Below, piece after piece: positions 1-64,000 of a DNA stretch of 64,000 bases. Source of the stretch: Caldovatus aquaticus. GTDB lineage: Bacteria > Pseudomonadota > Alphaproteobacteria > Acetobacterales > Acetobacteraceae. The translations under genes and the position numbers were made by a program. The stretch is taken from assembly GCF_019458025.1 (NCBI RefSeq), contig NZ_JAHZUY010000004.1, positions 1 through 64,000 of the forward strand, written 5' to 3'. Under the pieces are notes generated by a model. That model was given only the letters and a program-made list of their open reading frames with translations, made no database searches and had not been told where the DNA came from. Within the stretch, counting starts at the first letter, position 1. Every line of letters starts with the position of its first letter.

Positions 1-139
1 CGCCGAGTCGCGCACCCGCTGAGCCCCGGCCCGCGGCGCCCCCGCCCGCCGGCCGGTTTGTGCGAACGCCGCGCGGGCCGGCCGGCGCCCGCCGGCAAAC
101 CGCCCCGGAGCCTTCGCCCCTCGGCGCGCGGCGCCACCG

Positions 140-169
140 TTGACGCCGCGCGCCGCAGGCGGGCAATTC
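140..169 (+). promoter_or_regulatory. Weak candidate promoter for acs
   Basis: TTGACG at 140-145 is a good -35. The only A/T-containing hexamer at the right distance is CAATTC at 164-169 (18-base spacer), a poor -10. It lies about 40 bases before the acs start. Further upstream an inverted repeat (CGGTTTG at 54-60, CAAACCG at 96-102) is of unknown meaning. Inferred from spacing only. Confidence 0.25.
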
Positions 170-211
170 CAGGCCGGGACACCACCGCATACGGGAAAGG
201 GAGGGGCGCCG

Positions 212-2152
<1,941 letters not shown>

Positions 2153-2158
2153 GCGCCG

Positions 2159-2207
2159 GCGCGGAGAGCCCCGGGGTCGCGGACGCGGGCGGGCCGGGGC
2201 TCCGCGC
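2159..2207. terminator. Strong hairpin between convergent genes
   Basis: The left arm (2159-2174) pairs with the right arm (2194-2207) over 14 base pairs with a two-base bulge, starting right after the acs stop. There is no T-run, as is usual in such GC-rich genomes. Position between two converging genes suggests a bidirectional transcription end. Confidence 0.5.
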
Positions 2208-2326
2208 TGCCGGTGCCCGGTCTTCCCCGTCTGCCGGCGGACCGCGCGCGGGGCGGACGGGCGGGGGGCGGGCAAAGGGCGGCGGGCCGGCAGCCGTGAG
2301 CCGGGCGGCCGGCGTCCGCGCCCGGG

Positions 2327-4669
2327 TCAGGCGGCCCGCTGCGCCGCGGCCAGCGCCCGCCACACCGCCTCCGGCGTGGCCGGCATGTCCAGATGCCGCA
2401 CCCCGTCGGCGGCGAGGGCGTCCACCAGCGCGTTGACCACCGCAGGCGTCGCGCCGACCGCCCCGGCCTCGCCCGCGCCCTTCACGCCGAGCGGGTTGGT
2501 GGTGCAGGGGATCTCGAGCAGCTCCACCTCGATGTTCGGGAGGTCGTCGGCGCGCGGCAGCGCGTAGTCCATGAAGCTCGCCGAGAGGAGCTGCCCGCTG
2601 TCGCGGTCATAGACCGTGCGCTCGAGCACCGCCTGGCCGATCCCCTGCGCCACCCCGCCATGCACCTGCCCGCGCGCGATCAGCGGGTTGAGGACATGGC
2701 CGAAATCGTCGGCGACCACGTAGCGCACGACGGCGGTGCGCCCGGTCTCCGGGTCCACCTCGACCTCGGCGACATGGCAGCCGTTGGGGAAGGTGTGGGC
2801 GGGGACCGGCGCCTCCTCGGCGGCGTCGAGCAGCGTCGCCGCCTCGCCGCGCGCCGCCTTCTCGCGCTGGATGCGGGCGAGGGTGAGGATGTCTACCGCG
2901 CGGTCGGTGCCGGCGACGGCGAAGCGGCCGACGCCGCCGGCGGTGGAGAACTCGATGTCCGCCACCGCCGCCTCGAGGTGCTCGGACGCCGCCTGCTTCC
3001 CCTTCTCCACCACCGAGGCGGTGGTGGCGAGGATCGCCTGGCCCTCGGAGTAGAGGCTGCGCGCCCCGCCGGTGCCGCCGCCGCTCGGCAGCGCGTCGGA
3101 ATCGCCCTGGATCACGCGGATCCGCTCGATCGGGATGCCGAGCTCGTGGCTGGTGAGCATGGCGTAGGCAGTCTCGTGCCCCTGGCCGGTGCTCTGGGTG
3201 CCGACCACGACCTCGACCATGCCGTCCTCGGCGAAGCGCACGGCGGCGCGCTCGCTCGGGGCGCCCCCCGTGGCCTCGAGGTAGTAGGCGAGGCCGATGC
3301 CGCGCCGCCTGCCGCGCCGCGCCGCCTCCGCCCGGCGCGCCGGGAAGCCCGCCCAGTCGGCCCGGGCAAGGGCGGTTTCCATCACCCGCACGAAGTCGCC
3401 CGAGTCGTAGCGCTGCCCCATCGCGCTGACGTAGGGCATGGCGGAGGGCGGCACCATGTTGCGCCGGCGCAGCTCGATGCGGTCGAGGCCGAGCTCGCGC
3501 GCGGCGGTGTCGATCAGCCGCTCGACCAGGTAGTTGCTCTCCGGCCGGCCGGCGCCGCGGTAGGCGTCCACGGGGACGGTGTTGGTCAGCACGCCGATCA
3601 CCCGCGCGTGCACCGCCTGGAAGCCGTAGACGCTCGCCAGCACCTTGGTTCCCGCCCCGGTCGGGATGAAGGGGGCGAAGGTGGAGAGATAGGCGCCCAT
3701 GTTGGCGTAGTTGCGGGTGCGCAGCGCAAGGAACCGTCCGTCCTTGTCGAGCGCGAGTTCGCCCTCGGTGACGTTGTCGCGGCCGTGGGTGTCGGAGAGG
3801 AAGGCCTCGGTGCGCTCGGAGGTCCACTTGACGGGACGCCCGAGGCGGCGGGCGGCGAAACAGACCAGCACATGCTCGGGATAGAGGAAGAGCTTCATCC
3901 CGAAGCCGCCGCCGACATCGGGGGTGAGGACGCGGAAGCGGTCCTCGGGCAGCCTGAAGACGGCGTTGGCAAGCAGGCCGCGCACCAGCCACGAGCCCTG
4001 GGTGTTGGTGTGGAGGGTGAAGCGGCCCGTGGCCTGGTCGTAGTGGGCGAGCGCGGCGCGCGCCTCCATGCTGGCGACGACGACGCGGTTGTTGACGACG
4101 CGCAGCCGCGTCACGTGCGCGGCCTGGGCGAACAGCGCATCGGCCTTCGCCTTGTCGCCCACCTCCCAGTCGAAGCAGACGTTGTTCCTGGCCGCGTCCC
4201 AGACCTGCGGCTGGCCGGGCTCGGTGGCGGTGGCGAGGTCGGTGACGGAGGGCAGGACCTCGTAGTCCACCTCCACCGCCTCCGCCGCGTCGCGCGCCGC
4301 CTTGGCGGTCTCGGCGACAATGAAGGCGACCGGGTCGCCGACGTGGCGCACGCGGTCCTCGGCCAGCGCGTAGTGCGGCGTCTCGGCGCGCGGCGTGCCG
4401 TCGGCGTTCTTCAGCGGGACGGCGCAGGGCAGCTCGCCCAGCCCCTCCTCGCGCAGGTCCTTGGCGGTGAAGACGCCGAGTACCCCGGGCAGGGCGCGCG
4501 CCGCCGCGACGTCGAGGCGCAGGATCCGGGCGTGTGCGTGCGGGCTGCGCAGCACCACGCCGTAGGCCTGGCCGGGCAGGGCGATGTCGTCCGTGTAGCG
4601 CCCGCGGCCGAGCAGGAGCCTCGGGTCCTCGATGCGCCGCACCGGCTGGCTCAGGCCGAACTTCGCCAT
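2327..4669 (-). CDS. Orphan molybdopterin-binding large subunit (CoxL/xanthine dehydrogenase family)
   Basis: A 780-residue molybdenum hydroxylase large subunit. An aldehyde-oxidase/xanthine-dehydrogenase hammerhead domain (about residues 20-130) is followed by the molybdopterin-cytosine-dinucleotide binding domains. The signature loop reads AYRGAGRPE (about residue 368), the form II pattern, not AYRCSFR of true CO dehydrogenase, so CO is probably not the substrate. The catalytic Glu sits in GVKGAGEAGAVGA near residue 730. Such proteins normally work with an FAD subunit and a 2Fe-2S subunit; neither gene is adjacent. The start at 4669 was chosen for MAKFGLSQPVRRIEDPRLL, typical of the family, with GGGGAG nine bases upstream. 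The substrate cannot be told from sequence; aldehydes, aromatic or N-heterocyclic compounds are possible. Confidence 0.85.
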   Translation of the reverse strand: MAKFGLSQPVRRIEDPRLLLGRGRYTDDIALPGQAYGVVLRSPHAHARILRLDVAAARALPGVLGVFTAKDLREEGLGELPCAVPLKNADGTPRAETPHYALAEDRVRHVGDPVAFIVAETAKAARDAAEAVEVDYEVLPSVTDLATATEPGQPQVWDAARNNVCFDWEVGDKAKADALFAQAAHVTRLRVVNNRVVVASMEARAALAHYDQATGRFTLHTNTQGSWLVRGLLANAVFRLPEDRFRVLTPDVGGGFGMKLFLYPEHVLVCFAARRLGRPVKWTSERTEAFLSDTHGRDNVTEGELALDKDGRFLALRTRNYANMGAYLSTFAPFIPTGAGTKVLASVYGFQAVHARVIGVLTNTVPVDAYRGAGRPESNYLVERLIDTAARELGLDRIELRRRNMVPPSAMPYVSAMGQRYDSGDFVRVMETALARADWAGFPARRAEAARRGRRRGIGLAYYLEATGGAPSERAAVRFAEDGMVEVVVGTQSTGQGHETAYAMLTSHELGIPIERIRVIQGDSDALPSGGGTGGARSLYSEGQAILATTASVVEKGKQAASEHLEAAVADIEFSTAGGVGRFAVAGTDRAVDILTLARIQREKAARGEAATLLDAAEEAPVPAHTFPNGCHVAEVEVDPETGRTAVVRYVVADDFGHVLNPLIARGQVHGGVAQGIGQAVLERTVYDRDSGQLLSASFMDYALPRADDLPNIEVELLEIPCTTNPLGVKGAGEAGAVGATPAVVNALVDALAADGVRHLDMPATPEAVWRALAAAQRAA

Positions 4670-4817
4670 GTTCGCTCGCTCCCCGCGTTGGGCTCTGGTC
4701 TCTGTCGCGCGCATCATCCGCCAAGTCCGGCGGCGCCGCCAAGGGGGCATGCGGAGCGGACGGCACGCCGCCCGCGATTCGCGCGCCGCCCCGCAGCCGT
4801 TGCGCCTCCGCCGCGCG

Positions 4818-7800
4818 TCATTCGGCCGAGACGCGCCCGCGCCCGGGCCGCCGCAGCCCGCGCTTGACCCGTTCGCGTGCGGCCTGGAACGTCACGTAGA
4901 GCATGGGGATGAAGAAGATACCGACCAGCGAGGCGGCCAGCATGCCCCCGAACACCGGGGTGCCGACCGCCCGGCGCGACAGCATCGCCGCCCCCTGCGC
5001 GAGGACGAGCGGCAGCAGCCCCAGCACGAAGGCGATCGAGGTCATCATCACCGCGCGGAACCGGATCCGCGCCCCGGCCACGGCGGCCTCCCGGATGCCG
5101 AGGCCGCCGCGCTCCCGCGCCTCCTTGGCGAACTCCACGATCAGGATGCCGTTCTTCGCCGCCAGCGCGATCAGCACCACGAGCCCGATCTGGGCATAGA
5201 CGTCGAGGCTGAGCCCGGCGGCGAGGATGGCGAGGAACGAGCCGAGCCCGCCCACCGCGACCGAGAGCAGCACCGGCACCGGGATGGTCCAGCTCTCGTA
5301 GAGGGCGACCAGGAAGAGGTAGGCGAACAGCACCGCGAGCGCGACCAGGATCCCGGTCTGCCCCGCCGCCTGCTTCTCCTGGTAGGCGGTGCCGGTCCAC
5401 TCGAAGCCGTAGCCCGCCGGCAGCACGCGGGCGGAGATCTCCTCCATCGCCGCCAGCGCCTCGCCGGAGGAGACGCCCGGCCGCGGCGCGCCGTTGATCA
5501 GCACGGAACGGTAGTTGTTGTAGCGGCCGATCGTCTGCGGGCCCACCACGACGCGAACGTCCGCGAAGGCGCGCAGGGGCACCATCTCGCCGCTGCGGTT
5601 GCGCACGTGGATGCGCCAGATGTCCGGCACGTCGTCGCGGTCCTGCGCCTCGGCCTGGACATTGACCTGCCAGGTGCGGCCGAAGAGGTTGAAGTCGTTG
5701 ACGTAGAACCCGCCGAGCGTCGCCTGCAGCGTGGTGAAGATGTCGGCGATGCGCACGCCGAGCGCCTGCGCCTTGTCGCGGTCGACCTCGAGGAACAGGC
5801 TCGGCGTGGTGGGCGAGAAGGTGGAGAAGACGGCGGTCAGGCGCGGGTCCTGGTTCGCCGCGACGATCACGCCGAGCATGGTGGCGCCGAGCTCGGCAGG
5901 GTCGCGCCCCTCGAAGTCCTGCAGCTGGTAGTCGAAGCCGCCGCCGGTGCCGAGGCCGATGATGGGGGGGATGTTGAAGGCGAAGACGTTCGCCACCCGG
6001 ATCCCCTGCGCGGCGCCGAAGACCCGCCGGATCGCGGCGAAGACCGAGTCCTCCGCCCGCGTGCGATCCTCGAACGGCCTCATCCGGGCGACCATGAAGG
6101 CGGAGTTGGGCTGCGCGCCCTGGTCTATCAGGCTGAAGCCGACGATCGCGAGGATGTGCTCGATCGCCGGGTTCTGCCGGAGGATCGCCTCCACCTGCCC
6201 GACCGCGGCGCTGGTGCGCGCGACCGACGCGCCCTGCGGGAGCTGGACCTGGATGAAGAAGGCGCCCTGGTCCTCCTGCGGCAGGAAGCCCTGCGGCGTG
6301 CGGGCGGCGAGGCCCCAGATGCCGGCGCCGACCGCCGCCACCAGCAGCAGCGAGAGCGCCGCGGCGCGCACCAGCCGCGCCACGATCCAGGCATAGCCGT
6401 CGCGCACCGCGTCTATGCCGCGCAGCACGTAGCGTATCGGACCGCGCCGCGGTCCGTGGCTCGGCCGCAGCACCAGCGCGCAGAGGGCGGGCGAGAGAGT
6501 GAGCGCGTTGACCGCCGAGATCAGCATCGCCACCGAGATCGTCACCGCGAACTGGCGGAACAGCACGCCGGAGACGCCGGGGATGAAGGCCACCGGGACG
6601 AAGACCGAGAGCAGGACGAGGGTGATGGCGACGATCGGCGCCGTGATCTCGCGCATCGCCTGGCGGGTCGCCTCGGCCGGGGAGAGATCGGGACGCTCCG
6701 CCATCACGCGCTCGACGTTCTCGACTACCACGATCGCGTCGTCCACGACGATGCCGATGGCGAGGACCAGGGCGAGGAGGGAGATGGTGTTCGCCGTGTA
6801 GCCGACCAGGAGCAGCGCGGCGAAGGTGCCGATCAGGCTGACCGGCACCGCGATGGTCGGGATCAGCGTCGCGCGCAGGGTGCCGAGGAAGAGGTAGACC
6901 ACCAGGACGACCAGCACGAAGGCCTCGAGCAGGGTCTTGAGGACCTCCCGGATCGTGTCGGAGACGAAGGTGGAGGTGTCGTACACGACCAGGTGGCGCA
7001 GCCCCGGCGGGAAGCGCTGCGACAGCCGCTCCAGCGTCTCGCGCACCGACCGCGCCACCTGCACGGCGTTGGCGCCGGGCGAGAGGTAGATGCCCATGGT
7101 CACGGTGGGGCGGCCGTTCAGGCGGCTCTCGGTGTCCATGGTGGCGGCGCCGAGCTCGACCCGCGCCACGTCGCGCAGGCGCAGGACGGAACCGTCGGGG
7201 TTGGCGCGGATGACGATCGCGCCGAACTGTTCCGGCGTGGAGAGGCGGCCCTGTGTCTGGATGTTGAGCTGGAACTGCTGGCCCTCTCCGGTCGGCCGCG
7301 CGCCGATGCGCCCGACTGCGGCCTGCACGTTCTGCGCCTGGATCGCCGCGATCACGTCCTGCGGCGTGACGTTGAGGCTGATCAGCCGGTCCACCTCGAA
7401 CCAGATGCGCATCGAGTAGTCCATCGCGCCGAACAGGTTGACCTGGCCGACGCCGGGCACCCGCGCGATGGTGTCGAGGATGTTGATCGTCGCGTAGTTG
7501 GACAGGAACAGCCGGTCGTGCTCGCCGCTCTCCGAGTAGAGGGCGAGGAACTGCAGCACCGCGGAGGACTGCTTGCGCACCGTCACGCCGTTGCGCTGCA
7601 CCTCCTGCGGCAGCTTCGCCATCGCCGCCTGCACCCGGTTGTTGACGTTGACGGTGTTGATGTCCGGGTTGGTGCCGAGGGCGAAGGTGACGGTGAGGGT
7701 GTAGCTGCCGTCGTTGCCGCTGTTCGAGCGCATGTAGAGCATGCGGTCCACGCCGTTGACCGCGCTCTCGAGCGGCTGGGCGACGGTCGCCTCGACCACC

Positions 7801-7967
7801 GCGGCCGAGGCGCCGGGATAGCGCGTGGTCACCGAGACCTGCGGCGGGACGATGTCGGGGAACTGGCTGACCGGGATGCGCAGCATCGCGATCAGGCCGG
7901 CGAGCGTCGTCACGATGGCGATGACGACCGCGAGCCGCGGCCGGGCAATGAAGACCGAGGAGAGCAT
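4818..7967 (-). CDS. RND multidrug efflux pump, HAE1/AcrB family
   Basis: Inner-membrane proton-driven exporter of 1049 residues, the length of E. coli AcrB. A first membrane helix (residues 10-30) precedes a large periplasmic domain with the HAE1-typical [16 protein letters not shown] segment; a second set of helices contains [14 protein letters not shown], whose paired Asp (about 406-407) corresponds to the proton-relay aspartates of AcrB; and the relay Lys lies in [14 protein letters not shown] near residue 940. It follows its adaptor gene with a 12-base gap, so the two are one transcription unit. No outer-membrane factor or regulator is in the window, so a TolC-like partner must come from elsewhere. 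Substrates are unknown. Confidence 0.93.
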
Positions 7968-7979
7968 CGGCGCGCCGCC

Positions 7980-9218
7980 TCAGCCCCGGCCGCCGCTCGC
8001 ACCGGCGGGAGCGCCGGCCGGCCGCGGCCCGCCGCCGACGGGTGGCGCCGCGGCGGGGGCGGGATTGACCGGCTGGCCGGGGCGGACGCGCTGCAGGCCC
8101 TCGACGATCACGGTCTCGCCGCCCGCAAGTCCCTCCTCGATCACCGCGACCTCCGCCGGGCTGCGGCCGAGGCGAACGTTGCGGCGTTCGGCGCGGTTCC
8201 CCTCGCCGAGGACGAAGACGAAATTGCCGCCCTGGTCCTGCAGCACCGCCGCGCGCGGGATGACGACGGCCTGCACCGGCTCCGCGCCCTCGACGAAGAC
8301 GGTGACGAACTGGCCGTCGATCAGCTCGCGGGCGCCGGCGGCCCGGACCGGCCCGGCCGGCGACGCCTGGTATGGCGGATTCGGGATCACGGCGCGCACC
8401 AGGATGGTGTCCGTGTTGCGGTCCACCTGGGTGTCGATGAAGTCGATCCGGCCCGCATGGGGATAGAGCGTGCCGTCGGCGAGCTGCACCCGCACCACCG
8501 TCGCCTCGATCCCGCCGCGCGCGTCGTAGCGGCTGCGCAGCTCCAGCGACTGGCGCTGGCTGACATGGAACGCCACGCGCATCGGATGCTGGCTGACGAT
8601 GGTGGCGAGCGGTTCGCTCTGCGGCCCGACGACGTTGCCCACCGAATAGGTCGCGCGGCCGATCTTGCCGTCGATCGGCGCGGCGATCTCGGTGTAGCCG
8701 AGGTTGATCTCGGCGACGCGCACCGCCGCCTGGGCGCCGAGGACGCCGGCGCTGGCGGTACGCTCCTGGGCGATGGCGTTGTCGAGCTGGGCCTGGGTGC
8801 CGGCGCCGCTCGCGCGCAGCTCGCGCGCGCGGGCCAGCGCGACGCGCGCGTTCTCGAGCGTCGCCTGGGCGGAGGCGAGGTTGGCGCGGGCCTGCTCGAG
8901 CTGCGCCTCGTAGGGCGCGCGCTCGATGCGGAACAGCAGGTCGCCGGCCTGCACCTCCTGCCCCTCGTCGAACAGGCGCTCCTGGAGGAAGCCGGTGACG
9001 CGAGCGCGCAGGTCCACGCGGTTGATCGCCTCGATCCGGCCGACGAACTCGGCCCGCTCCGTCACGGGCTGGCGGATCGCGGTGACGACCCCGACCGCGG
9101 GCGGCCCTGCCGGACCGAACTGCGCCGCGGCGGGGAGCGCAGCGATGCCCGCGGCGCCGGCCAGGGCGGTACGGACGAGCAGCGCGCGAAGCAGGGCGCG
9201 TGGCGAAACCGGTGGCAT
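7980..9218 (-). CDS. RND efflux periplasmic adaptor (membrane fusion protein)
   Basis: A 412-residue AcrA/MexA-like protein bridging the RND pump and an outer-membrane channel. A signal peptide covers residues 1 to about 33 and ends at ALPAAAQ. Next come a biotinyl-lipoyl-like half, an alpha-helical hairpin rich in Ala, Arg and Glu (about 95-170), the second lipoyl half with GYTEIAAPIDGKIG, and beta-barrel and membrane-proximal domains. A Gly/Pro/Ala-rich tail ends the protein. The ATG at 9218 is the start that yields a proper signal peptide; the open frame upstream is meaningless sequence. First gene of the pump operon. Confidence 0.9.
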   Translation of the reverse strand: MPPVSPRALLRALLVRTALAGAAGIAALPAAAQFGPAGPPAVGVVTAIRQPVTERAEFVGRIEAINRVDLRARVTGFLQERLFDEGQEVQAGDLLFRIERAPYEAQLEQARANLASAQATLENARVALARARELRASGAGTQAQLDNAIAQERTASAGVLGAQAAVRVAEINLGYTEIAAPIDGKIGRATYSVGNVVGPQSEPLATIVSQHPMRVAFHVSQRQSLELRSRYDARGGIEATVVRVQLADGTLYPHAGRIDFIDTQVDRNTDTILVRAVIPNPPYQASPAGPVRAAGARELIDGQFVTVFVEGAEPVQAVVIPRAAVLQDQGGNFVFVLGEGNRAERRNVRLGRSPAEVAVIEEGLAGGETVIVEGLQRVRPGQPVNPAPAAAPPVGGGPRPAGAPAGASGGRG

Positions 9219-9328
9219 GGCCCAGGCTCTCCGAGACTCTCCGGAGTACGTGCCGCGCCATGTTGCGGTGCGGCAGAAAAGGTCAAGCGCCCCCGCGCAA
9301 CGGGGGGCGGCGCCGCCGCGCCGGCCGG

Positions 9329-10168
9329 TCAGTGATGCAGGAACAGCGGACAGGGCGAATCCTGCAGCAGCCGCCGGGTCGTCGAGCCGAGCAGCAGGCT
9401 GCGCAGGAGCCCGGCGTGGCCGAACGCACCGAGCACCATCAGCCCCGCCGGCAGGGCGCCCGCCTCGGCCAGCAGCCGCTCGGCCGGCGCGTCCCCGGCG
9501 AGGCCGCAGGGCTCGGCGCGGAAGCCATGGCGGTGCAGGAAGCGCGCCGCCTCCTCCGCGCGGCGCGCGGCCTCCGCCGGCTCGTCGGCGAGGGAAACGA
9601 CCCGGGCCGGTCCTGCCGCGCACAGGCCGAGCAGCGCGAAAAGCTGCAGCGCCCGCATCGCCGGCCGCGAGCCGTCGTAGCCGACCAGCACCGACCCGGC
9701 GAGATCGGCCTGGGCGCCCGGAGGCACGACGAGGAGGGGCCGTGCGCCGTCGCGCAGCAGCACCTCGATCGCCGGCGCGACACCGTTCTCGGTCTCCTCG
9801 AAGCCGAGCGTCGAATCGCGGCCGATGACGACGAGGTCGTGCGCCGGCTCGGCGCGCAGCAGCGCCTCCTCCGGGGCGTCCTCCAGCCGCAGCGCCTCGA
9901 AGGCGAGATCGCCCGCCGCCGCGGCGAACTCGGCGAGGGCGCGCTCGGCCTCGGCCTCGGCCCGACGCAGCCGGGCCGCGTCGCAGCGCAGCTTGAACGC
10001 GCTGGCGCCGAGCGGCACCGGCTCGTGCTCGTCGGCCGCATGGGGGCGGTCCAGTACCACGGCGGCGGTCAGCGCCGCGCCGCAGCGCCGCGCCAGCGCG
10101 ATGGCGAGGCCGCGCGCGGCGAGCGCCCCCGGCGTGTCGTCGAGCGCGAGCAGGAGGCTGCGGATCAT
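9329..10168 (-). CDS. Tandem universal stress protein
   Basis: A 279-residue protein of two Usp domains: residues 1-145 begin MIRSLLLALDDTPGA, and 150-279 begin SVLVGYDGSRPAMRAL. The second domain keeps the ATP-binding pattern G-x2-G-x9-G-(S/T) in GAFGHAGLLRSLLLGSTT, so nucleotide binding is likely; the first is degenerate. Usp proteins help survival under starvation or oxidative stress, with no defined reaction. Its ATG overlaps the TGA of the MFS gene by four bases, so it is translationally coupled as last gene of the four-gene unit. An unrelated second tandem Usp lies at 30042-30920. Confidence 0.88.
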   Translation of the reverse strand: MIRSLLLALDDTPGALAARGLAIALARRCGAALTAAVVLDRPHAADEHEPVPLGASAFKLRCDAARLRRAEAEAERALAEFAAAAGDLAFEALRLEDAPEEALLRAEPAHDLVVIGRDSTLGFEETENGVAPAIEVLLRDGARPLLVVPPGAQADLAGSVLVGYDGSRPAMRALQLFALLGLCAAGPARVVSLADEPAEAARRAEEAARFLHRHGFRAEPCGLAGDAPAERLLAEAGALPAGLMVLGAFGHAGLLRSLLLGSTTRRLLQDSPCPLFLHH

Positions 10169-11409
10169 CGGTGCGTTCCCTCGTTGGATGGGCGCGACAG
10201 CATCAGGAAGGCCGCCGTGCATAGCACGAGGGCGAGGACGAAGCTCGCGATCGCCGCGCCGGCCCCGCCCGCCGCAGCGGCCGCGCCCGAGACGGCCTGC
10301 AGCGCCGCCGCGCCGCCGAAATAGGCGATGTTCATGGCCGACAGCGCGCGCCCGGTCTGTTCCGGCACCACCGCCGCGCGCACCATCGGGAAGGCCAGAA
10401 CCTGGAAGCCGATCGCCAGGCCGAAGGCGGCGAGCAGCGCCGCGTCGAGCGCCGCCGGGAAGGCGCCGAACGGCCCGCCCGGTCCGCCCAGCAGCAGCAG
10501 CGCGAGCAGCCCGGCCGCGGCGAGGTGCCCGCCGGCGAGCAGCGTCCGCTCGCGCCCGCCGGCCTGCCGCGCCAGCCAGCCGGCGAGGGTGGGGCCGAGG
10601 GTCAGGGCGAGGGTGCAGAAGAGCAGCAGGTTGCCGGCGGCGATGCGCGGCATCCCCTTCACCTCCATCAGCCACGGCCCGCCCCACAGGCCGCGCACGC
10701 CGAGCACCGCGGCGAAGCTCGCCAGCGCCAGCACCACCGGGGCGCGCAGCCGGCGCGACAGGCCGAGCGCGACCACCTCGCGCGCGTCGGTCCAGGCCGA
10801 GGGGGCGGGATCGCGCGGCCGCGGCGGCCGCTCGCGCACGATCGCCGCGACGAGCAGCGCGGCGAGGACGGCGAAGGCGGCGGCGACGGCGTAGCCGGCG
10901 CGCCAGCCGGCCGCCTCGACCAGCCAGGCGAGCGGGCTCGCCGACAGCAGCATCCCGGTGTTGCCGGTAGTCTGGATCAGCCCGGACCACAGCGCGAAGC
11001 GCGCCGGCGGCAGCGCCTTGGCGGCGAAGGTCATCGGGCCCATCAGCATGCCCGAGCAGCCGATGCCGAGCACGGCCTGGGCGAGCGCCATGCCGAGCGG
11101 CCCCGGCGCCAGCGCCGCCGCCGCCGCGCCCGCGCTCGCGATCGCGAGCAGGATCAGCGCCACCGGCTTCACGCCGTAGCGGTCGAGCGCCACCCCCACG
11201 GGGACCATCGCCGCCGCGAAGGCGAGGGGGAAGATCCCGGTGATCGCGGCCAGCTCGTCGGCGGCGAGGCCGAGGTCGCGCTCCAGCAGGTCCGCCGCCA
11301 CCGCGGGCAGGGTGCGCACGGCGTTCGAGAACACATGCCCGAGAGCGAGGGCCAGGATGGCGGGAGCCAGCGCGCGCGTCGCCGGCGCCGCCGCCGCGGG
11401 CGGGGTCAT
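10165..11409 (-). CDS. MFS transporter
   Basis: A 414-residue inner-membrane protein with about twelve hydrophobic segments in two six-helix halves. The first cytoplasmic loop carries the MFS motif A variant GVALDRYGVKPVALI (after helix 2). The family resembles nitrate/cyanate or organic-anion MFS members, but the substrate cannot be read from sequence. It starts 13 bases after the FAD-dehydrogenase stop and overlaps the Usp start by four bases. The partners suggest import or export of a guanidino compound or a hydroxy acid; that is inference. Confidence 0.85.
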   Translation of the reverse strand: MTPPAAAAPATRALAPAILALALGHVFSNAVRTLPAVAADLLERDLGLAADELAAITGIFPLAFAAAMVPVGVALDRYGVKPVALILLAIASAGAAAAALAPGPLGMALAQAVLGIGCSGMLMGPMTFAAKALPPARFALWSGLIQTTGNTGMLLSASPLAWLVEAAGWRAGYAVAAAFAVLAALLVAAIVRERPPRPRDPAPSAWTDAREVVALGLSRRLRAPVVLALASFAAVLGVRGLWGGPWLMEVKGMPRIAAGNLLLFCTLALTLGPTLAGWLARQAGGRERTLLAGGHLAAAGLLALLLLGGPGGPFGAFPAALDAALLAAFGLAIGFQVLAFPMVRAAVVPEQTGRALSAMNIAYFGGAAALQAVSGAAAAAGGAGAAIASFVLALVLCTAAFLMLSRPSNEGTHR

Positions 11410-11422
11410 GCGGGGCGTGCGC

Positions 11423-12826
11423 TCAGTTGCGGAACATCTTGCCCGGGTTGAGGATGCCCTTGGGGTCGAGGGTCGCCTTGAGGCTGCGCATCACGGCGAG
11501 CGCCTCCGGCCCGTGCTCCTGCTCGAGGAACTCGCGCTTGCCGAGGCCGACGCCATGCTCGCCCGAGCAGGTGCCGCCGAGCGCCAGCGCCCGCGCGACG
11601 ATCTTGCGGTCGAGCGCCCAGGCGCGCTCGATCTCCGCCGGGTCGCCGGGGTCGACGACGATGCAGGTGTGGAAGTTGCCGTCGCCGACATGGCCGACGA
11701 TCGGCGCCACCAGGCCGGACTCCTCGATGTCCCGCTTGGCGCCGAGCAGCGCCTCGGCGAGGCGCGAGATGGGCACGCAGATGTCGGTGGTGACGCTGCG
11801 CGCGCCGGGGCGGAGCGCGATCGCCGCCCAGTAGGCGTCGTGGCGCGCCTGCCAGAGCCGGTTGCGGCTCTCCGCGTCGGTCGCCCAGGCGAAGCCGGTG
11901 CCGCCCGCCTCGGCGGCGATCGCCTCGACCGCCTCGGCCTGCTCCTTCACCCCGGCCGGGGTGCCGTGGAACTCCAGGAACAGGGTCGGCAGCGTCCGGA
12001 AGCCCTCGAGCCTCGAGTGGCGGATGCAGGCGGCCATCTGCACCTCGTCGAGGATCTCGATCCGCGCGACGGGGATGCCGGACTGCATGGTCGTGATCAC
12101 CGTCTCGACCGCCGCCGCCAGGGTGGGGAACTGGCAGACCGCGGCGCTCATCGCCTCCGGGATGCCGTGCAGGCGCAGCCGGACCTTGGTGATGACGCCG
12201 AGCGTGCCCTCCGAGCCGATGAACAGCCGCGTCAGGTCGTAGCCGTTCGCCGCCTTGCGCGTGCGCCCTCCGGTCCGGATCACCCGCCCGTCGGCGAGCA
12301 CCACCTCGAGGCCGAGCACGTTCTCGCGCATGGTGCCGTAGCGCACGGCGTTGGTGCCGGAGGCGCGCGTCGCGCACATGCCGCCGATGGTGCAGTGGCT
12401 CCCGGGATCCACCGGGAAGAACAGCCCCTGGTCGCGCAGGTGGTCGTTGAGCTGCTGGCGCGTCACGCCGGGCTCGACCAGGCAGTCCATGTCCTCGGCG
12501 TTGACCTCCAGCACCGCCGTCATGCGCGAGAGGTCGAGCGTGATCCCGCCGCGCACCGGCGTGACATGGCCCTCGAGCGAGGTGCCCGCGCCGAAGGCGA
12601 CGACCGGCACCGCGTGCTGGTGGCAGAGGGCGAGGATCCGGCTCACCTCCTCCGTGCTCTCCGCGAAGGCAACGGCGTCGGGCAGGTGCGGCGCGGTGGT
12701 GTCCTCGCCGCGGCTGTGCTGCTCGCGCACCGCGGCGCCGGTGGAGAGGCGCTCGCCGAGCAGCGCGCGCAGCGCCGGGATCACGGCGTCGGCGGGGCGC
12801 GGGGGGGCGGTGGGGGTCGTGCTCAT
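11423..12826 (-). CDS. FAD-linked D-lactate/glycolate-type dehydrogenase
   Basis: A 467-residue PCMH-type flavoprotein (GlcD/Dld family) oxidising a D-2-hydroxy acid to the keto acid. The N-terminal FAD-binding half contains VVAFGAGTSLEGHVTPVRGG and GTNAVRYGTMRENVLGLEVV; the C-terminal FAD-oxidase half contains HVGDGNFHTCIVVD (metal- or substrate-binding His) and GTCSGEHGVGLGKREFL. It lacks the 4Fe-4S domain of larger relatives and has no glcE/glcF neighbours, so cytochrome c or quinone is the likely acceptor. The start overlaps the preceding stop by four bases. A same-length paralogue lies at 47503-48906. Confidence 0.88.
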   Translation of the reverse strand: MSTTPTAPPRPADAVIPALRALLGERLSTGAAVREQHSRGEDTTAPHLPDAVAFAESTEEVSRILALCHQHAVPVVAFGAGTSLEGHVTPVRGGITLDLSRMTAVLEVNAEDMDCLVEPGVTRQQLNDHLRDQGLFFPVDPGSHCTIGGMCATRASGTNAVRYGTMRENVLGLEVVLADGRVIRTGGRTRKAANGYDLTRLFIGSEGTLGVITKVRLRLHGIPEAMSAAVCQFPTLAAAVETVITTMQSGIPVARIEILDEVQMAACIRHSRLEGFRTLPTLFLEFHGTPAGVKEQAEAVEAIAAEAGGTGFAWATDAESRNRLWQARHDAYWAAIALRPGARSVTTDICVPISRLAEALLGAKRDIEESGLVAPIVGHVGDGNFHTCIVVDPGDPAEIERAWALDRKIVARALALGGTCSGEHGVGLGKREFLEQEHGPEALAVMRSLKATLDPKGILNPGKMFRN

Positions 12827-13692
12827 CCGGGGTCGGGCTCCTCCCGCCTGAGCGGGCAGGTGAGGCAGTGCGGGCCGCCGCCGCCCGCGGCGAACAGCGA
12901 GAGGTCGGGGTCGAGGACCTCGAGCCCCTCGGCGCGCAGCGCGGCGTTGAGGCGGGCGCTGGCGCGGGCCGATACCACGCGGCCGGCGCCGAGGGAAAGG
13001 ATGTTGCCGGCGAGCGCCATCGCCTCGCGGCAGGTGGTGGGCAGGACGCGGATCGCCCGCGCGCGCAGCCAGGCGAGGAAATCGTCCGGCAGCGCCTCGG
13101 TGCAGGCGACGGCGAGGCCGGGCGCGGCCATGCAGAAGAGCAGGTCGAGGTGGAGGAAGTGCTCGTCGAAGGGCTCGATCCGCACCTCCCAGCCCTCCGC
13201 GCGCAGCCAGCCGGCGAACTGTTCCGCGCCGGCGCGGTCCGTGCGCCCGCCGGAGGCGCCGACCACGGCGAGGCCGGGCCGGAGGATGTGCACGTCGCCC
13301 CCCTCCAGCGTGCCGGCCGAGGAGAGGCGCCACATCGCCGCGCCCCGCGCCTGGTGCCAGGCGAGCAGCGGCGCGTACTCGCCGCGCCGCTCCGGGCGCG
13401 CGAGCTGGCAGAGCACCGGGCCGCGATGCGTCACCACCAGCGGATCGCGCGTGTAGGCCATGTAGGGGAGGTGCGGCCGCGGCGGCAGCCGGTGCACCGT
13501 GACGCCGGCCTGCGCCAGCGCGTCGCACAGCTCCGCATGCTGCGCGGCGAGCGCGGCGCGGTCGGGCTGGCGGCCTTCCGCGAGGGTGCGGCGCGCGACG
13601 GCGTTGATCGGCACCCAGCGGTAGTGGTCGGGCGGGCAGACCAGCACCTCGGCGAGCCGGCCGGTCTCGGAAGCGACGGTCCAGTGCGGCAT
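12823..13692 (-). CDS. Arginine deiminase / dimethylargininase-like protein
   Basis: A 289-residue member of the guanidino-modifying (pentein) superfamily. Likely catalytic elements are Glu and Asp in LEGGDVHIL (about 130), His in DEHFLHLDLLF (about 186) and a C-terminal Cys in GGGPHCLTCPLRR (about 276). It is shorter than classic arginine deiminase (about 400) and close to dimethylarginine dimethylaminohydrolase (about 255-285). The reaction is probably hydrolysis of a guanidino or methylguanidino group to a citrulline-type product; substrate uncertain. First gene of the unit with the FAD dehydrogenase, MFS and Usp genes, sharing a four-base overlap with the next. Confidence 0.8.
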   Translation of the reverse strand: MPHWTVASETGRLAEVLVCPPDHYRWVPINAVARRTLAEGRQPDRAALAAQHAELCDALAQAGVTVHRLPPRPHLPYMAYTRDPLVVTHRGPVLCQLARPERRGEYAPLLAWHQARGAAMWRLSSAGTLEGGDVHILRPGLAVVGASGGRTDRAGAEQFAGWLRAEGWEVRIEPFDEHFLHLDLLFCMAAPGLAVACTEALPDDFLAWLRARAIRVLPTTCREAMALAGNILSLGAGRVVSARASARLNAALRAEGLEVLDPDLSLFAAGGGGPHCLTCPLRREEPDPG

Positions 13693-13774
13693 GGCGGCGC
13701 GCAGGGTGCGCCGCGCGGGGGGCGCCGTCCAGCGCCGCGCGGGGGCGGGGAGGGGATGGTGCCCGTCCCCGCCG

Positions 13775-14605
13775 TCAGCGCGCGCGCGTCCCGGTCGCCG
13801 GCGCGATGCCGAGCGCGGCGAAGGTCGCGTCCGCCGCCTCCGCCCAGCCGCGGTTGGCCGCCGGGCTGGCCGGACTCGGATGCAGGATCTGCCCGACCCG
13901 GATCGCGCGCGCGAGCGCCGGCGCCACCGCGCCGCGCGCCAGCACCGCGCGCAGCCGCCGCTCGGCGAAGCCGCCGACCCCGATCGCCCATTGCGGCGCC
14001 AGCGCCGCGAGCGCCGCGGCGAGGTGGCGGTCGCAGGCCTCCTCCACCGCCCGGAGCTCGGCCGCCGGGAGCCGGTCCGGCGTCAGGTTGCGCCCGGACT
14101 CCTCGAGGAAGGCGAGCGGGCAGTAGTTGAGCACGAACCATTCGGCGAAGAACGCCTCCGCCGTGCCGAAGCGCGCCGCCGCCCAGCCCCACAGCCGCCG
14201 CCCGCTCACCTCGGAGCGGGGGCAGGCGAAGCCTTCGATCGGCCGCCGCGGATGCTGGCGCCCCGGCGCCGCGACCGGGGCGCGGATGCCCATCCAGTCG
14301 CGCACCGCGGCGACCTCGCCGAACGGCACCCCGGTCTGCATCATGCCGAACGGGCCCGGGTTCATGCCGAGCAGCACCACCCGCTTGCGCGTCGCGCCGT
14401 AGCGGCGGACGTATTCCTCGTAGGGCGCCCAGGCGTAGCGGAGCGGGTCGTACACGTGCGCGACCGGCGGCGCGAAGGCGAGCGCGGCGAGGGTGTCGGA
14501 CAGCGCGCGGGCCGCGCCGAGCAGCGCGGCGGCGACCGGCGTGGCGGGCGGATGGCCGCCGTCCGCCGCCCCGGCCTCAGCCGCCGGAGGGCGGGACGCC
14601 GACAT
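13775..14605 (-). CDS. SMUG1-type uracil-DNA glycosylase
   Basis: DNA repair enzyme of 276 residues that removes uracil and hydroxymethyluracil from DNA. Family motif 1 is present as GMNPGPFGMMQTGVPFG and the second active-site loop as HPSPASPAANRGW near the C terminus, with NYCPLAFL between; these are hallmarks of the SMUG1 family. The chosen ATG at 14605 (MSASRPPAAEAG) lies inside the last 29 bases of panC, giving an overlapping gene pair; the first 25 residues are Ala/Pro-rich and may not be conserved, so a later start is possible. Confidence 0.87.
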   Translation of the reverse strand: MSASRPPAAEAGAADGGHPPATPVAAALLGAARALSDTLAALAFAPPVAHVYDPLRYAWAPYEEYVRRYGATRKRVVLLGMNPGPFGMMQTGVPFGEVAAVRDWMGIRAPVAAPGRQHPRRPIEGFACPRSEVSGRRLWGWAAARFGTAEAFFAEWFVLNYCPLAFLEESGRNLTPDRLPAAELRAVEEACDRHLAAALAALAPQWAIGVGGFAERRLRAVLARGAVAPALARAIRVGQILHPSPASPAANRGWAEAADATFAALGIAPATGTRAR

Positions 14606-15443
14606 TGTCGAGCAGGCGCACGCGGCCGAGCCGCGCCGCCGCAACCAGCCGCGCCGGCGCGTCGCCGGGCGCGGCGAGCGGCCGCAGCGACTCCGCCTCG
14701 ACCAGAGCGAAGTAGTCCACGGCGAAGCCGGCCGCGGTCAGGGCCGCGACCGCCTCGGCCAGCACCGGCGCCGCCGGCGCGCCGCGGCCCGCCGCCAGCG
14801 CCGCCGCCGCCCGGTGCAGCTCCGCCGCGAGGCGCGGCGCCCGCGCGCGCTCCTCCGCCGTCAGGAAGCGGTTGCGCGAGGAGAGGGCGAGGCCGTCCGG
14901 CTCGCGCACGGTCGGCACCGGCTCGATGCGCACGGGGAGGTCGAGGTCGCGCACCATCCGCCGCACCACCTGGAGCTGCTGCCAGTCCTTCTCGCCGAAC
15001 ATCGCCACCGCGGCGCCGGTCTGCAGGAACAGCTTGGCGCAGACGGTGGCGACGCCGCGGAAGTGCCCGGGGCGGTGCGCGCCCTCGAAGCCCTCGGCCG
15101 GCGGCCCGGCGACCTCGACCACGGTGACCGAGCCTGGCGGGTACATCGCCTCCACCGTCGGCAGCCAGACGAGGTCGCAGCCGGCGGCGCGCAGCTTGGC
15201 GAGATCGCCCTCCTCGTCGCGCGGATAGGTGGCGAAGTCCTCGTTGGGGCCGAACTGCTTCGGATTGACGAAGATCGAGGCGGCGACGACGGGGGCCGCC
15301 CGCCGCGCCGCCGCGACCAGCGCGAGATGCCCCGCGTGCAGCGCCCCCATGGTCGGCACCAGCGCCAGCGCGCCGCCGCCCGCCGCCGCGCGCAGCGCCG
15401 CCACCTCCCGCCGCAGCGACTCGAGATCCCGGGCAATCCGCAT
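14577..15443 (-). CDS. panC: Pantothenate synthetase
   Basis: Condenses pantoate with beta-alanine using ATP to make pantothenate (vitamin B5). The 288-residue protein shows the ATP-binding HIGH-like motif in MGALHAGHLALV, SIFVNPKQFGPNEDFATYPR, the FGEKDWQQL motif and the KMSKS-like LSSRNRFL. The ATG at 15443 is preferred over a GTG twelve bases upstream because AGGAG is well placed for the ATG and overlaps the GTG. No panB or panD is adjacent. Divergent from the aldolase gene. On the minus strand, TTGCCG (15500-15495) followed by an AATCTAG patch may be its promoter. Confidence 0.95.
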   Translation of the reverse strand: MRIARDLESLRREVAALRAAAGGGALALVPTMGALHAGHLALVAAARRAAPVVAASIFVNPKQFGPNEDFATYPRDEEGDLAKLRAAGCDLVWLPTVEAMYPPGSVTVVEVAGPPAEGFEGAHRPGHFRGVATVCAKLFLQTGAAVAMFGEKDWQQLQVVRRMVRDLDLPVRIEPVPTVREPDGLALSSRNRFLTAEERARAPRLAAELHRAAAALAAGRGAPAAPVLAEAVAALTAAGFAVDYFALVEAESLRPLAAPGDAPARLVAAARLGRVRLLDNVGVPPSGG

Positions 15444-15537
15444 GATGGGCCGCACTCCTGCCGAGCGCGGCTAGATTCCCCGGCCGGCGCGCGGCGGCAA
15501 GACGCCTCCGCCGGATGCGCGCGCGGCCGCGGGGCCT

Positions 15538-15567
15538 TTGCAAGCCGGCGCCGCCGTGCTCTAGCGT
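15538..15567 (+). promoter_or_regulatory. Candidate sigma-70 promoter of the aldolase gene
   Basis: TTGCAA (15538-15543), an 18-base spacer and TAGCGT (15562-15567) lie 30 bases before the ATG at 15598. The same spacing and the same -10 hexamer occur before the tctC-like gene at 48951-48980. Predicted from sequence only. Confidence 0.45.
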
Positions 15568-15597
15568 TGCGGGCGATATCCATCCGCGGGGGAAGCG

Positions 15598-16362
15598 ATG
15601 CCGAACAAGCTCAAGGAGGCCTGGAAGGCCGGCAAGGCCGTGATCAACGGATGGCTCGCCATCCCCAGCGCCTTCAGCGCCGAGATGTATGCCCAGGCCG
15701 GCTGGGACAGCGTGACCGTGGACATGCAGCACGGCGTGCAGGACTACCTCTCCTGCGTCGCCTGCTTCCAGGGCATGCAGCGCGTCCCCGGCCTGGTGCC
15801 GATGGTGCGCGTGCCGTGGAACGAGCCCGGCATCATCGGCAAGGTGCTCGACGCCGGCGCCTACGGCGTCATCTGCCCGATGGTGAACACCGCCGCCGAG
15901 GCGCGCGCCCTGGTGCAGTACTGCAAGTACCCGCCGCAGGGCACGCGCAGCAACGGCCCGATCCGCGCCGCCCTCTACGGCGAGGCGACCAGCTACCAGG
16001 CGACCGCCAACGACGAGGTCCTCGTCATCCCGATGATCGAGACGCAGCAGGCGCTCGACAACCTGGAGGCGATCCTCGACGTGCCGGGGATCGACGCGAT
16101 CTACGTCGGCCCCTCCGACCTCGGCCTGTCGCTCGGCCTGGCGCCGAAGCTCGACCGCGAGGAGCCGGAGGTGCTGCGCATCTACGAGCGGTTGCTGAAG
16201 GAGACGGGCAAGCGCGGCATCGCCGCGGGTCTGCACAACGGCACGGCGGCCTACGCGCACCGCATGATCAAGATGGGCTTCAAGCTGGTGACGATCGCCA
16301 ACGACGTCGGCCTGATGGTGAACGCGGCGCGGGCGGCGGTGAGGGAGGCGCGCGGCGGATAG
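15598..16362 (+). CDS. HpcH/HpaI-family aldolase
   Basis: A 254-residue class II pyruvate-dependent aldolase that cleaves 4-hydroxy-2-keto acids into pyruvate and an aldehyde, or runs in reverse. HpaI-type active-site residues are visible: His45 in VDMQHGVQDY, Arg71 in PMVRVPW, Glu148 in IPMIETQQ and Asp174 in VGPSDLGLSLG; Glu and Asp bind the divalent metal. No aromatic meta-cleavage genes are adjacent, so the physiological substrate is open. It stands alone on the plus strand, convergent with dinB 16 bases away. The ATG at 15598 follows GGGGGAAGCG. Confidence 0.88.
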   Translation: MPNKLKEAWKAGKAVINGWLAIPSAFSAEMYAQAGWDSVTVDMQHGVQDYLSCVACFQGMQRVPGLVPMVRVPWNEPGIIGKVLDAGAYGVICPMVNTAAEARALVQYCKYPPQGTRSNGPIRAALYGEATSYQATANDEVLVIPMIETQQALDNLEAILDVPGIDAIYVGPSDLGLSLGLAPKLDREEPEVLRIYERLLKETGKRGIAAGLHNGTAAYAHRMIKMGFKLVTIANDVGLMVNAARAAVREARGG

Positions 16363-16378
16363 GCCCGGCCGGCGCCGG

Positions 16379-17635
16379 TCAGCGCGGCGCGAGGCCCCGC
16401 CCGCGCACCACCGCGCCCTCGCCGAATCGCGCCCGCAGCGCCTCCACGGCCGCCCAGCGCGCGGCGCGCCGCGGCGCCTCCGGGTCCGCGAGATCGCCGC
16501 GATCCGCCTCGGCCGCCGGCGCCAGCGGCTGGGCGCCGATGCCGACCAGGCGGAAGGCCGTCCCGTCCGCCTCCTTCCGCAGCAGGGGCCGCGCCGCCTC
16601 GAACAGCGTCTCCGGCAGCCGCGTCGGCGCGGGCAGGCGGGCGTGGCGCGTGCGCAGCGCGAAGCCCGCGGTCTTGAGCTTCAGGACGACGCCGCCCGCG
16701 GCCAGCCCCTTCTCCCCCAGCCGGCGGGCCAGCTTCTCGCACAGGTGCCAGAGCGGCCGCTCCAGCTCCGCCGCCTCGCGCAGGTCGCGCTCGAAGGTGG
16801 TCTCGGCGCTGATGCTCCTGGCCTCGCGCTCCGGGCGCACCGGCCGCGGATCCTCGCCGCGGGCGCGCGCCACGAGGCTCGGCCCCTCCTCGCCGAAGCG
16901 CGCGAGCGCGTCGCGCTCCGGCAGCGCCTGCAACTGGCCGAGCCGCGTGATGCCGGCGGCCGCCAGCCGCCGGGCCAGCGCCGGGCCGACGCCGGGCAGC
17001 AGGGTCACCGGCTCCGGCGCCAGCAGCGCCGCGGCCTCCGCCCTGCCGATCACGGCGAAGCCGCGCGGCTTGTCGCGCTCCGCCGCGATCTTGGCGAGCA
17101 GCCGGTTCGGCGCGAGGCCGATCGAGACCGTCACCCCGACCTCGCGCTCCACGGCCTGCGCGAAGCGCGCCAGCACCGCGGCCGGCGGGGCGCCGTGCAG
17201 CGCCGCGGTGCCGGCGAGGTCCAGCACCGCCTCGTCGATCGAGAGCGGCTCGAGGAGCGGCGTCAGCGCCTCCATCAAGGCGCGGATGCGGCGCGCCTCG
17301 GCGGCGTACTTCGCCATGTCGGGGCGGATCACCACCGCGTCCGGGCAGGCGCGCAGCGCCTGGAACATCGGCATCGCGGAGCGCACGCCGCGGGTCCGGG
17401 CGACGTAGCAGCAGGCCGCGACCACGCCGCGCCGGCCCCCGCCCACGATCACCGGGCGGGTCAGCAGCTCCGGCCGGTCGCGCTTCTCGATCGCGGCGTA
17501 GAAGGCGTCGCAGTCCACATGCGCCACGGTGAGACGGAGAAGCTCCGGGTGCCGCACCAGACGGGGCGAGCCGCAGGGGCAGGCCGGCACGTCTTCCGCC
17601 GTGACCCGCAGGCAGTCCCGGCAGAGCGTCGCCAT
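16379..17635 (-). CDS. dinB: DNA polymerase IV with N-terminal Cys cluster
   Basis: Y-family translesion polymerase, 418 residues. The catalytic carboxylates are visible: Asp41 in HVDCDAFYAAIE, then Asp134-Glu135 in SIDEAVLDL; the helix-hairpin-helix thumb (TLLPGVGPALARRLAAAGI) and little-finger domain follow. E. coli DinB starts right at the first Asp motif; here about 33 extra residues carry CRDC and CPCG (Cys5, 8, 19, 21), which looks like a small zinc ribbon. The C terminus has no obvious QLxLF clamp motif. Its start lies one base after the sugar-kinase stop, so the two are co-transcribed. No LexA box was identified. Confidence 0.92.
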   Translation of the reverse strand: MATLCRDCLRVTAEDVPACPCGSPRLVRHPELLRLTVAHVDCDAFYAAIEKRDRPELLTRPVIVGGGRRGVVAACCYVARTRGVRSAMPMFQALRACPDAVVIRPDMAKYAAEARRIRALMEALTPLLEPLSIDEAVLDLAGTAALHGAPPAAVLARFAQAVEREVGVTVSIGLAPNRLLAKIAAERDKPRGFAVIGRAEAAALLAPEPVTLLPGVGPALARRLAAAGITRLGQLQALPERDALARFGEEGPSLVARARGEDPRPVRPEREARSISAETTFERDLREAAELERPLWHLCEKLARRLGEKGLAAGGVVLKLKTAGFALRTRHARLPAPTRLPETLFEAARPLLRKEADGTAFRLVGIGAQPLAPAAEADRGDLADPEAPRRAARWAAVEALRARFGEGAVVRGRGLAPR

Positions 17636-17636
17636 G

Positions 17637-18545
17637 TCACGGCGAGTCCCAGAGCCGCGCCGCGCCGAACACGCCGCTCGAATCGCCGTGCTTGGCCTTC
17701 AGCACCGGCGTGCGCGCGACGTCGCCGAAGACATGCGGCGCCATCAGCGGCGGCAGCCGCTCGTAGAGGTGCTCCATGTTCGACAGCCCGCCGGCCAGCA
17801 CGATCACGTCGGGATCGAGGATGTTGACGATGCCGGCGAGCGCGCGCGCGAGCCGGTCCGCGTGGCGCTCCAGCGCCGCCACGGCGCACGGATCGCCGGC
17901 GGCGGCGCGCGCGGGCACGCCGGTCGCGTCGCGCGCCTCCGGCCCGTCGCACTCGCGGGCGAGCGCCGGGCCGCTGACGAAGGTCTCGATGCAGCCGAGG
18001 CGCCCGCACCAGCAGCGGCGCCCCGGGAACTCCTCCGGCGTCATCCAGGGCAGGGGGGTGTGGCCCCACTCGCCGGCGACGCGGTTCGGACCGTCGTGCA
18101 GCCGGCCGTGCATGACGATCCCGCCGCCGACGCCGGTGCCGAGGATGACCGCGAACACCACCCCGTAGCCTGCCCCGGCGCCGTCGGCCGCCTCGCTCAC
18201 TGCCAGGCAGTTGGCATCGTTGGAGAATCGCAACGGACGCCCCAGCCGCGCCTGCAGGTCCTCGGCCAGGGGCTTGCCGTTCAGGGCGAGCGTGTTGGCG
18301 TTGCGCACCAGGCCGGTCGCCGGGCTCAGGCTGCCCGGGATGCCGATGCCCACGCTCGCCTCCCCGGGGGCGACGCCGAGCTCGCGCTCGGCCGCCTCGA
18401 CCATGGTGGCGATCCGCTCGATCACGCCCTCGTAGGTCTGCGGGGTCGGCTCGCGGCGGCGCAGCAGGACCTCGCCCGCCGGGCCGAGCACCGCGATCTC
18501 GGTCTTGGTCCCGCCCAGATCAATGCCGATTCGGAAGCGCCGCAT
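17637..18545 (-). CDS. ROK-family sugar kinase (fructokinase-like)
   Basis: A 302-residue cytoplasmic ATP-dependent hexose kinase. It opens with the phosphate-binding motif IGIDLGGTKTEIAVL, followed by the sugar-binding NDANCLA motif, GTGVGGGIV, and the ROK zinc site as His in EWGHTPLPW plus Cys residues in CWCGRLGCIE. This arrangement matches Mak-type fructokinases and N-acetylglucosamine kinases; fructose is the best guess. The ATG at 18545 (MRRFRIGID) gives the canonical N terminus. It is divergent from the TusA-like gene across 100 bases and leads into dinB, an odd functional pair. Confidence 0.87.
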   Translation of the reverse strand: MRRFRIGIDLGGTKTEIAVLGPAGEVLLRRREPTPQTYEGVIERIATMVEAAERELGVAPGEASVGIGIPGSLSPATGLVRNANTLALNGKPLAEDLQARLGRPLRFSNDANCLAVSEAADGAGAGYGVVFAVILGTGVGGGIVMHGRLHDGPNRVAGEWGHTPLPWMTPEEFPGRRCWCGRLGCIETFVSGPALARECDGPEARDATGVPARAAAGDPCAVAALERHADRLARALAGIVNILDPDVIVLAGGLSNMEHLYERLPPLMAPHVFGDVARTPVLKAKHGDSSGVFGAARLWDSP

Positions 18546-18645
18546 GGCCGGAAGGTGCGGGCGGCGGGCGGGCGGGGCAAGAGAGCCGCCTCCGGCCGGC
18601 GGAGGCTGGACGGCGCGGCGCCCGGGTGGTGGAGTCCGGCCCGCC

Positions 18646-18921
18646 ATGTCCGAGACCGTCCTCGACGTGCGGGGCCTCACCTGCCCGCTGCCCGTGCTCA
18701 AGGCCAACAAGGCGCTGCGCGGCCTGCCGCCCGGGGCGCGCCTCACCGTGCTCGCCACCGATCCCGCCAGCGTGAAGGACTTCCAGGCCTTCTGCCGGGA
18801 GACCGGCCACGCCCTGGTCGCGTTCAGCGAGGATGCGGGGGGCGTCTATCGCTTCACCCTGCGCCGGCGCGGCGAGGACGCACCGCCGCCGGCCCCGTCC
18901 CCCGCGGAACCGCCGCCGTGA
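18646..18921 (+). CDS. TusA/SirA-family sulfur carrier protein
   Basis: A 91-residue protein with the TusA fold: VLDVRGLTCPLPVLKANKAL carries the CPxP motif whose Cys bears the persulfide. Family members relay sulfur for tRNA thiolation, molybdenum cofactor or sulfur oxidation. Residues 77-91 form a Pro/Ala-rich tail. The stop overlaps the next start as GTGA, so it is translationally coupled to the deacetylase-like gene. Confidence 0.85.
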   Translation: MSETVLDVRGLTCPLPVLKANKALRGLPPGARLTVLATDPASVKDFQAFCRETGHALVAFSEDAGGVYRFTLRRRGEDAPPPAPSPAEPPP

Positions 18922-19850
18922 GCGTGCTGCTGCTGACCCACCGCGCCTGCCTCGACCACGACCCCGGCCCCTACCATCCGGAATGCCCGGACCGGCTGCG
19001 CGCCGTGCTGCGCGCCCTCGACGCCGAGGAGTTCTCCGGGGCGATCCGCGGCGAGGCGCCGCGCGCCAGCCTCGAGCAGCTCTGCCGCGTGCATCCGCGC
19101 CACTACGTGGAGGCGATCCTCGCCATCCGCCCCGACCCGGACGACCGCGTCGCGCTCGATGCCGACACGGTGATGTCCTGGGGCTCGGCCGAGGCCGCGC
19201 TGCGCGCCGCCGGCGCGGCCTGCGCGGCGGTGGACGCGGTGGTGGCGGGCGAGGTGCGGCGCGCCTTCTGCGCCATCCGTCCGCCGGGCCACCACGCCGA
19301 GCCCGCCCGCCCGATGGGCTTCTGCCTGTTCTCCAACGCTGCCGTCGCCGCGCGGCACGCCCAGGCGGCGCACGGGGTCGCACGCGTCGCGGTGGTGGAC
19401 TTCGACGTGCACCACGGCAACGGCACCCAGGCGGTGGCCGAGGCCGACGCGACCCTGTTCTACGGCTCCTCCCATCAGTGGCCGCTCTATCCCGGCACCG
19501 GCGATCCCGGCGAGCGCGGCGTGGCGGGCAACGTGGTCAACGCCACCCTGCCGCCCGGCGCGGGCGGCGAGGCCTTCCGCGCCGCCTGGCGCGACCGCAT
19601 CCTCCCCGCGCTCGACGCCTTCGCCCCCGGGCTGCTGATCGTCTCGGCCGGGTTCGACGCCCATGCGCGCGACCCGCTGGCGCAACTCCGCGTGCGCGAG
19701 CCGGACTTCGCCTGGCTGACGGAGCAGTTCTGCGCCCTCGCGGAACGCCATTGCGGGGGGCGGGTGGTGTCCGTGCTCGAGGGCGGCTACGACCTCGAGG
19801 CGCTGGCCGGTTCCGTGGCGGCGCATCTCAGGGCGCTGCTCCGGGCGTGA
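18918..19850 (+). CDS. Histone-deacetylase-like amidohydrolase
   Basis: A 310-residue class II HDAC/acetylpolyamine amidohydrolase. Zinc-site and catalytic segments are visible: RPPGHHAEP (paired His), DFDVHHGNGTQ (Asp and His ligands), SAGFDAHARDP (second Asp ligand) and the closing EGGYDLEALA. Bacterial members deacetylate polyamines or other small amides, sometimes proteins. The GTG at 18918 lies within the stop of the TusA-like gene. A homologue upstream of xseB is a common alphaproteobacterial arrangement. Confidence 0.9.
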   Translation: MSVLLLTHRACLDHDPGPYHPECPDRLRAVLRALDAEEFSGAIRGEAPRASLEQLCRVHPRHYVEAILAIRPDPDDRVALDADTVMSWGSAEAALRAAGAACAAVDAVVAGEVRRAFCAIRPPGHHAEPARPMGFCLFSNAAVAARHAQAAHGVARVAVVDFDVHHGNGTQAVAEADATLFYGSSHQWPLYPGTGDPGERGVAGNVVNATLPPGAGGEAFRAAWRDRILPALDAFAPGLLIVSAGFDAHARDPLAQLRVREPDFAWLTEQFCALAERHCGGRVVSVLEGGYDLEALAGSVAAHLRALLRA

Positions 19851-19926
19851 CGGCCCGCCCCCGCGCCCTCCTCGGCCGGCGCGCCTCGTGACCGGCGGCG
19901 CGGGCCGCGCTATGCCGCCTCGCGCC

Positions 19927-19956
19927 TTGGCCTCGCCCGGCCCATCCCGGTATCGT
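19927..19956 (+). promoter_or_regulatory. Candidate promoter of the xseB-ispA-dxs-tlyA operon
   Basis: TTGGCC (19927-19932), an 18-base spacer and TATCGT (19951-19956) end 23 bases before the xseB ATG. The spacing and TAnCGT-type -10 match the other candidates in this window. Predicted from sequence only. Confidence 0.4.
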
Positions 19957-19979
19957 CGAGGCCGCAGACGGAGATTCGG

Positions 19980-20243
19980 ATGCAGGAGACGCCGCCCGCA
20001 AGCGCGCCACCGCGCGAGCCGCCGGACATCGCCGGGCTCTCCTTCGAGGAGGCACTGGCCGAGCTGGAAGCGATCGTGAAGACGCTGGAATCCGGCCAGG
20101 GCCGGCTCGAGGAGGCGATCGAGGCCTATGAGCGCGGCGCCGCCCTGCGGCGGCACTGCGAACGCAAGCTGGCCGAGGCCGAGCAAAAGGTGCAGGCGAT
20201 CGCCGAAGGTCCCTCAGGCCTGACCCTGCGCGAGGTGGAGTAG
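19980..20243 (+). CDS. xseB: Exodeoxyribonuclease VII small subunit
   Basis: An 87-residue subunit that binds XseA to form the single-strand-specific exonuclease VII. The family core reads SFEEALAELEAIVKTLESGQ followed by a helix with LEEAIEAYERGAALRRHCE, a two-helix coiled coil. The first 20 residues are Pro-rich and unconserved. It is the first gene of the isoprenoid-precursor operon; xseA is not in the window. Confidence 0.93.
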   Translation: MQETPPASAPPREPPDIAGLSFEEALAELEAIVKTLESGQGRLEEAIEAYERGAALRRHCERKLAEAEQKVQAIAEGPSGLTLREVE

Positions 20244-20253
20244 CAAGGGCGCG

Positions 20254-21174
20254 ATGGAGGCCATCCCAGGGGGGGCGGAGCAGGCCGCCCTCCGCGCCGC
20301 GCTGGCCGAGGCGGCGGCGGAGATCGAGCAGGCCCTCGACGCCCTGCTCCCGCCGCCGGAGGGGGCCGAGGCGCGGCTGCTCGAGGCCATGCGCTACGCC
20401 GCGATGGGCGGGGGCAAGCGGCTGCGCGGCTTCCTCGTCCTCGAGGGCGCGCGCCAGTTCGGCGTCGCCCGCGCCTCGGCGCTGCGCGTCGCCGCGGCGA
20501 TCGAGATGGTGCACGCCTACTCGCTGGTGCACGACGACCTGCCGGCGATGGACGACGACGATCTGCGCCGCGGCAAGCCGACCTGCCACAAGGCCTTCGA
20601 CGAGGCCACCGCGATCCTCGCCGGCGATGCCCTGCAGGCCCACGCCTTCACCGTGCTCGCCGAGGAGGACACCCACGCCGACCCGGCGGTGCGCGCCGAG
20701 CTGGTGCGCTGCCTTTCCCGCGCCGCGGGGCCGCGCGGCATGTGCGGCGGCCAGATGCTCGACATGCTGGCGGAGGAGAGCGCCGCCCCGCTCGACGAGG
20801 CGGCGATCGGGCGGCTGCAGCTCCTCAAGACCGGCAAGCTGATCGAGTTCGCCGCCGAGGCCGGCGCGATCCTCGGCAAGGCGCCGGGGCCGCTCCGCCA
20901 CGCCCTCGCCGCCTACGGGCGCGAGCTCGGCGCCGCCTTCCAGATCGCCGACGACCTCCTGGACGCGACCGCCACCGCCGAGGAGACCGGCAAGCGCACC
21001 GGCAAGGACGCCGGCGCCGGCAAGGCGACGCTGGTCGGCCTGCTCGGCCTGGAGCGCGCCCGCGCCCAGGCCGAGCGCCTGGCCGAGCAGGCGCGGCGGC
21101 ATCTGGACGCCCTGGGGGAGCGCGCCGATCTTCTGCGCGCGCTCGCCGCCTACGCCATCCACCGGAGGAACTGA
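20254..21174 (+). CDS. ispA: Farnesyl diphosphate synthase
   Basis: A 306-residue prenyltransferase condensing two isopentenyl diphosphates onto dimethylallyl diphosphate to give C15 farnesyl diphosphate. The first Asp-rich motif is [14 protein letters not shown], the second is [18 protein letters not shown], with [10 protein letters not shown] and the KTGKLI segment also typical. It begins ten bases after xseB and ends four bases before dxs, so the three are one operon feeding quinone, hopanoid, carotenoid and cell-wall lipid carrier synthesis. Confidence 0.95.
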
Positions 21175-21178
21175 CCGG

Positions 21179-23098
21179 ATGACCCGCCCGGCGACCCCGC
21201 TGCTCGACCGCGTCCGCACCCCCGCCGACCTGCGCAACCTCTCCGCCGCGCAGCTCCGCCAGCTTGCGGACGAGCTCCGGGCCGAGACGATCGACGTCGT
21301 CAGCCAGACCGGCGGGCATCTCGGCGCCTCGCTCGGCGTGGTCGAGCTGACGGTCGCGATCCACGCCGTGTTCGACACGCCGCGCGACCGGCTGATCTGG
21401 GACGTCGGCCACCAGGCCTATCCGCACAAGATCCTCACCGGCCGGCGCGACCGCATCCGCACCCTGCGCCAGGGCGGCGGCCTCTCCGGCTTCACCCGGC
21501 GCAGCGAGAGCGAGTACGACCCCTTCGGCGCGGCGCACTCCTCGACCTCGATCTCGGCCGGCCTCGGCATGGCGGTGGCGCGCGACCTCAAGGGCGAGGA
21601 CCGGCACGTCGTCTGCGTCATCGGCGACGGGGCGATGAGCGCCGGCATGGCCTACGAGGCGATGAACAACGCCGGGGCGATCCGGGCGAAGCTGATCGTC
21701 ATCCTCAACGACAACGACATGTCCATCGCGCCCCCCGTCGGCGCCATGTCGGCCTATCTGTCGCGGCTGATCTCCTCGCGCCCCTTCCTCTCGATGCGCG
21801 ACCTGATGGCGCGCCTCGCCCGCCGCTTCCCGGCGCCGCTCGAGCGCGCGGCCAAGCGCGCGGACGAGTACGCGCGCGGCCTGCTCACCGGGGGGACGCT
21901 GTTCGAGGAGCTCGGCTTCTACTACGTCGGTCCCGTGGACGGGCACGACCTCGACCACCTGCTCCCCGTGCTGCGCAACCTGCGCGAGGCGGACGAGTAC
22001 GGCCCGGTCCTGCTGCACGTCGTGACGCAGAAGGGCAAGGGCTATCCGCCGGCGGAGCAGAGCGCCGACAAGTACCACGGCGTCGCCAAGTTCAACGTCA
22101 TCACCGGCGAGCAGGCCAAGGCCCCGCCCGGCCCGCCGAGCTACACCAAGGTGTTCGCCGACGCCCTGATCGCCGAGGCCGAGGCCGACGAACGCATCGT
22201 CGCCATCACCGCCGCCATGCCCTCCGGCACCGGGCTCGACCTGTTCGCGAAGCGGTTCCCGAAGCGCACCTTCGACGTCGGCATCGCCGAGCAGCACGCC
22301 GTCACCTTCGCCGCCGGCATGGCGACCGAGGGGATGAAGCCCTTCTGCGCCATCTACTCCACCTTCCTCCAGCGCGCCTACGACCAGGTGGTGCACGACG
22401 TGGCGCTGCAGTCGCTGCCGGTGCGCTTCGCGATGGACCGCGCCGGGCTGGTCGGCGCCGACGGCGCGACGCACGCCGGCGCCTACGACATCGCCTATCT
22501 CGGCTGCCTGCCGGGCATGGTGCTGATGGCCGCCGCCGACGAGGCCGAGCTCGCCCACATGGTCGCCACCGCGGCGGCGATCGACGACCGGCCCAGCGCC
22601 TTCCGCTACCCGCGCGGCGAGGGGGTGGGGGTGCCGGTGCCGGCGCGCGGCAGCGTGCTCGAGATCGGCAAGGGCCGCGTGCTGCGCGAGGGCACGGCGA
22701 TCGCGCTGCTCTCCTACGGCGCGCGGCTCGCCGAGTGCCTGAAGGCCGCCGAGGAGCTCGCCGCGCGCGGCCTCTCCTGCACCGTCGCCGACGCCCGCTT
22801 CGCCAAGCCGCTCGATGCCGCGCTGGTCGAGCGCCTGGCGCGCGAGCACGAGGTGCTGATCACGATAGAGGAGGGCGCGATGCTCGGCTTCGGCGCGATC
22901 GTGCTGCAGCACCTCGCGGCGCGGGGGCTGCTAGACCAGGGGCTCAAGATCCGCACCCTCTGCCTGCCCGACCGCTTCATCGACCACGACAGCCCGCGCA
23001 AGCAGTACGACGAGGCCGGGCTGAATGCCCCGCACATCGTCGCCGCGGCGCTCGGCGCGCTCGGGCGGGCCGAGGCGGCGCGGCCGGCACGGGCTTGA
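21179..23098 (+). CDS. dxs: 1-deoxy-D-xylulose-5-phosphate synthase
   Basis: First enzyme of the MEP isoprenoid pathway: ThDP-dependent condensation of pyruvate with glyceraldehyde 3-phosphate. The 639-residue length is standard. The N-terminal domain has [15 protein letters not shown] and the ThDP motif [18 protein letters not shown]; the middle domain has [18 protein letters not shown] with the catalytic Glu; the C-terminal transketolase domain ends in [10 protein letters not shown]. Its stop overlaps a TTG start of tlyA. Confidence 0.97.
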
Positions 23099-23853
23099 GG
23101 GGGCGCAAGCTCCGGGCCGACCAGGCCCTGGTCGCGCGCGGCCTCGCCGAGAGCCGCGCCCGCGCCCAGGCGCTGATCCTCGCCGGCAAGGTGTTCTGCG
23201 GCGGGCGCCGCGTGGAGAAGCCCGGCGAGGCGGTGCGCGAGGACGCCCCGCTCGAGCTGCGCGGGCAGGACCACCCCTGGGTGTCGCGCGGCGGGGTGAA
23301 GCTCGCCCACGCGCTGGCGCATTTCGGCCTGTCGCCGGAGGGCCGGGTCTGCCTCGACATCGGCGCCTCCACCGGCGGCTTCACCGACGTGCTGCTGCGC
23401 CACGGGGCGGCGCGGGTCTATGCGGTGGATGTCGGCCACGGCCAGCTCGCCTGGTCGCTGCGCAACGATCCGCGGGTGGTGGTGCTGGAGCGCACCAACG
23501 CCCGCCACCTCACCGCGGCCGAGGTGCCCGAGCCGGTCGGCGCGCTGGTCTGCGATGCGAGCTTCATCGGCCTGCGCACGATCCTGCCCGCGCCGCTCGC
23601 CCTGTGCGCCCCCGGCGCCTGGGCGGTGGCGCTGATCAAGCCGCAGTTCGAGGCCGGGCCGGAGGCGGTGGGCAAGGGCGGCGTGGTGCGCGACCCGGCG
23701 GTGCATGCGGCCGTCTGCGCCGCGATCGAGGCCTGGTGGTCCGGCCTGCCGGGATGGCGTGTGCTCGGCATCACCCCCAGCCCGATCCTGGGGCCGGAGG
23801 GGAACCGCGAATTCCTCATCGCCGCGCGCCGTGCGGGCGAGGAAGGGCAGTAG
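23095..23853 (+). CDS. tlyA: TlyA-family RNA 2'-O-methyltransferase (S4 domain)
   Basis: A 252-residue protein with an N-terminal S4 RNA-binding domain (residues 1-65, [20 protein letters not shown]) and an FtsJ/RrmJ-like methyltransferase domain. SAM binding is shown by [16 protein letters not shown]; the catalytic K-D-K-E type residues fall in [25 protein letters not shown] and GNREFL. TlyA methylates ribosomal RNA; older annotations call it hemolysin. The only start that preserves the S4 domain is TTG at 23095, overlapping the dxs stop as TTGA. Same position after dxs as in many alphaproteobacteria. Confidence 0.9.
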
Positions 23854-23860
23854 GGACGGG

Positions 23861-23879
23861 CCGCCCCGCGCGGGGGCGG
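23861..23879. terminator. Hairpin between converging tlyA and small gene
   Basis: CCGCCCC (23861-23867) pairs with GGGGCGG (23873-23879) over seven base pairs with a short loop, eight bases after the tlyA stop; CTTT follows at some distance. Probable end of the dxs operon. Confidence 0.45.
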
Positions 23880-23904
23880 TCGCGCCTTTGCGCCTGCGCC
23901 CGCG

Positions 23905-24105
23905 CTACCGCTGCGCCAGGCCCTGCGCCGCGGCGCGCGCCAGCGCCGGCCGCGGCGCCGAAGCCGCCATCGGCCGCAGCCGGAGCTCGTGCGCGCTCAG
24001 CTCCGCCAGCAGCGCCCAGATGCGGTGCGGGTCCAGTTGCACATCCGGGTCGTTCAGCAGTCGGTCGAGCTCGGCGAGCTTGCTCTCGAACTCCAGATCG
24101 GTCAT
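23905..24105 (-). CDS. Small protein of unknown function (66 aa)
   Basis: I do not recognise this gene. The product begins MTDLEFESKLAELDRLLNDP and is amphipathic-helical over residues 3-45, ending in an Ala/Pro/Arg-rich tail. Support for reality: GAGGA is properly placed before the ATG, acidic and hydrophobic residues alternate with helix periodicity, and the codon pattern is normal. It lies 236 bases from the next upstream gene and converges on tlyA. It may be a small regulatory or RNA-associated protein; no function can be claimed. Confidence 0.6.
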   Translation of the reverse strand: MTDLEFESKLAELDRLLNDPDVQLDPHRIWALLAELSAHELRLRPMAASAPRPALARAAAQGLAQR

Positions 24106-24341
24106 CGGAGATCCTCGGAACGGTGCCGCACTGGTGCGCCGCGCTGCACAATTCTCCGGGGAAACGTGGCGAAAAGCCGCCGGTTGCGTGGCGCGTCCGG
24201 TTGCATGGCGGGGCCGGAACGGTCCGGACGACGGGCCCGAGAACCGTTTCCGCTCGGCCGCGCGCGCGGCCACGGCTCCGGCCTGGTGCCTGTCGAGCGG
24301 ATTCTCGCTTCCGGCTGTTTCTCGCCGTCCGCGAGCCGGCC

Positions 24342-25580
24342 CTAGGCGGGGGGCTGGATCGCCTCGGCCAGCACCGGATGCCGCGCCGCCGGGTGCGCCG
24401 GGTTGCGGAAGCGCAGCTCCCCTTCCGGAACCGCATCCGGCGGCGGGAGCCCGAGGAGCTCCATGCGCGAGCAGCAGGTCACCGCCGCCACCGTCCGCGC
24501 CGCCGCGGTGGTGAGGAAGCGGCGGGCCGCGCCCTCCAGCTCCAGGCTTTCCCGCAGCGCGCGCCATTCCGCGCGGTCCACGTCCTCGACCAGGACGGCG
24601 AGGATGCCGGGCAGCCCTCGCCCCGCCTCGCCGAGCCGCGTCTCCGCCGCTTGCGCGAGGCGGTGGCGGAAGGCCTCGGCGATGGCGTCCTCGCGCCCGG
24701 CCCGCGCCGCCATGACGAAGACGCTGCCGCCCGCGCGGTCGGTGGTGACGGCGAGATGCGCCTCGGGGCCGAACTGCTCGCGCAGCCGTTCCGGCAGCAG
24801 CCGGCCCTGGCCCGCCGCCTGGGCCCCGGCCAGCACCAGCGGATCGAGCTTGAGCACCGCGTCGGCGCTGGAATCCTGCCGGCGCTGCGCCGCCAGCAGC
24901 CGGCTGATGCGCCGGTGCAGCTCGGCCAACCGGCCCGGACCGGCGAGGCCCTCCGGCAAGGTCATCTTCAGCACGTAGCGGCCGGGATGCGCCGCGAGCC
25001 AGGTCTGGAGCTCCGGATGGACGCGGTCCACCAGCGCGTACCAGTCGCCGCGATGCAGCGAGCGGCCCTCCTCAGCGGAGAAGGTCTCGCAGGCCACGAC
25101 CGCCTCGGCTTCGCCCCGGCGGATCAGCAGGTCGAAAGGGGCGCCCTCGGCGAGGCCGGGAAATTCCACCGCGAAGCCGCGGGCACGATACACGGCGGCG
25201 CTGCGCAGCAGGTGGAACACGGGGACCAGCGTCGCCTCGCCCTCGAGTCCCGCGGCGAGGCGCTCGCGCAGCCGCGCGCGACCGCGCGGCGGCAGGGCGT
25301 TGGCGAGGTGCACGGCCTCGGCGGCGAAGGCGAGCAGCCGGCGCTCGCCCCGACCGGCCCGGGCGAAGGCGTCGGGGTCGCCGAGCCGCGCCAGGGCCAG
25401 TTCGAGCGCATGGCGGCGCTGCGCCGCGCGGCCGCGCCAGAGGCTTCCAGGGGAGGAGCGGGCGCGGCGGCCGAGTTCCGAGAGGCGGGCGTCCCAGCGC
25501 CTCCTACCCGCCAGCGCGGCGAAGGCCGGCAGCGCGGCCGGATCGGCGCCCGGTTCGGCGAGGGGCATGGCTCGGCTCAT
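24342..25580 (-). CDS. Conserved-looking protein of unknown function (412 aa)
   Basis: I do not recognise this protein. It is soluble and rich in Arg, Ala and Leu. Residues 20-115 look helical and basic (many RR pairs). Around 135-170 the pattern of a beta strand ending in Asp (EGAPFDLLI, Asp150) and a second ending in Glu (AVVACET, Glu165) resembles the core of PD-(D/E)XK nucleases, but the Lys is replaced, so catalysis is doubtful. A later region (250-345) has helix-strand alternation, then VTCCSRMELLG and a Pro-rich tail. Two ATGs (25580, 25568) are possible and neither has an ideal Shine-Dalgarno. No operon partner. Confidence 0.6.
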   Translation of the reverse strand: MSRAMPLAEPGADPAALPAFAALAGRRRWDARLSELGRRARSSPGSLWRGRAAQRRHALELALARLGDPDAFARAGRGERRLLAFAAEAVHLANALPPRGRARLRERLAAGLEGEATLVPVFHLLRSAAVYRARGFAVEFPGLAEGAPFDLLIRRGEAEAVVACETFSAEEGRSLHRGDWYALVDRVHPELQTWLAAHPGRYVLKMTLPEGLAGPGRLAELHRRISRLLAAQRRQDSSADAVLKLDPLVLAGAQAAGQGRLLPERLREQFGPEAHLAVTTDRAGGSVFVMAARAGREDAIAEAFRHRLAQAAETRLGEAGRGLPGILAVLVEDVDRAEWRALRESLELEGAARRFLTTAAARTVAAVTCCSRMELLGLPPPDAVPEGELRFRNPAHPAARHPVLAEAIQPPA

Positions 25581-25704
25581 CCTGATGTTCTTGTTGCCGC
25601 CTGCCTAAGCCGGCCCGGAGGGGGCAAGTCAAGAACCAAGCCTGCCCGCTGTTCCCTCCTCTCCCGGCTGCGGCCGGTTCCGGCGGCCCGGGCGGCCGCC
25701 CGTC

Positions 25705-26811
25705 TCAGGCGCGCGGCAGCCTCGCCTCGGTCGGTGCGTCCGGGTTCTGCGCCCGGTGCCGCAGCAGGTGGTCGGCGAGGACGCAGGCGAGCATCGCCTC
25801 GCCCACCGGCACGGCGCGGATGCCCACGCAGGGGTCGTGCCGGCCCTTGGTCGCGACCTCGACCTCCTGCCCGAACCGGTCCACCGCGCGCCGCGGCGTC
25901 AGGATCGAGGAGGTGGGCTTGACCGCGAACCGCACGACGATCGGCTGGCCGGTGGAGATGCCGCCGAGGATGCCGCCCGCCCGGTTGGAGAGGAAGCGCA
26001 CCCGCCCGTCCGGGTCCATGCGCATCTCGTCGGCGTTCTCCTCGCCGCTGAGGGCGGCCGCGGCGAAGCCGTCGCCGATCTCCACCCCCTTGACGGCGTT
26101 GATGGACATCAGGGCGGCGGCGATCTCGGCGTCGAGCTTGCCGTAGAGCGGCGCGCCGAGGCCGGGGGGCACGCCCTCGGCCACCACCTCGACCACGGCG
26201 CCGAGCGAGGAGCCGGCCTTGCGCGCGGCGAGCAGCCGCTCCTCCCAGCGCGCGGCGGCGGCGCGGTCGGGGCAGAAGAAGGCGTTCTCCTCGACCGCGG
26301 CCCAGTCCCAGTTGGCGCGGTCCACCGCATCGCCGCCCATCGCGACCAGGGCGCCGCGGATGACGACGCCCGCGCCCAGCACCTTGCGCGCGATGGCGCC
26401 GGCGGCGACGCGCACCGCCGTCTCGCGCGCCGAGGCGCGGCCGCCGCCGCGCCAGTCGCGGATGCCGTATTTGAGATGGTAGGTTAGATCGGCGTGCCCG
26501 GGGCGGAAGCGGTCCTTGATCTCGCCGTAGTCGCGCGAGCGCTGGTCCTGGTTCTCGATCAGGAAGGCGATGGGCGTGCCGGTGGTGAGGCCCTCGAACA
26601 CGCCGGAGAGGAGGCGGACCTGGTCCGGCTCCTGGCGCTGGGTGACGAATCGCGACTGGCCGGGGCGGCGGCGGTCGAGGAAGGGCTGGATGTCGGCCTC
26701 GGCGAGCGGGAGGCGCGGCGGGCAGCCGTCCACCACGCCGCCGATCGCCGGCCCGTGGCTCTCGCCCCAGGTGGTGACGCGGAACAGGTGGCCGAAGGTG
26801 TTGTGGGACAT
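25705..26811 (-). CDS. aroC: Chorismate synthase
   Basis: Last step of the shikimate pathway: 5-enolpyruvylshikimate-3-phosphate to chorismate with reduced FMN. The 368-residue protein shows signature 1, [17 protein letters not shown], signature 2, with [20 protein letters not shown] and SARETA, and signature 3 near [18 protein letters not shown]. It follows fabI 61 bases downstream on the same strand, the usual pdxH/fabI/aroC neighbourhood of alphaproteobacteria. Confidence 0.97.
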
Positions 26812-26872
26812 GGGCTGGAAGCCTCCGCCCGCCGCGGGCCGTCGCGGGTCCGCCTGCCCGGGCGGGAGCGCG

Positions 26873-27718
26873 TCAGTCCTTCACCACCGTGATGTCCGGC
26901 GCGTCCACCGCCTTCATCCCGACCACGTGATAGCCGCAGTCCACGTGGTGCACCTCGCCCGTCACGCCCGAGGCGAGGTCGGAGAGCAGGTACATCCCCG
27001 CGCCGCCCACCTCCTCGATCGTCACGTTGCGCTTGAGCGGCGCGTTGTACTGGTTCCACTTCAGGATGTAGCGGAAGTCGCCGATCCCGCTCGCCGCCAG
27101 CGTCCTGATCGGGCCGGCGCTGATCGCGTTCACCCGGATCCCCCGCGCCCCGAGGTCCGCCGCGAGGTACCGCACGGAGGCCTCGAGCGCCGCCTTCGCC
27201 ACGCCCATGACGTTGTAGTGCGGCATCACCCGCTCGGCGCCGAGATAGGTCAGCGTCAGCAGCGAGCCGCCGTTCGGCATCAGCGCCGCCGCGCGGCGGC
27301 AGAGCGCGGTGAAGGAGTAGCAGGAGATGTCGAGGGTGCGCAGGAAGTTCTCCCGCGTCGTGTCCACGTAGTGGCCCTTGAGCTGGTCCTTGTCCGACCA
27401 GGCGATGGCATGGACCAGGAAATCGAGCGCGCCCCACTCCCCGGCCAGCCGCTCGAACACCGCGTCCACGCTCGGGTCGTCGGTCACGTCGCAGGGCAGC
27501 ACCAGGCGGGAGCCGACGCTCTCGGCGAGCGGGCGCACGCGCTTCTCCAGCGCCTCGCCCTGGTAGGTGAAGGCGATCTCCGCCCCCTGCGCGGCGCAGG
27601 CCCGGGCGATGCCCCAGGCGATCGAGCGGTCGTTCGCCACGCCCATGATGAGGCCGCGCTTGCCCGCCATCAGCGTTCCGGTGGCAACGGCGGACGTGAC
27701 AGGCGTGACGTCGGGCAT
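26873..27718 (-). CDS. fabI: Enoyl-[acyl-carrier-protein] reductase (NADH)
   Basis: Reduces the enoyl-ACP double bond in fatty-acid elongation; an SDR-type enzyme. The variant cofactor motif [17 protein letters not shown] and the active site Tyr-x6-Lys in [12 protein letters not shown] are clear, as is the [15 protein letters not shown] segment. With the ATG at 27718 the protein has 281 residues; a second ATG at 27670 ([10 protein letters not shown]) would give 265, nearer the E. coli length of 262, and remains possible. It is divergent from pdxH over 122 bases and followed by aroC. Confidence 0.95.
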
Positions 27719-27840
27719 CGGATCGAGACCGGATGGATGGTTGGTTGCGGGGGCCGGGCCGTGGTGGCACACCCCCGCTGCCCGGGCAAGAGGGCCGCCG
27801 CCCCGCCGCCGGGCCCCAAGCCGCCACGAGGCCGCCGAGG

Positions 27841-28452
27841 ATGTGCGCCGCCCCTACCAGCCAGACCGCCGCCGAGGACCCGATCGCGCTGTTCGAGTCC
27901 TGGCTCGCCGAGGCGCGCCGGAGCGAGCCGGCCGAGGCGGAGGCGGTCTGCCTCGCCACCGCCACGCCGGAGGGGCGGCCCTCGGCGCGCATGGTACTGC
28001 TCAAGGGCGTGGATGCGCGCGGCTTCGTCTTCTACACCAACCTCGAGAGCCGCAAGGGGAGCGAGCTTGCCGCCAACCCGCGCGCCGCGCTCTGCTTCCA
28101 CTGGAAGTCGCTGGAGCGCAGCGTGCGCGTCGAGGGGCCGGTGGAGCGCGTCTCCGACGCCGAGGCCGACGCCTATTTCGCCTCGCGCCCGCGTCCCTCG
28201 CGCATCGGCGCCTGGGCCAGCGCGCAGTCCCGCCCGCTCGAGGGGCGCTGGGCGCTGGAGAAGCGCGTCGCCGAGTACGCGCTGCGCTTCGGCCTCGGCG
28301 AGATCCCCCGCCCGCCCTTCTGGTCCGGCTTCCGCGTCCTGCCCGAGCGGATCGAGTTCTGGCGCGGCATGCCCTTCCGCCTGCACGAGCGCCGCGTGTT
28401 CCACCGCGACGCGGCGGGAGAGGGCTGGCGGGAGGAGATGCTCTACCCGTGA
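27841..28452 (+). CDS. pdxH: Pyridoxamine 5'-phosphate oxidase
   Basis: FMN enzyme that makes pyridoxal 5'-phosphate, the last step of vitamin B6 synthesis and salvage. The 203-residue protein has [20 protein letters not shown] (FMN and substrate binding), [37 protein letters not shown], and the C-terminal signature [15 protein letters not shown] with RLHERRVF. The stop overlaps the GTG of the next gene by four bases. Confidence 0.96.
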
Positions 28453-29966
28453 CCATCCCGCCCTCCCAGGCCGAAGCGGCGGCGCTGCTCGCGCGGCTCA
28501 CGGGGGCGGCGCCGATCGAGACCCACATTTCCGCCGTCTTCGTCGGCCGTGACGAGGCGTTCAAGCTCAAGAAGGCGGTCGCGCTCGGCTTCCTCGACTT
28601 CACCTCGCTCGCCGCGCGCGAGCGCTTCTGCCGGCGCGAGCTCGCGCTGAACCGCCGCTTCGCGCCCGGGATCTACCGCGAGGTCCTGCCGCTCACCCGC
28701 GGCCCGGACGGCGCGCTCCGCCTCGGCGGCGAGGCGGGCGCGGCAGTGGAGTGGGTGGTGCGCATGGCACGCATCCCGGACGACGCCTTCCTCGACCGCA
28801 TCGCCGCGCGCGGCGGCCTGACGCCGGCGCTGCTCGACGCCCTCGCCGACGCGGTGGCGGCCATGCACGAGGCGGCGGAGCGCGTCGCGGAGCCCGATGC
28901 GCCGGCGGCGATGCGCCAGGTCCTGGAGGGCAACCGCGCCGCGGCGCTCGCCGCCGGCCTGCCCGCGCCGCGCGTCGAGGCGTGGGCGGCGGCCGCCGGA
29001 GCGGCGCTGCAGCGCCTCGCCCCGGCGCTGGCGGCACGGGCGGCGGAGGGGCGGGTGCGCCGCTGCCACGGCGATCTGCATCTCGGCAATCTCTGCCTGT
29101 GGGACGGGCGGCCGACGCCCTTCGATGCGCTGGAATTCGACGAATCCCTCGCGCGGATCGACGTCGGCTACGACCTCGCCTTCCTCCTGATGGACCTCGA
29201 GGCGCGGGCGGTGGCGGGGGCGGAGCAGGCGGAGGAGGAGCGCCGCGGCCTCGGCGGGCGCGCGGCGGCGAACCGGGTGCTGAACCGGCTGCTCGCCCGC
29301 ACCGGGGACTACGGGCTGCTCGCCCCGCTGCCACTCTGGCTGTCGCTCAGGGCGATGATCCGCGCCCATGTCGAGGCGGCGCGCGGCGGCGCCGATGCCG
29401 CCTCCTACCTCGCCATGGCCGAGGGCTATCTGCGCCCGGCCGCGGCGCGCCTCGTCGCCATCGGCGGGCTGCAGGGCACCGGCAAGAGCCGGCTCGCCCG
29501 GGCGCTGGCCCCCGCGCTCGGTCCGGCCCCCGGCGCCGTGATCCTGCGCACGGACGAGATCCGCAAGCGCCGCTTCGGCGTGCCCCCGGAGCAGCGCCTG
29601 CCGCCCGCGGCCTATGCCGAGACGGTGAGCGCCGCGGTGCACGCCGAACTCTTCGCCACGGCCGAGCGGATCGCCCGCGCGGGACACGCGGTGATCGCCG
29701 ACGCCGTGTTCCTCGACCCCGACAACCGGGCGGGCATCGAGGCTGCCGCCCGTGCCGCCGGCGTGCCCTTCGACGGCTTCTGGCTCGAGGCGCCGCTCGA
29801 GATCCTGCGCCGGCGCATCGGGGCGCGGCACCACGACGCCTCCGACGCCACGGCGGCGGTGCTGGAACGCGCGGCGCGGACCGATCCCGGCCCGATCGCG
29901 TGGCGCCGGACGGACGCCTCCGGCGATCCGCTGCCGGCGGTGCGCGCCGCCCTGGGCCTGCATTGA
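28449..29966 (+). CDS. Phosphotransferase-fold / P-loop kinase fusion protein
   Basis: A 505-residue two-domain protein. Residues 1-330 resemble aminoglycoside-phosphotransferase-fold kinases, with the Brenner motif [10 protein letters not shown] and [20 protein letters not shown] for metal binding. Residues 335-505 are a zeta-toxin/gluconate-kinase-like P-loop kinase, with Walker [38 protein letters not shown] and an Arg-rich lid RRRIGAR. This fusion is a known, widely distributed family of unknown substrate; genuine aminoglycoside resistance is not implied. The GTG start at 28449 is coupled to the pdxH stop. Confidence 0.85.
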
Positions 29967-30041
29967 TTTCGCGTCCGCTCCGGAAGCTGTGCTAGAACTC
30001 GCGGCCTGGGAGACGAAGCACGGACCGGAGGAGCCGCGGCC

Positions 30042-30920
30042 ATGGCCTATCGCCGCATTCTGCTGCCGCTTACCAGCACCGCCGCCGGCGAGGCGGCGCT
30101 CACCACCGCGCTGATGGTGGCGCGGATCTGGAACGCCCATCTTCACTGCCTGCACGTGCGCGTGGACGCGCGCGACGTCGCCCCGCTCGCCGGCGAGGGC
30201 CTCTCGGGCGCCATGATCGAGGAGATGATGGCCGCGACCGAGCGCGAGAGCGGCGAGCGCGCCGCCCGCGTGCGCGCCCTGTTCGAGCGCTTCGCCGCCA
30301 AGGCGGGCGACGTGACCATCGCCGAGAGCGCGGAGGCGGCGCTGAAGCACGACGGCCCGACGCTCTCCTTCGCCTCGATCCCGGGGCGGGAGGAGGACGT
30401 GGTGGCCCAGGAGTCGCGCCTCTACGACCTCGTCGTGGTGCCGCATCCGGAGGCCGACGAGGACGTCTCCTCCTCCGACGCGCTGCATGCGGTGCTGTTC
30501 GATTCCGGCCGCCCGGTGCTGGTCGCCCCGCGCGTCGCGCCGACCTCGATCGGCACCCGGGTCTGCGTCGCCTGGAACGGCACGGCGGAGAGCGCGGCGG
30601 CGGTGGCGGCGGCGCTGCCCTGGCTGCGCCGCGCCGAGCGGGTGCGCATCCTCTACGCCGACGAGTACCAGCGCCGCGGGCCGCCGGCCGAAGGGCTGCG
30701 GACCTATCTGCGCTGGCACGAGATCGAGGCCGAGGCGGTGCCGTTCAAGCCGCAGACGCGCGAGGTCGGGGCCGGGCTGCTCGGCGCGGCGCGCGACTTC
30801 GGCGCCGACCTTCTCGTGATGGGCGCCTACAGCCACTCGCGGCTGCGCCAGCTCATCCTCGGCGGGGTGACGCGGCACGTGCTGGAGAACGCCGACCTGC
30901 CCGTGCAGATGTGCCGCTGA
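30042..30920 (+). CDS. Universal stress protein (tandem Usp)
   Basis: A 292-residue protein beginning MAYRRILLPLTSTAAGEAAL with two Usp domains (1-155, 165-292). The C-terminal ATP-loop region is GAYSHSRLRQLILGGVTRHV, in which the second Gly of the usual G-x2-G is Ser, so ATP binding is uncertain. GGAGGAG precedes the ATG by about ten bases; TAGAAC at 29993-29998 may belong to its promoter but no matching -35 was found. Monocistronic, with a hairpin downstream. Confidence 0.87.
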   Translation: MAYRRILLPLTSTAAGEAALTTALMVARIWNAHLHCLHVRVDARDVAPLAGEGLSGAMIEEMMAATERESGERAARVRALFERFAAKAGDVTIAESAEAALKHDGPTLSFASIPGREEDVVAQESRLYDLVVVPHPEADEDVSSSDALHAVLFDSGRPVLVAPRVAPTSIGTRVCVAWNGTAESAAAVAAALPWLRRAERVRILYADEYQRRGPPAEGLRTYLRWHEIEAEAVPFKPQTREVGAGLLGAARDFGADLLVMGAYSHSRLRQLILGGVTRHVLENADLPVQMCR

Positions 30921-30987
30921 GCGGCCGCCGGGCCGGCCGCGCCAGGGCGGGGGAGGCGGCGGAAGGCCGGGCGGCCGCGCCCGGACG

Positions 30988-31016
30988 GACGGCGATTGCC
31001 GGCGCCGATCGCCGTC
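30988..31016 (+). terminator. Perfect nine-base-pair inverted repeat after usp
   Basis: GACGGCGAT (30988-30996) and ATCGCCGTC (31008-31016) form a hairpin with an 11-base loop, 67 bases after the usp stop and before the pirin gene. No T-run follows. Likely a transcription end or RNA-stability hairpin. Confidence 0.4.
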
Positions 31017-31113
31017 ATCACCCCGCCTGCTGGCCGGCCCGGCCGCGCCGCCCCATCTCTCCTCCGGGACGCGCCGCGGCCGCAGCGGCCGCGCGCAGGC
31101 AGGAGCGCCCGGC

Positions 31114-31821
31114 ATGATCGAGATCCGACCCTTCGCCAGCCTCGGCGGCGGCGACCACGGCTGGCTCAAAGCCCGCCACCACTTCTCCTTCGCCGACTAC
31201 CGCGACCCCGCGCGCATGGGCTGGGGCCGGCTGCGCGTCTGGAACGACGACGAGATCAAGCCCGGCAACGGCTTCGCCCCGCACCCGCATCGCGACATGG
31301 AGATCGTCACCTATGTCCGCGAGGGCGCGGTCAGCCACCGCGACAGCATCGGCAACGAAGGCCGCACCGAGGCCGGCGACGTGCAGGTGATGTCGGCCGG
31401 CACCGGCGTGGTGCACAGCGAGTACAACCACGAGCCGGTGGTGACGAAGCTGTTCCAGATCTGGATCCTGCCCGATCGCCGCGGCGTCGCGCCCTCCTGG
31501 GGCACGCGGCGCTTCCCTCCCGCGGGCCGCACGGCGCGCTTCGCGGTGCTGGCGAGCGGCCGCCCGCAGGATGCCGGTGCCGATGCGCTGCCGATCAACG
31601 CCGACGCCGCGGTGATGGCGGCCACGCTCGCGCCCGGCCAGACGCTGCGCCAGGCGCTGGCGCCGGGCCGCGTCGCCTATCTGGTGCCGGCGCGCGGCGC
31701 GATCACGGTGAACGGAGTTGCCGCCGGCGCCCGCGACGGCGTCGCCATCCGCGACGAGGCGGAGATCGCGATCACGGCGCGCGAGGAGGCGGAGCTGGTG
31801 CTGGTGGAGACGGCGGCGTAG
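31114..31821 (+). CDS. Pirin-family protein (YhhW-like)
   Basis: A 235-residue bicupin. The metal site of pirins is visible as PHPHRDMEIVTYV (two His) and VVHSEYNHE (His and Glu), with GDVQVMSAGTG between. Some members are quercetin 2,3-dioxygenases, others redox-sensing cofactors; activity cannot be predicted. AGGAG precedes the ATG. The last 50 bases overlap the end of the opposing hydrolase gene. Confidence 0.9.
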   Translation: MIEIRPFASLGGGDHGWLKARHHFSFADYRDPARMGWGRLRVWNDDEIKPGNGFAPHPHRDMEIVTYVREGAVSHRDSIGNEGRTEAGDVQVMSAGTGVVHSEYNHEPVVTKLFQIWILPDRRGVAPSWGTRRFPPAGRTARFAVLASGRPQDAGADALPINADAAVMAATLAPGQTLRQALAPGRVAYLVPARGAITVNGVAAGARDGVAIRDEAEIAITAREEAELVLVETAA

Positions 31822-32602
31822 CGGCCGCCGGCCCCAGCAACCGCCGCAGCAGCCGGCGCAGCACCGCGACCGGGTCGCGCCCCGGCGCCCGGCTGACCAG
31901 GGCGCGATGCCCGCCCCGCAGCACCACCGACGGCACCCCGGGCAGCGGCGCCGAGGCGAGCGGCACCAGCCCGTCGCTCGGCCCGGCGCCGTGGCGGTCC
32001 GGCCCGCGCGCCGCCTCGTCCACGACGGTCGCAGCGCAGAGCATGGGCAGGCGCCCGGCCAGCGCCGCCACCGCCGCCGCGTGCTCGCGCATCCAGGCCG
32101 CGCGCACCGGCGCGGTCAGATCCCGGAGCCCCTGACCGGAGCCGAGGCGCAGCAGGCGCAGCACCCGGTCGGCCGCCCCGAACACGGGCCGGGAGCCGCA
32201 CACCGCATCCGCCACCGGGGAGCCGAAGAAGGGCGCCTGCAGGGCGAGGAAGCCGCGGCAGCGCGCCGCGGCCTCCGCGTCGAGCAGCGCCGCCAGCACC
32301 TCCAGCCCGCCCTTGCTGTGCCCGACCACGACCGCCGGCCGGGGGTCGCTGAGCAGCGCCCGGCCCAGCCGCTGTGCGTTGTCGGCCACCGGCGCCGCGG
32401 TCGGCAGCCGCGGCAGGGCGACCGCGCGCCGCTCGCCGAGGAGGCGACGCAGCCAGCCGGCCTGCTCGCCCATGTAGTCGAGCCCGATCGGCCCGAGCGC
32501 CGCCACCACCTCGCCGAACAGGCCGTAGGCGAGCAGGACGCGATGGCCCGCCAGCGCCGCGGCGAGCGCCGCATCCTCCGCGCCGGCGCCGGCGGCCGCC
32601 AC
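31772..32602 (-). CDS. Alpha/beta hydrolase (lipase-like)
   Basis: A 276-residue hydrolase. The nucleophile elbow is VVVGHSKGGLEVL, the acid probably the Asp of GPSDGLVPL, and the His in LRGGHRALVSR. The region around the elbow and the PFFGSPVADAV loop resemble PGAP1/lipase-class esterases. There is no signal peptide. The GTG at 32602 lies two bases after the stop of the oxidoreductase gene, so coupled translation is likely. The Pro-rich C-terminal tail runs into the opposing pirin gene, a 50-base convergent overlap; the true start could be further downstream. Confidence 0.75.
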   Translation of the reverse strand: MAAAGAGAEDAALAAALAGHRVLLAYGLFGEVVAALGPIGLDYMGEQAGWLRRLLGERRAVALPRLPTAAPVADNAQRLGRALLSDPRPAVVVGHSKGGLEVLAALLDAEAAARCRGFLALQAPFFGSPVADAVCGSRPVFGAADRVLRLLRLGSGQGLRDLTAPVRAAWMREHAAAVAALAGRLPMLCAATVVDEAARGPDRHGAGPSDGLVPLASAPLPGVPSVVLRGGHRALVSRAPGRDPVAVLRRLLRRLLGPAAATPPSPPAPAPPPRAP

Positions 32603-32604
32603 CC

Positions 32605-33624
32605 TCAGTCCACCTTCACCACCAGCTTGCCGAAGTTGCGGCCCTGCAGCAGCCCGATGAACGCCGCCGGCGCGTTGCGCAGGCCCTCCACCACGTCCTC
32701 GCGCCACTTCATCCGCCCCTCGCGCATCCAGGCCAGCATCCGGGCGCGGAACTGCGGATAGCGCGGCCAGCCCGTGTCGCTGACGATGAAGCCCTGGATG
32801 CGCAGGCGCTTCCTCACCACCGGCCCGAGGTTCGGCCCCGGCGGCGCGCCCGCCGCGTTGGCGCCCGGCACCTCGTTGTACTGCGCGATCATGCCGCACA
32901 TCACCATCCGGCCGAAGTCGCGCAGGCGGGGGAACACCGCCGCCTGCACCGGCCCGCCGACATTCTCCCAGTAGACGTCGATGCCCTCTGGGCAGGCGGC
33001 GTCTAGCTGCGCGGCGAGGTCGCCGCGATGGTCGAGGCAGGCGTCGAAGCCGAGCTCCCGCACCACGAAGTCGCACTTCGCCGGACCGCCGGCGATGCCG
33101 ATCACCTTGCAGCCGCGGATCTTCGCGATCTGCCCCACCACCTGGCCGACCGCGCCGGAGGCGGCGCTCACCACCACCGTCTCGCCCGCCTTCGGCTGGC
33201 CGATGTCCTCGAGCCCGACCCAGGCGGTCAGCCCCGGCATCCCCAGCACGCCGAGCCAGGCGGAGAGCGGCGCCTCCGACTCGTCCACCTTGATCAGGCG
33301 CTCGCCGCCCACCGCCGAGTAGCGCTGCCAGCCGTAGCCGCCGGCGACCAGATCGCCGGGCTTGAAGCGCGGATCGCGCGAGGCGACGACCTCGCCCGCC
33401 GTGCGCCCCTCCATCACCGCGCCGACCGCGACCGGCCTGGCGTAGGAGGGGGCGTCGGACATCCGCCCTCGCATGTAGGGGTCGAGCGAGAGGTAGCGCG
33501 CCCGCACCAGCACCTCGCCCTCGCCGGGCGCGGGCGGCGGCGTCTCGACGATCTCGAAATCCTCGGGCGTGGGCGCGCCGACCGGGCGGCGGCGCAGCAG
33601 CACCTGCAGATTGGTTTCGCTCAT
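32605..33624 (-). CDS. NADP-dependent MDR-family oxidoreductase
   Basis: A 339-residue zinc-free medium-chain reductase of the leukotriene-B4 dehydrogenase/CurA type, reducing activated C=C bonds of enones or enals with NADPH. The N-terminal domain has RYLSLDPYMRGRM; the nucleotide domain has VVSAASGAVGQVVGQIAK and VIGIAGGPAKCDFV; DVYWENVGGPV and the C-terminal GRNFGKLVVKV are also typical. First gene of a pair with the alpha/beta hydrolase. Confidence 0.9.
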   Translation of the reverse strand: MSETNLQVLLRRRPVGAPTPEDFEIVETPPPAPGEGEVLVRARYLSLDPYMRGRMSDAPSYARPVAVGAVMEGRTAGEVVASRDPRFKPGDLVAGGYGWQRYSAVGGERLIKVDESEAPLSAWLGVLGMPGLTAWVGLEDIGQPKAGETVVVSAASGAVGQVVGQIAKIRGCKVIGIAGGPAKCDFVVRELGFDACLDHRGDLAAQLDAACPEGIDVYWENVGGPVQAAVFPRLRDFGRMVMCGMIAQYNEVPGANAAGAPPGPNLGPVVRKRLRIQGFIVSDTGWPRYPQFRARMLAWMREGRMKWREDVVEGLRNAPAAFIGLLQGRNFGKLVVKVD

Positions 33625-33731
33625 CGCACGGACTCCCTGCTCGCGCGGCGAGGATCGCGCCCGGCGCCGCGCCGCGCCAGGGGGCCGGAGGCGCGCTTGG
33701 CGGCCGGCGCCGGGCGGGGTAGGAAGCGTCC

Positions 33732-34259
33732 ATGCGCCTGATCGGCTTCGCCGGCTGGAGCGGGGCCGGCAAGACCACTCTGCTGACGCGGCTGATCCCC
33801 CGCCTGGTCGCCCGCGGCCTCACGGTCTCGACCATCAAGCACGCGCATCACCGCTTCGACCTCGACCAGCCCGGCAAGGACTCCTACGAGCACCGTGCCG
33901 CCGGCGCCGCGCAGGTGCTGGTCAGCTCGGCCCAGCGCTGGGCGCTGATGACGGAGCTGCGCGGCGCGCCGGAGCCCGACCTGCGCTTCCTGCTCTCCCG
34001 CCTCGCGCCGGTGGACCTGGTGCTGGTCGAGGGCTTCAAGCGCGACCCGTTGCCGAAGATCGAGGTGCACCGCGCCGCCAACGCCAAGCCCTGGCTGCAC
34101 CCGGAGGACCCCGCCGTGGTCGCGGTCGCGGCCGACGTCCCCCCGCCTCCCGTCGCCGGCCGCGCCCTGCCATGGGTCGGGCTCGACGACGTGGAGGGGG
34201 TGGCGGAACTGGTGCTGCGCTTCGCTGCGGCCGCCGAGACGCTGTCATGGCCCAGCTGA
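33732..34259 (+). CDS. mobB: Molybdopterin-guanine dinucleotide biosynthesis protein B
   Basis: A 175-residue GTP-binding adaptor that assists MobA in attaching GMP to molybdopterin. The P-loop is FAGWSGAGKTTLLTRL at the N terminus, followed by VSTIKHAHHRFDLDQPGKDS, DLVLVEGFKRDPLPKIEV and a C-terminal acidic segment, all as in E. coli MobB (about 175). moeA begins inside its last 13 bases. Confidence 0.95.
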   Translation: MRLIGFAGWSGAGKTTLLTRLIPRLVARGLTVSTIKHAHHRFDLDQPGKDSYEHRAAGAAQVLVSSAQRWALMTELRGAPEPDLRFLLSRLAPVDLVLVEGFKRDPLPKIEVHRAANAKPWLHPEDPAVVAVAADVPPPPVAGRALPWVGLDDVEGVAELVLRFAAAAETLSWPS

Positions 34260-35500
34260 GCGACGACTGCTTCGCGGTCTCCGGCCCGCTCCTGCGGATC
34301 GAGCAGGCGCAGGCGCTGATCGAGGAGCGCATCCCGCCACTCGGCGGCGAGGAGGCGGTGCCGCTCGCCGCCGCGCTCGGCCGGGTGCTGGCGCGCGACC
34401 TGGTGGCGCCGGTGCCGCTGCCGCCCTTCGCCAATTCCGCGGTGGACGGCTACGCCTTCCGCCACGCCGACCTTGCCGCTGCGGGCGAGACGCGGCTTGC
34501 GCTCGTCGGCCGCGTGACCGCCGGCGCGGCGGGCGCGGCGCCGCCGGGTCGCGGCGAGGCGCTGCGCGTGCTGACCGGCGCGCCGATGCCGCCCGGCACC
34601 GATACGGTGGTGATGCAGGAGGATGTGCGGCTCGAGGCGGGCGCGGTGGTCGTGCCCGCCGGCCTCGCGCCCGGCGCCAACGCCCGCCCGGCCGGCGAGG
34701 ACGTGGCCGCGGGCGCGGTGGCGCTGCCCGCCGGGCGGCGGCTCGGCCCCGCCGAGATCGGCCTCGCCGCCGCGCTCGGCTACGCGACGCTGCCGGTGCG
34801 GCCGCGCCTGCGCGTCGGCGTCTTCTCGACCGGCGACGAGCTGGCCGAGCCGGGAACCGCGCCGCTCGGCCCGGGCAAGACCTACGACAGCAACCGCTTC
34901 ACCCTGCTCGCCCTGCTCCGGCGCCTGCCGGTCGAGGCGAGCGACCTCGGCATCCTGCCCGACCGCGCGGAGGCGACGGCGGCGGCGCTCGCCGCGGCGG
35001 CGCGGGCGCACGACCTGCTGCTGACCTCGGGCGGCGTCTCGACCGGCGAGGAGGACCACGTGCGCGGCGCCATCGAGCGGGGCGGGCGCCTCGTGTTCTG
35101 GCGTCTCGCGATCAAGCCCGGGCGCCCGGCGGCGATGGGAATGATCGGCGGCACGCCGGTCATCGGCCTCCCCGGCAACCCGGTGGCGGCGGTGGTGACC
35201 TTCCTCCAGCTCGCCCGTCCGCTGGTGCTGCGGCGCGCCGGCGCGCTGCCCGAGACCCTGCCGCGCTTCCCGGCCGCGGCGGCCTTCGCCTACCGCAAGA
35301 AGGCCGGGCGGCGGGAGTATGTGCGCGTCTCGCTCGCGCCGGGCGAGCCGCTGCCGCTCGCGCGCAAATTCCCGCGCGAGGGGGCGGGACTGCTCTCCTC
35401 GCTCACCGGATCGGACGCCTTCGCCGAGATTCCGGAGGAGACGGTGGCGGTGACGCCGGGCGAGCGGCTGACGGTGCTGCCCTTCGCGGCGCTGTTCTGA
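34247..35500 (+). CDS. moeA: Molybdopterin molybdenumtransferase
   Basis: Inserts molybdenum into adenylated molybdopterin. The 417-residue protein has PFANSAVDGYAFR, VLTGAPMPPGTDTVVMQED, the MoCF-binding core GVFSTGDELAEPG, KTYDSNRF, LLTSGGVSTGEEDHVR, KPGRPAAMG and VIGLPGNPVAAVVTF. Start at 34247 (MAQLSDDCFAVS) overlaps mobB by 13 bases. It converges on mobA across 229 bases. Confidence 0.96.
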   Translation: MAQLSDDCFAVSGPLLRIEQAQALIEERIPPLGGEEAVPLAAALGRVLARDLVAPVPLPPFANSAVDGYAFRHADLAAAGETRLALVGRVTAGAAGAAPPGRGEALRVLTGAPMPPGTDTVVMQEDVRLEAGAVVVPAGLAPGANARPAGEDVAAGAVALPAGRRLGPAEIGLAAALGYATLPVRPRLRVGVFSTGDELAEPGTAPLGPGKTYDSNRFTLLALLRRLPVEASDLGILPDRAEATAAALAAAARAHDLLLTSGGVSTGEEDHVRGAIERGGRLVFWRLAIKPGRPAAMGMIGGTPVIGLPGNPVAAVVTFLQLARPLVLRRAGALPETLPRFPAAAAFAYRKKAGRREYVRVSLAPGEPLPLARKFPREGAGLLSSLTGSDAFAEIPEETVAVTPGERLTVLPFAALF

Positions 35501-35518
35501 GGGCCGGAGCGCCGCCGG

Positions 35519-35532
35519 TCCGCTCGAGCGGA
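35519..35532. repeat. Perfect 14-base palindrome after moeA
   Basis: TCCGCTCGAGCGGA lies 19 bases after the moeA stop between moeA and mobA. It could be an operator or a terminator stem with no loop; nothing indicates which. A second palindrome, GAGGGCGCCCTC at 35720-35731, spans the mobA stop codon. Confidence 0.4.
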
Positions 35533-35729
35533 TCGCGGCCGGCTGCAGCGGTTGCCGCGCGCGCCGCCGAGCGGAAGCACCTGCGAGCCTGCCGCTGCGC
35601 CGCGCGCGTGCTCCGGGAACCGGGCCGCCGCCGGGCCGCCCCGCCGCGCTGCGATCGGCCGCTCGCGCAGGATCGGAGGCAAGGGGGCGCCGCTGAAGCG
35701 CCGGGCGCTACCGCCGGGAGAGGGCGCCC

Positions 35730-36341
35730 TCAGGCGCCGGCGTGCAGGAGGGCCTCGGCCTCCGCCAGCTCCTCCGGCGTGTTGGCGTTGAAGAAGGGGT
35801 CGCAGGGCACGGTCGGCCACTCCACCTCGGCGCAGCCGTGCCGCGCGGTCCAGCGGTCGATCTTGCGCTCGCCGGCAAGCAGCGCCGCGCGCAGGTCCTC
35901 GCGCAGCCCCACCGGCCACAGCCCGACCGGCGGATGGGCGAAGCCGCCCGAACGGGCGCAGGCGAGCGGCACCCCGGCCGCGGCGCGCGCCGCGTGCAGG
36001 CGCGCCGCCAGGTCGGGAGGGATGAGCGGCGAATCGCCCGGCACCGACACCACCCAGGCGCAGTCGCGCCGTTCCGCCGCGAAGTCGAGCGCCGCCAGCA
36101 CGCCGGCGAGCGGCCCGGCGGGGCCGGCCGCGCCGGCCGCCCCCACCGCCAGGCCGCAGGCCGGGAAGCGGCCCGGGGCGCCGTTGGCGTTGATCACCAC
36201 CGCCGCGACCTGCGGCGCGAGACGCTCCAGCACGTGGGCGAGCATCGGCCGCCCCGCGAGCGGCCGCAGCGGCTTGTCGCCGCCGCCCATGCGCCGTGCC
36301 AGCCCGCCCGCCAGCACCACGCCGAGGGTGTCAGGCCGCAT
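35730..36341 (-). CDS. mobA: Molybdenum cofactor guanylyltransferase
   Basis: Adds GMP from GTP to molybdenum cofactor, giving the MGD form used by DMSO-reductase-family enzymes. The 203-residue protein has the nucleotidyltransferase motif LAGGLARRMGGGDKPLRPL, VSVPGDSPLIPP (metal-binding Asp), and the C-terminal NANTPEELAEAE. The ATG at 36341 lies inside the last eleven bases of fdhD, so the two are coupled. Confidence 0.94.
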   Translation of the reverse strand: MRPDTLGVVLAGGLARRMGGGDKPLRPLAGRPMLAHVLERLAPQVAAVVINANGAPGRFPACGLAVGAAGAAGPAGPLAGVLAALDFAAERRDCAWVVSVPGDSPLIPPDLAARLHAARAAAGVPLACARSGGFAHPPVGLWPVGLREDLRAALLAGERKIDRWTARHGCAEVEWPTVPCDPFFNANTPEELAEAEALLHAGA

Positions 36342-37245
36342 CGCCGTCCGCCGCCGCCTCCCTGCTGTTCTTGCGCCAGTGCCTGGCACTCTCCTCCGCG
36401 ACATAGCGGAGGTCGGCGTCGAACACGATGCGCTCCTCGCCGGCGAGCGCGACGAAGCGCTTGCCCTTGCAGCGCCCGATCAGGGTCAGCCCCGCCTGGC
36501 GCGCCAGCTCCACCCCCCAGGCGGTGAAGCCGGAGCGCGAGACGAGGATCGGGATGCCCATGCGCACCGTCTTGATCACCATCTCCGAGGTCAGGCGCCC
36601 GGTGGTGTAGAAGATCTTGTCCTCCGGCGTCTCGCCGTGGCGGAACATCCAGCCCGCGATCTTGTCCACCGCGTTGTGGCGGCCGACGTCCTCCATGTAG
36701 ACGAGCGGCCATTCGCGCCAGCACAGCGCGCAGCCGTGGATCGCCCCGGCCTCGAGATAGAGCGTGGGCAGGGTGTTGATCCGGTGCAGCAGCCGGTAGA
36801 GCCAGCTCGTGCGCAGCTCGGCGGGCGGCAGCCGCGCGTTCTCGAAGTCCTCCATCAGGTCGCCGAAGGCGGTGCCCTGGGCGCAGCCGCTGGTCAGCGT
36901 CTTCTTGCGCAGCTTCTCCTCGTAGTCGGTGGTCCGCTCGGTGCGCACCACGACCACCTGCAGCTCGTCGTCGTACTCGACCGCCGTCACCCTGTCGTCC
37001 CGCCGGAGCATCCCCTGGTTCAGCAGGTAGCCGAGGGCGAGGTCCTCCGGCCGGTCGAGGATCGTCATCATGGTGACGATCTCCTGGCCGTTGAGGTAGA
37101 GGGTGAGGGGGCGCTCCACCGTCACGCTGGTCTCGATGCGCGCCCCGGTGTGGTCCACGCCGGCGACGCGGCGCGTGAGGCGCGGATCGGCGGGGTCCGG
37201 CTGCACGCGGAGCGCCGGGGCGGATGCGGGGGCCGTCTCGTCCAT
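36331..37245 (-). CDS. fdhD: Formate dehydrogenase accessory sulfurtransferase
   Basis: Transfers sulfur from a cysteine desulfurase to molybdenum cofactor so that formate dehydrogenase becomes active. The 304-residue protein has a single Cys in the mobile loop, Cys121 in LTSGCAQGTAFG; E. coli has a CxxC there, with the first Cys essential. Also visible are MEDVGRHNAVDKIAGW and FYTTGRLTSEMVIK. The ATG at 37245 lacks a Shine-Dalgarno on its strand. No formate dehydrogenase is in the window. Confidence 0.95.
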   Translation of the reverse strand: MDETAPASAPALRVQPDPADPRLTRRVAGVDHTGARIETSVTVERPLTLYLNGQEIVTMMTILDRPEDLALGYLLNQGMLRRDDRVTAVEYDDELQVVVVRTERTTDYEEKLRKKTLTSGCAQGTAFGDLMEDFENARLPPAELRTSWLYRLLHRINTLPTLYLEAGAIHGCALCWREWPLVYMEDVGRHNAVDKIAGWMFRHGETPEDKIFYTTGRLTSEMVIKTVRMGIPILVSRSGFTAWGVELARQAGLTLIGRCKGKRFVALAGEERIVFDADLRYVAEESARHWRKNSREAAADGDAA

Positions 37246-37341
37246 GGCGGGAAGGAGGTGGCGCCGCGGCGCCGCCGGCGCAACCCGCCGCCGCGGGGCG
37301 ACGTTCCTCCGGGGGGGCGGAGCGGGCGAGGAGGCACGCCG

Positions 37342-37896
37342 ATGCCGATCTACGTGTTCCGCAGCGAGGGCGACGATCGGCCGCTGCCCGGCGCAGCGCG
37401 CATCGCGGCCATCCTGGCGCGGCTCGGCCTGTCCCCGGCCGAGGTGCGGGCGGAGCCGGCCGAGACCGGCACGCTGCGCCTGAGCGGCGAGGTGCCCGAC
37501 GCCGAGACGCATGAGAAGCTGCTGGCCGCCCTCGCCAGCCTGCCGGGCGTGGCGCGGCTGGACGACCGGCTGACCGAGCGCCGCGCGCCCTCGCTGCTCG
37601 ACACCTTCGGCGCCTTCGCGCGGCTCCCGCCCGGGGCGGCGGCGACCGACATGGCGGAGGAGATGGTGCACGAGGCCGCGCCGGGCCGCCGCCATGCCGA
37701 CCCGATCCTGGGCCCGGCCGGCTCGGCGCTGCATGTGGTGCAGCCCGGCGAGACGCTCGACGACATCGCCCGCCTGCATCATGGCGATGCGACGGCGGCG
37801 CTGCGCATCCTCTCCGCCAACCGGCCGATGCTGGAGCGCGCGGAGGCGCTGGCGCCGGGCATGGTGCTGCGCGTGCCGCCGCTGCCGCGCGGCTGA
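37342..37896 (+). CDS. BON and LysM domain protein (Kbp-like)
   Basis: A 184-residue protein with a BON-like segment (about residues 37-75, LRLSGEVPDAETHEKLLAAL and SLPGVARLDDRL) and a C-terminal LysM domain (129-181, ALHVVQPGETLDDIARLHHG). The order matches the E. coli potassium-binding protein Kbp (YgaU). It has no signal peptide, like Kbp. GAGGAGG precedes the ATG. Divergent from fdhD over 96 bases. Confidence 0.85.
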   Translation: MPIYVFRSEGDDRPLPGAARIAAILARLGLSPAEVRAEPAETGTLRLSGEVPDAETHEKLLAALASLPGVARLDDRLTERRAPSLLDTFGAFARLPPGAAATDMAEEMVHEAAPGRRHADPILGPAGSALHVVQPGETLDDIARLHHGDATAALRILSANRPMLERAEALAPGMVLRVPPLPRG

Positions 37897-37994
37897 GCGG
37901 AGGACGCCCGGCGCGCGACGCCCGCCCTTTAAGCCTTCCGCAACGCCCGTGGCGGCAGGGTGGCCGCACCCGAACCGGAACGAGGGAGGCCCCC

Positions 37995-38387
37995 ATGTCC
38001 ATCGAAGCCCAGATCCGCCAGGCCATCGGCGCGCACGGCCTGTGGAAGGCCCGGCTGCGGACGGCGATCGAAACCGGCCGCAGCGATCTCGATCCCGCCG
38101 TGGTCGCGCGCGACGACGCCTGCGATTTCGGGCGCTGGCTGCACGGACCGACGCTGCCCGAGGCGGCCCGCCGTTCGCCGCATTACGCCCGGGTGCGCGC
38201 GCTGCACGGGCGCTTCCACCTCTGCGCCTGCGCGACGCTGCAGAAGGCGCTGCGCGGCGACCGCGCCGGGGCGGAGGCCGACATGGGCCCGAACGGTCCC
38301 TTCAGCGCCGCCTCGGCGGAGCTGACGCAGGCGATGATGGCCTGGCTGGGCGAGGCCGGCGCCGCGCCCCTGGCCCGTTCCGCCTGA
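37995..38387 (+). CDS. Stand-alone CZB zinc-binding domain protein
   Basis: A 130-residue soluble protein made almost entirely of a chemoreceptor zinc-binding (CZB) domain. The 3His/1Cys ligand set is visible: His14 (IGAHGLWK), Cys43 (ACDFGRWLHG), His71 and His75 (LHGRFHLC). CZB domains are usually appended to chemoreceptors or diguanylate cyclases and sense zinc or hypochlorous acid. Here no effector domain is fused and no chemotaxis genes are nearby. GAGGGAGG precedes the ATG. Confidence 0.88.
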   Translation: MSIEAQIRQAIGAHGLWKARLRTAIETGRSDLDPAVVARDDACDFGRWLHGPTLPEAARRSPHYARVRALHGRFHLCACATLQKALRGDRAGAEADMGPNGPFSAASAELTQAMMAWLGEAGAAPLARSA

Positions 38388-38408
38388 CGCACGAAGGAGC
38401 GGCGGGCG

Positions 38409-39203
38409 CTACCGCTCCCGCGCCAGCGCGCTCTCGTGCCAGCGGCGCAGCAGCCGGTGCTGCAGCAGGCCGAGCAGGGCGAACAGCGCGATGCCGCAGG
38501 CCGAGATCAGGGCGAGAGCGGCGAACATGCGCGGGATGCGGAGCTGGAACGAGGCCTCGAGGATGCGGAAGGCGAGCCCCGACCCCGACCCGCCGGCGCC
38601 GGCCACGAACTCCGCCACCACCGCCCCGATCAGGGCGAGCCCGCCGGCGACGCGCAGCCCGGCCAGGAAGAAGGGCAGGGCGGAGGGCAGCCGGAGCAGC
38701 CACAGCACCTGCCAGCGCGTCGCCCCGTAGAGGCGGAACAGGTCGGCGAGGTTGCGGTCGGCGGAGCGCAGGCCGAGAACCGTGTTGGAGAGGACCGGGA
38801 AGAAGGCGACGATCCAGGCGCAGATCAGCAGCGCCACCGTCACGTTGTCCACCCAGATCAGGATCAGCGGCGCGATGGCGACGATCGGCGTCACCTGCAG
38901 CACCACGGCGTAGGGGAACAGCGCCCGCTCCAGCCAGCGCGACTGCGCGAACAGCACCGCGAGCAGCCCGCCCACCAAGACGGCGGCGGCCAGCGCCAGC
39001 ACCGCGACCTCGAGCGTCACCAGGAGCGAGGCGGAGAGAAGCGGCCAGTCGGCGGCCAGCGCGCGGGCGACGGCGAGCGGGCCGGGCAGCACGTAGTCCG
39101 GCACCGCATAGGCCCGCACCAGCCCCTCCCACAGCGCCAGCACGCCGAGGCCGAGCAGCGCCGGCGCCGCCCGGCGCAGCGGACCCTCGTCGCCCCCGTT
39201 CAC
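38409..39203 (-). CDS. ABC transporter permease (NMT1/SsuC type)
   Basis: A 264-residue inner-membrane permease with six predicted helices. The BPD-type EAA loop reads RLYGATRWQVLWLLRLPSAL. It belongs to the SsuC/TauC/ThiX group. The GTG start at 39203 is coupled to the ATPase stop as GTGA. Last gene of the transporter operon and convergent with the CZB gene 21 bases away. Confidence 0.9.
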   Translation of the reverse strand: MNGGDEGPLRRAAPALLGLGVLALWEGLVRAYAVPDYVLPGPLAVARALAADWPLLSASLLVTLEVAVLALAAAVLVGGLLAVLFAQSRWLERALFPYAVVLQVTPIVAIAPLILIWVDNVTVALLICAWIVAFFPVLSNTVLGLRSADRNLADLFRLYGATRWQVLWLLRLPSALPFFLAGLRVAGGLALIGAVVAEFVAGAGGSGSGLAFRILEASFQLRIPRMFAALALISACGIALFALLGLLQHRLLRRWHESALARER

Positions 39204-40012
39204 GCCGCCCCCTCCGTCGCCGCGGCGAGCGCGTGCGAGGCCGCGCGGCACAGCGCGGCGTAGGCGGCGGAGGTGCGGTAGTCCGGCCCGCGCGGCAGCG
39301 GCGCGCCATCCTGGCGGAGCTCCGCCGCCACGCGGCCCGGCCGCGCCGACAGCACCGCGATGCGGGTCGAGAGATAGACGCTCTCGAACACCGAATGCGT
39401 CACGAACACCACCGTCACCCCGCTCTCCGCCCACAGCGCGAGCAGATCGTCGTTCAGCCGGTGGCGCGTCGGCTCGTCGAGCGCGGCGAAGGGCTCGTCC
39501 ATCAGGAGCAGCGAGGGCCGCGTCACCAGCGCCCGGGCGAGCGAGACCCGCATGCGCATGCCCCCCGACAGCTCGCGCGGCCAGGCGCGCTCGAAGCCGG
39601 CGAGCCCGACGCGGGCGAGGGCCGCCGCCGCGCGTGCCTCCGCCTCGGCGCGCGGCACGCCGGCCAGGCGCAGCGGCAGCCGCACATTGTCGAGCGCGCT
39701 CGCCCAGGGCATCAGGGTCGGGTCCTGGAAGACGAAGCCGATCTCGCGCCGACGCTCCTCGTGCCCCGGCGCCCAGGCGACGCGGCCGGCGGAGGGCGCC
39801 GCGAGCCCCGCGAGCAGCCGCAGCAGCGTGGACTTGCCGCAGCCGGAGGGGCCGAGCAGGGAGAGGAACTCCCCCGGCGCGATGTCGAGGTCCACGCCTG
39901 CCAGCGCGAGCGTGCCGCTGGCGAAGCGCTTGGCGACCCCGCGCAGCGCGACCAGCGGCGCCGCGGCCGCCGGCGCGTCCCCGCGCGGCGCGGGGGCGGC
40001 GAGCGCGGTCAC
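39200..40012 (-). CDS. ABC transporter ATPase (NMT1/SsuB type)
   Basis: A 270-residue nucleotide-binding subunit. Walker A GPSGCGKST, Q-loop FVFQDPTLMPW, signature ELSGGMRMRVSLARAL, Walker B LLLMDEPFAALDE and the switch His in VFVTHSVFESVYL are all intact. GTG start at 40012 overlaps the stop of the binding-protein gene by four bases; its own stop overlaps the permease start the same way. Confidence 0.93.
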   Translation of the reverse strand: MTALAAPAPRGDAPAAAAPLVALRGVAKRFASGTLALAGVDLDIAPGEFLSLLGPSGCGKSTLLRLLAGLAAPSAGRVAWAPGHEERRREIGFVFQDPTLMPWASALDNVRLPLRLAGVPRAEAEARAAAALARVGLAGFERAWPRELSGGMRMRVSLARALVTRPSLLLMDEPFAALDEPTRHRLNDDLLALWAESGVTVVFVTHSVFESVYLSTRIAVLSARPGRVAAELRQDGAPLPRGPDYRTSAAYAALCRAASHALAAATEGAA

Positions 40013-41055
40013 GCCCGGCCGATCCCCTTGTTGACGAAATCGAGCGCGAAGGCGCGCCGCCAGTCGAGGTCCTGCGGCAGCACGCCGACCGTGGCGACGG
40101 CGCGATAGAAGCGCTCCCAGCGCGCCTCCGTCATGGCGCCGATGCCGAGCGTCAGCGCGTCGCCGGAGCGCACGATGCCGGCTTCCTTCATCATCCGCGT
40201 GCCGTAGGCGATCAGGTCGTCGGTCATCTCCGGGTTGTCGCGCTTGATCAGCGCGTTGGCCCCGCTCGTGTCGAAGCCGCCCGCCGGGCCCTTGAGGTAC
40301 TGGTCCCAGCCCTCGAGCGTGGCATCCATGAAGCGCGCGATCACCTCGCGCCGCTCCACCATGGTGCGGCGGCCGATGTGGATGGTGGTGCCGTAGTTCT
40401 CGAAGCCGGCGTCGTGGATCAGCAGCGTCACCGGCTCCACCCCGGCCTTGCGGATCGAATAGGGCTCGCTGCCCAGGTAGCCCTGCTGGATCAGCATCCG
40501 GTCGGCGAGGAACGGCTGCAGGTTGAAGGTGTAGGGACGCACCTGCTCGTCGCGCAGCCCGTACTTGTCGCGGAGGAAGGGCCACCAGGTGGCGCGCGCC
40601 TGCGTGCCGAGCAGCAGGGTGCGGCCGCGCAGCGACTCGAAGCCGGTCACGCCGGTGTCCGGGTGCGCGATCAGCACCTGCATGTCCTTCTGGAAGATCG
40701 CGCCGATGCAGAGGAAGGGCAGGTTCTCGCGCACGAAGTAGAGCGCCTCGATGCCGTTCGACATCGCCATGTCCACCCGCCCGCCGAGCAGGAGCTGCGC
40801 CGGGTTGAGCTGCGGTCCGCCCTGCCGCAGCTCGACCTCCAGCCCCCTGGCGCGGTAGAGGCCCGCAGCCTGCGCCTGGTAGAAGCCGCCATGCTCGGCC
40901 TGGGCGCGCCAGTTGGTGAGGAAGCTCACCCGGTCGCGCCGCGGCTGCGCCCGCGCCGGTCCCGCCGGCACCAGGAGCGGCGCCCCGGCGCCGAGCAGGC
41001 CGAGCGCCGCCCGGCGCGAGACCACGTAGCGGATGCGGCGGCCGCCTTGCGTCAT
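40009..41055 (-). CDS. NMT1/THI5-like ABC substrate-binding protein
   Basis: A 348-residue periplasmic binding protein. The N terminus has a Tat-like VSRRAALGLLGAG signal ending near PARAQ. The mature part opens VSFLTNWRAQAEHGGFYQAQ, typical of the NMT1/THI5 group (thiamine pyrimidine precursor, taurine, sulfonate or riboflavin binders). No TPP or FMN riboswitch was found, so the ligand is open. AGGGGG precedes the ATG. Confidence 0.88.
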   Translation of the reverse strand: MTQGGRRIRYVVSRRAALGLLGAGAPLLVPAGPARAQPRRDRVSFLTNWRAQAEHGGFYQAQAAGLYRARGLEVELRQGGPQLNPAQLLLGGRVDMAMSNGIEALYFVRENLPFLCIGAIFQKDMQVLIAHPDTGVTGFESLRGRTLLLGTQARATWWPFLRDKYGLRDEQVRPYTFNLQPFLADRMLIQQGYLGSEPYSIRKAGVEPVTLLIHDAGFENYGTTIHIGRRTMVERREVIARFMDATLEGWDQYLKGPAGGFDTSGANALIKRDNPEMTDDLIAYGTRMMKEAGIVRSGDALTLGIGAMTEARWERFYRAVATVGVLPQDLDWRRAFALDFVNKGIGRA

Positions 41056-41114
41056 CGTCGTTTCCCCCTTGCCCATGAGCGCCGCGACCGGCATGGCGCG
41101 CGCGGCGCGAGCCT

Positions 41115-41606
41115 TCAGCCCGCGCCGCGACGCCGGCGGAATGGCAGCAGCAGCACGCCGGTCCCGAGGCCCCAGGCGCCGTTGATCACGGTGCTGCGCC
41201 ACCAGCGGTTCGGGTCCCAGCCGCCCATCAGCGGCTGGCCGCGCAGCGCCGCCACCACGGTGAAGCCCGCCAGCACGCACGCGACGGCGCCGACCAGGAA
41301 TCCGACGAGCACCGGGTTCCAGGCCGGCCGCATCCACAGGATGGCGGCGACCGCCACGCCCCACACCCCGCCCCAGAAGGCGAGGCTGTAGATCTGCGGC
41401 ACGCCGAGGGGCGGCACCGGACGCAGCGGGAAGGGCGCATTCGCCAGCACCCCGGCCGCGTGCAGCAGCCAGATCGCCCCCTGGTGGAACACCAGCACGG
41501 AGAGAAATCCCGCGGCGAAGCCGAGCATCAGGAACGGCCCGAGGCCGGCCCGTCCCCGGCCGCCGCGCGCCACGACCGCCTGTTGGCCCGTGCATGCGTC
41601 GTTCAT
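41115..41606 (-). CDS. Small inner-membrane protein leading the ABC operon
   Basis: I do not recognise a named family. The 163-residue product has four hydrophobic segments (about 25-50, 68-90, 95-120, 140-155), a polar N terminus (MNDACTGQQAVVARGG) and an Arg-rich C terminus, so it is an integral membrane protein. GGGAG is placed eight bases before the ATG. The binding-protein gene starts 59 bases downstream, so it is probably first in the transporter operon and may be an accessory membrane component. Divergent from the ThDP enzyme over 150 bases. Confidence 0.7.
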   Translation of the reverse strand: MNDACTGQQAVVARGGRGRAGLGPFLMLGFAAGFLSVLVFHQGAIWLLHAAGVLANAPFPLRPVPPLGVPQIYSLAFWGGVWGVAVAAILWMRPAWNPVLVGFLVGAVACVLAGFTVVAALRGQPLMGGWDPNRWWRSTVINGAWGLGTGVLLLPFRRRRGAG

Positions 41607-41756
41607 GCCGCCGCTCCCGCGCCGCTGCCCGCGTCGGCGCGACGATGCCGAGCCCGGAAGGGGGCCGCAAGCGCCTCGCGGCGCCGCCCCGGCTTGCGGC
41701 CAGGCTCCGGCCCCGCCACCCTGCGCCCCCGGCCGCCAGCGCCAGAGGAGAACACG

Positions 41757-43298
41757 GTGAACGGAGCCGAGAGCCTTGTCCACACCCTGCTCGGCAGCGG
41801 GGTGGATGTCTGCTTCGCCAATCCCGGCACGAGCGAGATGCACTTCGTCGCCGCGCTCGACCGCATCCCGGGGATGCGCTGCGTGCTCGGCCTGCAGGAG
41901 AACGTCGTCACCGGCGCCGCCGACGGCTACTGGCGCATGGCGCGCAAGCCGGCGGCGACGCTGCTGCATTGCGGCCCCGGCCTCGCCAACGGCCTCGCCG
42001 GCCTGCACGACGCGCGGCGGGCGCGCAGCGGCATCGTCAACATCATCGGCGACCAGGCGACCTATCACCGCCCGCACGACGCGCCGCTCACCGCCGACAC
42101 CGAGGGCTGGGCGCGCGGCGTCTCGGCCTGGGTGCGCACCTCGGCGACCGCGGCCGAGGTCGGCGCCGACGCCGCGGTGGCGGTGCAGGTCGCGCGCACC
42201 GCGCCGGGCCAGGTGGCGAGCCTGATCCTGCCTTCCGACAGCTCGTGGAACGAGGGCGGGGCGGTCGCGCCGGCGCTGCCGGTTCCCGCCGTCCCGCAGG
42301 CCGATCCGCACGCGGTCGAGACCGCGGCGCGCGTGCTGCGGGAGAAGCGGAACGTGCTGCTCCTGCTCGGCGGCATGGCGCTGACGGAGGGCGCGCAGCG
42401 CCAGGCGCAGCGCATCGCCGGCGCGACCGGAGCGCGGCTGATGTGCGAGGGCTCCAATCCCCGCATCCAGCGCGGCCGCGGCCGCCTGCCGCTCGAGCGC
42501 GTGCCCTACGTCGTCGAGCAGGCGGTCGCCGCGCTGGGGTGGGTGGAGCACCTGATCCTGGTCAACGCCAGGGCCCCGGTCGGCTTCTTCGGCTATCCCG
42601 GCAAGCCTTCGCTCCTCTACCCGCCGGGCGCCGGCGTGCATGTGCTGACGCGCGTCGAGCAGGACGCCGAGGAGGCGCTGCGCGCGCTCGCCGACGCGCT
42701 CGGCGCGCCGCGCCAGGCGCCGATGCCCGATCCCGGCCCGCGGCCGGAGCCCCTGCGCGGCCCGCTCTCGCCCGAGGGCCTTGCCCGCACCGTCGCCGCC
42801 GTGATGCCGGAGGAGGCGATCGTCGTGGACGAGTCGGTCAGCTACGGCCGCGGCTTCTTCCCCCACACCCACGCCGCGCCGCCGCACGACTGGCTGCAGA
42901 ATTGCGGCGGCGCCATCGGCTACGGCCCGCCGGTCGCGGTGGGCGCGGCGATCGGCGCGCCGGGGCGGCGGGTGATCGCGCTGCAGGCCGACGGCTCGGC
43001 GATGTACGCCGTGCAGGCGCTCTGGACCCAGGCGCGCGAGAGGCTGCCGGTCACCACCCTGCTGCTCTCCAACCGCAAGTACCAGATCCTGCTCGGCGAG
43101 TACCGCAACGTCGGCGCCAATCCGGGGCGGACGGCGCTCGACATGCTCGACCTCGGCAACCCGGACATCGGCTGGGTGCAGCTCGCCAACGGGATGGGCG
43201 TGGAGGCGGCGCAGGCGAGCACCCTCGAGGCCTGCGCCGACCTGATGGCGCAGTCCTTCGCCCGCAACGGCCCGTTCCTGATCGAGCTGCTGATCTGA
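41757..43298 (+). CDS. Acetolactate-synthase-like ThDP-dependent enzyme
   Basis: A 513-residue ThDP enzyme: N-terminal PYR domain with CFANPGTSEMHFVAAL and LQENVVTGAADGYWRM (catalytic Glu), central domain, C-terminal PP domain with the ThDP motif as ADGSAMY followed by LLLSNRKYQIL. It is shorter than true acetolactate synthase (about 570) and lacks an adjacent regulatory subunit, so decarboxylase or carboligase activity on another 2-keto acid is as likely. The GTG start is favoured by AGAGGAG six bases upstream. Confidence 0.85.
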   Translation: MNGAESLVHTLLGSGVDVCFANPGTSEMHFVAALDRIPGMRCVLGLQENVVTGAADGYWRMARKPAATLLHCGPGLANGLAGLHDARRARSGIVNIIGDQATYHRPHDAPLTADTEGWARGVSAWVRTSATAAEVGADAAVAVQVARTAPGQVASLILPSDSSWNEGGAVAPALPVPAVPQADPHAVETAARVLREKRNVLLLLGGMALTEGAQRQAQRIAGATGARLMCEGSNPRIQRGRGRLPLERVPYVVEQAVAALGWVEHLILVNARAPVGFFGYPGKPSLLYPPGAGVHVLTRVEQDAEEALRALADALGAPRQAPMPDPGPRPEPLRGPLSPEGLARTVAAVMPEEAIVVDESVSYGRGFFPHTHAAPPHDWLQNCGGAIGYGPPVAVGAAIGAPGRRVIALQADGSAMYAVQALWTQARERLPVTTLLLSNRKYQILLGEYRNVGANPGRTALDMLDLGNPDIGWVQLANGMGVEAAQASTLEACADLMAQSFARNGPFLIELLI

Positions 43299-43595
43299 GG
43301 AGGAGCGGAGGCGACGGTGCGCTCGCCTGCTCCGGCCGAAATCCGCCCGCGCGCGGTGCGCATATCGCCGCGGTAGCCGCACGGCGCGGCCGCCTGCGCG
43401 TCCCCGTGCTCCGCGCGCGGGGAGCCCCAGCCGGCCGCTGTCCGCTGGACCGGCCTCGCAGTGTGCGGGCGGTGGATGTGGGGCCCGCCGAGGACGCCGA
43501 AGCGCGCTTGCCCTCCCCGACCTCCTGCGAGAGGCTCCGGCGGACGCCCCGGCCCGCCGCCGGCGGCCTTCGGGCGAGGAGGGGAGGGACCCGGC

Positions 43596-44369
43596 ATGGA
43601 CCTGGACCTGCGCGGCAAGCGCGTGCTCGTCACCGGCGCGTCGAAGGGCATCGGCCTCGCCTGCGCCGAGGCCTTCGCGGCCGAGGGTTGCGACCTGACC
43701 CTCGCGGCGCGCGATGCCGCGGCGCTGGAGAGGGCGGCCGCCGGCCTGCGCGGCCGGCACAATGTCGGCGTCGCCGTCCACGCCGCCGACCTCTCCGACG
43801 CTGCGGCGCGCCACAGGCTGCACGCGGCGCATCCGGAGGTCGACGTGCTGGTCAACAACGCCGGCGCCATCCCCGGCGGCACGCTGCACGACATCCCGCT
43901 CGCGCGCTGGGAAGAGGCCTGGCGGCTCAAGGTGTTCGGCTACATCCACCTGACGCAGCTCTACCTGCCGGCGATGGAGGCGCGCGGCACGGGCGTCATC
44001 CTCAACATCATCGGCATGGCGGGACGCGCGCCGCGGGCCGACTACATCTGCGGCGCCGCCGGCAACGCGGCGCTGATCGCCTTCACCAACGCGCTGGGCG
44101 CGCGCAGCGTGGACCACGGCGTGCGCGTCCTCGGCATCAATCCCGCCGGCACGCGCACGGAACGCTACGAGACGCTGGCGAGGGCGCGCGCGAAAAGCCG
44201 CTTCGGCGACGAGAGCCGCTGGCGCGAGCTGCTGACCAACCTCCCCTTCGGCCGTCCGGCGGAGCCCGCGGAGATCGCCGACCTCGCCGTCTATCTCGCC
44301 TCGGCGCGCGCCGGCTACCTGAGCGGGACGGTGGTGGACGCCGACGGCGGCGGGCAGTTCCGCGGCTGA
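43596..44369 (+). CDS. SDR-family protein lacking the catalytic Ser and Lys
   Basis: A 257-residue Rossmann-fold protein. Cofactor binding looks intact (VLVTGASKGIGLA, LVNNAGAIPGG). At the active site the usual Ser position reads NIIGMAG (Gly140). Tyr150 is present, but Tyr-x3-Lys is replaced by a loop three residues longer, YICGAAGNAAL, placing Asn157 where Lys would be. I believe this pattern marks an SDR subgroup of unknown chemistry, so reduction by the classical mechanism is unlikely. GGGGAGGG precedes the ATG. Same strand as the ThDP enzyme, 297 bases downstream. Confidence 0.85.
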   Translation: MDLDLRGKRVLVTGASKGIGLACAEAFAAEGCDLTLAARDAAALERAAAGLRGRHNVGVAVHAADLSDAAARHRLHAAHPEVDVLVNNAGAIPGGTLHDIPLARWEEAWRLKVFGYIHLTQLYLPAMEARGTGVILNIIGMAGRAPRADYICGAAGNAALIAFTNALGARSVDHGVRVLGINPAGTRTERYETLARARAKSRFGDESRWRELLTNLPFGRPAEPAEIADLAVYLASARAGYLSGTVVDADGGGQFRG

Positions 44370-44767
44370 CGCCGTTTCCGCGCGGCGGCGCCTGCGGCAA
44401 CCGCGCCACTCTGCCGCTGCCCCACGGACCCGGCGGCGCGGCTGTTTCGCGCTGCCTAGGCCTCCTCGCGACGCCGCTGCCCGAGGCACTGGCGCTCGCC
44501 GGTCGCGCATCCGCCCGCCTCGCCCCACTGCAACGGGCCGAAGAGGCGCGCGGGTGGTGCCGCCTTCCCGGCCGGGTGGGCGCCCCCGTACCGAACCGCC
44601 GGCGCTCACCCGCCACGACGGCCTTGTCGGGCGAGGTGCGCCCTCCGGCCCGGCTTCGCCGCGCCCCCTGCGGCAAGGCCGGCGCGCGCGGTTCCGGTTG
44701 CGGCGCCGGCGAAAACAGACCACATCCGTCGGGCATCTTCCGACCGGACCCCAGGGCCAGGACCGCC
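44370..44767. other. 398-base gap without a gene
   Basis: No credible coding sequence on either strand; frames here are low-complexity Arg/Pro/Ala. No tRNA, clear promoter hexamers or long hairpin were found. It precedes the Nfu gene and presumably contains its promoter. Confidence 0.5.
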
Positions 44768-45334
44768 ATGTTCATCGAGACCGAGAGCACCCCCAACCCC
44801 GCCACGCTGAAGTTCCTCCCCGGGCGGGAGGTCATGGGCGCCGGCCGCGGCACCGCCGACTTCACCGACGCTGCCGAGGCGGCCGCCCGCTCGCCGCTCG
44901 CCGAGCGCATCTTCCGCGTGGGCGACGTGGCGCGGGTCTTCCTCGGCGACGACTTCATCACCGTCACCAAGACGGAGGCGGCCGACTGGCAGGCGCTGAA
45001 GCCGCGCGTGCTCGGCGCCATCATGGAGCACTTCCTCTCCGGCGCCCCGGTGTTCGAGGGCGCGGAGGACGCGGCCGCGGAGGACTACGACCCGGCCGAT
45101 GCCGAGATCGTCGAGCAGATCAAGGATCTGCTCGATACGCGGGTGCGGCCGGCGGTGGCGGGCGACGGCGGGGACATCATCTTCCGCGGCTATCGCAACG
45201 GCATCGTGCGCCTGCACCTGCAGGGCGCCTGCGCCGGTTGCCCCTCCTCGCGCGCCACGCTGCGCCACGGCGTCGAGACCATGCTGCGCCACTACGTGCC
45301 GGAAGTGGTGGCGGTGGAGCAGGTGGAGGCCTGA
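44768..45334 (+). CDS. Nfu-type Fe-S cluster scaffold
   Basis: A 188-residue NifU-family protein that carries an Fe-S cluster to target enzymes. Residues 1-87 are the Nfu N-terminal domain (MFIETESTPNPATLKFLPGR); the C-terminal NifU domain has the cluster-binding CxxC in LQGACAGCPSS. This two-domain form is the standard alphaproteobacterial and mitochondrial NFU1 type. No isc or suf genes are adjacent. Confidence 0.94.
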   Translation: MFIETESTPNPATLKFLPGREVMGAGRGTADFTDAAEAAARSPLAERIFRVGDVARVFLGDDFITVTKTEAADWQALKPRVLGAIMEHFLSGAPVFEGAEDAAAEDYDPADAEIVEQIKDLLDTRVRPAVAGDGGDIIFRGYRNGIVRLHLQGACAGCPSSRATLRHGVETMLRHYVPEVVAVEQVEA

Positions 45335-45383
45335 CGCCGCGCCGGGCGGTGCCGACCGGCCGCGGGCCGGGCCCGGAGCCGGT

Positions 45384-45412
45384 TTGGTGCGCGCCCCGCC
45401 TTGCGCTATCGC
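45384..45412 (+). promoter_or_regulatory. Candidate promoter of the nitroreductase-family gene
   Basis: TTGGTG (45384-45389), a 17-base spacer and TATCGC (45407-45412) end 37 bases before the ATG at 45450. Predicted from sequence only. Confidence 0.35.
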
Positions 45413-45449
45413 TCGCGGTGCCTGCCGCCCCTGAGACGGAGCCCGCCCG

Positions 45450-46055
45450 ATGCTCGACCTCCCCGGCGCGATCGAGGACAGCGCGCTGGACATCCTGTTC
45501 CGTGCCGCGCGCACCCACTATCGCTGGACCCCGCGCCGCATCCCGGACCGCGTGCTGCAGGAGATCTACGACACGCTGAAGTGGGGCCCGACGAGCGCCA
45601 ATTCCTCGCCCGGACGCTTCGTCTTCGTCCGCACGCCGGAGGGCAAGGCGAGGCTCAAGCCGGCGCTCTCGCCCGGCAACGTCGAGAAGACGATGACCGC
45701 GCCGGTCACGGTGATCGTCGCCGCCGACGAGGCCTTCCACGAGAAGCTGCCGGCGCTGTTCCCGCACGCGCCGGACGCGCGCGACTGGTTCGCCCGCCAT
45801 CCCGCGCTCGCCGAGGACACGGCGACGCGCAACGCGATCCTGCAGGGCGCCTACCTGATCCTGGCCGCGCGCGCCCTCGGCCTCGACGCCGGGCCGATGA
45901 GCGGCTTCGACCGGGCGACGGTGGACGAGCTGTTCCTCGCCGGCACCGGCTGGCGGAGCAACTTCCTGGTCAATCTCGGCTATGCCGACAAGACGGCGCC
46001 GCTGCCCCCGCGCCTGCCGCGCCTTTCCTTCGAGGAGGCGTGCCGGCTGGAATAG
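45450..46055 (+). CDS. RutE/HadB-type nitroreductase-family reductase
   Basis: A 201-residue flavin reductase of the malonic-semialdehyde reductase type. Typical segments are [16 protein letters not shown] (FMN binding), [26 protein letters not shown] and the C-terminal [10 protein letters not shown]. RutE reduces malonic semialdehyde in uracil catabolism, but no other rut genes are near, so another aldehyde, quinone or nitro compound may be the substrate. GGAG lies eight bases before the ATG. Confidence 0.88.
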
Positions 46056-47154
46056 GCGCGCGCTGGCCGCAGCGGCGCTCGACCCCGCGCGACGCGCCGT
46101 CTGAGCGGCTCGCAGGCGGCCGGCACCTGCCTTGCGCGCCCAGCTGGGCAGGAACGCCTCCGAGGCGGCGGCGTCGCGGCGGTTGGTCAGCGGGGCTCGG
46201 TGCGGGGGGGGGGGGGGGGAAGCCGCACCCTGCCGGCGGCCCGCGCGACCGTTCGCAGGGCGCGCCGCCGCGGCCGCGGAGCACCGCCACAAGGGCGGCG
46301 TTGAACGCCTCGGCCGCTTCGTAGGCCACCCAGTGGCCGGCGCCGGGGATCACGCGGATCGCCGCCGACGGGCGCAGTTCGCGCAGCAGCGCGAGGCGCA
46401 GGTGCAGGTTGGGCCAGGCGATCGCGTCGCGCTCCCCGTAGATGGCGGCGAGCGGGGCGCTGGCCCGGGCGATGGCGTCGCGCAGCACCGGCGTGTGGGC
46501 GAGCGGGCGGCTGCGCAGCCGGGCGTGCACCGTGTTCCACTCCTGGATGACGAGGGCGAGCGCATCGATCCGTGCGGGATCGGCGAACATCAACGAGGCG
46601 AGATTGAAGCGGTGCGCCGCGACGCGCGCCCCGCCTTGCTTGTCACGCACTTTCTCGAGCGGCGTGTGGCCGCGCGGCAGGCCGAGCGCCCCGGCGCCGA
46701 CAATGGTCAGGCTCCGCACCCGCTCGCCCTCGGCGGCGGCGACGTGGCCGGCGATGTTGGCGCCGTAGGAGAATCCGACAAGGTCGTAGCGCGCCGTCGC
46801 GCCGAGCAGCGCGCGCAGGCCGGCGGCGACGACCGCGGCGCTGTCGCCAGGCCCAGACGGAGACGGCGGCATGGCGGACTCGCCGAGGCCAGGAAGATCG
46901 GGGGCCAGCACGAGGCGACTGCGCGCGAAATGGGCGACGTTGCGGACCCAGTGGCGCCAGGATCCGGACCCGCCGTGAAGCAGCACCAGCGGCGGCCCCT
47001 CGCCCCAGGCGCGCCAGACCATGCGGCCCTCTCCGCAGGGCGTCTCGTGGCGCCGCGCCGCGGCGTCGAGCCGGGCCAGAACCGCCTCCGCCTCCTCCGC
47101 GCCGGTAGTCTCTCCGGCTTCCGCCGCCAGCCGGGACAAGGCGGGAGCCTCCAT
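45970..47154 (-). CDS. Alpha/beta hydrolase with 3' end set by a poly-G tract
   Basis: As read, 394 residues, but only about 1-297 look like a hydrolase: oxyanion segment [14 protein letters not shown], nucleophile elbow [11 protein letters not shown], acid in YGERDAIAW, His in [10 protein letters not shown]. It resembles BchO-like or ring-cleavage hydrolases. After residue 311 the frame crosses a run of 16 G (46204-46219), giving a Pro run and an unconserved basic tail that overlaps the end of the nitroreductase gene by 86 bases. With 17 or 14 G the frame would stop at 46187, near residue 322. An assembly error or slippage at the tract is likely; the core gene is sound. Confidence 0.75.
46204..46219. 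repeat. 16-base homopolymeric G run
   Basis: Sixteen consecutive G on the plus strand (C on the coding strand) within the 3' part of the hydrolase gene. Such a tract is prone to replication slippage and to sequencing-length error. Its length decides between stops at 45970 and 46187. Confidence 0.95.
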
Positions 47155-47248
47155 GGCGTTCGCTCTCCATCCTCTACGCCCCGCGCAGGGGCGCCGACGC
47201 CCTTAGGACGAGGCGCGCGCCCGGGCAATCCCGGGCACACGGCGCGCC

Positions 47249-47271
47249 ATGCCCGCCGTGCGCCTGGGGGG
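47249..47271. repeat. Direct repeat copy 1
   Basis: Unit ATGCCCGCCGTGCGCCT plus six G. Here the unit sits inside a 7-base inverted repeat, CATGCCC (47248-47254) with GGGCATG (47270-47276), able to form a hairpin with a 15-base loop. Confidence 0.85.
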
Positions 47272-47308
47272 GCATGCCACGACCACTTGGCAGCCGCCGA
47301 GCGCGTGA

Positions 47309-47331
47309 ATGCCCGCCGTGCGCCTGGGGGG
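47309..47331. repeat. Direct repeat copy 2
   Basis: Identical 23-base unit exactly 60 bases downstream of copy 1. The flanking inverted repeat is imperfect here (ATGCCC versus GGGCGCAT). Could be a dispersed extragenic element. Confidence 0.85.
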
Positions 47332-47502
47332 CGCATGCACCGATCCCCTCGATTAGGCGAGGCGCATCGGCCGGAACGACGCCGCCCGGGCCGTTCGGCG
47401 GGCCTGTCCTGCCGTGCGCCTGCTTGCGCCGAAGACGCGCCGCCGTCAGCATCGCTCCGGCCCGCGCCCGGGGCGCGCCCCGCACGCCCTCCAGGATCCG
47501 AG

Positions 47503-48906
47503 ATGAGCCCGCTCGACGACCTCAGCCCGATCGCCGCCTGCTGCCCGGCCCTGACCGCGCGGGCCGATATCGAACCCTACGCCCGCGACTGGTCCGGGCG
47601 CTATGCGCATCCGCCGCACGCGGTGCTGCGTCCCGGCAGCACCGCGGAGGTCGCCGCTGCGCTGCGCGCCTGCGCCGCGGCGGGGTTCGCGGTGGTGCCC
47701 GCGGGCGGGCGCACCGGCCTCTGCGGCGGCGCGGTGCCGCGCGCGGACGGGCCGCCCGCGGTGGTGCTGAGCCTCGAGCGCATGAACCGCATCCGCGCCG
47801 TGGACGCGCGCGACTTCACGATCACGGTGGACGCCGGCTGCACCGTGCGCGCGGTGCAGGAGGCCGCGGCGGCCGTGGACCGGCTGTTCCCGCTCTCCTT
47901 CGGCGCCGAGGGCACGGCGCAGATCGGCGGCGCGCTCTCGACCAACGCCGGGGGCATCCGCACCATCCGCTGGGGCAATGCGCGCGACCTGGTGCTGGGG
48001 CTGGAGGTGGTGCTGCCGGACGGACGCGTGCTCGACGACCTGCGCCGCGTGCGCAAGGACAACACGGGCTACGCGCTGCGCCACCTGTTCATCGGCGCCG
48101 AGGGGACGCTCGGCGTCATCACCGGCGCCGCGCTGAAGCTCGCCCCGGCGCTGCGGGCGCGGGAGACGGCGTTCCTCGCCGTGCCCTCGCCGGCGGCGGC
48201 GCTGGCGCTGCTCGACCGGCTGGCGTCGAACGGCGCCGAGCTGATCGGCTTCGAGCTGATCGGCCGCTGGCCGCTGGAGCTGGTGCGCCGCCACGCGCCG
48301 CGCGCGCGCCTGCCCTTCGCGCTGGAATCGCCGTGGTACGTGCTGCTCGAACTCGGCACCGCCGCCGCCGCCGACCTGCGCACGCCGCTGGAGGCCGCCC
48401 TCGCCGCCGCGATCGAGGCCGGCGAGGCGGGCGAGGCGGTGATCGCCGAGAGCGAGGAGCAGCGCGCCGCGCTCTGGTACCTGCGCGAGATCATGCCGGA
48501 GTGCAACCGCGCCGAGGCGCCGAGCGTCTCGGCCGACACCTCCGTCCCCGTCTCCGCCGTGCCGGCCTTCCTCGCCGAGGTCGAGGCGGCGCTGGCCGCG
48601 CGCTGGCCGGAGGGGAAGCTGATCGCGGTCGGCCATGCCGGCGACGGCAACGTGCACATCGCGCTCCAGGCGCCGCGCGGCACGCCGCGCGAGGCGTGGC
48701 ACCGCAACGCCGAGGCGATCGAGGACATGGTGAACCGCATCGCCGTCGCGCATGGCGGCAGCTTCAGCGCCGAGCACGGCATCGGCCAGTCCAAGCGCCA
48801 CGCCATGGCGGCGCTGCGCGACCCGGTGGCGCTCGACCTGATGCGGACGATCAAGGCGGCGCTCGATCCGCGCGGCCTGATGAACCCGGGCAAGATGCTG
48901 CCTTGA
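47503..48906 (+). CDS. FAD-linked D-2-hydroxyacid dehydrogenase
   Basis: A 467-residue PCMH-type flavoprotein, closest in style to the D-2-hydroxyglutarate dehydrogenase/GlcD group. FAD segments: VVPAGGRTGLCGGAVPR, GGALSTNAGGIRTIRWGNAR and RHLFIGAEGTLGVITG; the C-terminal half has AVGHAGDGNVHIAL (metal-binding His) and FSAEHGIGQSKR. It differs from the paralogue at 11423-12826 in having the STNAGG and IRWGNAR signature. AGGA precedes the ATG. Keto-acid product and acceptor are unknown. Confidence 0.88.
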   Translation: MSPLDDLSPIAACCPALTARADIEPYARDWSGRYAHPPHAVLRPGSTAEVAAALRACAAAGFAVVPAGGRTGLCGGAVPRADGPPAVVLSLERMNRIRAVDARDFTITVDAGCTVRAVQEAAAAVDRLFPLSFGAEGTAQIGGALSTNAGGIRTIRWGNARDLVLGLEVVLPDGRVLDDLRRVRKDNTGYALRHLFIGAEGTLGVITGAALKLAPALRARETAFLAVPSPAAALALLDRLASNGAELIGFELIGRWPLELVRRHAPRARLPFALESPWYVLLELGTAAAADLRTPLEAALAAAIEAGEAGEAVIAESEEQRAALWYLREIMPECNRAEAPSVSADTSVPVSAVPAFLAEVEAALAARWPEGKLIAVGHAGDGNVHIALQAPRGTPREAWHRNAEAIEDMVNRIAVAHGGSFSAEHGIGQSKRHAMAALRDPVALDLMRTIKAALDPRGLMNPGKMLP

Positions 48907-48950
48907 GACGGCGCCGGCGACGCGCCCGGCCGCGAGGTCCGCAGCCCGGC

Positions 48951-48980
48951 TTGCCGGCGAACTCCGCGCTGCGTTAGCGT
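48951..48980 (+). promoter_or_regulatory. Candidate promoter of the tctC-like gene
   Basis: TTGCCG (48951-48956), an 18-base spacer and TAGCGT (48975-48980), ending 63 bases before the ATG at 49044. Same -10 and spacing as before the aldolase gene. Predicted from sequence only. Confidence 0.45.
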
Positions 48981-49043
48981 CGCGCGCATGGCCGTCCGGG
49001 CCATCGCCCGCGCTGGCCTCGAGACCCAAGGAGGAAACCCGGC

Positions 49044-50024
49044 ATGCCCATCACCTCCCGTCGCGGACTGCTCGCGACCGGCGCCGCCGCCGCCCTGGCA
49101 CGCCCGGCGATCGCCCAGGCGCGCTATCCGCAGCGGCCCGTGACCATCATCTGCCCCTGGGGCGCCGGCGGCGGCACGGACGCGACGGCGCGGATCGTCG
49201 CCGCGGTGCTGGAGAAGGACCTTGGCCAGCCCTTCAACGTGATCAACCGCACCGGCGGCTCCGGCGTGGTCGGCCACGCGGCGATCGCGCAGGCGCCGCC
49301 GGACGGCTACACGATCGGCATCATCACGGTCGAGATCGCGATGATGCACTGGCAGGGCCTGACGGACCTCACGCCGCGCAGCTACACGCCGCTCGCCCTG
49401 ATGAACGAGGACCCGCCGGGCGTGCAGGTCAACGCCGCCTCGCCCTGGCAGGACATCAAGGCGCTGGCCGATGCGATCAAGGCGAGCCGCCCCGGGCAGC
49501 TCAAGGCCTCCGGCACGGGGCAGGGCGGGATCTGGCACCTCGCCCTGGTCGGCTGGCTGCAGGCGATGGGGCTGCGCGGCGACCACGTGCGCTGGGTGCC
49601 CTCGAACGGCGCGGCGCCGGCGATGCAGGACCTCGCGGCGGGCGGCGTCGATCTCGTCACCTGTTCGGTGCCCGAGGCGCGGGCGATCATCGAGGCCGGG
49701 CGGGCGCGCTCGCTCGCGATCATGGCGCCGCAGCGCAACCCGATCTTCCCCAACGTGCCGACGCTCAAGGAGACGCTCGGCATCGACTACACCACGGGCG
49801 CCTGGCGCGGCTTCGCCGGCCCGCGCAACCTGCCGCAGGAGATCGCGAACACGCTCACCGCCGCGCTCGAGCGGGTGTACAGGTCGCGCGAGTACATCGA
49901 GTTCATGGACGCGCGCGGCTTCGGCCGCACCTGGGGCAACGCGCAGGAATTCGCGGCCTTCATGGACCGCTCCGACCGCGCCATGGGCGAGGCGATGCGG
50001 GCCGCGGGCCTGGCGCGCGGCTGA
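49044..50024 (+). CDS. tctC: Tripartite tricarboxylate transporter binding protein
   Basis: A 326-residue periplasmic binding protein of the Bug/TctC family. Signal peptide with MPITSRRGLLATGAA (Tat-like RR) ending near AIAQA; mature start YPQRPVTIICPWGAGGGTDA is diagnostic, as are the VINRTGGSGVVGH and PDGYTIG segments. It delivers a carboxylate to TctAB. AAGGAGG precedes the ATG. Unlike the usual tctCBA operon it faces tctBA tail to tail, 81 bases apart. Confidence 0.93.
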   Translation: MPITSRRGLLATGAAAALARPAIAQARYPQRPVTIICPWGAGGGTDATARIVAAVLEKDLGQPFNVINRTGGSGVVGHAAIAQAPPDGYTIGIITVEIAMMHWQGLTDLTPRSYTPLALMNEDPPGVQVNAASPWQDIKALADAIKASRPGQLKASGTGQGGIWHLALVGWLQAMGLRGDHVRWVPSNGAAPAMQDLAAGGVDLVTCSVPEARAIIEAGRARSLAIMAPQRNPIFPNVPTLKETLGIDYTTGAWRGFAGPRNLPQEIANTLTAALERVYRSREYIEFMDARGFGRTWGNAQEFAAFMDRSDRAMGEAMRAAGLARG

Positions 50025-50105
50025 GGCCCGGACGCGGGCGGGGGCGACGGCGGGTTCCGCCGCCGCCTGCCGCGCCGCTGCGTCGTCCCGGCCCGCCCGG
50101 CGACG

Positions 50106-51602
50106 CTATGCCGCGGCCGTCGCGCGCGCCCGCCGCCGCAGCGTCCAGGCCACCACCGGCCAGAGCAGCGCCGCGGCGGCGATCGTCGCCAGCACCGCCG
50201 CGATCGGCCGCTCGAAGAACGGCAGCAGGCTGTTGTCGGACTTGATGAGCGAGGTGACGAAGTGGGTCTCCAGCATCGAGCCCATGATGATGCCGAGCAC
50301 CATCGCCGCCACCGGGTAGCCGTTGCGCTCCATCACGAAGCCGAGCAGCCCGAAGGCCGCCGCCACCACCACGGCGAAGATGTTGTTGCCGATGGCGAAG
50401 GCGCCGACGACGGAAAGCAGCACGATCACCGGCAGCACGGCGGCGCGCGGGGCGCGCAGCACGTGGGTGGCGAGGCGGATGGTCGCGATCCCGAGCGGGA
50501 TCATGAGGATGTTGGCGAAAATGAAGATGAGGTAGAGCGCGTACATGCTGTCGGCGCGTTCCGTGAACAGGGTGGGGCCCGGGTTGAGGCCCTTCATGTA
50601 GAGCACCCCGATCGCGATCGCGGTGATGGTATCGCCCGGGATGCCGAACAGCAGCGCCGGCACCCAGGCCGAGGCGAGGGCGGAATTGTTGGCCGCGCCG
50701 GCCTCCACCAGTCCCTCCGGATGGCCGGTGCCGAATTTCTCCCGCTCCTTCGAGAAGCGCTTGGAGACGGAATAGCCGATCCAGGCGGCCATGTCGGCGC
50801 CGGCGCCGGGCAGCACCCCGACGAGGACGCCGAGGATGTTGCCGCGCCACATCGGCACCTGGTAGCGCCGCGTCAGCGCCCACTGCCCCCTGAGGATCGA
50901 GCCCAGGCGCCGGCGCGGGATCGGCGGCGCCTCGGCCGAGACCATCGCCCGCATCACCTCGGAGATGGCGAAGACCCCGACCAGCGCCGGGATCACCTCG
51001 ATGCCGCCGAGCAGGTCGGTGACGCCGAAGGTGAAGCGCGGCGTGCCCGCCGGATTCTCGATGCCGATGCAGGAGATCAGCAGCCCGATCAGCATCGCCG
51101 CGATCGCCTTCACCGGCGAGGAGCGCGCGACCAGGGTCGCGCACATCAGGCCGAGCAGGGCGAGCCAGAAGTACTCGAAGGAGGAGAAGCTGAGCGCGAT
51201 CTCGGCCAGCGCAGGGGCCATCGCCATCAGCGCCAGGGTGCCGACGATGCCGCCGATCGCGCTGAACCAGAGGCTGATGCCGAGCGCCGTCTCCGCCTGG
51301 CCCTTGCGCGTCATCGCGTAGGCCTCGTCGGTGTAGGCAGCCGAGGCGGGGGTGCCGGGGATGCGCAGCAGCGCGCCCGGGATGTCGCCGGAGAAGATCG
51401 CCATCGCCGACGCGGCGATGATCGTCGCCACCGCCGCGATCGGGGGAAGGTAGAAGGTGATCGGCACCAGGAGCGCCGTCGCCATCGTCGCCGTCAGCCC
51501 GGGCAGCGCCCCGATCACCATCCCGTAGACGGAAGCGGCGAGGATCGCCAGCAGCACGTCGAGCGCGGCGATCTGCGCGAGGGCGTCGAGAACCCCGCTC
51601 AC
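50106..51602 (-). CDS. tctA: Tripartite tricarboxylate transporter large membrane subunit
   Basis: A 498-residue inner-membrane protein with about twelve helices. TctA family blocks are GALPGLTATMATALLVPITF, ALLRIPGTPASAAYTDEAYAM, GVLVGVLPGAGADMAAWIGY and LFGIPGDTITAIAIGVL; the paired GLPG/GVLPGAG repeats form the substrate path in this family. The GTG start at 51602 follows AGGGA and lies ten bases after the tctB stop. Confidence 0.93.
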   Translation of the reverse strand: MSGVLDALAQIAALDVLLAILAASVYGMVIGALPGLTATMATALLVPITFYLPPIAAVATIIAASAMAIFSGDIPGALLRIPGTPASAAYTDEAYAMTRKGQAETALGISLWFSAIGGIVGTLALMAMAPALAEIALSFSSFEYFWLALLGLMCATLVARSSPVKAIAAMLIGLLISCIGIENPAGTPRFTFGVTDLLGGIEVIPALVGVFAISEVMRAMVSAEAPPIPRRRLGSILRGQWALTRRYQVPMWRGNILGVLVGVLPGAGADMAAWIGYSVSKRFSKEREKFGTGHPEGLVEAGAANNSALASAWVPALLFGIPGDTITAIAIGVLYMKGLNPGPTLFTERADSMYALYLIFIFANILMIPLGIATIRLATHVLRAPRAAVLPVIVLLSVVGAFAIGNNIFAVVVAAAFGLLGFVMERNGYPVAAMVLGIIMGSMLETHFVTSLIKSDNSLLPFFERPIAAVLATIAAAALLWPVVAWTLRRRARATAAA

Positions 51603-51612
51603 CGGACGGTCC

Positions 51613-52098
51613 CTACCACGGCGCCGGCAGCATGCCGTCGGGCAGCGGCACGCGCAGCAGCTTCGAGAACACGGCGTGCACGGCGAGCGGCGCCGCCGCC
51701 GCCAGCGGCAGCGCAAGCCGCAGCCGCGCCCCGAGCGCGAGCGCCGTGACCAGCACCAGGACCGCCGCGGTCGGCAGGAAGCCGAGCCGCTCGACGACGA
51801 GCACGTAGAGGAGCAGCAGCGCCGGCGGCAGCAGCGCGCGCAGCCCGACCAGGCGCGCCGCCAGCGAGCCCGCGGCCGGGACGGCCGCGCCCGGATCCTC
51901 CTCCGGCGCCTCGAAGCTGCGGCCGATGCCGAACGCGATCAAGACTCCGCAGAGGATCAGCCCCGCGCCGACCACCATCGGGAACACGTTCGGCCCGACA
52001 TCCTGACCCGGCACCGGCGGCAGCCGCGAACCGCCATAGGCCGCCAAGGCACCAAGCCCCGCGAGGATCGCCCCGCTCACCCGATCCGGCAGATGCAT
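51613..52098 (-). CDS. tctB: Tripartite tricarboxylate transporter small membrane subunit
   Basis: A 161-residue protein with four hydrophobic segments, the TctB pattern. It starts MHLPDRVSGAILAGLGALAAYG and has the PPVPGQDVGPNVFPMVVG loop common to the family. It pairs with TctA in the membrane. First gene of the tctBA unit. Confidence 0.9.
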   Translation of the reverse strand: MHLPDRVSGAILAGLGALAAYGGSRLPPVPGQDVGPNVFPMVVGAGLILCGVLIAFGIGRSFEAPEEDPGAAVPAAGSLAARLVGLRALLPPALLLLYVLVVERLGFLPTAAVLVLVTALALGARLRLALPLAAAAPLAVHAVFSKLLRVPLPDGMLPAPW

Positions 52099-52140
52099 CG
52101 GCCTCCCCTTTCCGACCCGCTCCGGCGCGGGCGGTCTAGC

Positions 52141-53109
52141 CTAGCGCAGGCAGCGAAGGAAGACGGTGGAGGGATGCGCCACGTCGCCGACCTCGGCGGC
52201 GCTGCGCGGCGGCCCGGCGCTGTCGGCGAGGCGCGGCTCGACCCCGTTGCGGCGCAGGAACTTCACCGCCTCCTCGGCCTTCACCGCGAAGTTCACGTTC
52301 TGCGGGATGTCGCCGGTGCGCTGCGCCACGCGCTGGGCGTTGAGCTTGCTCACCACCACGCCGACGACGTGGCCGGACATGTCGAGCAACGGGCCCCCGG
52401 AATTGCCCGGCTGCACCGGGGCGCTGATCTGGAACTGGCGCGGATTGTCGCCGAGCCCGGCAAGCGCCGAGACCTCGCCCGTCGTCAGGGTCGGCCCGGA
52501 GGAGAGCAGCCCGGCGAGCGGAAAGCCGTAGGTCACCACGCCCTCGCCGCGGCGGACCTCGGGGCCGCGTCGGAACGCCAGCGGCGGGCCGGGGTCGCCC
52601 TCTCCCTGCACGGCGAGCAGCGCGAGATCGCGCTGGCGGTCGGAGGCGGCGACGGTGACCCGCATCTCGACCCCGGCCGCGGTGCGCGCGCGCATCTCGG
52701 CGCAGCCCTCGGTGACGTGGTGGTTGGTGAGCAGCCGGCCCGGCGCCACCACGAACCCCGTGCCGGAGGAGACGGCCCGCATCGGGCCGCCCGGCGCGGG
52801 CGGCGGCTTGGCCGTCGGTGCGGCGGCCGCCTGCGGCCCCGCGCCGCCGGCCGGCGGCGGGGCAGGCGGGGCGGCGCCGAGCGGCGGCGGCTTCCCCGCC
52901 GGCAAGGCGCCCGCCGGCTGCGGCAGGGCACCCGGAGGCCCGGCCGGAGGCGCGATGCCGGGCCATGCCGGCCGTGCCGCGCTCCCCCCGCCCTGCGGCT
53001 CGGCCCCGACCGGCGGCGGCTTCGGCTGGGCCAGCGCGCCTGCCGTCGCGGCGAGCCAGGCGACGGCGGCGGCGGCGGCCGGCAGCAGCAGGGAGGCAGA
53101 GCGGCGCAT
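52141..53109 (-). CDS. Secreted trypsin-like serine protease
   Basis: A 322-residue exported S1-fold protease. Signal peptide residues 1-28 (MRRSASLLLPAAAAAVAWLA, cleavage after GALAQ), then an unusually long Pro/Gly/Ala-rich linker (about 29-110), then the protease domain with the triad His in LLTNHHVTEGC, Asp in DRQRDLALL and Ser in VQPGNSGGPLLD. No PDZ domain follows, unlike DegP. Probably periplasmic or cell-surface, with the linker as a spacer. The ATG at 53109 gives the signal peptide. Divergent from dnaE over 300 bases. Confidence 0.88.
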   Translation of the reverse strand: MRRSASLLLPAAAAAVAWLAATAGALAQPKPPPVGAEPQGGGSAARPAWPGIAPPAGPPGALPQPAGALPAGKPPPLGAAPPAPPPAGGAGPQAAAAPTAKPPPAPGGPMRAVSSGTGFVVAPGRLLTNHHVTEGCAEMRARTAAGVEMRVTVAASDRQRDLALLAVQGEGDPGPPLAFRRGPEVRRGEGVVTYGFPLAGLLSSGPTLTTGEVSALAGLGDNPRQFQISAPVQPGNSGGPLLDMSGHVVGVVVSKLNAQRVAQRTGDIPQNVNFAVKAEEAVKFLRRNGVEPRLADSAGPPRSAAEVGDVAHPSTVFLRCLR

Positions 53110-53409
53110 GCGCCCAGGGTGGCGCCCGCGCAGCCCGGCGGTCAACGCCCCCGGCACCGCCGCGCCGGGGCCCCGCGCCAGGCCGGCCCGCGGCGGCGCC
53201 GGACACGGCCGGCGCGATCCGGAGGTGGTCGGCTCGCGCGGCGTCCGGACCGGGGCGCACGAGCCGTCGCGCCCTTGCCGTCCCTCCGCGCGGGCGGCCC
53301 GGCGCCGCGGGCGCCGCGCGGCCCGGCTCGCGCCGCACCGGCTGGCGCGCGGCGGGAGGCACGGGGCGTGCTACGCTCGCCCGGTCCGAATCGCAGGGTT
53401 GCCCGGAGC
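53110..53409. other. 300-base divergent gap before dnaE
   Basis: Very GC-rich region between the protease and dnaE. TACGCT at 53372-53377 fits a TAnnnT -10 for dnaE, 32 bases before its start, but no convincing -35 is at the right distance. No gene or repeat seen. Confidence 0.4.
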
Positions 53410-56400
53410 GTGAGCAGCAGCTTCGTCCATCTGCACGTGCATTCCGCCTACTCGCTGAGCGAGGGCGCGATCAAGGCCGACAAGCTCGCGAGCCTCGCCC
53501 GCGAGGCCGGCATGCCGGCGGTGGCGCTGACCGACACCGCCAACCTGTTCGGCGCGCTGGAATTCGCCCAGGCCTGCGCGGGAAAGGGGGTGCAGCCGAT
53601 CATGGGCTGCCAGCTCTTCCTCTCGCGCAGCGCCGCCGACCCGCGTCCCGAGGCCGAGCGGCTGCCGCCCGACCCGGTGGTGGCGCTGGCGACGGACGCG
53701 CGCGGGCTCGACAACCTGCAGCGCCTCTCCTCGCTCGGATTCCTCGCCGACGACCCCTCCGGCAGGCCCTGCCTCCGCCTCGACACCCTGGCCGAGCATG
53801 CGGCGGGGCTGATCCTGCTCACCGGCGGCACGACCGGCCCGATCGCCCGCCTGCTCGCCGAGGGCCGGCGCGAGGCGGCGGAACGGCTGCTGGCGCGGCT
53901 CCGGGAGGCCTTCCCCGACCGGCTCGCGGTCGAGCTGCACCGCCACGGCCTCGAGCTCGACCGCGCGGTGGAGCCCGGGCTGCTCGCCCTCGCCGATGCC
54001 GCCGGCCTGCCGATCGTCGCCGCCAACGACGTCTATTTCGCCGACCCCGCGATGCACGCCGCGCACGATGCGCTGCTCTGCATCGCCGAGGGCCGCATCC
54101 TCACCGAGCCGGACCGCCGCCGCGTCACGCCGGAGCACTGGTTCAAGCCGGCGGAGATGATGCGCGCCCTGTTCGCCGACCTGCCGGAGGCCTGCGACAA
54201 CACCCTCGCCATCGCCCGCCGCTGCGCGGTCATGGTCGAGCCGCGCAAGCCGGAGCTCCCGGTCTGCCCCAAGGTCCAGCCCGGCATGACCGAGGCCGAG
54301 ACGGTGCGTGCCATGGCGCGCCGCGGCCTCGAGGCCCGGCTCGACGCCATGGGCGCCGACGCGGCGACGCGCGAGCGCTACCGCGCGCGGCTGGACTACG
54401 AGCTCGGCGTGATCGAGACGATGGGCTTCTCCGGCTACTTCCTGATCGTCGCCGACTTCATCCAGTGGGCGAAGGCGCGCGGCATCCCGGTCGGGCCGGG
54501 CCGCGGCTCCGGCGCCGGCTCGGTCGCCGCCTGGGCGCTGACGATCACCGACCTCGACCCGATGCGCTTCGGCCTGCTGTTCGAGCGGTTCCTGAACCCC
54601 GAGCGCGTCTCGATGCCGGACTTCGACATCGACTTCTGCCAGGAGCGGCGCGACGAGGTGATCGAGTACGTGCGGCGCGAATACGGCGCCGACCGGGTGG
54701 CGCAGATCATCACCTTCGGCAAGCTCCAGGCCAAGGCGGCGGTGCGCGACGTCGGCCGGGTGATGGGCCTGCCCTACGGCCAGGTGGACCGCATCGCCTC
54801 GCTGATCCCCTTCAACCCGGCCAAGCCGGTCACCCTCCGCCAGGCGATCGAGGCCGAGCCGCGGCTGCAGGAGATGCAGAAGAGCGACGAGACGGTGGCG
54901 CGCCTGCTCGAGATCGCGCAGCAGATCGAGGGCCTCTACCGCAACGCCTCGACCCACGCCGCGGGCGTGGTGATCGGGCGCCGGCCGCTGATCGAGATCG
55001 TGCCGCTCTACCGCGACCCGCGGAGCGACATGCTGATCACCCAGTACTCGATGAAGCACGTCGAGCAGGCGTCGCTGGTGAAGTTCGACTTCCTCGGCCT
55101 CAAGACGCTGACGGTGATCCAGCGCACGCTCGAGATCCTGAAGGCCCAGGGGATCGCGCTCGACATCGCCCGCATCCCGCTCGACGACCCGAAGACCTAC
55201 GAGATGCTGCGCCGGGGCGACGCCGCCGGGGTGTTCCAGTTCGAAGGGCAGGGGATGCGCGACTGCCTCCGGCAGATGCGCGTGGACCGGTTCGAGGACC
55301 TGATCGCCGCGGTCGCGCTCTACCGCCCCGGCCCGATGGCCAACATCCCCGCCTACTGCGCCCGCAAGCACGGCGAGCCGTGGGAGCCGCCGCACCCGAA
55401 GATCCGCCACATCCTGGAGGAGACCTACGGCATCATGGTCTACCAGGAGCAGGTGATGCAGATCGCGCAGGAGCTCGCCGGCTATTCGCTCGGCGCCGCC
55501 GACCTTCTGCGCCGGGCGATGGGCAAGAAGATCCGCTCCGAGATGGAGCAGCAGCGCAAGGTGTTCGTCGAGGGCGCGGTGGCGCGCGGGGTGGACGCCG
55601 CCAAGGCCGGCGAGATCTTCGACCTGATGGAGCGCTTCGCCGACTACGGCTTCAACAAGTCGCACGCCGCCGCCTACGCGCTGGTCAGCTACCAGACCGC
55701 CTGGCTGAAGGCGAACCACCCGGTCGCCTTCCTCGCCGCCTCGATGTCGCTCGATCTCGACAAGACGGAGAAGCTCGCGGGCCACATGCAGGAGGCGGCG
55801 CGGCTCGGCATCGCCGTGCTGCCGCCGGACGTGAACCGGTCGGAGGCCGAGTTCGCGGTGGAGACCGGCCCGGACGGAGCGCCCGCCATCCGCTTCGCGC
55901 TCGCCGCGGTGAAGCGGGTCGGGCTCGGCGCGATGCGGGAGCTGGTGGCGGAGCGGGCGCGGGGCGGCCCGTTCGCCTCGATCGCGGACTTCGCCGGGCG
56001 GGTGGACCCGAAGCTCCTCAACAAGATGCAGCTCGAGAACCTGGCCAAGGCGGGCGCCTTCGACTCGCTCGAGCCCAACCGGGCGCGGCTGGTCGCCGGC
56101 GCCGAGATCATCCTGCGCCGCGCCCAGGCCGCGGCCGAGGAGCGGGCGAGCGCCCAGATCGGCCTGTTCGGCGACGGCGCCGCCCGCGCCGAGCCGCTCC
56201 GCCTGCCGGAGGTGGCCGACTGGCCCCAGCTCGAGCGCCTGGCGCGGGAGGCCGAGGCGGTCGGGTTCCACCTCTCGGCCCATCCGCTCGACGCCTACGC
56301 GCGCGCGCTGAAGCGGCTCGGCGTCGTGCCCTCGGCGCGGATCGCCGAGCGGGCGCGGGCGGGCGCGGCGCGGCTCCGGCTCGCCGGCACGGTGGCCGCC

Positions 56401-56850
56401 ACCAAGGAGCGGACGACGCGGACCGGGAGCCGGATGTGCTGGGCGACGCTCTCCGATCCCCAGGGGTCGTTCGAGGTGACGCTGTTCTCCGAGGTGCTGA
56501 ACCGCTGCCGCGACCTGCTCGCCGAGGGCACCGCGGTCCTCGTCACCGCCGAGGCGCGGCTGGAGGGCGAGACGCTGCGCCTGACCGCGAGCGAGGTCGA
56601 GTCCCTGGAGAAGGCGGCGCAGGGGGTGGGGCAGGGCATCCGCCTCTGGCTCGAGCAGACCGAGGCGGTGGAGCACATCCGCGTGCTGCTGCAGCGCGAG
56701 GGCCGCGGCCGCGGCCGGGTGGTCCTGGTGCCGCGGACGGGCCCGGGCCAGGAGGTGGAGATCGCGCTGCCCGGCGGCTTCCAGGTGAGCCCGCGGCTGA
56801 TGCAGGCGATGAAGGTGCTGCCCGGCGTGTCGGGGGTCGAGGAGCTGTAG
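53410..56850 (+). CDS. dnaE: DNA polymerase III alpha subunit (replicative)
   Basis: Catalytic subunit of the replicative polymerase, 1146 residues, the DnaE1 length. N-terminal PHP domain (FVHLHVHSAYSLSEGAIK), palm with PVGPGRGSGAGS and the catalytic PDFDIDF, and an OB domain near residue 990. The beta-clamp-binding motif is QIGLF beginning at Gln916. The error-prone DnaE2 form usually sits with imuA/imuB, which are absent here. The GTG at 53410 gives the standard MSSSFVHLHVHS start; GGAG is close upstream. Confidence 0.96.
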   Translation: MSSSFVHLHVHSAYSLSEGAIKADKLASLAREAGMPAVALTDTANLFGALEFAQACAGKGVQPIMGCQLFLSRSAADPRPEAERLPPDPVVALATDARGLDNLQRLSSLGFLADDPSGRPCLRLDTLAEHAAGLILLTGGTTGPIARLLAEGRREAAERLLARLREAFPDRLAVELHRHGLELDRAVEPGLLALADAAGLPIVAANDVYFADPAMHAAHDALLCIAEGRILTEPDRRRVTPEHWFKPAEMMRALFADLPEACDNTLAIARRCAVMVEPRKPELPVCPKVQPGMTEAETVRAMARRGLEARLDAMGADAATRERYRARLDYELGVIETMGFSGYFLIVADFIQWAKARGIPVGPGRGSGAGSVAAWALTITDLDPMRFGLLFERFLNPERVSMPDFDIDFCQERRDEVIEYVRREYGADRVAQIITFGKLQAKAAVRDVGRVMGLPYGQVDRIASLIPFNPAKPVTLRQAIEAEPRLQEMQKSDETVARLLEIAQQIEGLYRNASTHAAGVVIGRRPLIEIVPLYRDPRSDMLITQYSMKHVEQASLVKFDFLGLKTLTVIQRTLEILKAQGIALDIARIPLDDPKTYEMLRRGDAAGVFQFEGQGMRDCLRQMRVDRFEDLIAAVALYRPGPMANIPAYCARKHGEPWEPPHPKIRHILEETYGIMVYQEQVMQIAQELAGYSLGAADLLRRAMGKKIRSEMEQQRKVFVEGAVARGVDAAKAGEIFDLMERFADYGFNKSHAAAYALVSYQTAWLKANHPVAFLAASMSLDLDKTEKLAGHMQEAARLGIAVLPPDVNRSEAEFAVETGPDGAPAIRFALAAVKRVGLGAMRELVAERARGGPFASIADFAGRVDPKLLNKMQLENLAKAGAFDSLEPNRARLVAGAEIILRRAQAAAEERASAQIGLFGDGAARAEPLRLPEVADWPQLERLAREAEAVGFHLSAHPLDAYARALKRLGVVPSARIAERARAGAARLRLAGTVAATKERTTRTGSRMCWATLSDPQGSFEVTLFSEVLNRCRDLLAEGTAVLVTAEARLEGETLRLTASEVESLEKAAQGVGQGIRLWLEQTEAVEHIRVLLQREGRGRGRVVLVPRTGPGQEVEIALPGGFQVSPRLMQAMKVLPGVSGVEEL

Positions 56851-56949
56851 CCGGGCGGGCGCCTGCGGGGAGCGGTCCGGCGCGCGCCTGCCGGGAACGG
56901 GCGTTCGCGCGGCGTTGACGAATTTTCCCGCCGGACCGCCAGCGCGGGC

Positions 56950-57024
56950 TTTTCCCCAGCTTATCCCCAGGCGCGTTTATTTTCCATAATATATCTTATG
57001 CGGCAAAAGGAGGTTGTGGATTGG
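56950..57024. promoter_or_regulatory. AT-rich island with DnaA-box-like sites and a strong -10
   Basis: TTTTCCCCAG (56950-56959) and TTATCCCCAG (56961-56970) are tandem near-repeats 11 bases apart, one mismatch from the DnaA-box consensus TTWTNCACA. An AT-rich segment (56976-56999) follows, containing CATAAT (56985-56990), five of six matches to TATAAT. Then AAAGGAGGT (57006-57014), and TGTGGATTG (57016-57024), on the other strand CAATCCACA, a partial DnaA box. A promoter with leader is the simplest reading; a DnaA-regulated or origin-like site is speculative. Confidence 0.4.
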
Positions 57025-57086
57025 CGCGCATCGCCCGCCGCGGCCCCGGCCGGTTGGCCCTGGCCCCACCCCTCGGATCGGCCTGA
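57021..57086 (+). CDS. Possible 21-residue leader peptide
   Basis: TTG at 57021 lies seven bases after a near-perfect AGGAGG and opens a 21-codon frame (MARIARRGPGRLALAPPLGSA) ending in TGA. The CCGGGAGC/GCTCCCGG hairpin begins at its stop. It could be a leader peptide; it could also be chance, since the Arg/Gly/Pro/Ala composition is typical of non-coding sequence here. Confidence 0.25.
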   Translation: MARIARRGPGRLALAPPLGSA

Positions 57087-57362
57087 CCGGGAGCTGCCTG
57101 GCCTGGCTCCCGGCGGTTCCGGGCCTGTCGGACGCTCTGCCGCCCGGGCTCGAGGTCCAGGCCGGAGGTCGGCTCGCCCCTCCGGCCTTCCGGATCGCCT
57201 CCTCGGCGCGCCCGCCAACGGCGACGCGCGGGGTGCCCGGGGCGCCGATTCCGGCGCGCGGCCGGTTCCGGCCGCGCGCGATCGGCTCTAACCCTCCGGA
57301 CCGCGGCCGGCCTGCGCTGCCTTGCCCGGCAGGCGCGCGGCCACGAGCAAGGAGAAATTTCC

Positions 57363-58208
57363 ATGCCCCTCCCGGACAGCGCGGCGGCGACGGCGCTGGC
57401 GCGCCTTCTTTCGGTGATGGCCCGGCTGCGCGACCCGGTCGCCGGCTGCCCCTGGGACCGGATGCAGAACTTTCGCAGCATCGCGCCGTACACGATTGAA
57501 GAGGCATACGAAGTGTCCGCCGTCATTCAGGAAGGCAATGACGGTGCTCCCGACTGGGCGGCGCTGCAGGACGAGCTCGGCGATCTCCTGTTCCAGGTCG
57601 TCTATCATGCCCGGATGGCGTGGGAATCCGGTCAGTTCGGCTTCGCCGAGGTCGCGGACCACATTGCTAGGAAAATGATCCTGAGACACCCGCACGTCTT
57701 TGCCGGGGACGAAGTGCGAACAGCAGAGGAACAGAACCTCGCCTGGGAGGCCCAGAAGGCCGCGGAACGGGCGGCCCGCGCCGAAACCGGCACCCTCGCC
57801 GGCGTGCCTGCCGCCCTCCCCGCCCTCACCCGCGCCGCCAAGCTCACCCGCCGCGCCGCCCGGGTCGGCTTCGACTGGCCGGACGCCGATGCCATCCTCG
57901 ACAAGCTGGCGGAGGAGGCCGAGGAGCTGCGCGCCGAACTGCGGCCCGGCGCGGCGTCGCCGCCCGATCGTGCCCGCCTGGCCGACGAGGTCGGCGATCT
58001 CCTGTTCGTCCTCGCCAACCTCGCCCGCAAGCTGGAGCTCGACCCCGAGGACTGCCTGCGCGCCGCGAACGCCAAATTCGAGCGCCGCTTTGCGGCGGTC
58101 GAACGGGCGCTCGCCCGGGAAGGGAAGACCCCCGCCGAGGTCGGGCTGGAGGCGATGGAGGCGCACTGGCAGGCGGCCAAGGCGGCCGAGCGCGCCCCCT
58201 CCGCCTGA
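57363..58208 (+). CDS. mazG: Nucleoside triphosphate pyrophosphohydrolase
   Basis: House-cleaning enzyme hydrolysing (d)NTPs to NMPs and pyrophosphate; 281 residues with two MazG repeats. The first repeat has GCPWDRMQNFRSIAPYTIEE with EAYE and DELGDLLFQVVYHA; the second has FDWPDADAILDKLAEEAEEL and DEVGDLLFVLANLAR, whose Glu/Asp bind Mg. Unusual is Met in CPWDRMQ where most relatives have Glu. Codons in the first half (about 57470-57745) include AGA, AGG, AAA and ATT, rare elsewhere in the window. AAGGAGA precedes the ATG. Confidence 0.95.
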   Translation: MPLPDSAAATALARLLSVMARLRDPVAGCPWDRMQNFRSIAPYTIEEAYEVSAVIQEGNDGAPDWAALQDELGDLLFQVVYHARMAWESGQFGFAEVADHIARKMILRHPHVFAGDEVRTAEEQNLAWEAQKAAERAARAETGTLAGVPAALPALTRAAKLTRRAARVGFDWPDADAILDKLAEEAEELRAELRPGAASPPDRARLADEVGDLLFVLANLARKLELDPEDCLRAANAKFERRFAAVERALAREGKTPAEVGLEAMEAHWQAAKAAERAPSA

Positions 58209-58530
58209 GGCGGGCGTCGCTCCGCGGCACGGGTGCGAGCGGCCCGGGGCCGCATCGCCGCCCGGCCTGTGCGACGGCGGGGCGCGCCCTGCGCGGCCCG
58301 GCCCACGCGGATCGCTGTCGCCCGCGCCCCCTGTTCCCGGCCGGCGCGGCCGCCATGGCGGCGGCCGACCCGCTTGCCGCGCCGCCGGATCCGTATTTTG
58401 CTGCGCCGGCCCGGCGTCGTGGCGCTTCCCGTTCGCCCCGCTTCGGCCCAATTCGTCCGCCAAAGGGCCGCGCGCGGGAGGGCCGAGGCTCCCCGATCCC
58501 CGCAGGCCAAACCGGGAAGGAGTGACCGAT
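58209..58530. other. 322-base gap before the liv operon
   Basis: Holds a perfect 14-base palindrome, GCCGCCATGGCGGC (58349-58362), and a small A/T patch TATTTT (58394-58399) that could be part of the promoter, with TTGCCG (58374-58379) too close for a normal spacer. No gene found. Confidence 0.4.
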
Positions 58531-59802
58531 ATGGATTCCGGGTTGCTCGCGCGGCGCTCGCTGCTGCGCCGCTCGGCCGCCGCCGTTGCCGTCGCCGCGG
58601 CGGCGCCGCTCGCCGCCCCTGCGATCGCGCGCGCCCAGGCGGCCGCGGGCGGCGCGGCCGGCCCGATCCGCATCGGCGAGATCAACAGCTACACCGCCAT
58701 CCCCGCCTTCCTGCAGCCCTACCGCAACGCCTGGCTGATGGCCCAGGACGAGGTCAACGCCCAGGGCGGCATCCACGGCCGCCGGCTGGAGACGGTGTTC
58801 CGCGACGACGCCGGCCGGCCCGAGGACGCCGTCCGCCATGCCGGCGAGCTGGTGAACGTCGAGCGCGTCCATCTGCTCGCCGGGGCGTTCCTCTCCAACG
58901 TCGGCCTTGCCCTCTCCGACTTCGCCAACCAGCACCGGCGCCTCTTCGTCGCCTCGGAGCCGCTGACCGACGCGCTGGTCTGGTCGCGCGGCAACCGCTT
59001 CACCTTCCGCCTCCGCCCCTCGACCTACATGCAGTGCGCGATGCTGGTGGAGGAGGCGGCGAAGCTCCCCGCCCGCCGCTGGGCCATCGTCGCCCCCAAC
59101 TACGAGTACGGCCAGAGCGCCGCGCGCTGGTTCAAGGAGCTGCTCGCCCGCGCCAGGCCGGATGTGCAGTTCGTCGCAGAGCAGTACCCCGCCCTCGGCC
59201 GCATCGACGCCGGCGCCACGGTGCAGGCGCTGGCCGGCGCCAACCCGGAGGCGATCTTCAACGTCACCTTCGCCCAGGACCTCACCAATTTCGTCCGCCA
59301 GGGCAACACCCGCGGCCTGTTCGAGCGCCGCCACGTCGTCTCGCTGCTGACCGGGGAGCCGGAATACCTGCTTCCCCTCGGCGACGAGGCGCCGGAAGGC
59401 TGGATCGTCACCGGCTACCCCTACGCCGACCTCGACAACCCGCGGCACAACGCCTTCCGCGAGGCCTATCGCCGGCGCTTCAACGAGGAGCCGCGCTGCG
59501 GCAGCGTGGTCGGCTACGACACCGTCACCGCCATCGCGACGATGCTGCGCAGGACCGGCGGCGCGACCGGGACCGACGCGATGATCGAGGCGATGCGCGG
59601 CCTGCGCTTCCCCACCGCCTTCGGCACCGCCGAGGTTGAGTTCCGCGCCATCGACCACCAGTCCACGCTCGGCGCCTTCGTCGGCAAGACGGCGCTGCGC
59701 GACGGCCGGGGCGTGATGGTCGACTGGCGCTACGCCGACGGCGCGAAGTACCTGCCGCCGGACGAGGTGGTGCGCCAGATGCGCCCGCAATCGGCGTCGT
59801 GA
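58531..59802 (+). CDS. Branched-chain-type ABC substrate-binding protein
   Basis: A 423-residue periplasmic binding protein of the LivK/AmiC type. Tat-like signal (LLARRSLLRRSAAAVAVAAA) cleaved near IARAQ; mature segment IRIGEINSYTAIPAFLQPYR, VFRDDAGRPEDAVRHAGELV and WAIVAPNYEYGQSAARWFKE show the two-lobed type I fold. Ligands in this family include branched-chain amino acids, amides, urea and aromatic acids. GGAAGGAG precedes the ATG. First gene of the operon. Confidence 0.9.
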   Translation: MDSGLLARRSLLRRSAAAVAVAAAAPLAAPAIARAQAAAGGAAGPIRIGEINSYTAIPAFLQPYRNAWLMAQDEVNAQGGIHGRRLETVFRDDAGRPEDAVRHAGELVNVERVHLLAGAFLSNVGLALSDFANQHRRLFVASEPLTDALVWSRGNRFTFRLRPSTYMQCAMLVEEAAKLPARRWAIVAPNYEYGQSAARWFKELLARARPDVQFVAEQYPALGRIDAGATVQALAGANPEAIFNVTFAQDLTNFVRQGNTRGLFERRHVVSLLTGEPEYLLPLGDEAPEGWIVTGYPYADLDNPRHNAFREAYRRRFNEEPRCGSVVGYDTVTAIATMLRRTGGATGTDAMIEAMRGLRFPTAFGTAEVEFRAIDHQSTLGAFVGKTALRDGRGVMVDWRYADGAKYLPPDEVVRQMRPQSAS

Positions 59803-59896
59803 GGCGCCGGCCCGCCGCCCGGCGCGGCTCCGTCGCCGCGCGCCCGCGGCCGGGGGCGGTGCCGGCCCGCGCCGCGCGGCGTGCCCCCCCTGCCGC

Positions 59897-61771
59897 ATGG
59901 ATGCGCTGATCCTCCAGGCGCTGAACGGACTCGCCAGCGCCTCCTCGCTGTTCCTGGTCGCCTCGGGCCTGACGGTGATCTTCGGCGTCAGCCGCATCGT
60001 CAATTTCGCCCATGGCAGCCTCTACATGCTCGGCGCCTATCTCGGCTGGACGCTGGTCACGCGCTTCGCCGGGGGCGGCGCGCCGGGGCCGCTCGGCTTC
60101 TGGGGCGGGGTCCTGCTCGCCGCGCTCGCGGTCGGCCTGATCGGCGTCGCGATCGAGGTGCTGCTGCTGCGCCGGCTCTACCGGGCGCCGGAGCTGTTCC
60201 CCCTGCTCGCCACCTTCGGCGTGGTGCTGATCGTGCAGGACCTCGCGCTCTGGGCCTGGGGGCCCCAGGACCTGCTCGGCCCGCGCGCGCCCGGCCTGCA
60301 CGGCGCGGTGGAGCTGCCCCTCCTCGGCCTGCGCTTCCCCCGCTACGAGCTGTTCCTGATCGCGCTCGGCCCCGTCGTGCTCGGGCTGCTCTGGCTGCTG
60401 TTCCGCCGCACCCGCTTCGGCCTGCTGATCCGCGCCGCGACCGAGGACCGCGAGATGGTCGGCGCCCTCGGCGTGGACCAGCGCGCCCTGTTCACGGGGG
60501 TGTTCTTCCTCGGCGCCGTGCTCGCCGGCCTCGCCGGGGCGCTGCAGCTGCCGCGCGAGTCGGTGAACCTGCACATGGACCTCGCGGTGATCGTCGAGGC
60601 CTTCGTGGTGGTGGTGGTGGGCGGGCTCGGCTCGCTCGGCGGCGCCTTCCTCGCCGCGCTGCTGATCGGCGAGCTGCACGCCTTCGGCATCCTGGTCTTC
60701 CCCCGCATCACCCTGGTGCTGGTGTTCCTGGTGATGGCGGTGGTGCTGGTGCTGCGCCCGCACGGCCTGGCCGGCGCCGCCCCGGCCGCGGTCCCGCCCG
60801 GCGCGCCCGGCGCGGCCGAGCCGGTGATCCGCCCCGCGCCGCTCGCGCTGCGCCGGTTCGCGCTCGCCGTCTTCGCCCTCGCCTGCGCCCTGCCGTCCGT
60901 TCTCGGCGACTACGCGCTCAGCGTGTTCGCCGACTTCGCCGTGTTCGTGCTGTTCGCGATGAGCCTGCACCTCCTGATGGGTCCCGGCGGGATGGCTAGC
61001 TTCGGCCACGCCGCCTATTTCGGCATCGGCGCCTACGCGGCGGCGCTGCTCGCCCATCACCTCGCGGCGCCGATGGCGGCCGGGATCGCCCTCGCCCCCC
61101 TCGCCGCGGGGCTCGCCGGGCTCGCCTTCGGCTGGTTCTGCGTCCGGCTCTCCGGCGTCTATGCGGCGATGCTCACCCTCGCCTTCGCGCAGATCGCCTG
61201 GTCCGTCGCCTTCCAGTGGGTCGAGGTCACGGGCGGGGACAACGGCATCCTCGGCGTCTGGCCCGACGCGTGGGCGCGCGACAGGCGGGTGTTCGCCTGG
61301 CTCGCCCTCGCCCTCTCGGCCGGCGGCACGCTCCTGCTGCTGCGCGCGATCCACGCCCCCTTCGGCTACGCGCTGCGCGCGCTGCGCGACAGCGCGCCGC
61401 GCGCGGCGGCGATCGGCATTCCGGCGCTCACGGTCCGCTGGCTCGCCTTCGCCTTCGCCGCCGGCCTCGCCGGCCTCGCCGGCGCACTCTTCGCCTACGG
61501 CAAGGGCAGCGTCTTCCCGACCCTGCTCGCCATCCCGCGCAGCGTGGACGCGCTGCTGATGGTGCTGCTCGGCGGGGTGCGGACGGTGACCGGCCCGATC
61601 TGGGGCGCGCTTGCCTATGCCGGCCTGTCGGAGCAGCTGGTGCGCGCCACCGACCACTGGCGCCTGCTGCTCGGCCTCGCCATCGTGGCGCTGGTGCTGT
61701 TCTTCCCCGAGGGCCTCGCCGGCGCCGCGCGGCGCTGGTGGGAGGCGCGCGAGAGCGACGGCCGGCGATGA
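59897..61771 (+). CDS. Fused LivH-LivM permease
   Basis: A 624-residue inner-membrane protein joining both permease subunits. The LivH half (1 to about 300) has ASASSLFLVASGLTVIFGVS and VVVVGGLGSLGGAFLAALLI; a Pro/Ala-rich linker (about 300-318) leads to the LivM half with FVLFAMSLHLLMGPGGMASF, GGDNGILGVWPDAW and LLGGVRTVTGPIWGAL. The two proteins are separate in E. coli. The ATG lacks a good Shine-Dalgarno, 94 bases after the binding-protein gene. Its stop overlaps livG by four bases. Confidence 0.93.
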   Translation: MDALILQALNGLASASSLFLVASGLTVIFGVSRIVNFAHGSLYMLGAYLGWTLVTRFAGGGAPGPLGFWGGVLLAALAVGLIGVAIEVLLLRRLYRAPELFPLLATFGVVLIVQDLALWAWGPQDLLGPRAPGLHGAVELPLLGLRFPRYELFLIALGPVVLGLLWLLFRRTRFGLLIRAATEDREMVGALGVDQRALFTGVFFLGAVLAGLAGALQLPRESVNLHMDLAVIVEAFVVVVVGGLGSLGGAFLAALLIGELHAFGILVFPRITLVLVFLVMAVVLVLRPHGLAGAAPAAVPPGAPGAAEPVIRPAPLALRRFALAVFALACALPSVLGDYALSVFADFAVFVLFAMSLHLLMGPGGMASFGHAAYFGIGAYAAALLAHHLAAPMAAGIALAPLAAGLAGLAFGWFCVRLSGVYAAMLTLAFAQIAWSVAFQWVEVTGGDNGILGVWPDAWARDRRVFAWLALALSAGGTLLLLRAIHAPFGYALRALRDSAPRAAAIGIPALTVRWLAFAFAAGLAGLAGALFAYGKGSVFPTLLAIPRSVDALLMVLLGGVRTVTGPIWGALAYAGLSEQLVRATDHWRLLLGLAIVALVLFFPEGLAGAARRWWEARESDGRR

Positions 61772-62529
61772 GCGCCCCCCCTCCCCCGGTGCTCGAGGCG
61801 CGCGGCCTGGTGCGCAGCTTCGGCGGCGTGCGCGCGGTGGACGGCGTCTCGCTCGCCGTGCGCGCGGGCGAGCTGCTCGCGCTGATCGGCCCCAACGGCG
61901 CCGGCAAGACCACCTGCTTCCACCTGATCGGCGGCCAGCTCCGCCCCGAGGCCGGCACGGTGCGCCTCGCCGGCCGCGACATCACCGGCCTGCCGCCGCC
62001 GCGGATCTTCCGCGCCGGGGTCGGGCGCACCTTCCAGATCACCGCCACCTTCGGCTCGATGACGGTGCGCGAGAACGTGCAGATGGCGCTGCTCTCGCAC
62101 GCGCAACGCCTGTTCGGCCTGTGGCGCCCGGCGCGCCGGCAGATGCGCGCGGAGGCCGAGGCCCTGCTCGCGCGCGTCGGCATGGCGGAGCAGGCGGAGC
62201 GGGCCTCGGGCGTGCTCGCCTACGGCGATCTCAAGCGCCTCGAGCTCGCGATTGCGCTCGCCGGCAGGCCGCGCCTCCTGCTGATGGACGAGCCGACCGC
62301 CGGCATGGCCGCGGCCGAGCGCCGTGCGCTGATGGCCCTGGTCGCGCGCCTCGCCCGCGAATCGGGCCTCGCCGTGCTGTTCACCGAGCACGACATGGAC
62401 GTGGTGTTCGGCCATGCCGACCGCGTGCTGGTGCTCGACCGCGGCCGGGTGCTGGCGGAGGGGACGCCGGAGGCGGTGCGCGCCGATCCCCGCGTGCGCG
62501 CCGCCTATCTCGGGGGGGTGGCGGCATGA
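61768..62529 (+). CDS. livG: Branched-chain-type ABC ATPase LivG
   Basis: A 253-residue ATP-binding subunit. Walker A LIGPNGAGKTTCF, LivG-typical GVGRTFQITATFGSMTVREN, the signature as LAYGDLKRLELAIAL (the LivG variant of LSGGQ), Walker B LLLMDEPTAGMAAAE and switch His in FTEHDMDVVFGHADR. ATGA overlaps with both neighbours. Confidence 0.94.
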   Translation: MSAPPPPVLEARGLVRSFGGVRAVDGVSLAVRAGELLALIGPNGAGKTTCFHLIGGQLRPEAGTVRLAGRDITGLPPPRIFRAGVGRTFQITATFGSMTVRENVQMALLSHAQRLFGLWRPARRQMRAEAEALLARVGMAEQAERASGVLAYGDLKRLELAIALAGRPRLLLMDEPTAGMAAAERRALMALVARLARESGLAVLFTEHDMDVVFGHADRVLVLDRGRVLAEGTPEAVRADPRVRAAYLGGVAA

Positions 62530-63251
62530 CCGGGGCGCTGCCGCCCGCCCTGCTCGCGGTCGAGGGGCTGGAGGCGCGCTATGGCCGCGCCCGCATCCTG
62601 GCGGGGCTCACCTTCCACGTCGCGCGCGGCGAGGTGGTGGTCCTCCTCGGCCGCAACGGCGCCGGCAAGAGCACGACGCTCAAGGCGATCATGGGCCTGG
62701 TGCCGCCCACGGCCGGGCGCGTGCGCCTCGCGGGACGCGATCTCGCCGGCCTGCCGCCCTTCCGCATCGCCCGCGCCGGTCTCGGCTACGTGCCGGAGGA
62801 GCGGCGCCTCTTTGCCGGGCTCACCGTGCGCGAGAACCTCGCGGTCGGGATGCGTCCCGCCCCGCCCGGACGGCAACCCTGGACGGAGGAGCGGCTGTTC
62901 GCGCTGTTCCCCGCGCTCGCCGCGCTGCGCGACCGCCCGGCGGGGCGGATGAGCGGCGGCGAGCAGCAGATGCTCGCCATCGCCCGCACGCTCGCCGGCA
63001 ATCCGCGGCTGCTGCTGCTGGACGAGCCGGCGGAGGGGCTGGCGCCGGTGGTGGTGGAGCGGCTGGCCGAGGCGGTCAAGGCGCTGCGGGCGGAGGGCCT
63101 CGGCATCCTGCTCTCGGAGCAGAACCTGCGCTTCGCCGGCGCGGTCGGCGACCGGGCGCTGATCCTCGAGACCGGCGCGATCCGCTGGGAGGGCCCGCTC
63201 GCCACGCTGCTCGCCGAGGAGGCGCTGCGGGCGCGCTACCTCGCGGTGTGA
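62526..63251 (+). CDS. livF: Branched-chain-type ABC ATPase LivF
   Basis: A 241-residue ATP-binding subunit, partner of LivG. Walker A LLGRNGAGKSTTLKAIMG, the LivF-typical GLGYVPEERRLFAGLTVREN, signature RMSGGEQQMLAIARTL, Walker B LLLLDEPAEGLAP and LSEQNLRFA in the switch region (Gln replaces His, normal for LivF). Last gene of the operon; a hairpin follows directly. Confidence 0.94.
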   Translation: MTGALPPALLAVEGLEARYGRARILAGLTFHVARGEVVVLLGRNGAGKSTTLKAIMGLVPPTAGRVRLAGRDLAGLPPFRIARAGLGYVPEERRLFAGLTVRENLAVGMRPAPPGRQPWTEERLFALFPALAALRDRPAGRMSGGEQQMLAIARTLAGNPRLLLLDEPAEGLAPVVVERLAEAVKALRAEGLGILLSEQNLRFAGAVGDRALILETGAIRWEGPLATLLAEEALRARYLAV

Positions 63252-63290
63252 GGCGGGGCGGGCACGGGGACGCGGCGAGGGCCCCGCCTC
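63250..63290 (+). terminator. Ten-base-pair hairpin after livF
   Basis: GAGGCGGGGC (63250-63259) and GCCCCGCCTC (63281-63290) are a perfect inverted repeat with a 21-base loop, overlapping the livF stop codon. No T-run. Probable end of the liv operon. Confidence 0.5.
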
Positions 63291-63430
63291 CCCGGATCGC
63301 GGCGACTCGGTTCTGGAAGTGGAAGGGCGCCCTGCGCGCCATCGCGCGCGCGATCCTTCGCGCCGCGCTTGTCACCATCGGACGCAAGCCGGAGAATGCG
63401 ACGGCACCCGCCGGAGCCGCGCCTCCCTCC

Positions 63431-64000
63431 ATGTCCGCCCCGCCTGCCGATCCCCGCCTTGCGCGACGCCTTCTCGTCCTGCGGCTGGCCGCGCTTGGCG
63501 CGGCGCTGCCCGCGGCCGGCGCCGCCATGGGCCCGGGCGAGGCGGCGGCCCAGGGCGCCAAGGCCGGTCCGTCCCCGCTGCCGAAGGACGGCCGCGACGG
63601 CGGCGGCCGCACCGGCCTCACCGACGCCGATCCCGACGATGCCCCTGGCGAGGGCCGCGGAGGACTGGGGCCGCGGGGCCGCGGAGGCGTCTCGGACGCC
63701 GACCCGGGGGATCCGCCGGGCCGCGGCCGTGGCGGAGGCGGGGTGTCGGACGCGGATCCGGGCGACCCGCCGGGGCAGGGCCGCGGCGGGCCGGGTTCCT
63801 CCGATTCCGACCCGGCCGACCCGCCCGGACGCGGGCGGGGGGGCCGGACGCAGGAGCGCAGCATCGGCACGTCCGACGCCGACCCCTCGGACGAGCCCGG
63901 CCGGGGGCGTGGCAGCCCAGGAAAGGACGCCGCCCCCCGCGAGCGCCGTGTGACCGACAACGATCCTGACGATCCCCCCGGGCGGGGACGCGGCTGGAAC
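63431..64000 (+). CDS. Exported acidic / RGRGG repeat protein (3' end outside window)
   Basis: Open from ATG 63431 to the last base (190 codons, no stop), so truncated by the window edge. Residues 1-41 look like a signal peptide: LARRLLVLRLAALGAALPAA, possible cleavage after EAAAQ. After a Gly/Asp/Arg-rich stretch come six copies of a unit around (S/T)DxDPxDxPGxGRG, beginning near 63623, 63695, 63749, 63803, 63875 and 63956 (spacing 24, 18, 18, 24, 27 residues). Each joins an acidic DxDPxD half to a basic GRGRGG half, so the protein is probably disordered; the Asp spacing could bind divalent cations. No named family is recognised. The ATG lacks a clear Shine-Dalgarno. Confidence 0.6.
   Translation, partial: MSAPPADPRLARRLLVLRLAALGAALPAAGAAMGPGEAAAQGAKAGPSPLPKDGRDGGGRTGLTDADPDDAPGEGRGGLGPRGRGGVSDADPGDPPGRGRGGGGVSDADPGDPPGQGRGGPGSSDSDPADPPGRGRGGRTQERSIGTSDADPSDEPGRGRGSPGKDAAPRERRVTDNDPDDPPGRGRGWN

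Follow-up and report, generated by a model that had tools for sequence, protein, structure and literature searches.

The repeat gene and its surroundings

The window, by which we mean the whole 64,000-nucleotide stretch of DNA that was analysed, closes on a gene for a repeat protein, P0003 (+ strand, 63431..64000), a complete coding sequence of 190 codons according to the continuation of the contig, the translation, and orthologues that begin and end alike. It opens with an ATG at 63431, and its TGA is at 64001-64003, outside the window and directly after the sixth repeat unit and a terminal GWN; the contig (G000:C85, 145661 bp) runs on beyond the window and the whole protein has 190 residues. 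An earlier note on this DNA had named a stop soon after the window's end as something that would refute its reading. Such a stop is literally present, yet it is the natural C terminus, since the two other Caldovatus orthologues share the start and end likewise, with the last unit running into GRGWN or GRGWD and the end of the frame. The orthologue from Caldovatus sediminis has 10 units compared with six in P0003.

The six units follow the pattern [ST]DxDPxDxxGxGRG and lie in one frame of the + strand between 63620 and 63991. A pattern scan and comparison of the units place unit 1 at 63620..63658 (TDADPDDAPGEGR), unit 2 at 63692..63730 (SDADPGDPPGRGR), unit 3 at 63746..63784 (SDADPGDPPGQGR), unit 4 at 63800..63838 (SDSDPADPPGRGR), unit 5 at 63872..63910 (SDADPSDEPGRGR) and unit 6, which the translation shows to be followed by GWN and the stop, at 63953..63991 (TDNDPDDPPGRGR). 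The degenerate form of the pattern matches six times within the window, always inside this gene, and not at all in 100 dinucleotide-preserving shuffles, confirming the six in-frame units that the earlier note had described.

The N terminus (PADPRLARRLLVLRLAALG...) is of the twin-arginine type. The export signal (+ strand, 63431..63550) comprises an n-region, PADPRLARR, with the twin arginine codons at 63464-63469, a hydrophobic stretch and a likely AxA site; cleavage is likely near residue 40, at the predicted AxA site between EAAA and QG (residues 40/41). The assignment draws on the twin arginines of relatives (RR is found within the leader of 159 of 167 related ORFs), on their scores against the TIGR01409 Tat-signal profile (18.1 and 21.8 bits for two relatives; cut-off 16.7) and on an AlphaFold2 model, and it bears out the proposal of an exported protein with a signal-peptide-like N terminus. 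P0003 itself is left unscored by Tat-signal models, its motif (RRLLVLR) being one residue off the consensus; canonical SRRSFL-type leaders are found on the repeat proteins of other orders. A lipobox-like Cys (for example ALPGC or LAACVP) is present in 42 of 159 family leaders. The AlphaFold2 model, made without an alignment, has a single helix at residues 8-29, corresponding to the signal, and the remainder is predicted to be disordered (mean pLDDT 56), in keeping with a low-complexity reading of the chain after the signal. The mature chain is net acidic (pI 4.8). A PDB sequence search with P0003 gave no match, and neither P0003 nor its paralogues P0005 and P0002 matched Pfam, calcium-binding and other tandem repeats (RTX, thrombospondin type 3, suprabasin) included.

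The gene lies between a Liv-type (branched-chain amino-acid) ABC operon and an M15_2 (DUF882) gene, not beside the enzyme described below. The ABC-transporter ATPase of this operon (+ strand, 62526..63251; Pfam ABC_tran, synteny) is a neighbour outside the system. The order liv operon-repeat gene is kept in three Caldovatus genomes and the DUF882 side in two; the arrangement was not found beyond the genus. P0003 resembles widespread unlinked copies whose leader ends in AQGxK.

Coding frame and selection

Codon positions 1, 2 and 3 differ in 0.18, 0.15 and 0.59 of the comparisons between the six units, and at the seven invariant unit residues in 0, 0 and 0.64. The third positions thus carry the differences between units, and the codons vary while the protein pattern holds. 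The NG86 dN/dS values between P0003 and the C. sediminis orthologue, ∼0.13 for a 13-codon N-terminal block (the signal) and ∼0.04 for an 18-codon C-terminal block (the last unit), are rough because the aligned blocks are very short. The low dN/dS and the codon-position pattern both support selection on the protein sequence and not a recent duplication, as had been suggested. The opposite strand is not better conserved: between the units of P0003 the sense frame scores 0.771 compared with 0.729 for the best antisense frame, and the family-wide values are 0.698 and 0.675. Stops, 49 in all, break the antisense frame in 21 of 167 genes; the lower conservation of this frame and these stops rule it out as the true gene.

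The repeat family

A two-unit DNA pattern scan of a genome-contig collection returned 118 stretches, 80 of them listed; among the matches listed nearly all are from Acetobacteraceae, across the wide Roseomonas group, with outliers from Maricaulis, Hyphomonadaceae, Alteraurantiacibacter and Sphingosinicella. Real homologues do carry the repeat in the same frame, and unit statistics were taken over 167 distinct related ORFs from Acetobacteraceae with 884 units. Position 0 of the unit is T, S or N in all 884, although the search did not demand it, and position 2 is S, A or N in 93%. The Arg after GxG (position 12) is kept in 839 of the 884 (95%); where Ile replaces it, an Arg often comes one residue later (GIRGG). 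The period is mostly 16 to 27 residues, and TGITDSDPNDGPGNGRGG is an example of a unit.

The core that is universal across the family is [ST]DxD and not the RGG-like block. Units picked out by [STN]DxD from the divergent set almost all hold a further Asp, and eight of 186 have no Arg at all, among them all units of the peptide L201, which is encoded beside an enzyme of the clade described below, and two units from Maricaulis (TDSDPNDYANHG). Enzyme-linked repeat proteins across the class have units such as TDSDTGAYADPAGNGRGG or TDNDSTDRSGQGRNMTG, and the Asp core is also held by short peptides of the type QTD[HN]DTGRGSD...QTDND. Of the alternating acidic and RGG-like blocks proposed in the earlier note, the acidic part stands as a general feature; the RGG-like part does not, since some enzyme-linked units lack the Arg. 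The roles which that note drew from the blocks (binding of cations or polyanions, or phase-separating behaviour) are conjectural, the predicted disorder being in keeping with a low-complexity chain.

Some members are very short, having one or two cores; they are found at L190 and L212 and in family f23, with peptides of 92-101 residues. The f23 members (L222-L225) are two-unit Tat peptides with a C-terminal Cys (GYGRGAPYC) and TDSDNGRITDRGGYGRGAPYC-like ends, encoded divergently from the JmjC gene and in some cases two per locus. A Sphingosinicella locus (L133, 4296-5588) has Cys-containing units (TGCSDTDPTDPVGRGRTC) followed by a non-repeat C-terminal stretch. Scanned against Pfam and NCBIfam, the repeat proteins gave nothing above the cut-off except the Tat signal in relatives; SBSN_GxHH_rpt scored 28.4 on one relative, under its cut-off of 31. 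A search of the plasmid collection with the repeat protein found no relatives.

The JmjC_2 partner enzyme

On contig C115 of the source genome, the tandem paralogues P0005 and P0002 (168 and 145 residues) are followed directly by the gene for a JmjC_2 protein, P0004, with the stop of the second paralogue overlapping the start region of the JmjC_2 gene. The JmjC gene spans L010 7540-8757. In both Caldovatus species (L010, 7540-7543 on G000:C115, and the matching place in L120) this gene has no nearby in-frame ATG, GTG or TTG; only a CTG is present, overlapping the repeat-gene stop (CTGA). Translation may therefore start at this CTG or be coupled to that of the repeat gene by re-initiation.

P0004 matches JmjC_2 (PF08007) with 88.3 bits (cut-off 22), and the Fe triad (His154, Asp156 and His219) and the 2-oxoglutarate Lys (Lys169) are invariant in 31 sequences, so the enzyme is intact. 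The best PDB sequence matches of P0004-type enzymes are MINA53 and NO66 (E = 3e-23), ahead of Bacillus subtilis YxbC and Escherichia coli YcfD; the identity to the NO66/MINA53/YcfD group is ∼22%. For the C. sediminis orthologue, an AlphaFold2 model (pLDDT 90) has NO66 as its best PDB fold match (E = 9e-24, TM 0.62). FIH, an Asn/Asp hydroxylase, is a more distant structural match to the model.

In a tree of 60 JmjC_2 proteins, some joins of which involve long branches, the repeat-linked enzymes fall into one clade (43 of 47 rows linked) on a 100/100 branch, and on the other side 13 of 13 are unlinked. The second JmjC_2 protein of the source genome (the C11 copy, L192) sits with the unlinked lineage. 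Four clade enzymes have no recognisable repeat neighbour (L186, L191, L200 and L215); the genome of L186 has its repeat protein on a different contig. In several Roseomonas-type genomes the repeat gene is immediately preceded by another JmjC_2 gene, a more distant one (L071, L082, L084, L116, L153, L181, L182 and L183), and this extra copy falls within the lineage that elsewhere has no such link. A search of viral contigs with the enzyme found no relatives.

Linkage of repeats and enzyme across genomes

Among 299 Acetobacteraceae genomes the repeat is present in 43 and a strong JmjC match (E ≤ 1e-37) in 39, all 39 of them within the 43; none of the 256 repeat-negative genomes has one. These counts and those that follow overstate the statistics, as genomes within one family are not independent. 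The four repeat-positive exceptions are G002 (78% complete), G131, G261 (85% complete) and G310, one of them contig-broken; in G310 there is a 74-residue piece of an enzyme with 60% identity. Selecting loci by the enzyme only gives a test that is unbiased by the repeat search, and in 15 of 16 Acetobacteraceae loci chosen by a strong enzyme match the repeats adjoin the enzyme. In the sixteenth (G007) the repeat protein is on another contig, and action in trans is therefore possible.

A class-wide search of 385 Alphaproteobacteria with a Hyphomonadaceae enzyme as the query gave 12 matches outside the source genome at E ≤ 6e-52, 11 of them with an adjacent Tat-type repeat protein that has the same TDxD core. 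Four further enzyme matches all adjoin the divergent short Tat repeat peptides of f23. Taking repeat-selected and enzyme-selected loci together, the genes of 53 of 55 distinct enzymes are directly preceded by one, two or three repeat genes on the same strand, mostly with zero gap. Across families the repeat gene may be upstream or downstream of the enzyme or divergent from it, and the link survives this rearrangement in many families. In 20 clusters no third gene was constant besides the repeats and the JmjC gene; neither an ATP-grasp ligase nor a dedicated protease, transporter or second tailoring enzyme was constant among them, and the Pfam-scanned neighbours on C115 (an exchanger, Ldh_2 and an M20 peptidase) include no ATP-grasp ligase. 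TctC/TctA-like transport genes lie on the opposite strand ∼4-6 kb upstream of the JmjC cluster in about half of the 20 loci.

A precursor-type gene adjoining a modifying-enzyme gene is the rule for most family members; the window gene is an orphan copy. As its gene is not next to the enzyme, the case for P0003 as a substrate rests on family resemblance and on the same-genome enzyme. The source genome holds one clade-type enzyme, on C115, and from the gene content it is plausible that P0003 is modified by it in trans.

Proposed modification of the repeat units

The JmjC_2 partner is the strongest functional clue. We think it probable that these proteins form an undescribed alphaproteobacterial family, exported and mostly disordered, in which the [ST]DxD units are the candidate substrate of a dedicated JmjC_2 Fe(II)/2-oxoglutarate hydroxylase. 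The repeat protein and the hydroxylase would be made together in the cytoplasm, mostly from neighbouring genes; P0003, encoded alone, would be modified in trans by the C115 enzyme. One residue per unit would then be hydroxylated, most likely at the β-carbon of the invariant Asp in [ST]DxD, with the Arg of GxGR as the second candidate. The modified chain would be exported by the twin-arginine route (Tat, a housekeeping exporter), and paralogues with a lipobox may be membrane-anchored. We infer that outside the cytoplasm the evenly spaced hydroxylated acidic units might serve as a multivalent ligand; metal ions or a polymer of the envelope are the most plausible binding partners.

Asp is favoured because [ST]DxD is common to the Acetobacteraceae repeats, the hyphomonad repeats and the short peptides, and because of the eight divergent units without Arg. 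Even so, Asp as the hydroxylated residue, with Arg second, is close to an even call. For NO66 and MINA53 the hydroxylated residue is His, for YcfD it is Arg (PMC4295552, PMC6006756); the comparison cuts the other way, for His is nearly absent from the units and Arg is kept in nearly all of them. The enzyme might accordingly hydroxylate the Arg of GxGR, the acidic residues serving only as a recognition or functional part. YcfD shares the fold family, the position-12 Arg is nearly constant in Acetobacteraceae and its Ile replacements are often followed by an Arg. JMJD5, too, acts on Arg targets. We nevertheless regard Arg hydroxylation as rather unlikely, since the L201 and Maricaulis units have no Arg and the enzymes are nearer to NO66 and MINA53 than to YcfD.

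With Asp as the target, the proposal can be extended, tentatively and as something possible rather than likely, to a class-wide two-gene system: a JmjC oxygenase of a ribosome-modifying lineage would hydroxylate Asp residues in every unit of Tat-exported proteins, giving a periplasmic or membrane β-hydroxy-aspartate array that would bind metal by chelation, Fe(III) or Ca for instance, and be dependent by design on oxygen and 2-oxoglutarate.

Comparison with known systems and alternative readings

The partner enzyme resembles NO66 (RIOX1), MINA53 (RIOX2) and YcfD (RoxA) in its JmjC_2 domain, its HxD...H motif and Lys, and its best sequence and fold matches. It differs in its low identity to them and in being paired in the genome with an exported repeat protein and not with a ribosomal protein; the repeat units contain almost no His.

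The graspetide RiPP corallotide, in which five repeated motifs are each hydroxylated by the 2-oxoglutarate oxygenase CorC (PMC13097080), has in common with the present family a long repetitive encoded substrate, a clustered 2OG-Fe(II) oxygenase and, if our proposal holds, one hydroxylation per motif. In corallotide, however, an ATP-grasp enzyme first cyclises KxxxD and Lys is hydroxylated; neither an ATP-grasp enzyme nor KxxxD is found here. With this precedent, the precursor-plus-enzyme gene pairs and the one-core and two-core peptides could be taken to mean that the repeat proteins are RiPP precursors that, once hydroxylated, are cleaved between their units to give small modified peptides for secretion. 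This is unlikely in our judgement: no dedicated protease, transporter or further tailoring enzyme accompanies the clusters consistently, the lipoprotein-like leaders better fit a retained protein, and the repeat number differs between orthologues (6 and 10).

Close chemistry is that of SmaO, which the same paper describes as the Asp β-hydroxylase of a graspetide cluster (PMC13097080), and of FIH. Both carry out the Asp β-hydroxylation of a peptide or repeat protein that we propose, on another substrate and in another context, and FIH is structurally further from our model. PbsQ and BpmG are cupin-like/JmjC hydroxylases of biphenomycin-type RiPPs (PMC12257519), and likewise cluster with a precursor; PbsQ has as its target an arginase-made Orn within an FRF motif and works alongside MNIO and radical SAM enzymes, and nothing of this set was found here. 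The hydroxylation of a repetitive encoded substrate by 2-oxoglutarate enzymes (corallotide, collagen) and JmjC enzymes in RiPP clusters are thus already known (PMC13097080, PMC12257519). A search of the open-access literature on the motif, on JmjC enzymes with RiPPs or Tat and on repeat hydroxylation gave no description of these repeat proteins or of the pairing, although accounts elsewhere are possible. Collagen-type repeats are prolyl-hydroxylated at regular spacing before secretion, as we propose for the present repeats, which differ in having no Gly-X-Y periodicity and another enzyme family.

The pairing points to a class of exported proteins, not described before, in which every repeat unit would receive its own hydroxylation. 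To our knowledge bacterial protein hydroxylation has few known substrates, chiefly ribosomal L16 (by YcfD) and RiPPs. Through the genome comparison, an entire JmjC clade present in several alphaproteobacterial families gains candidate substrates and a conserved motif; if the proposal is correct, there is a class of exported, repetitively hydroxylated bacterial proteins, and the supply of oxygen and 2-oxoglutarate would be written into an envelope component.

The DxDPxD units might instead bind divalent cations as such, as an unmodified calcium-folding or metal-binding structural repeat. Three Asp per unit at fixed spacing, the flanking Gly and the acidic mature chain are what one would expect of such a protein. 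We consider this decidedly unlikely, as no Pfam repeat family matches, the chain is predicted to be disordered without an ion and the link to the enzyme is left unexplained. It is very improbable that the target of the JmjC enzyme is a ribosomal or other protein and that the linkage is one of operonic convenience with independent low-complexity envelope proteins: although the fold family of the enzyme is that of the ribosomal oxygenases and a few clade members have no repeat neighbour, the enzyme is present in 39 of 43 repeat genomes and 0 of 256 repeat-free genomes, the association is kept across many families despite rearranged gene order, and a separate unlinked JmjC_2 lineage occurs within the same genomes. 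A compositional artefact of this 77-82% GC region, be it antisense or a neutral tandem repeat, in which a long antisense frame is also open, is refuted by the codon-position pattern, the orthologues, the signal sequences, the antisense stops and the same protein pattern in other orders.

Outside the Roseomonas group, the leaders of the repeat proteins show a recurring motif, approximately LTDxDI, ahead of the twin arginine (L197, L198, L201, L203, L210, L222-L225, L190 and L212), which could be a candidate recognition sequence for the enzyme.
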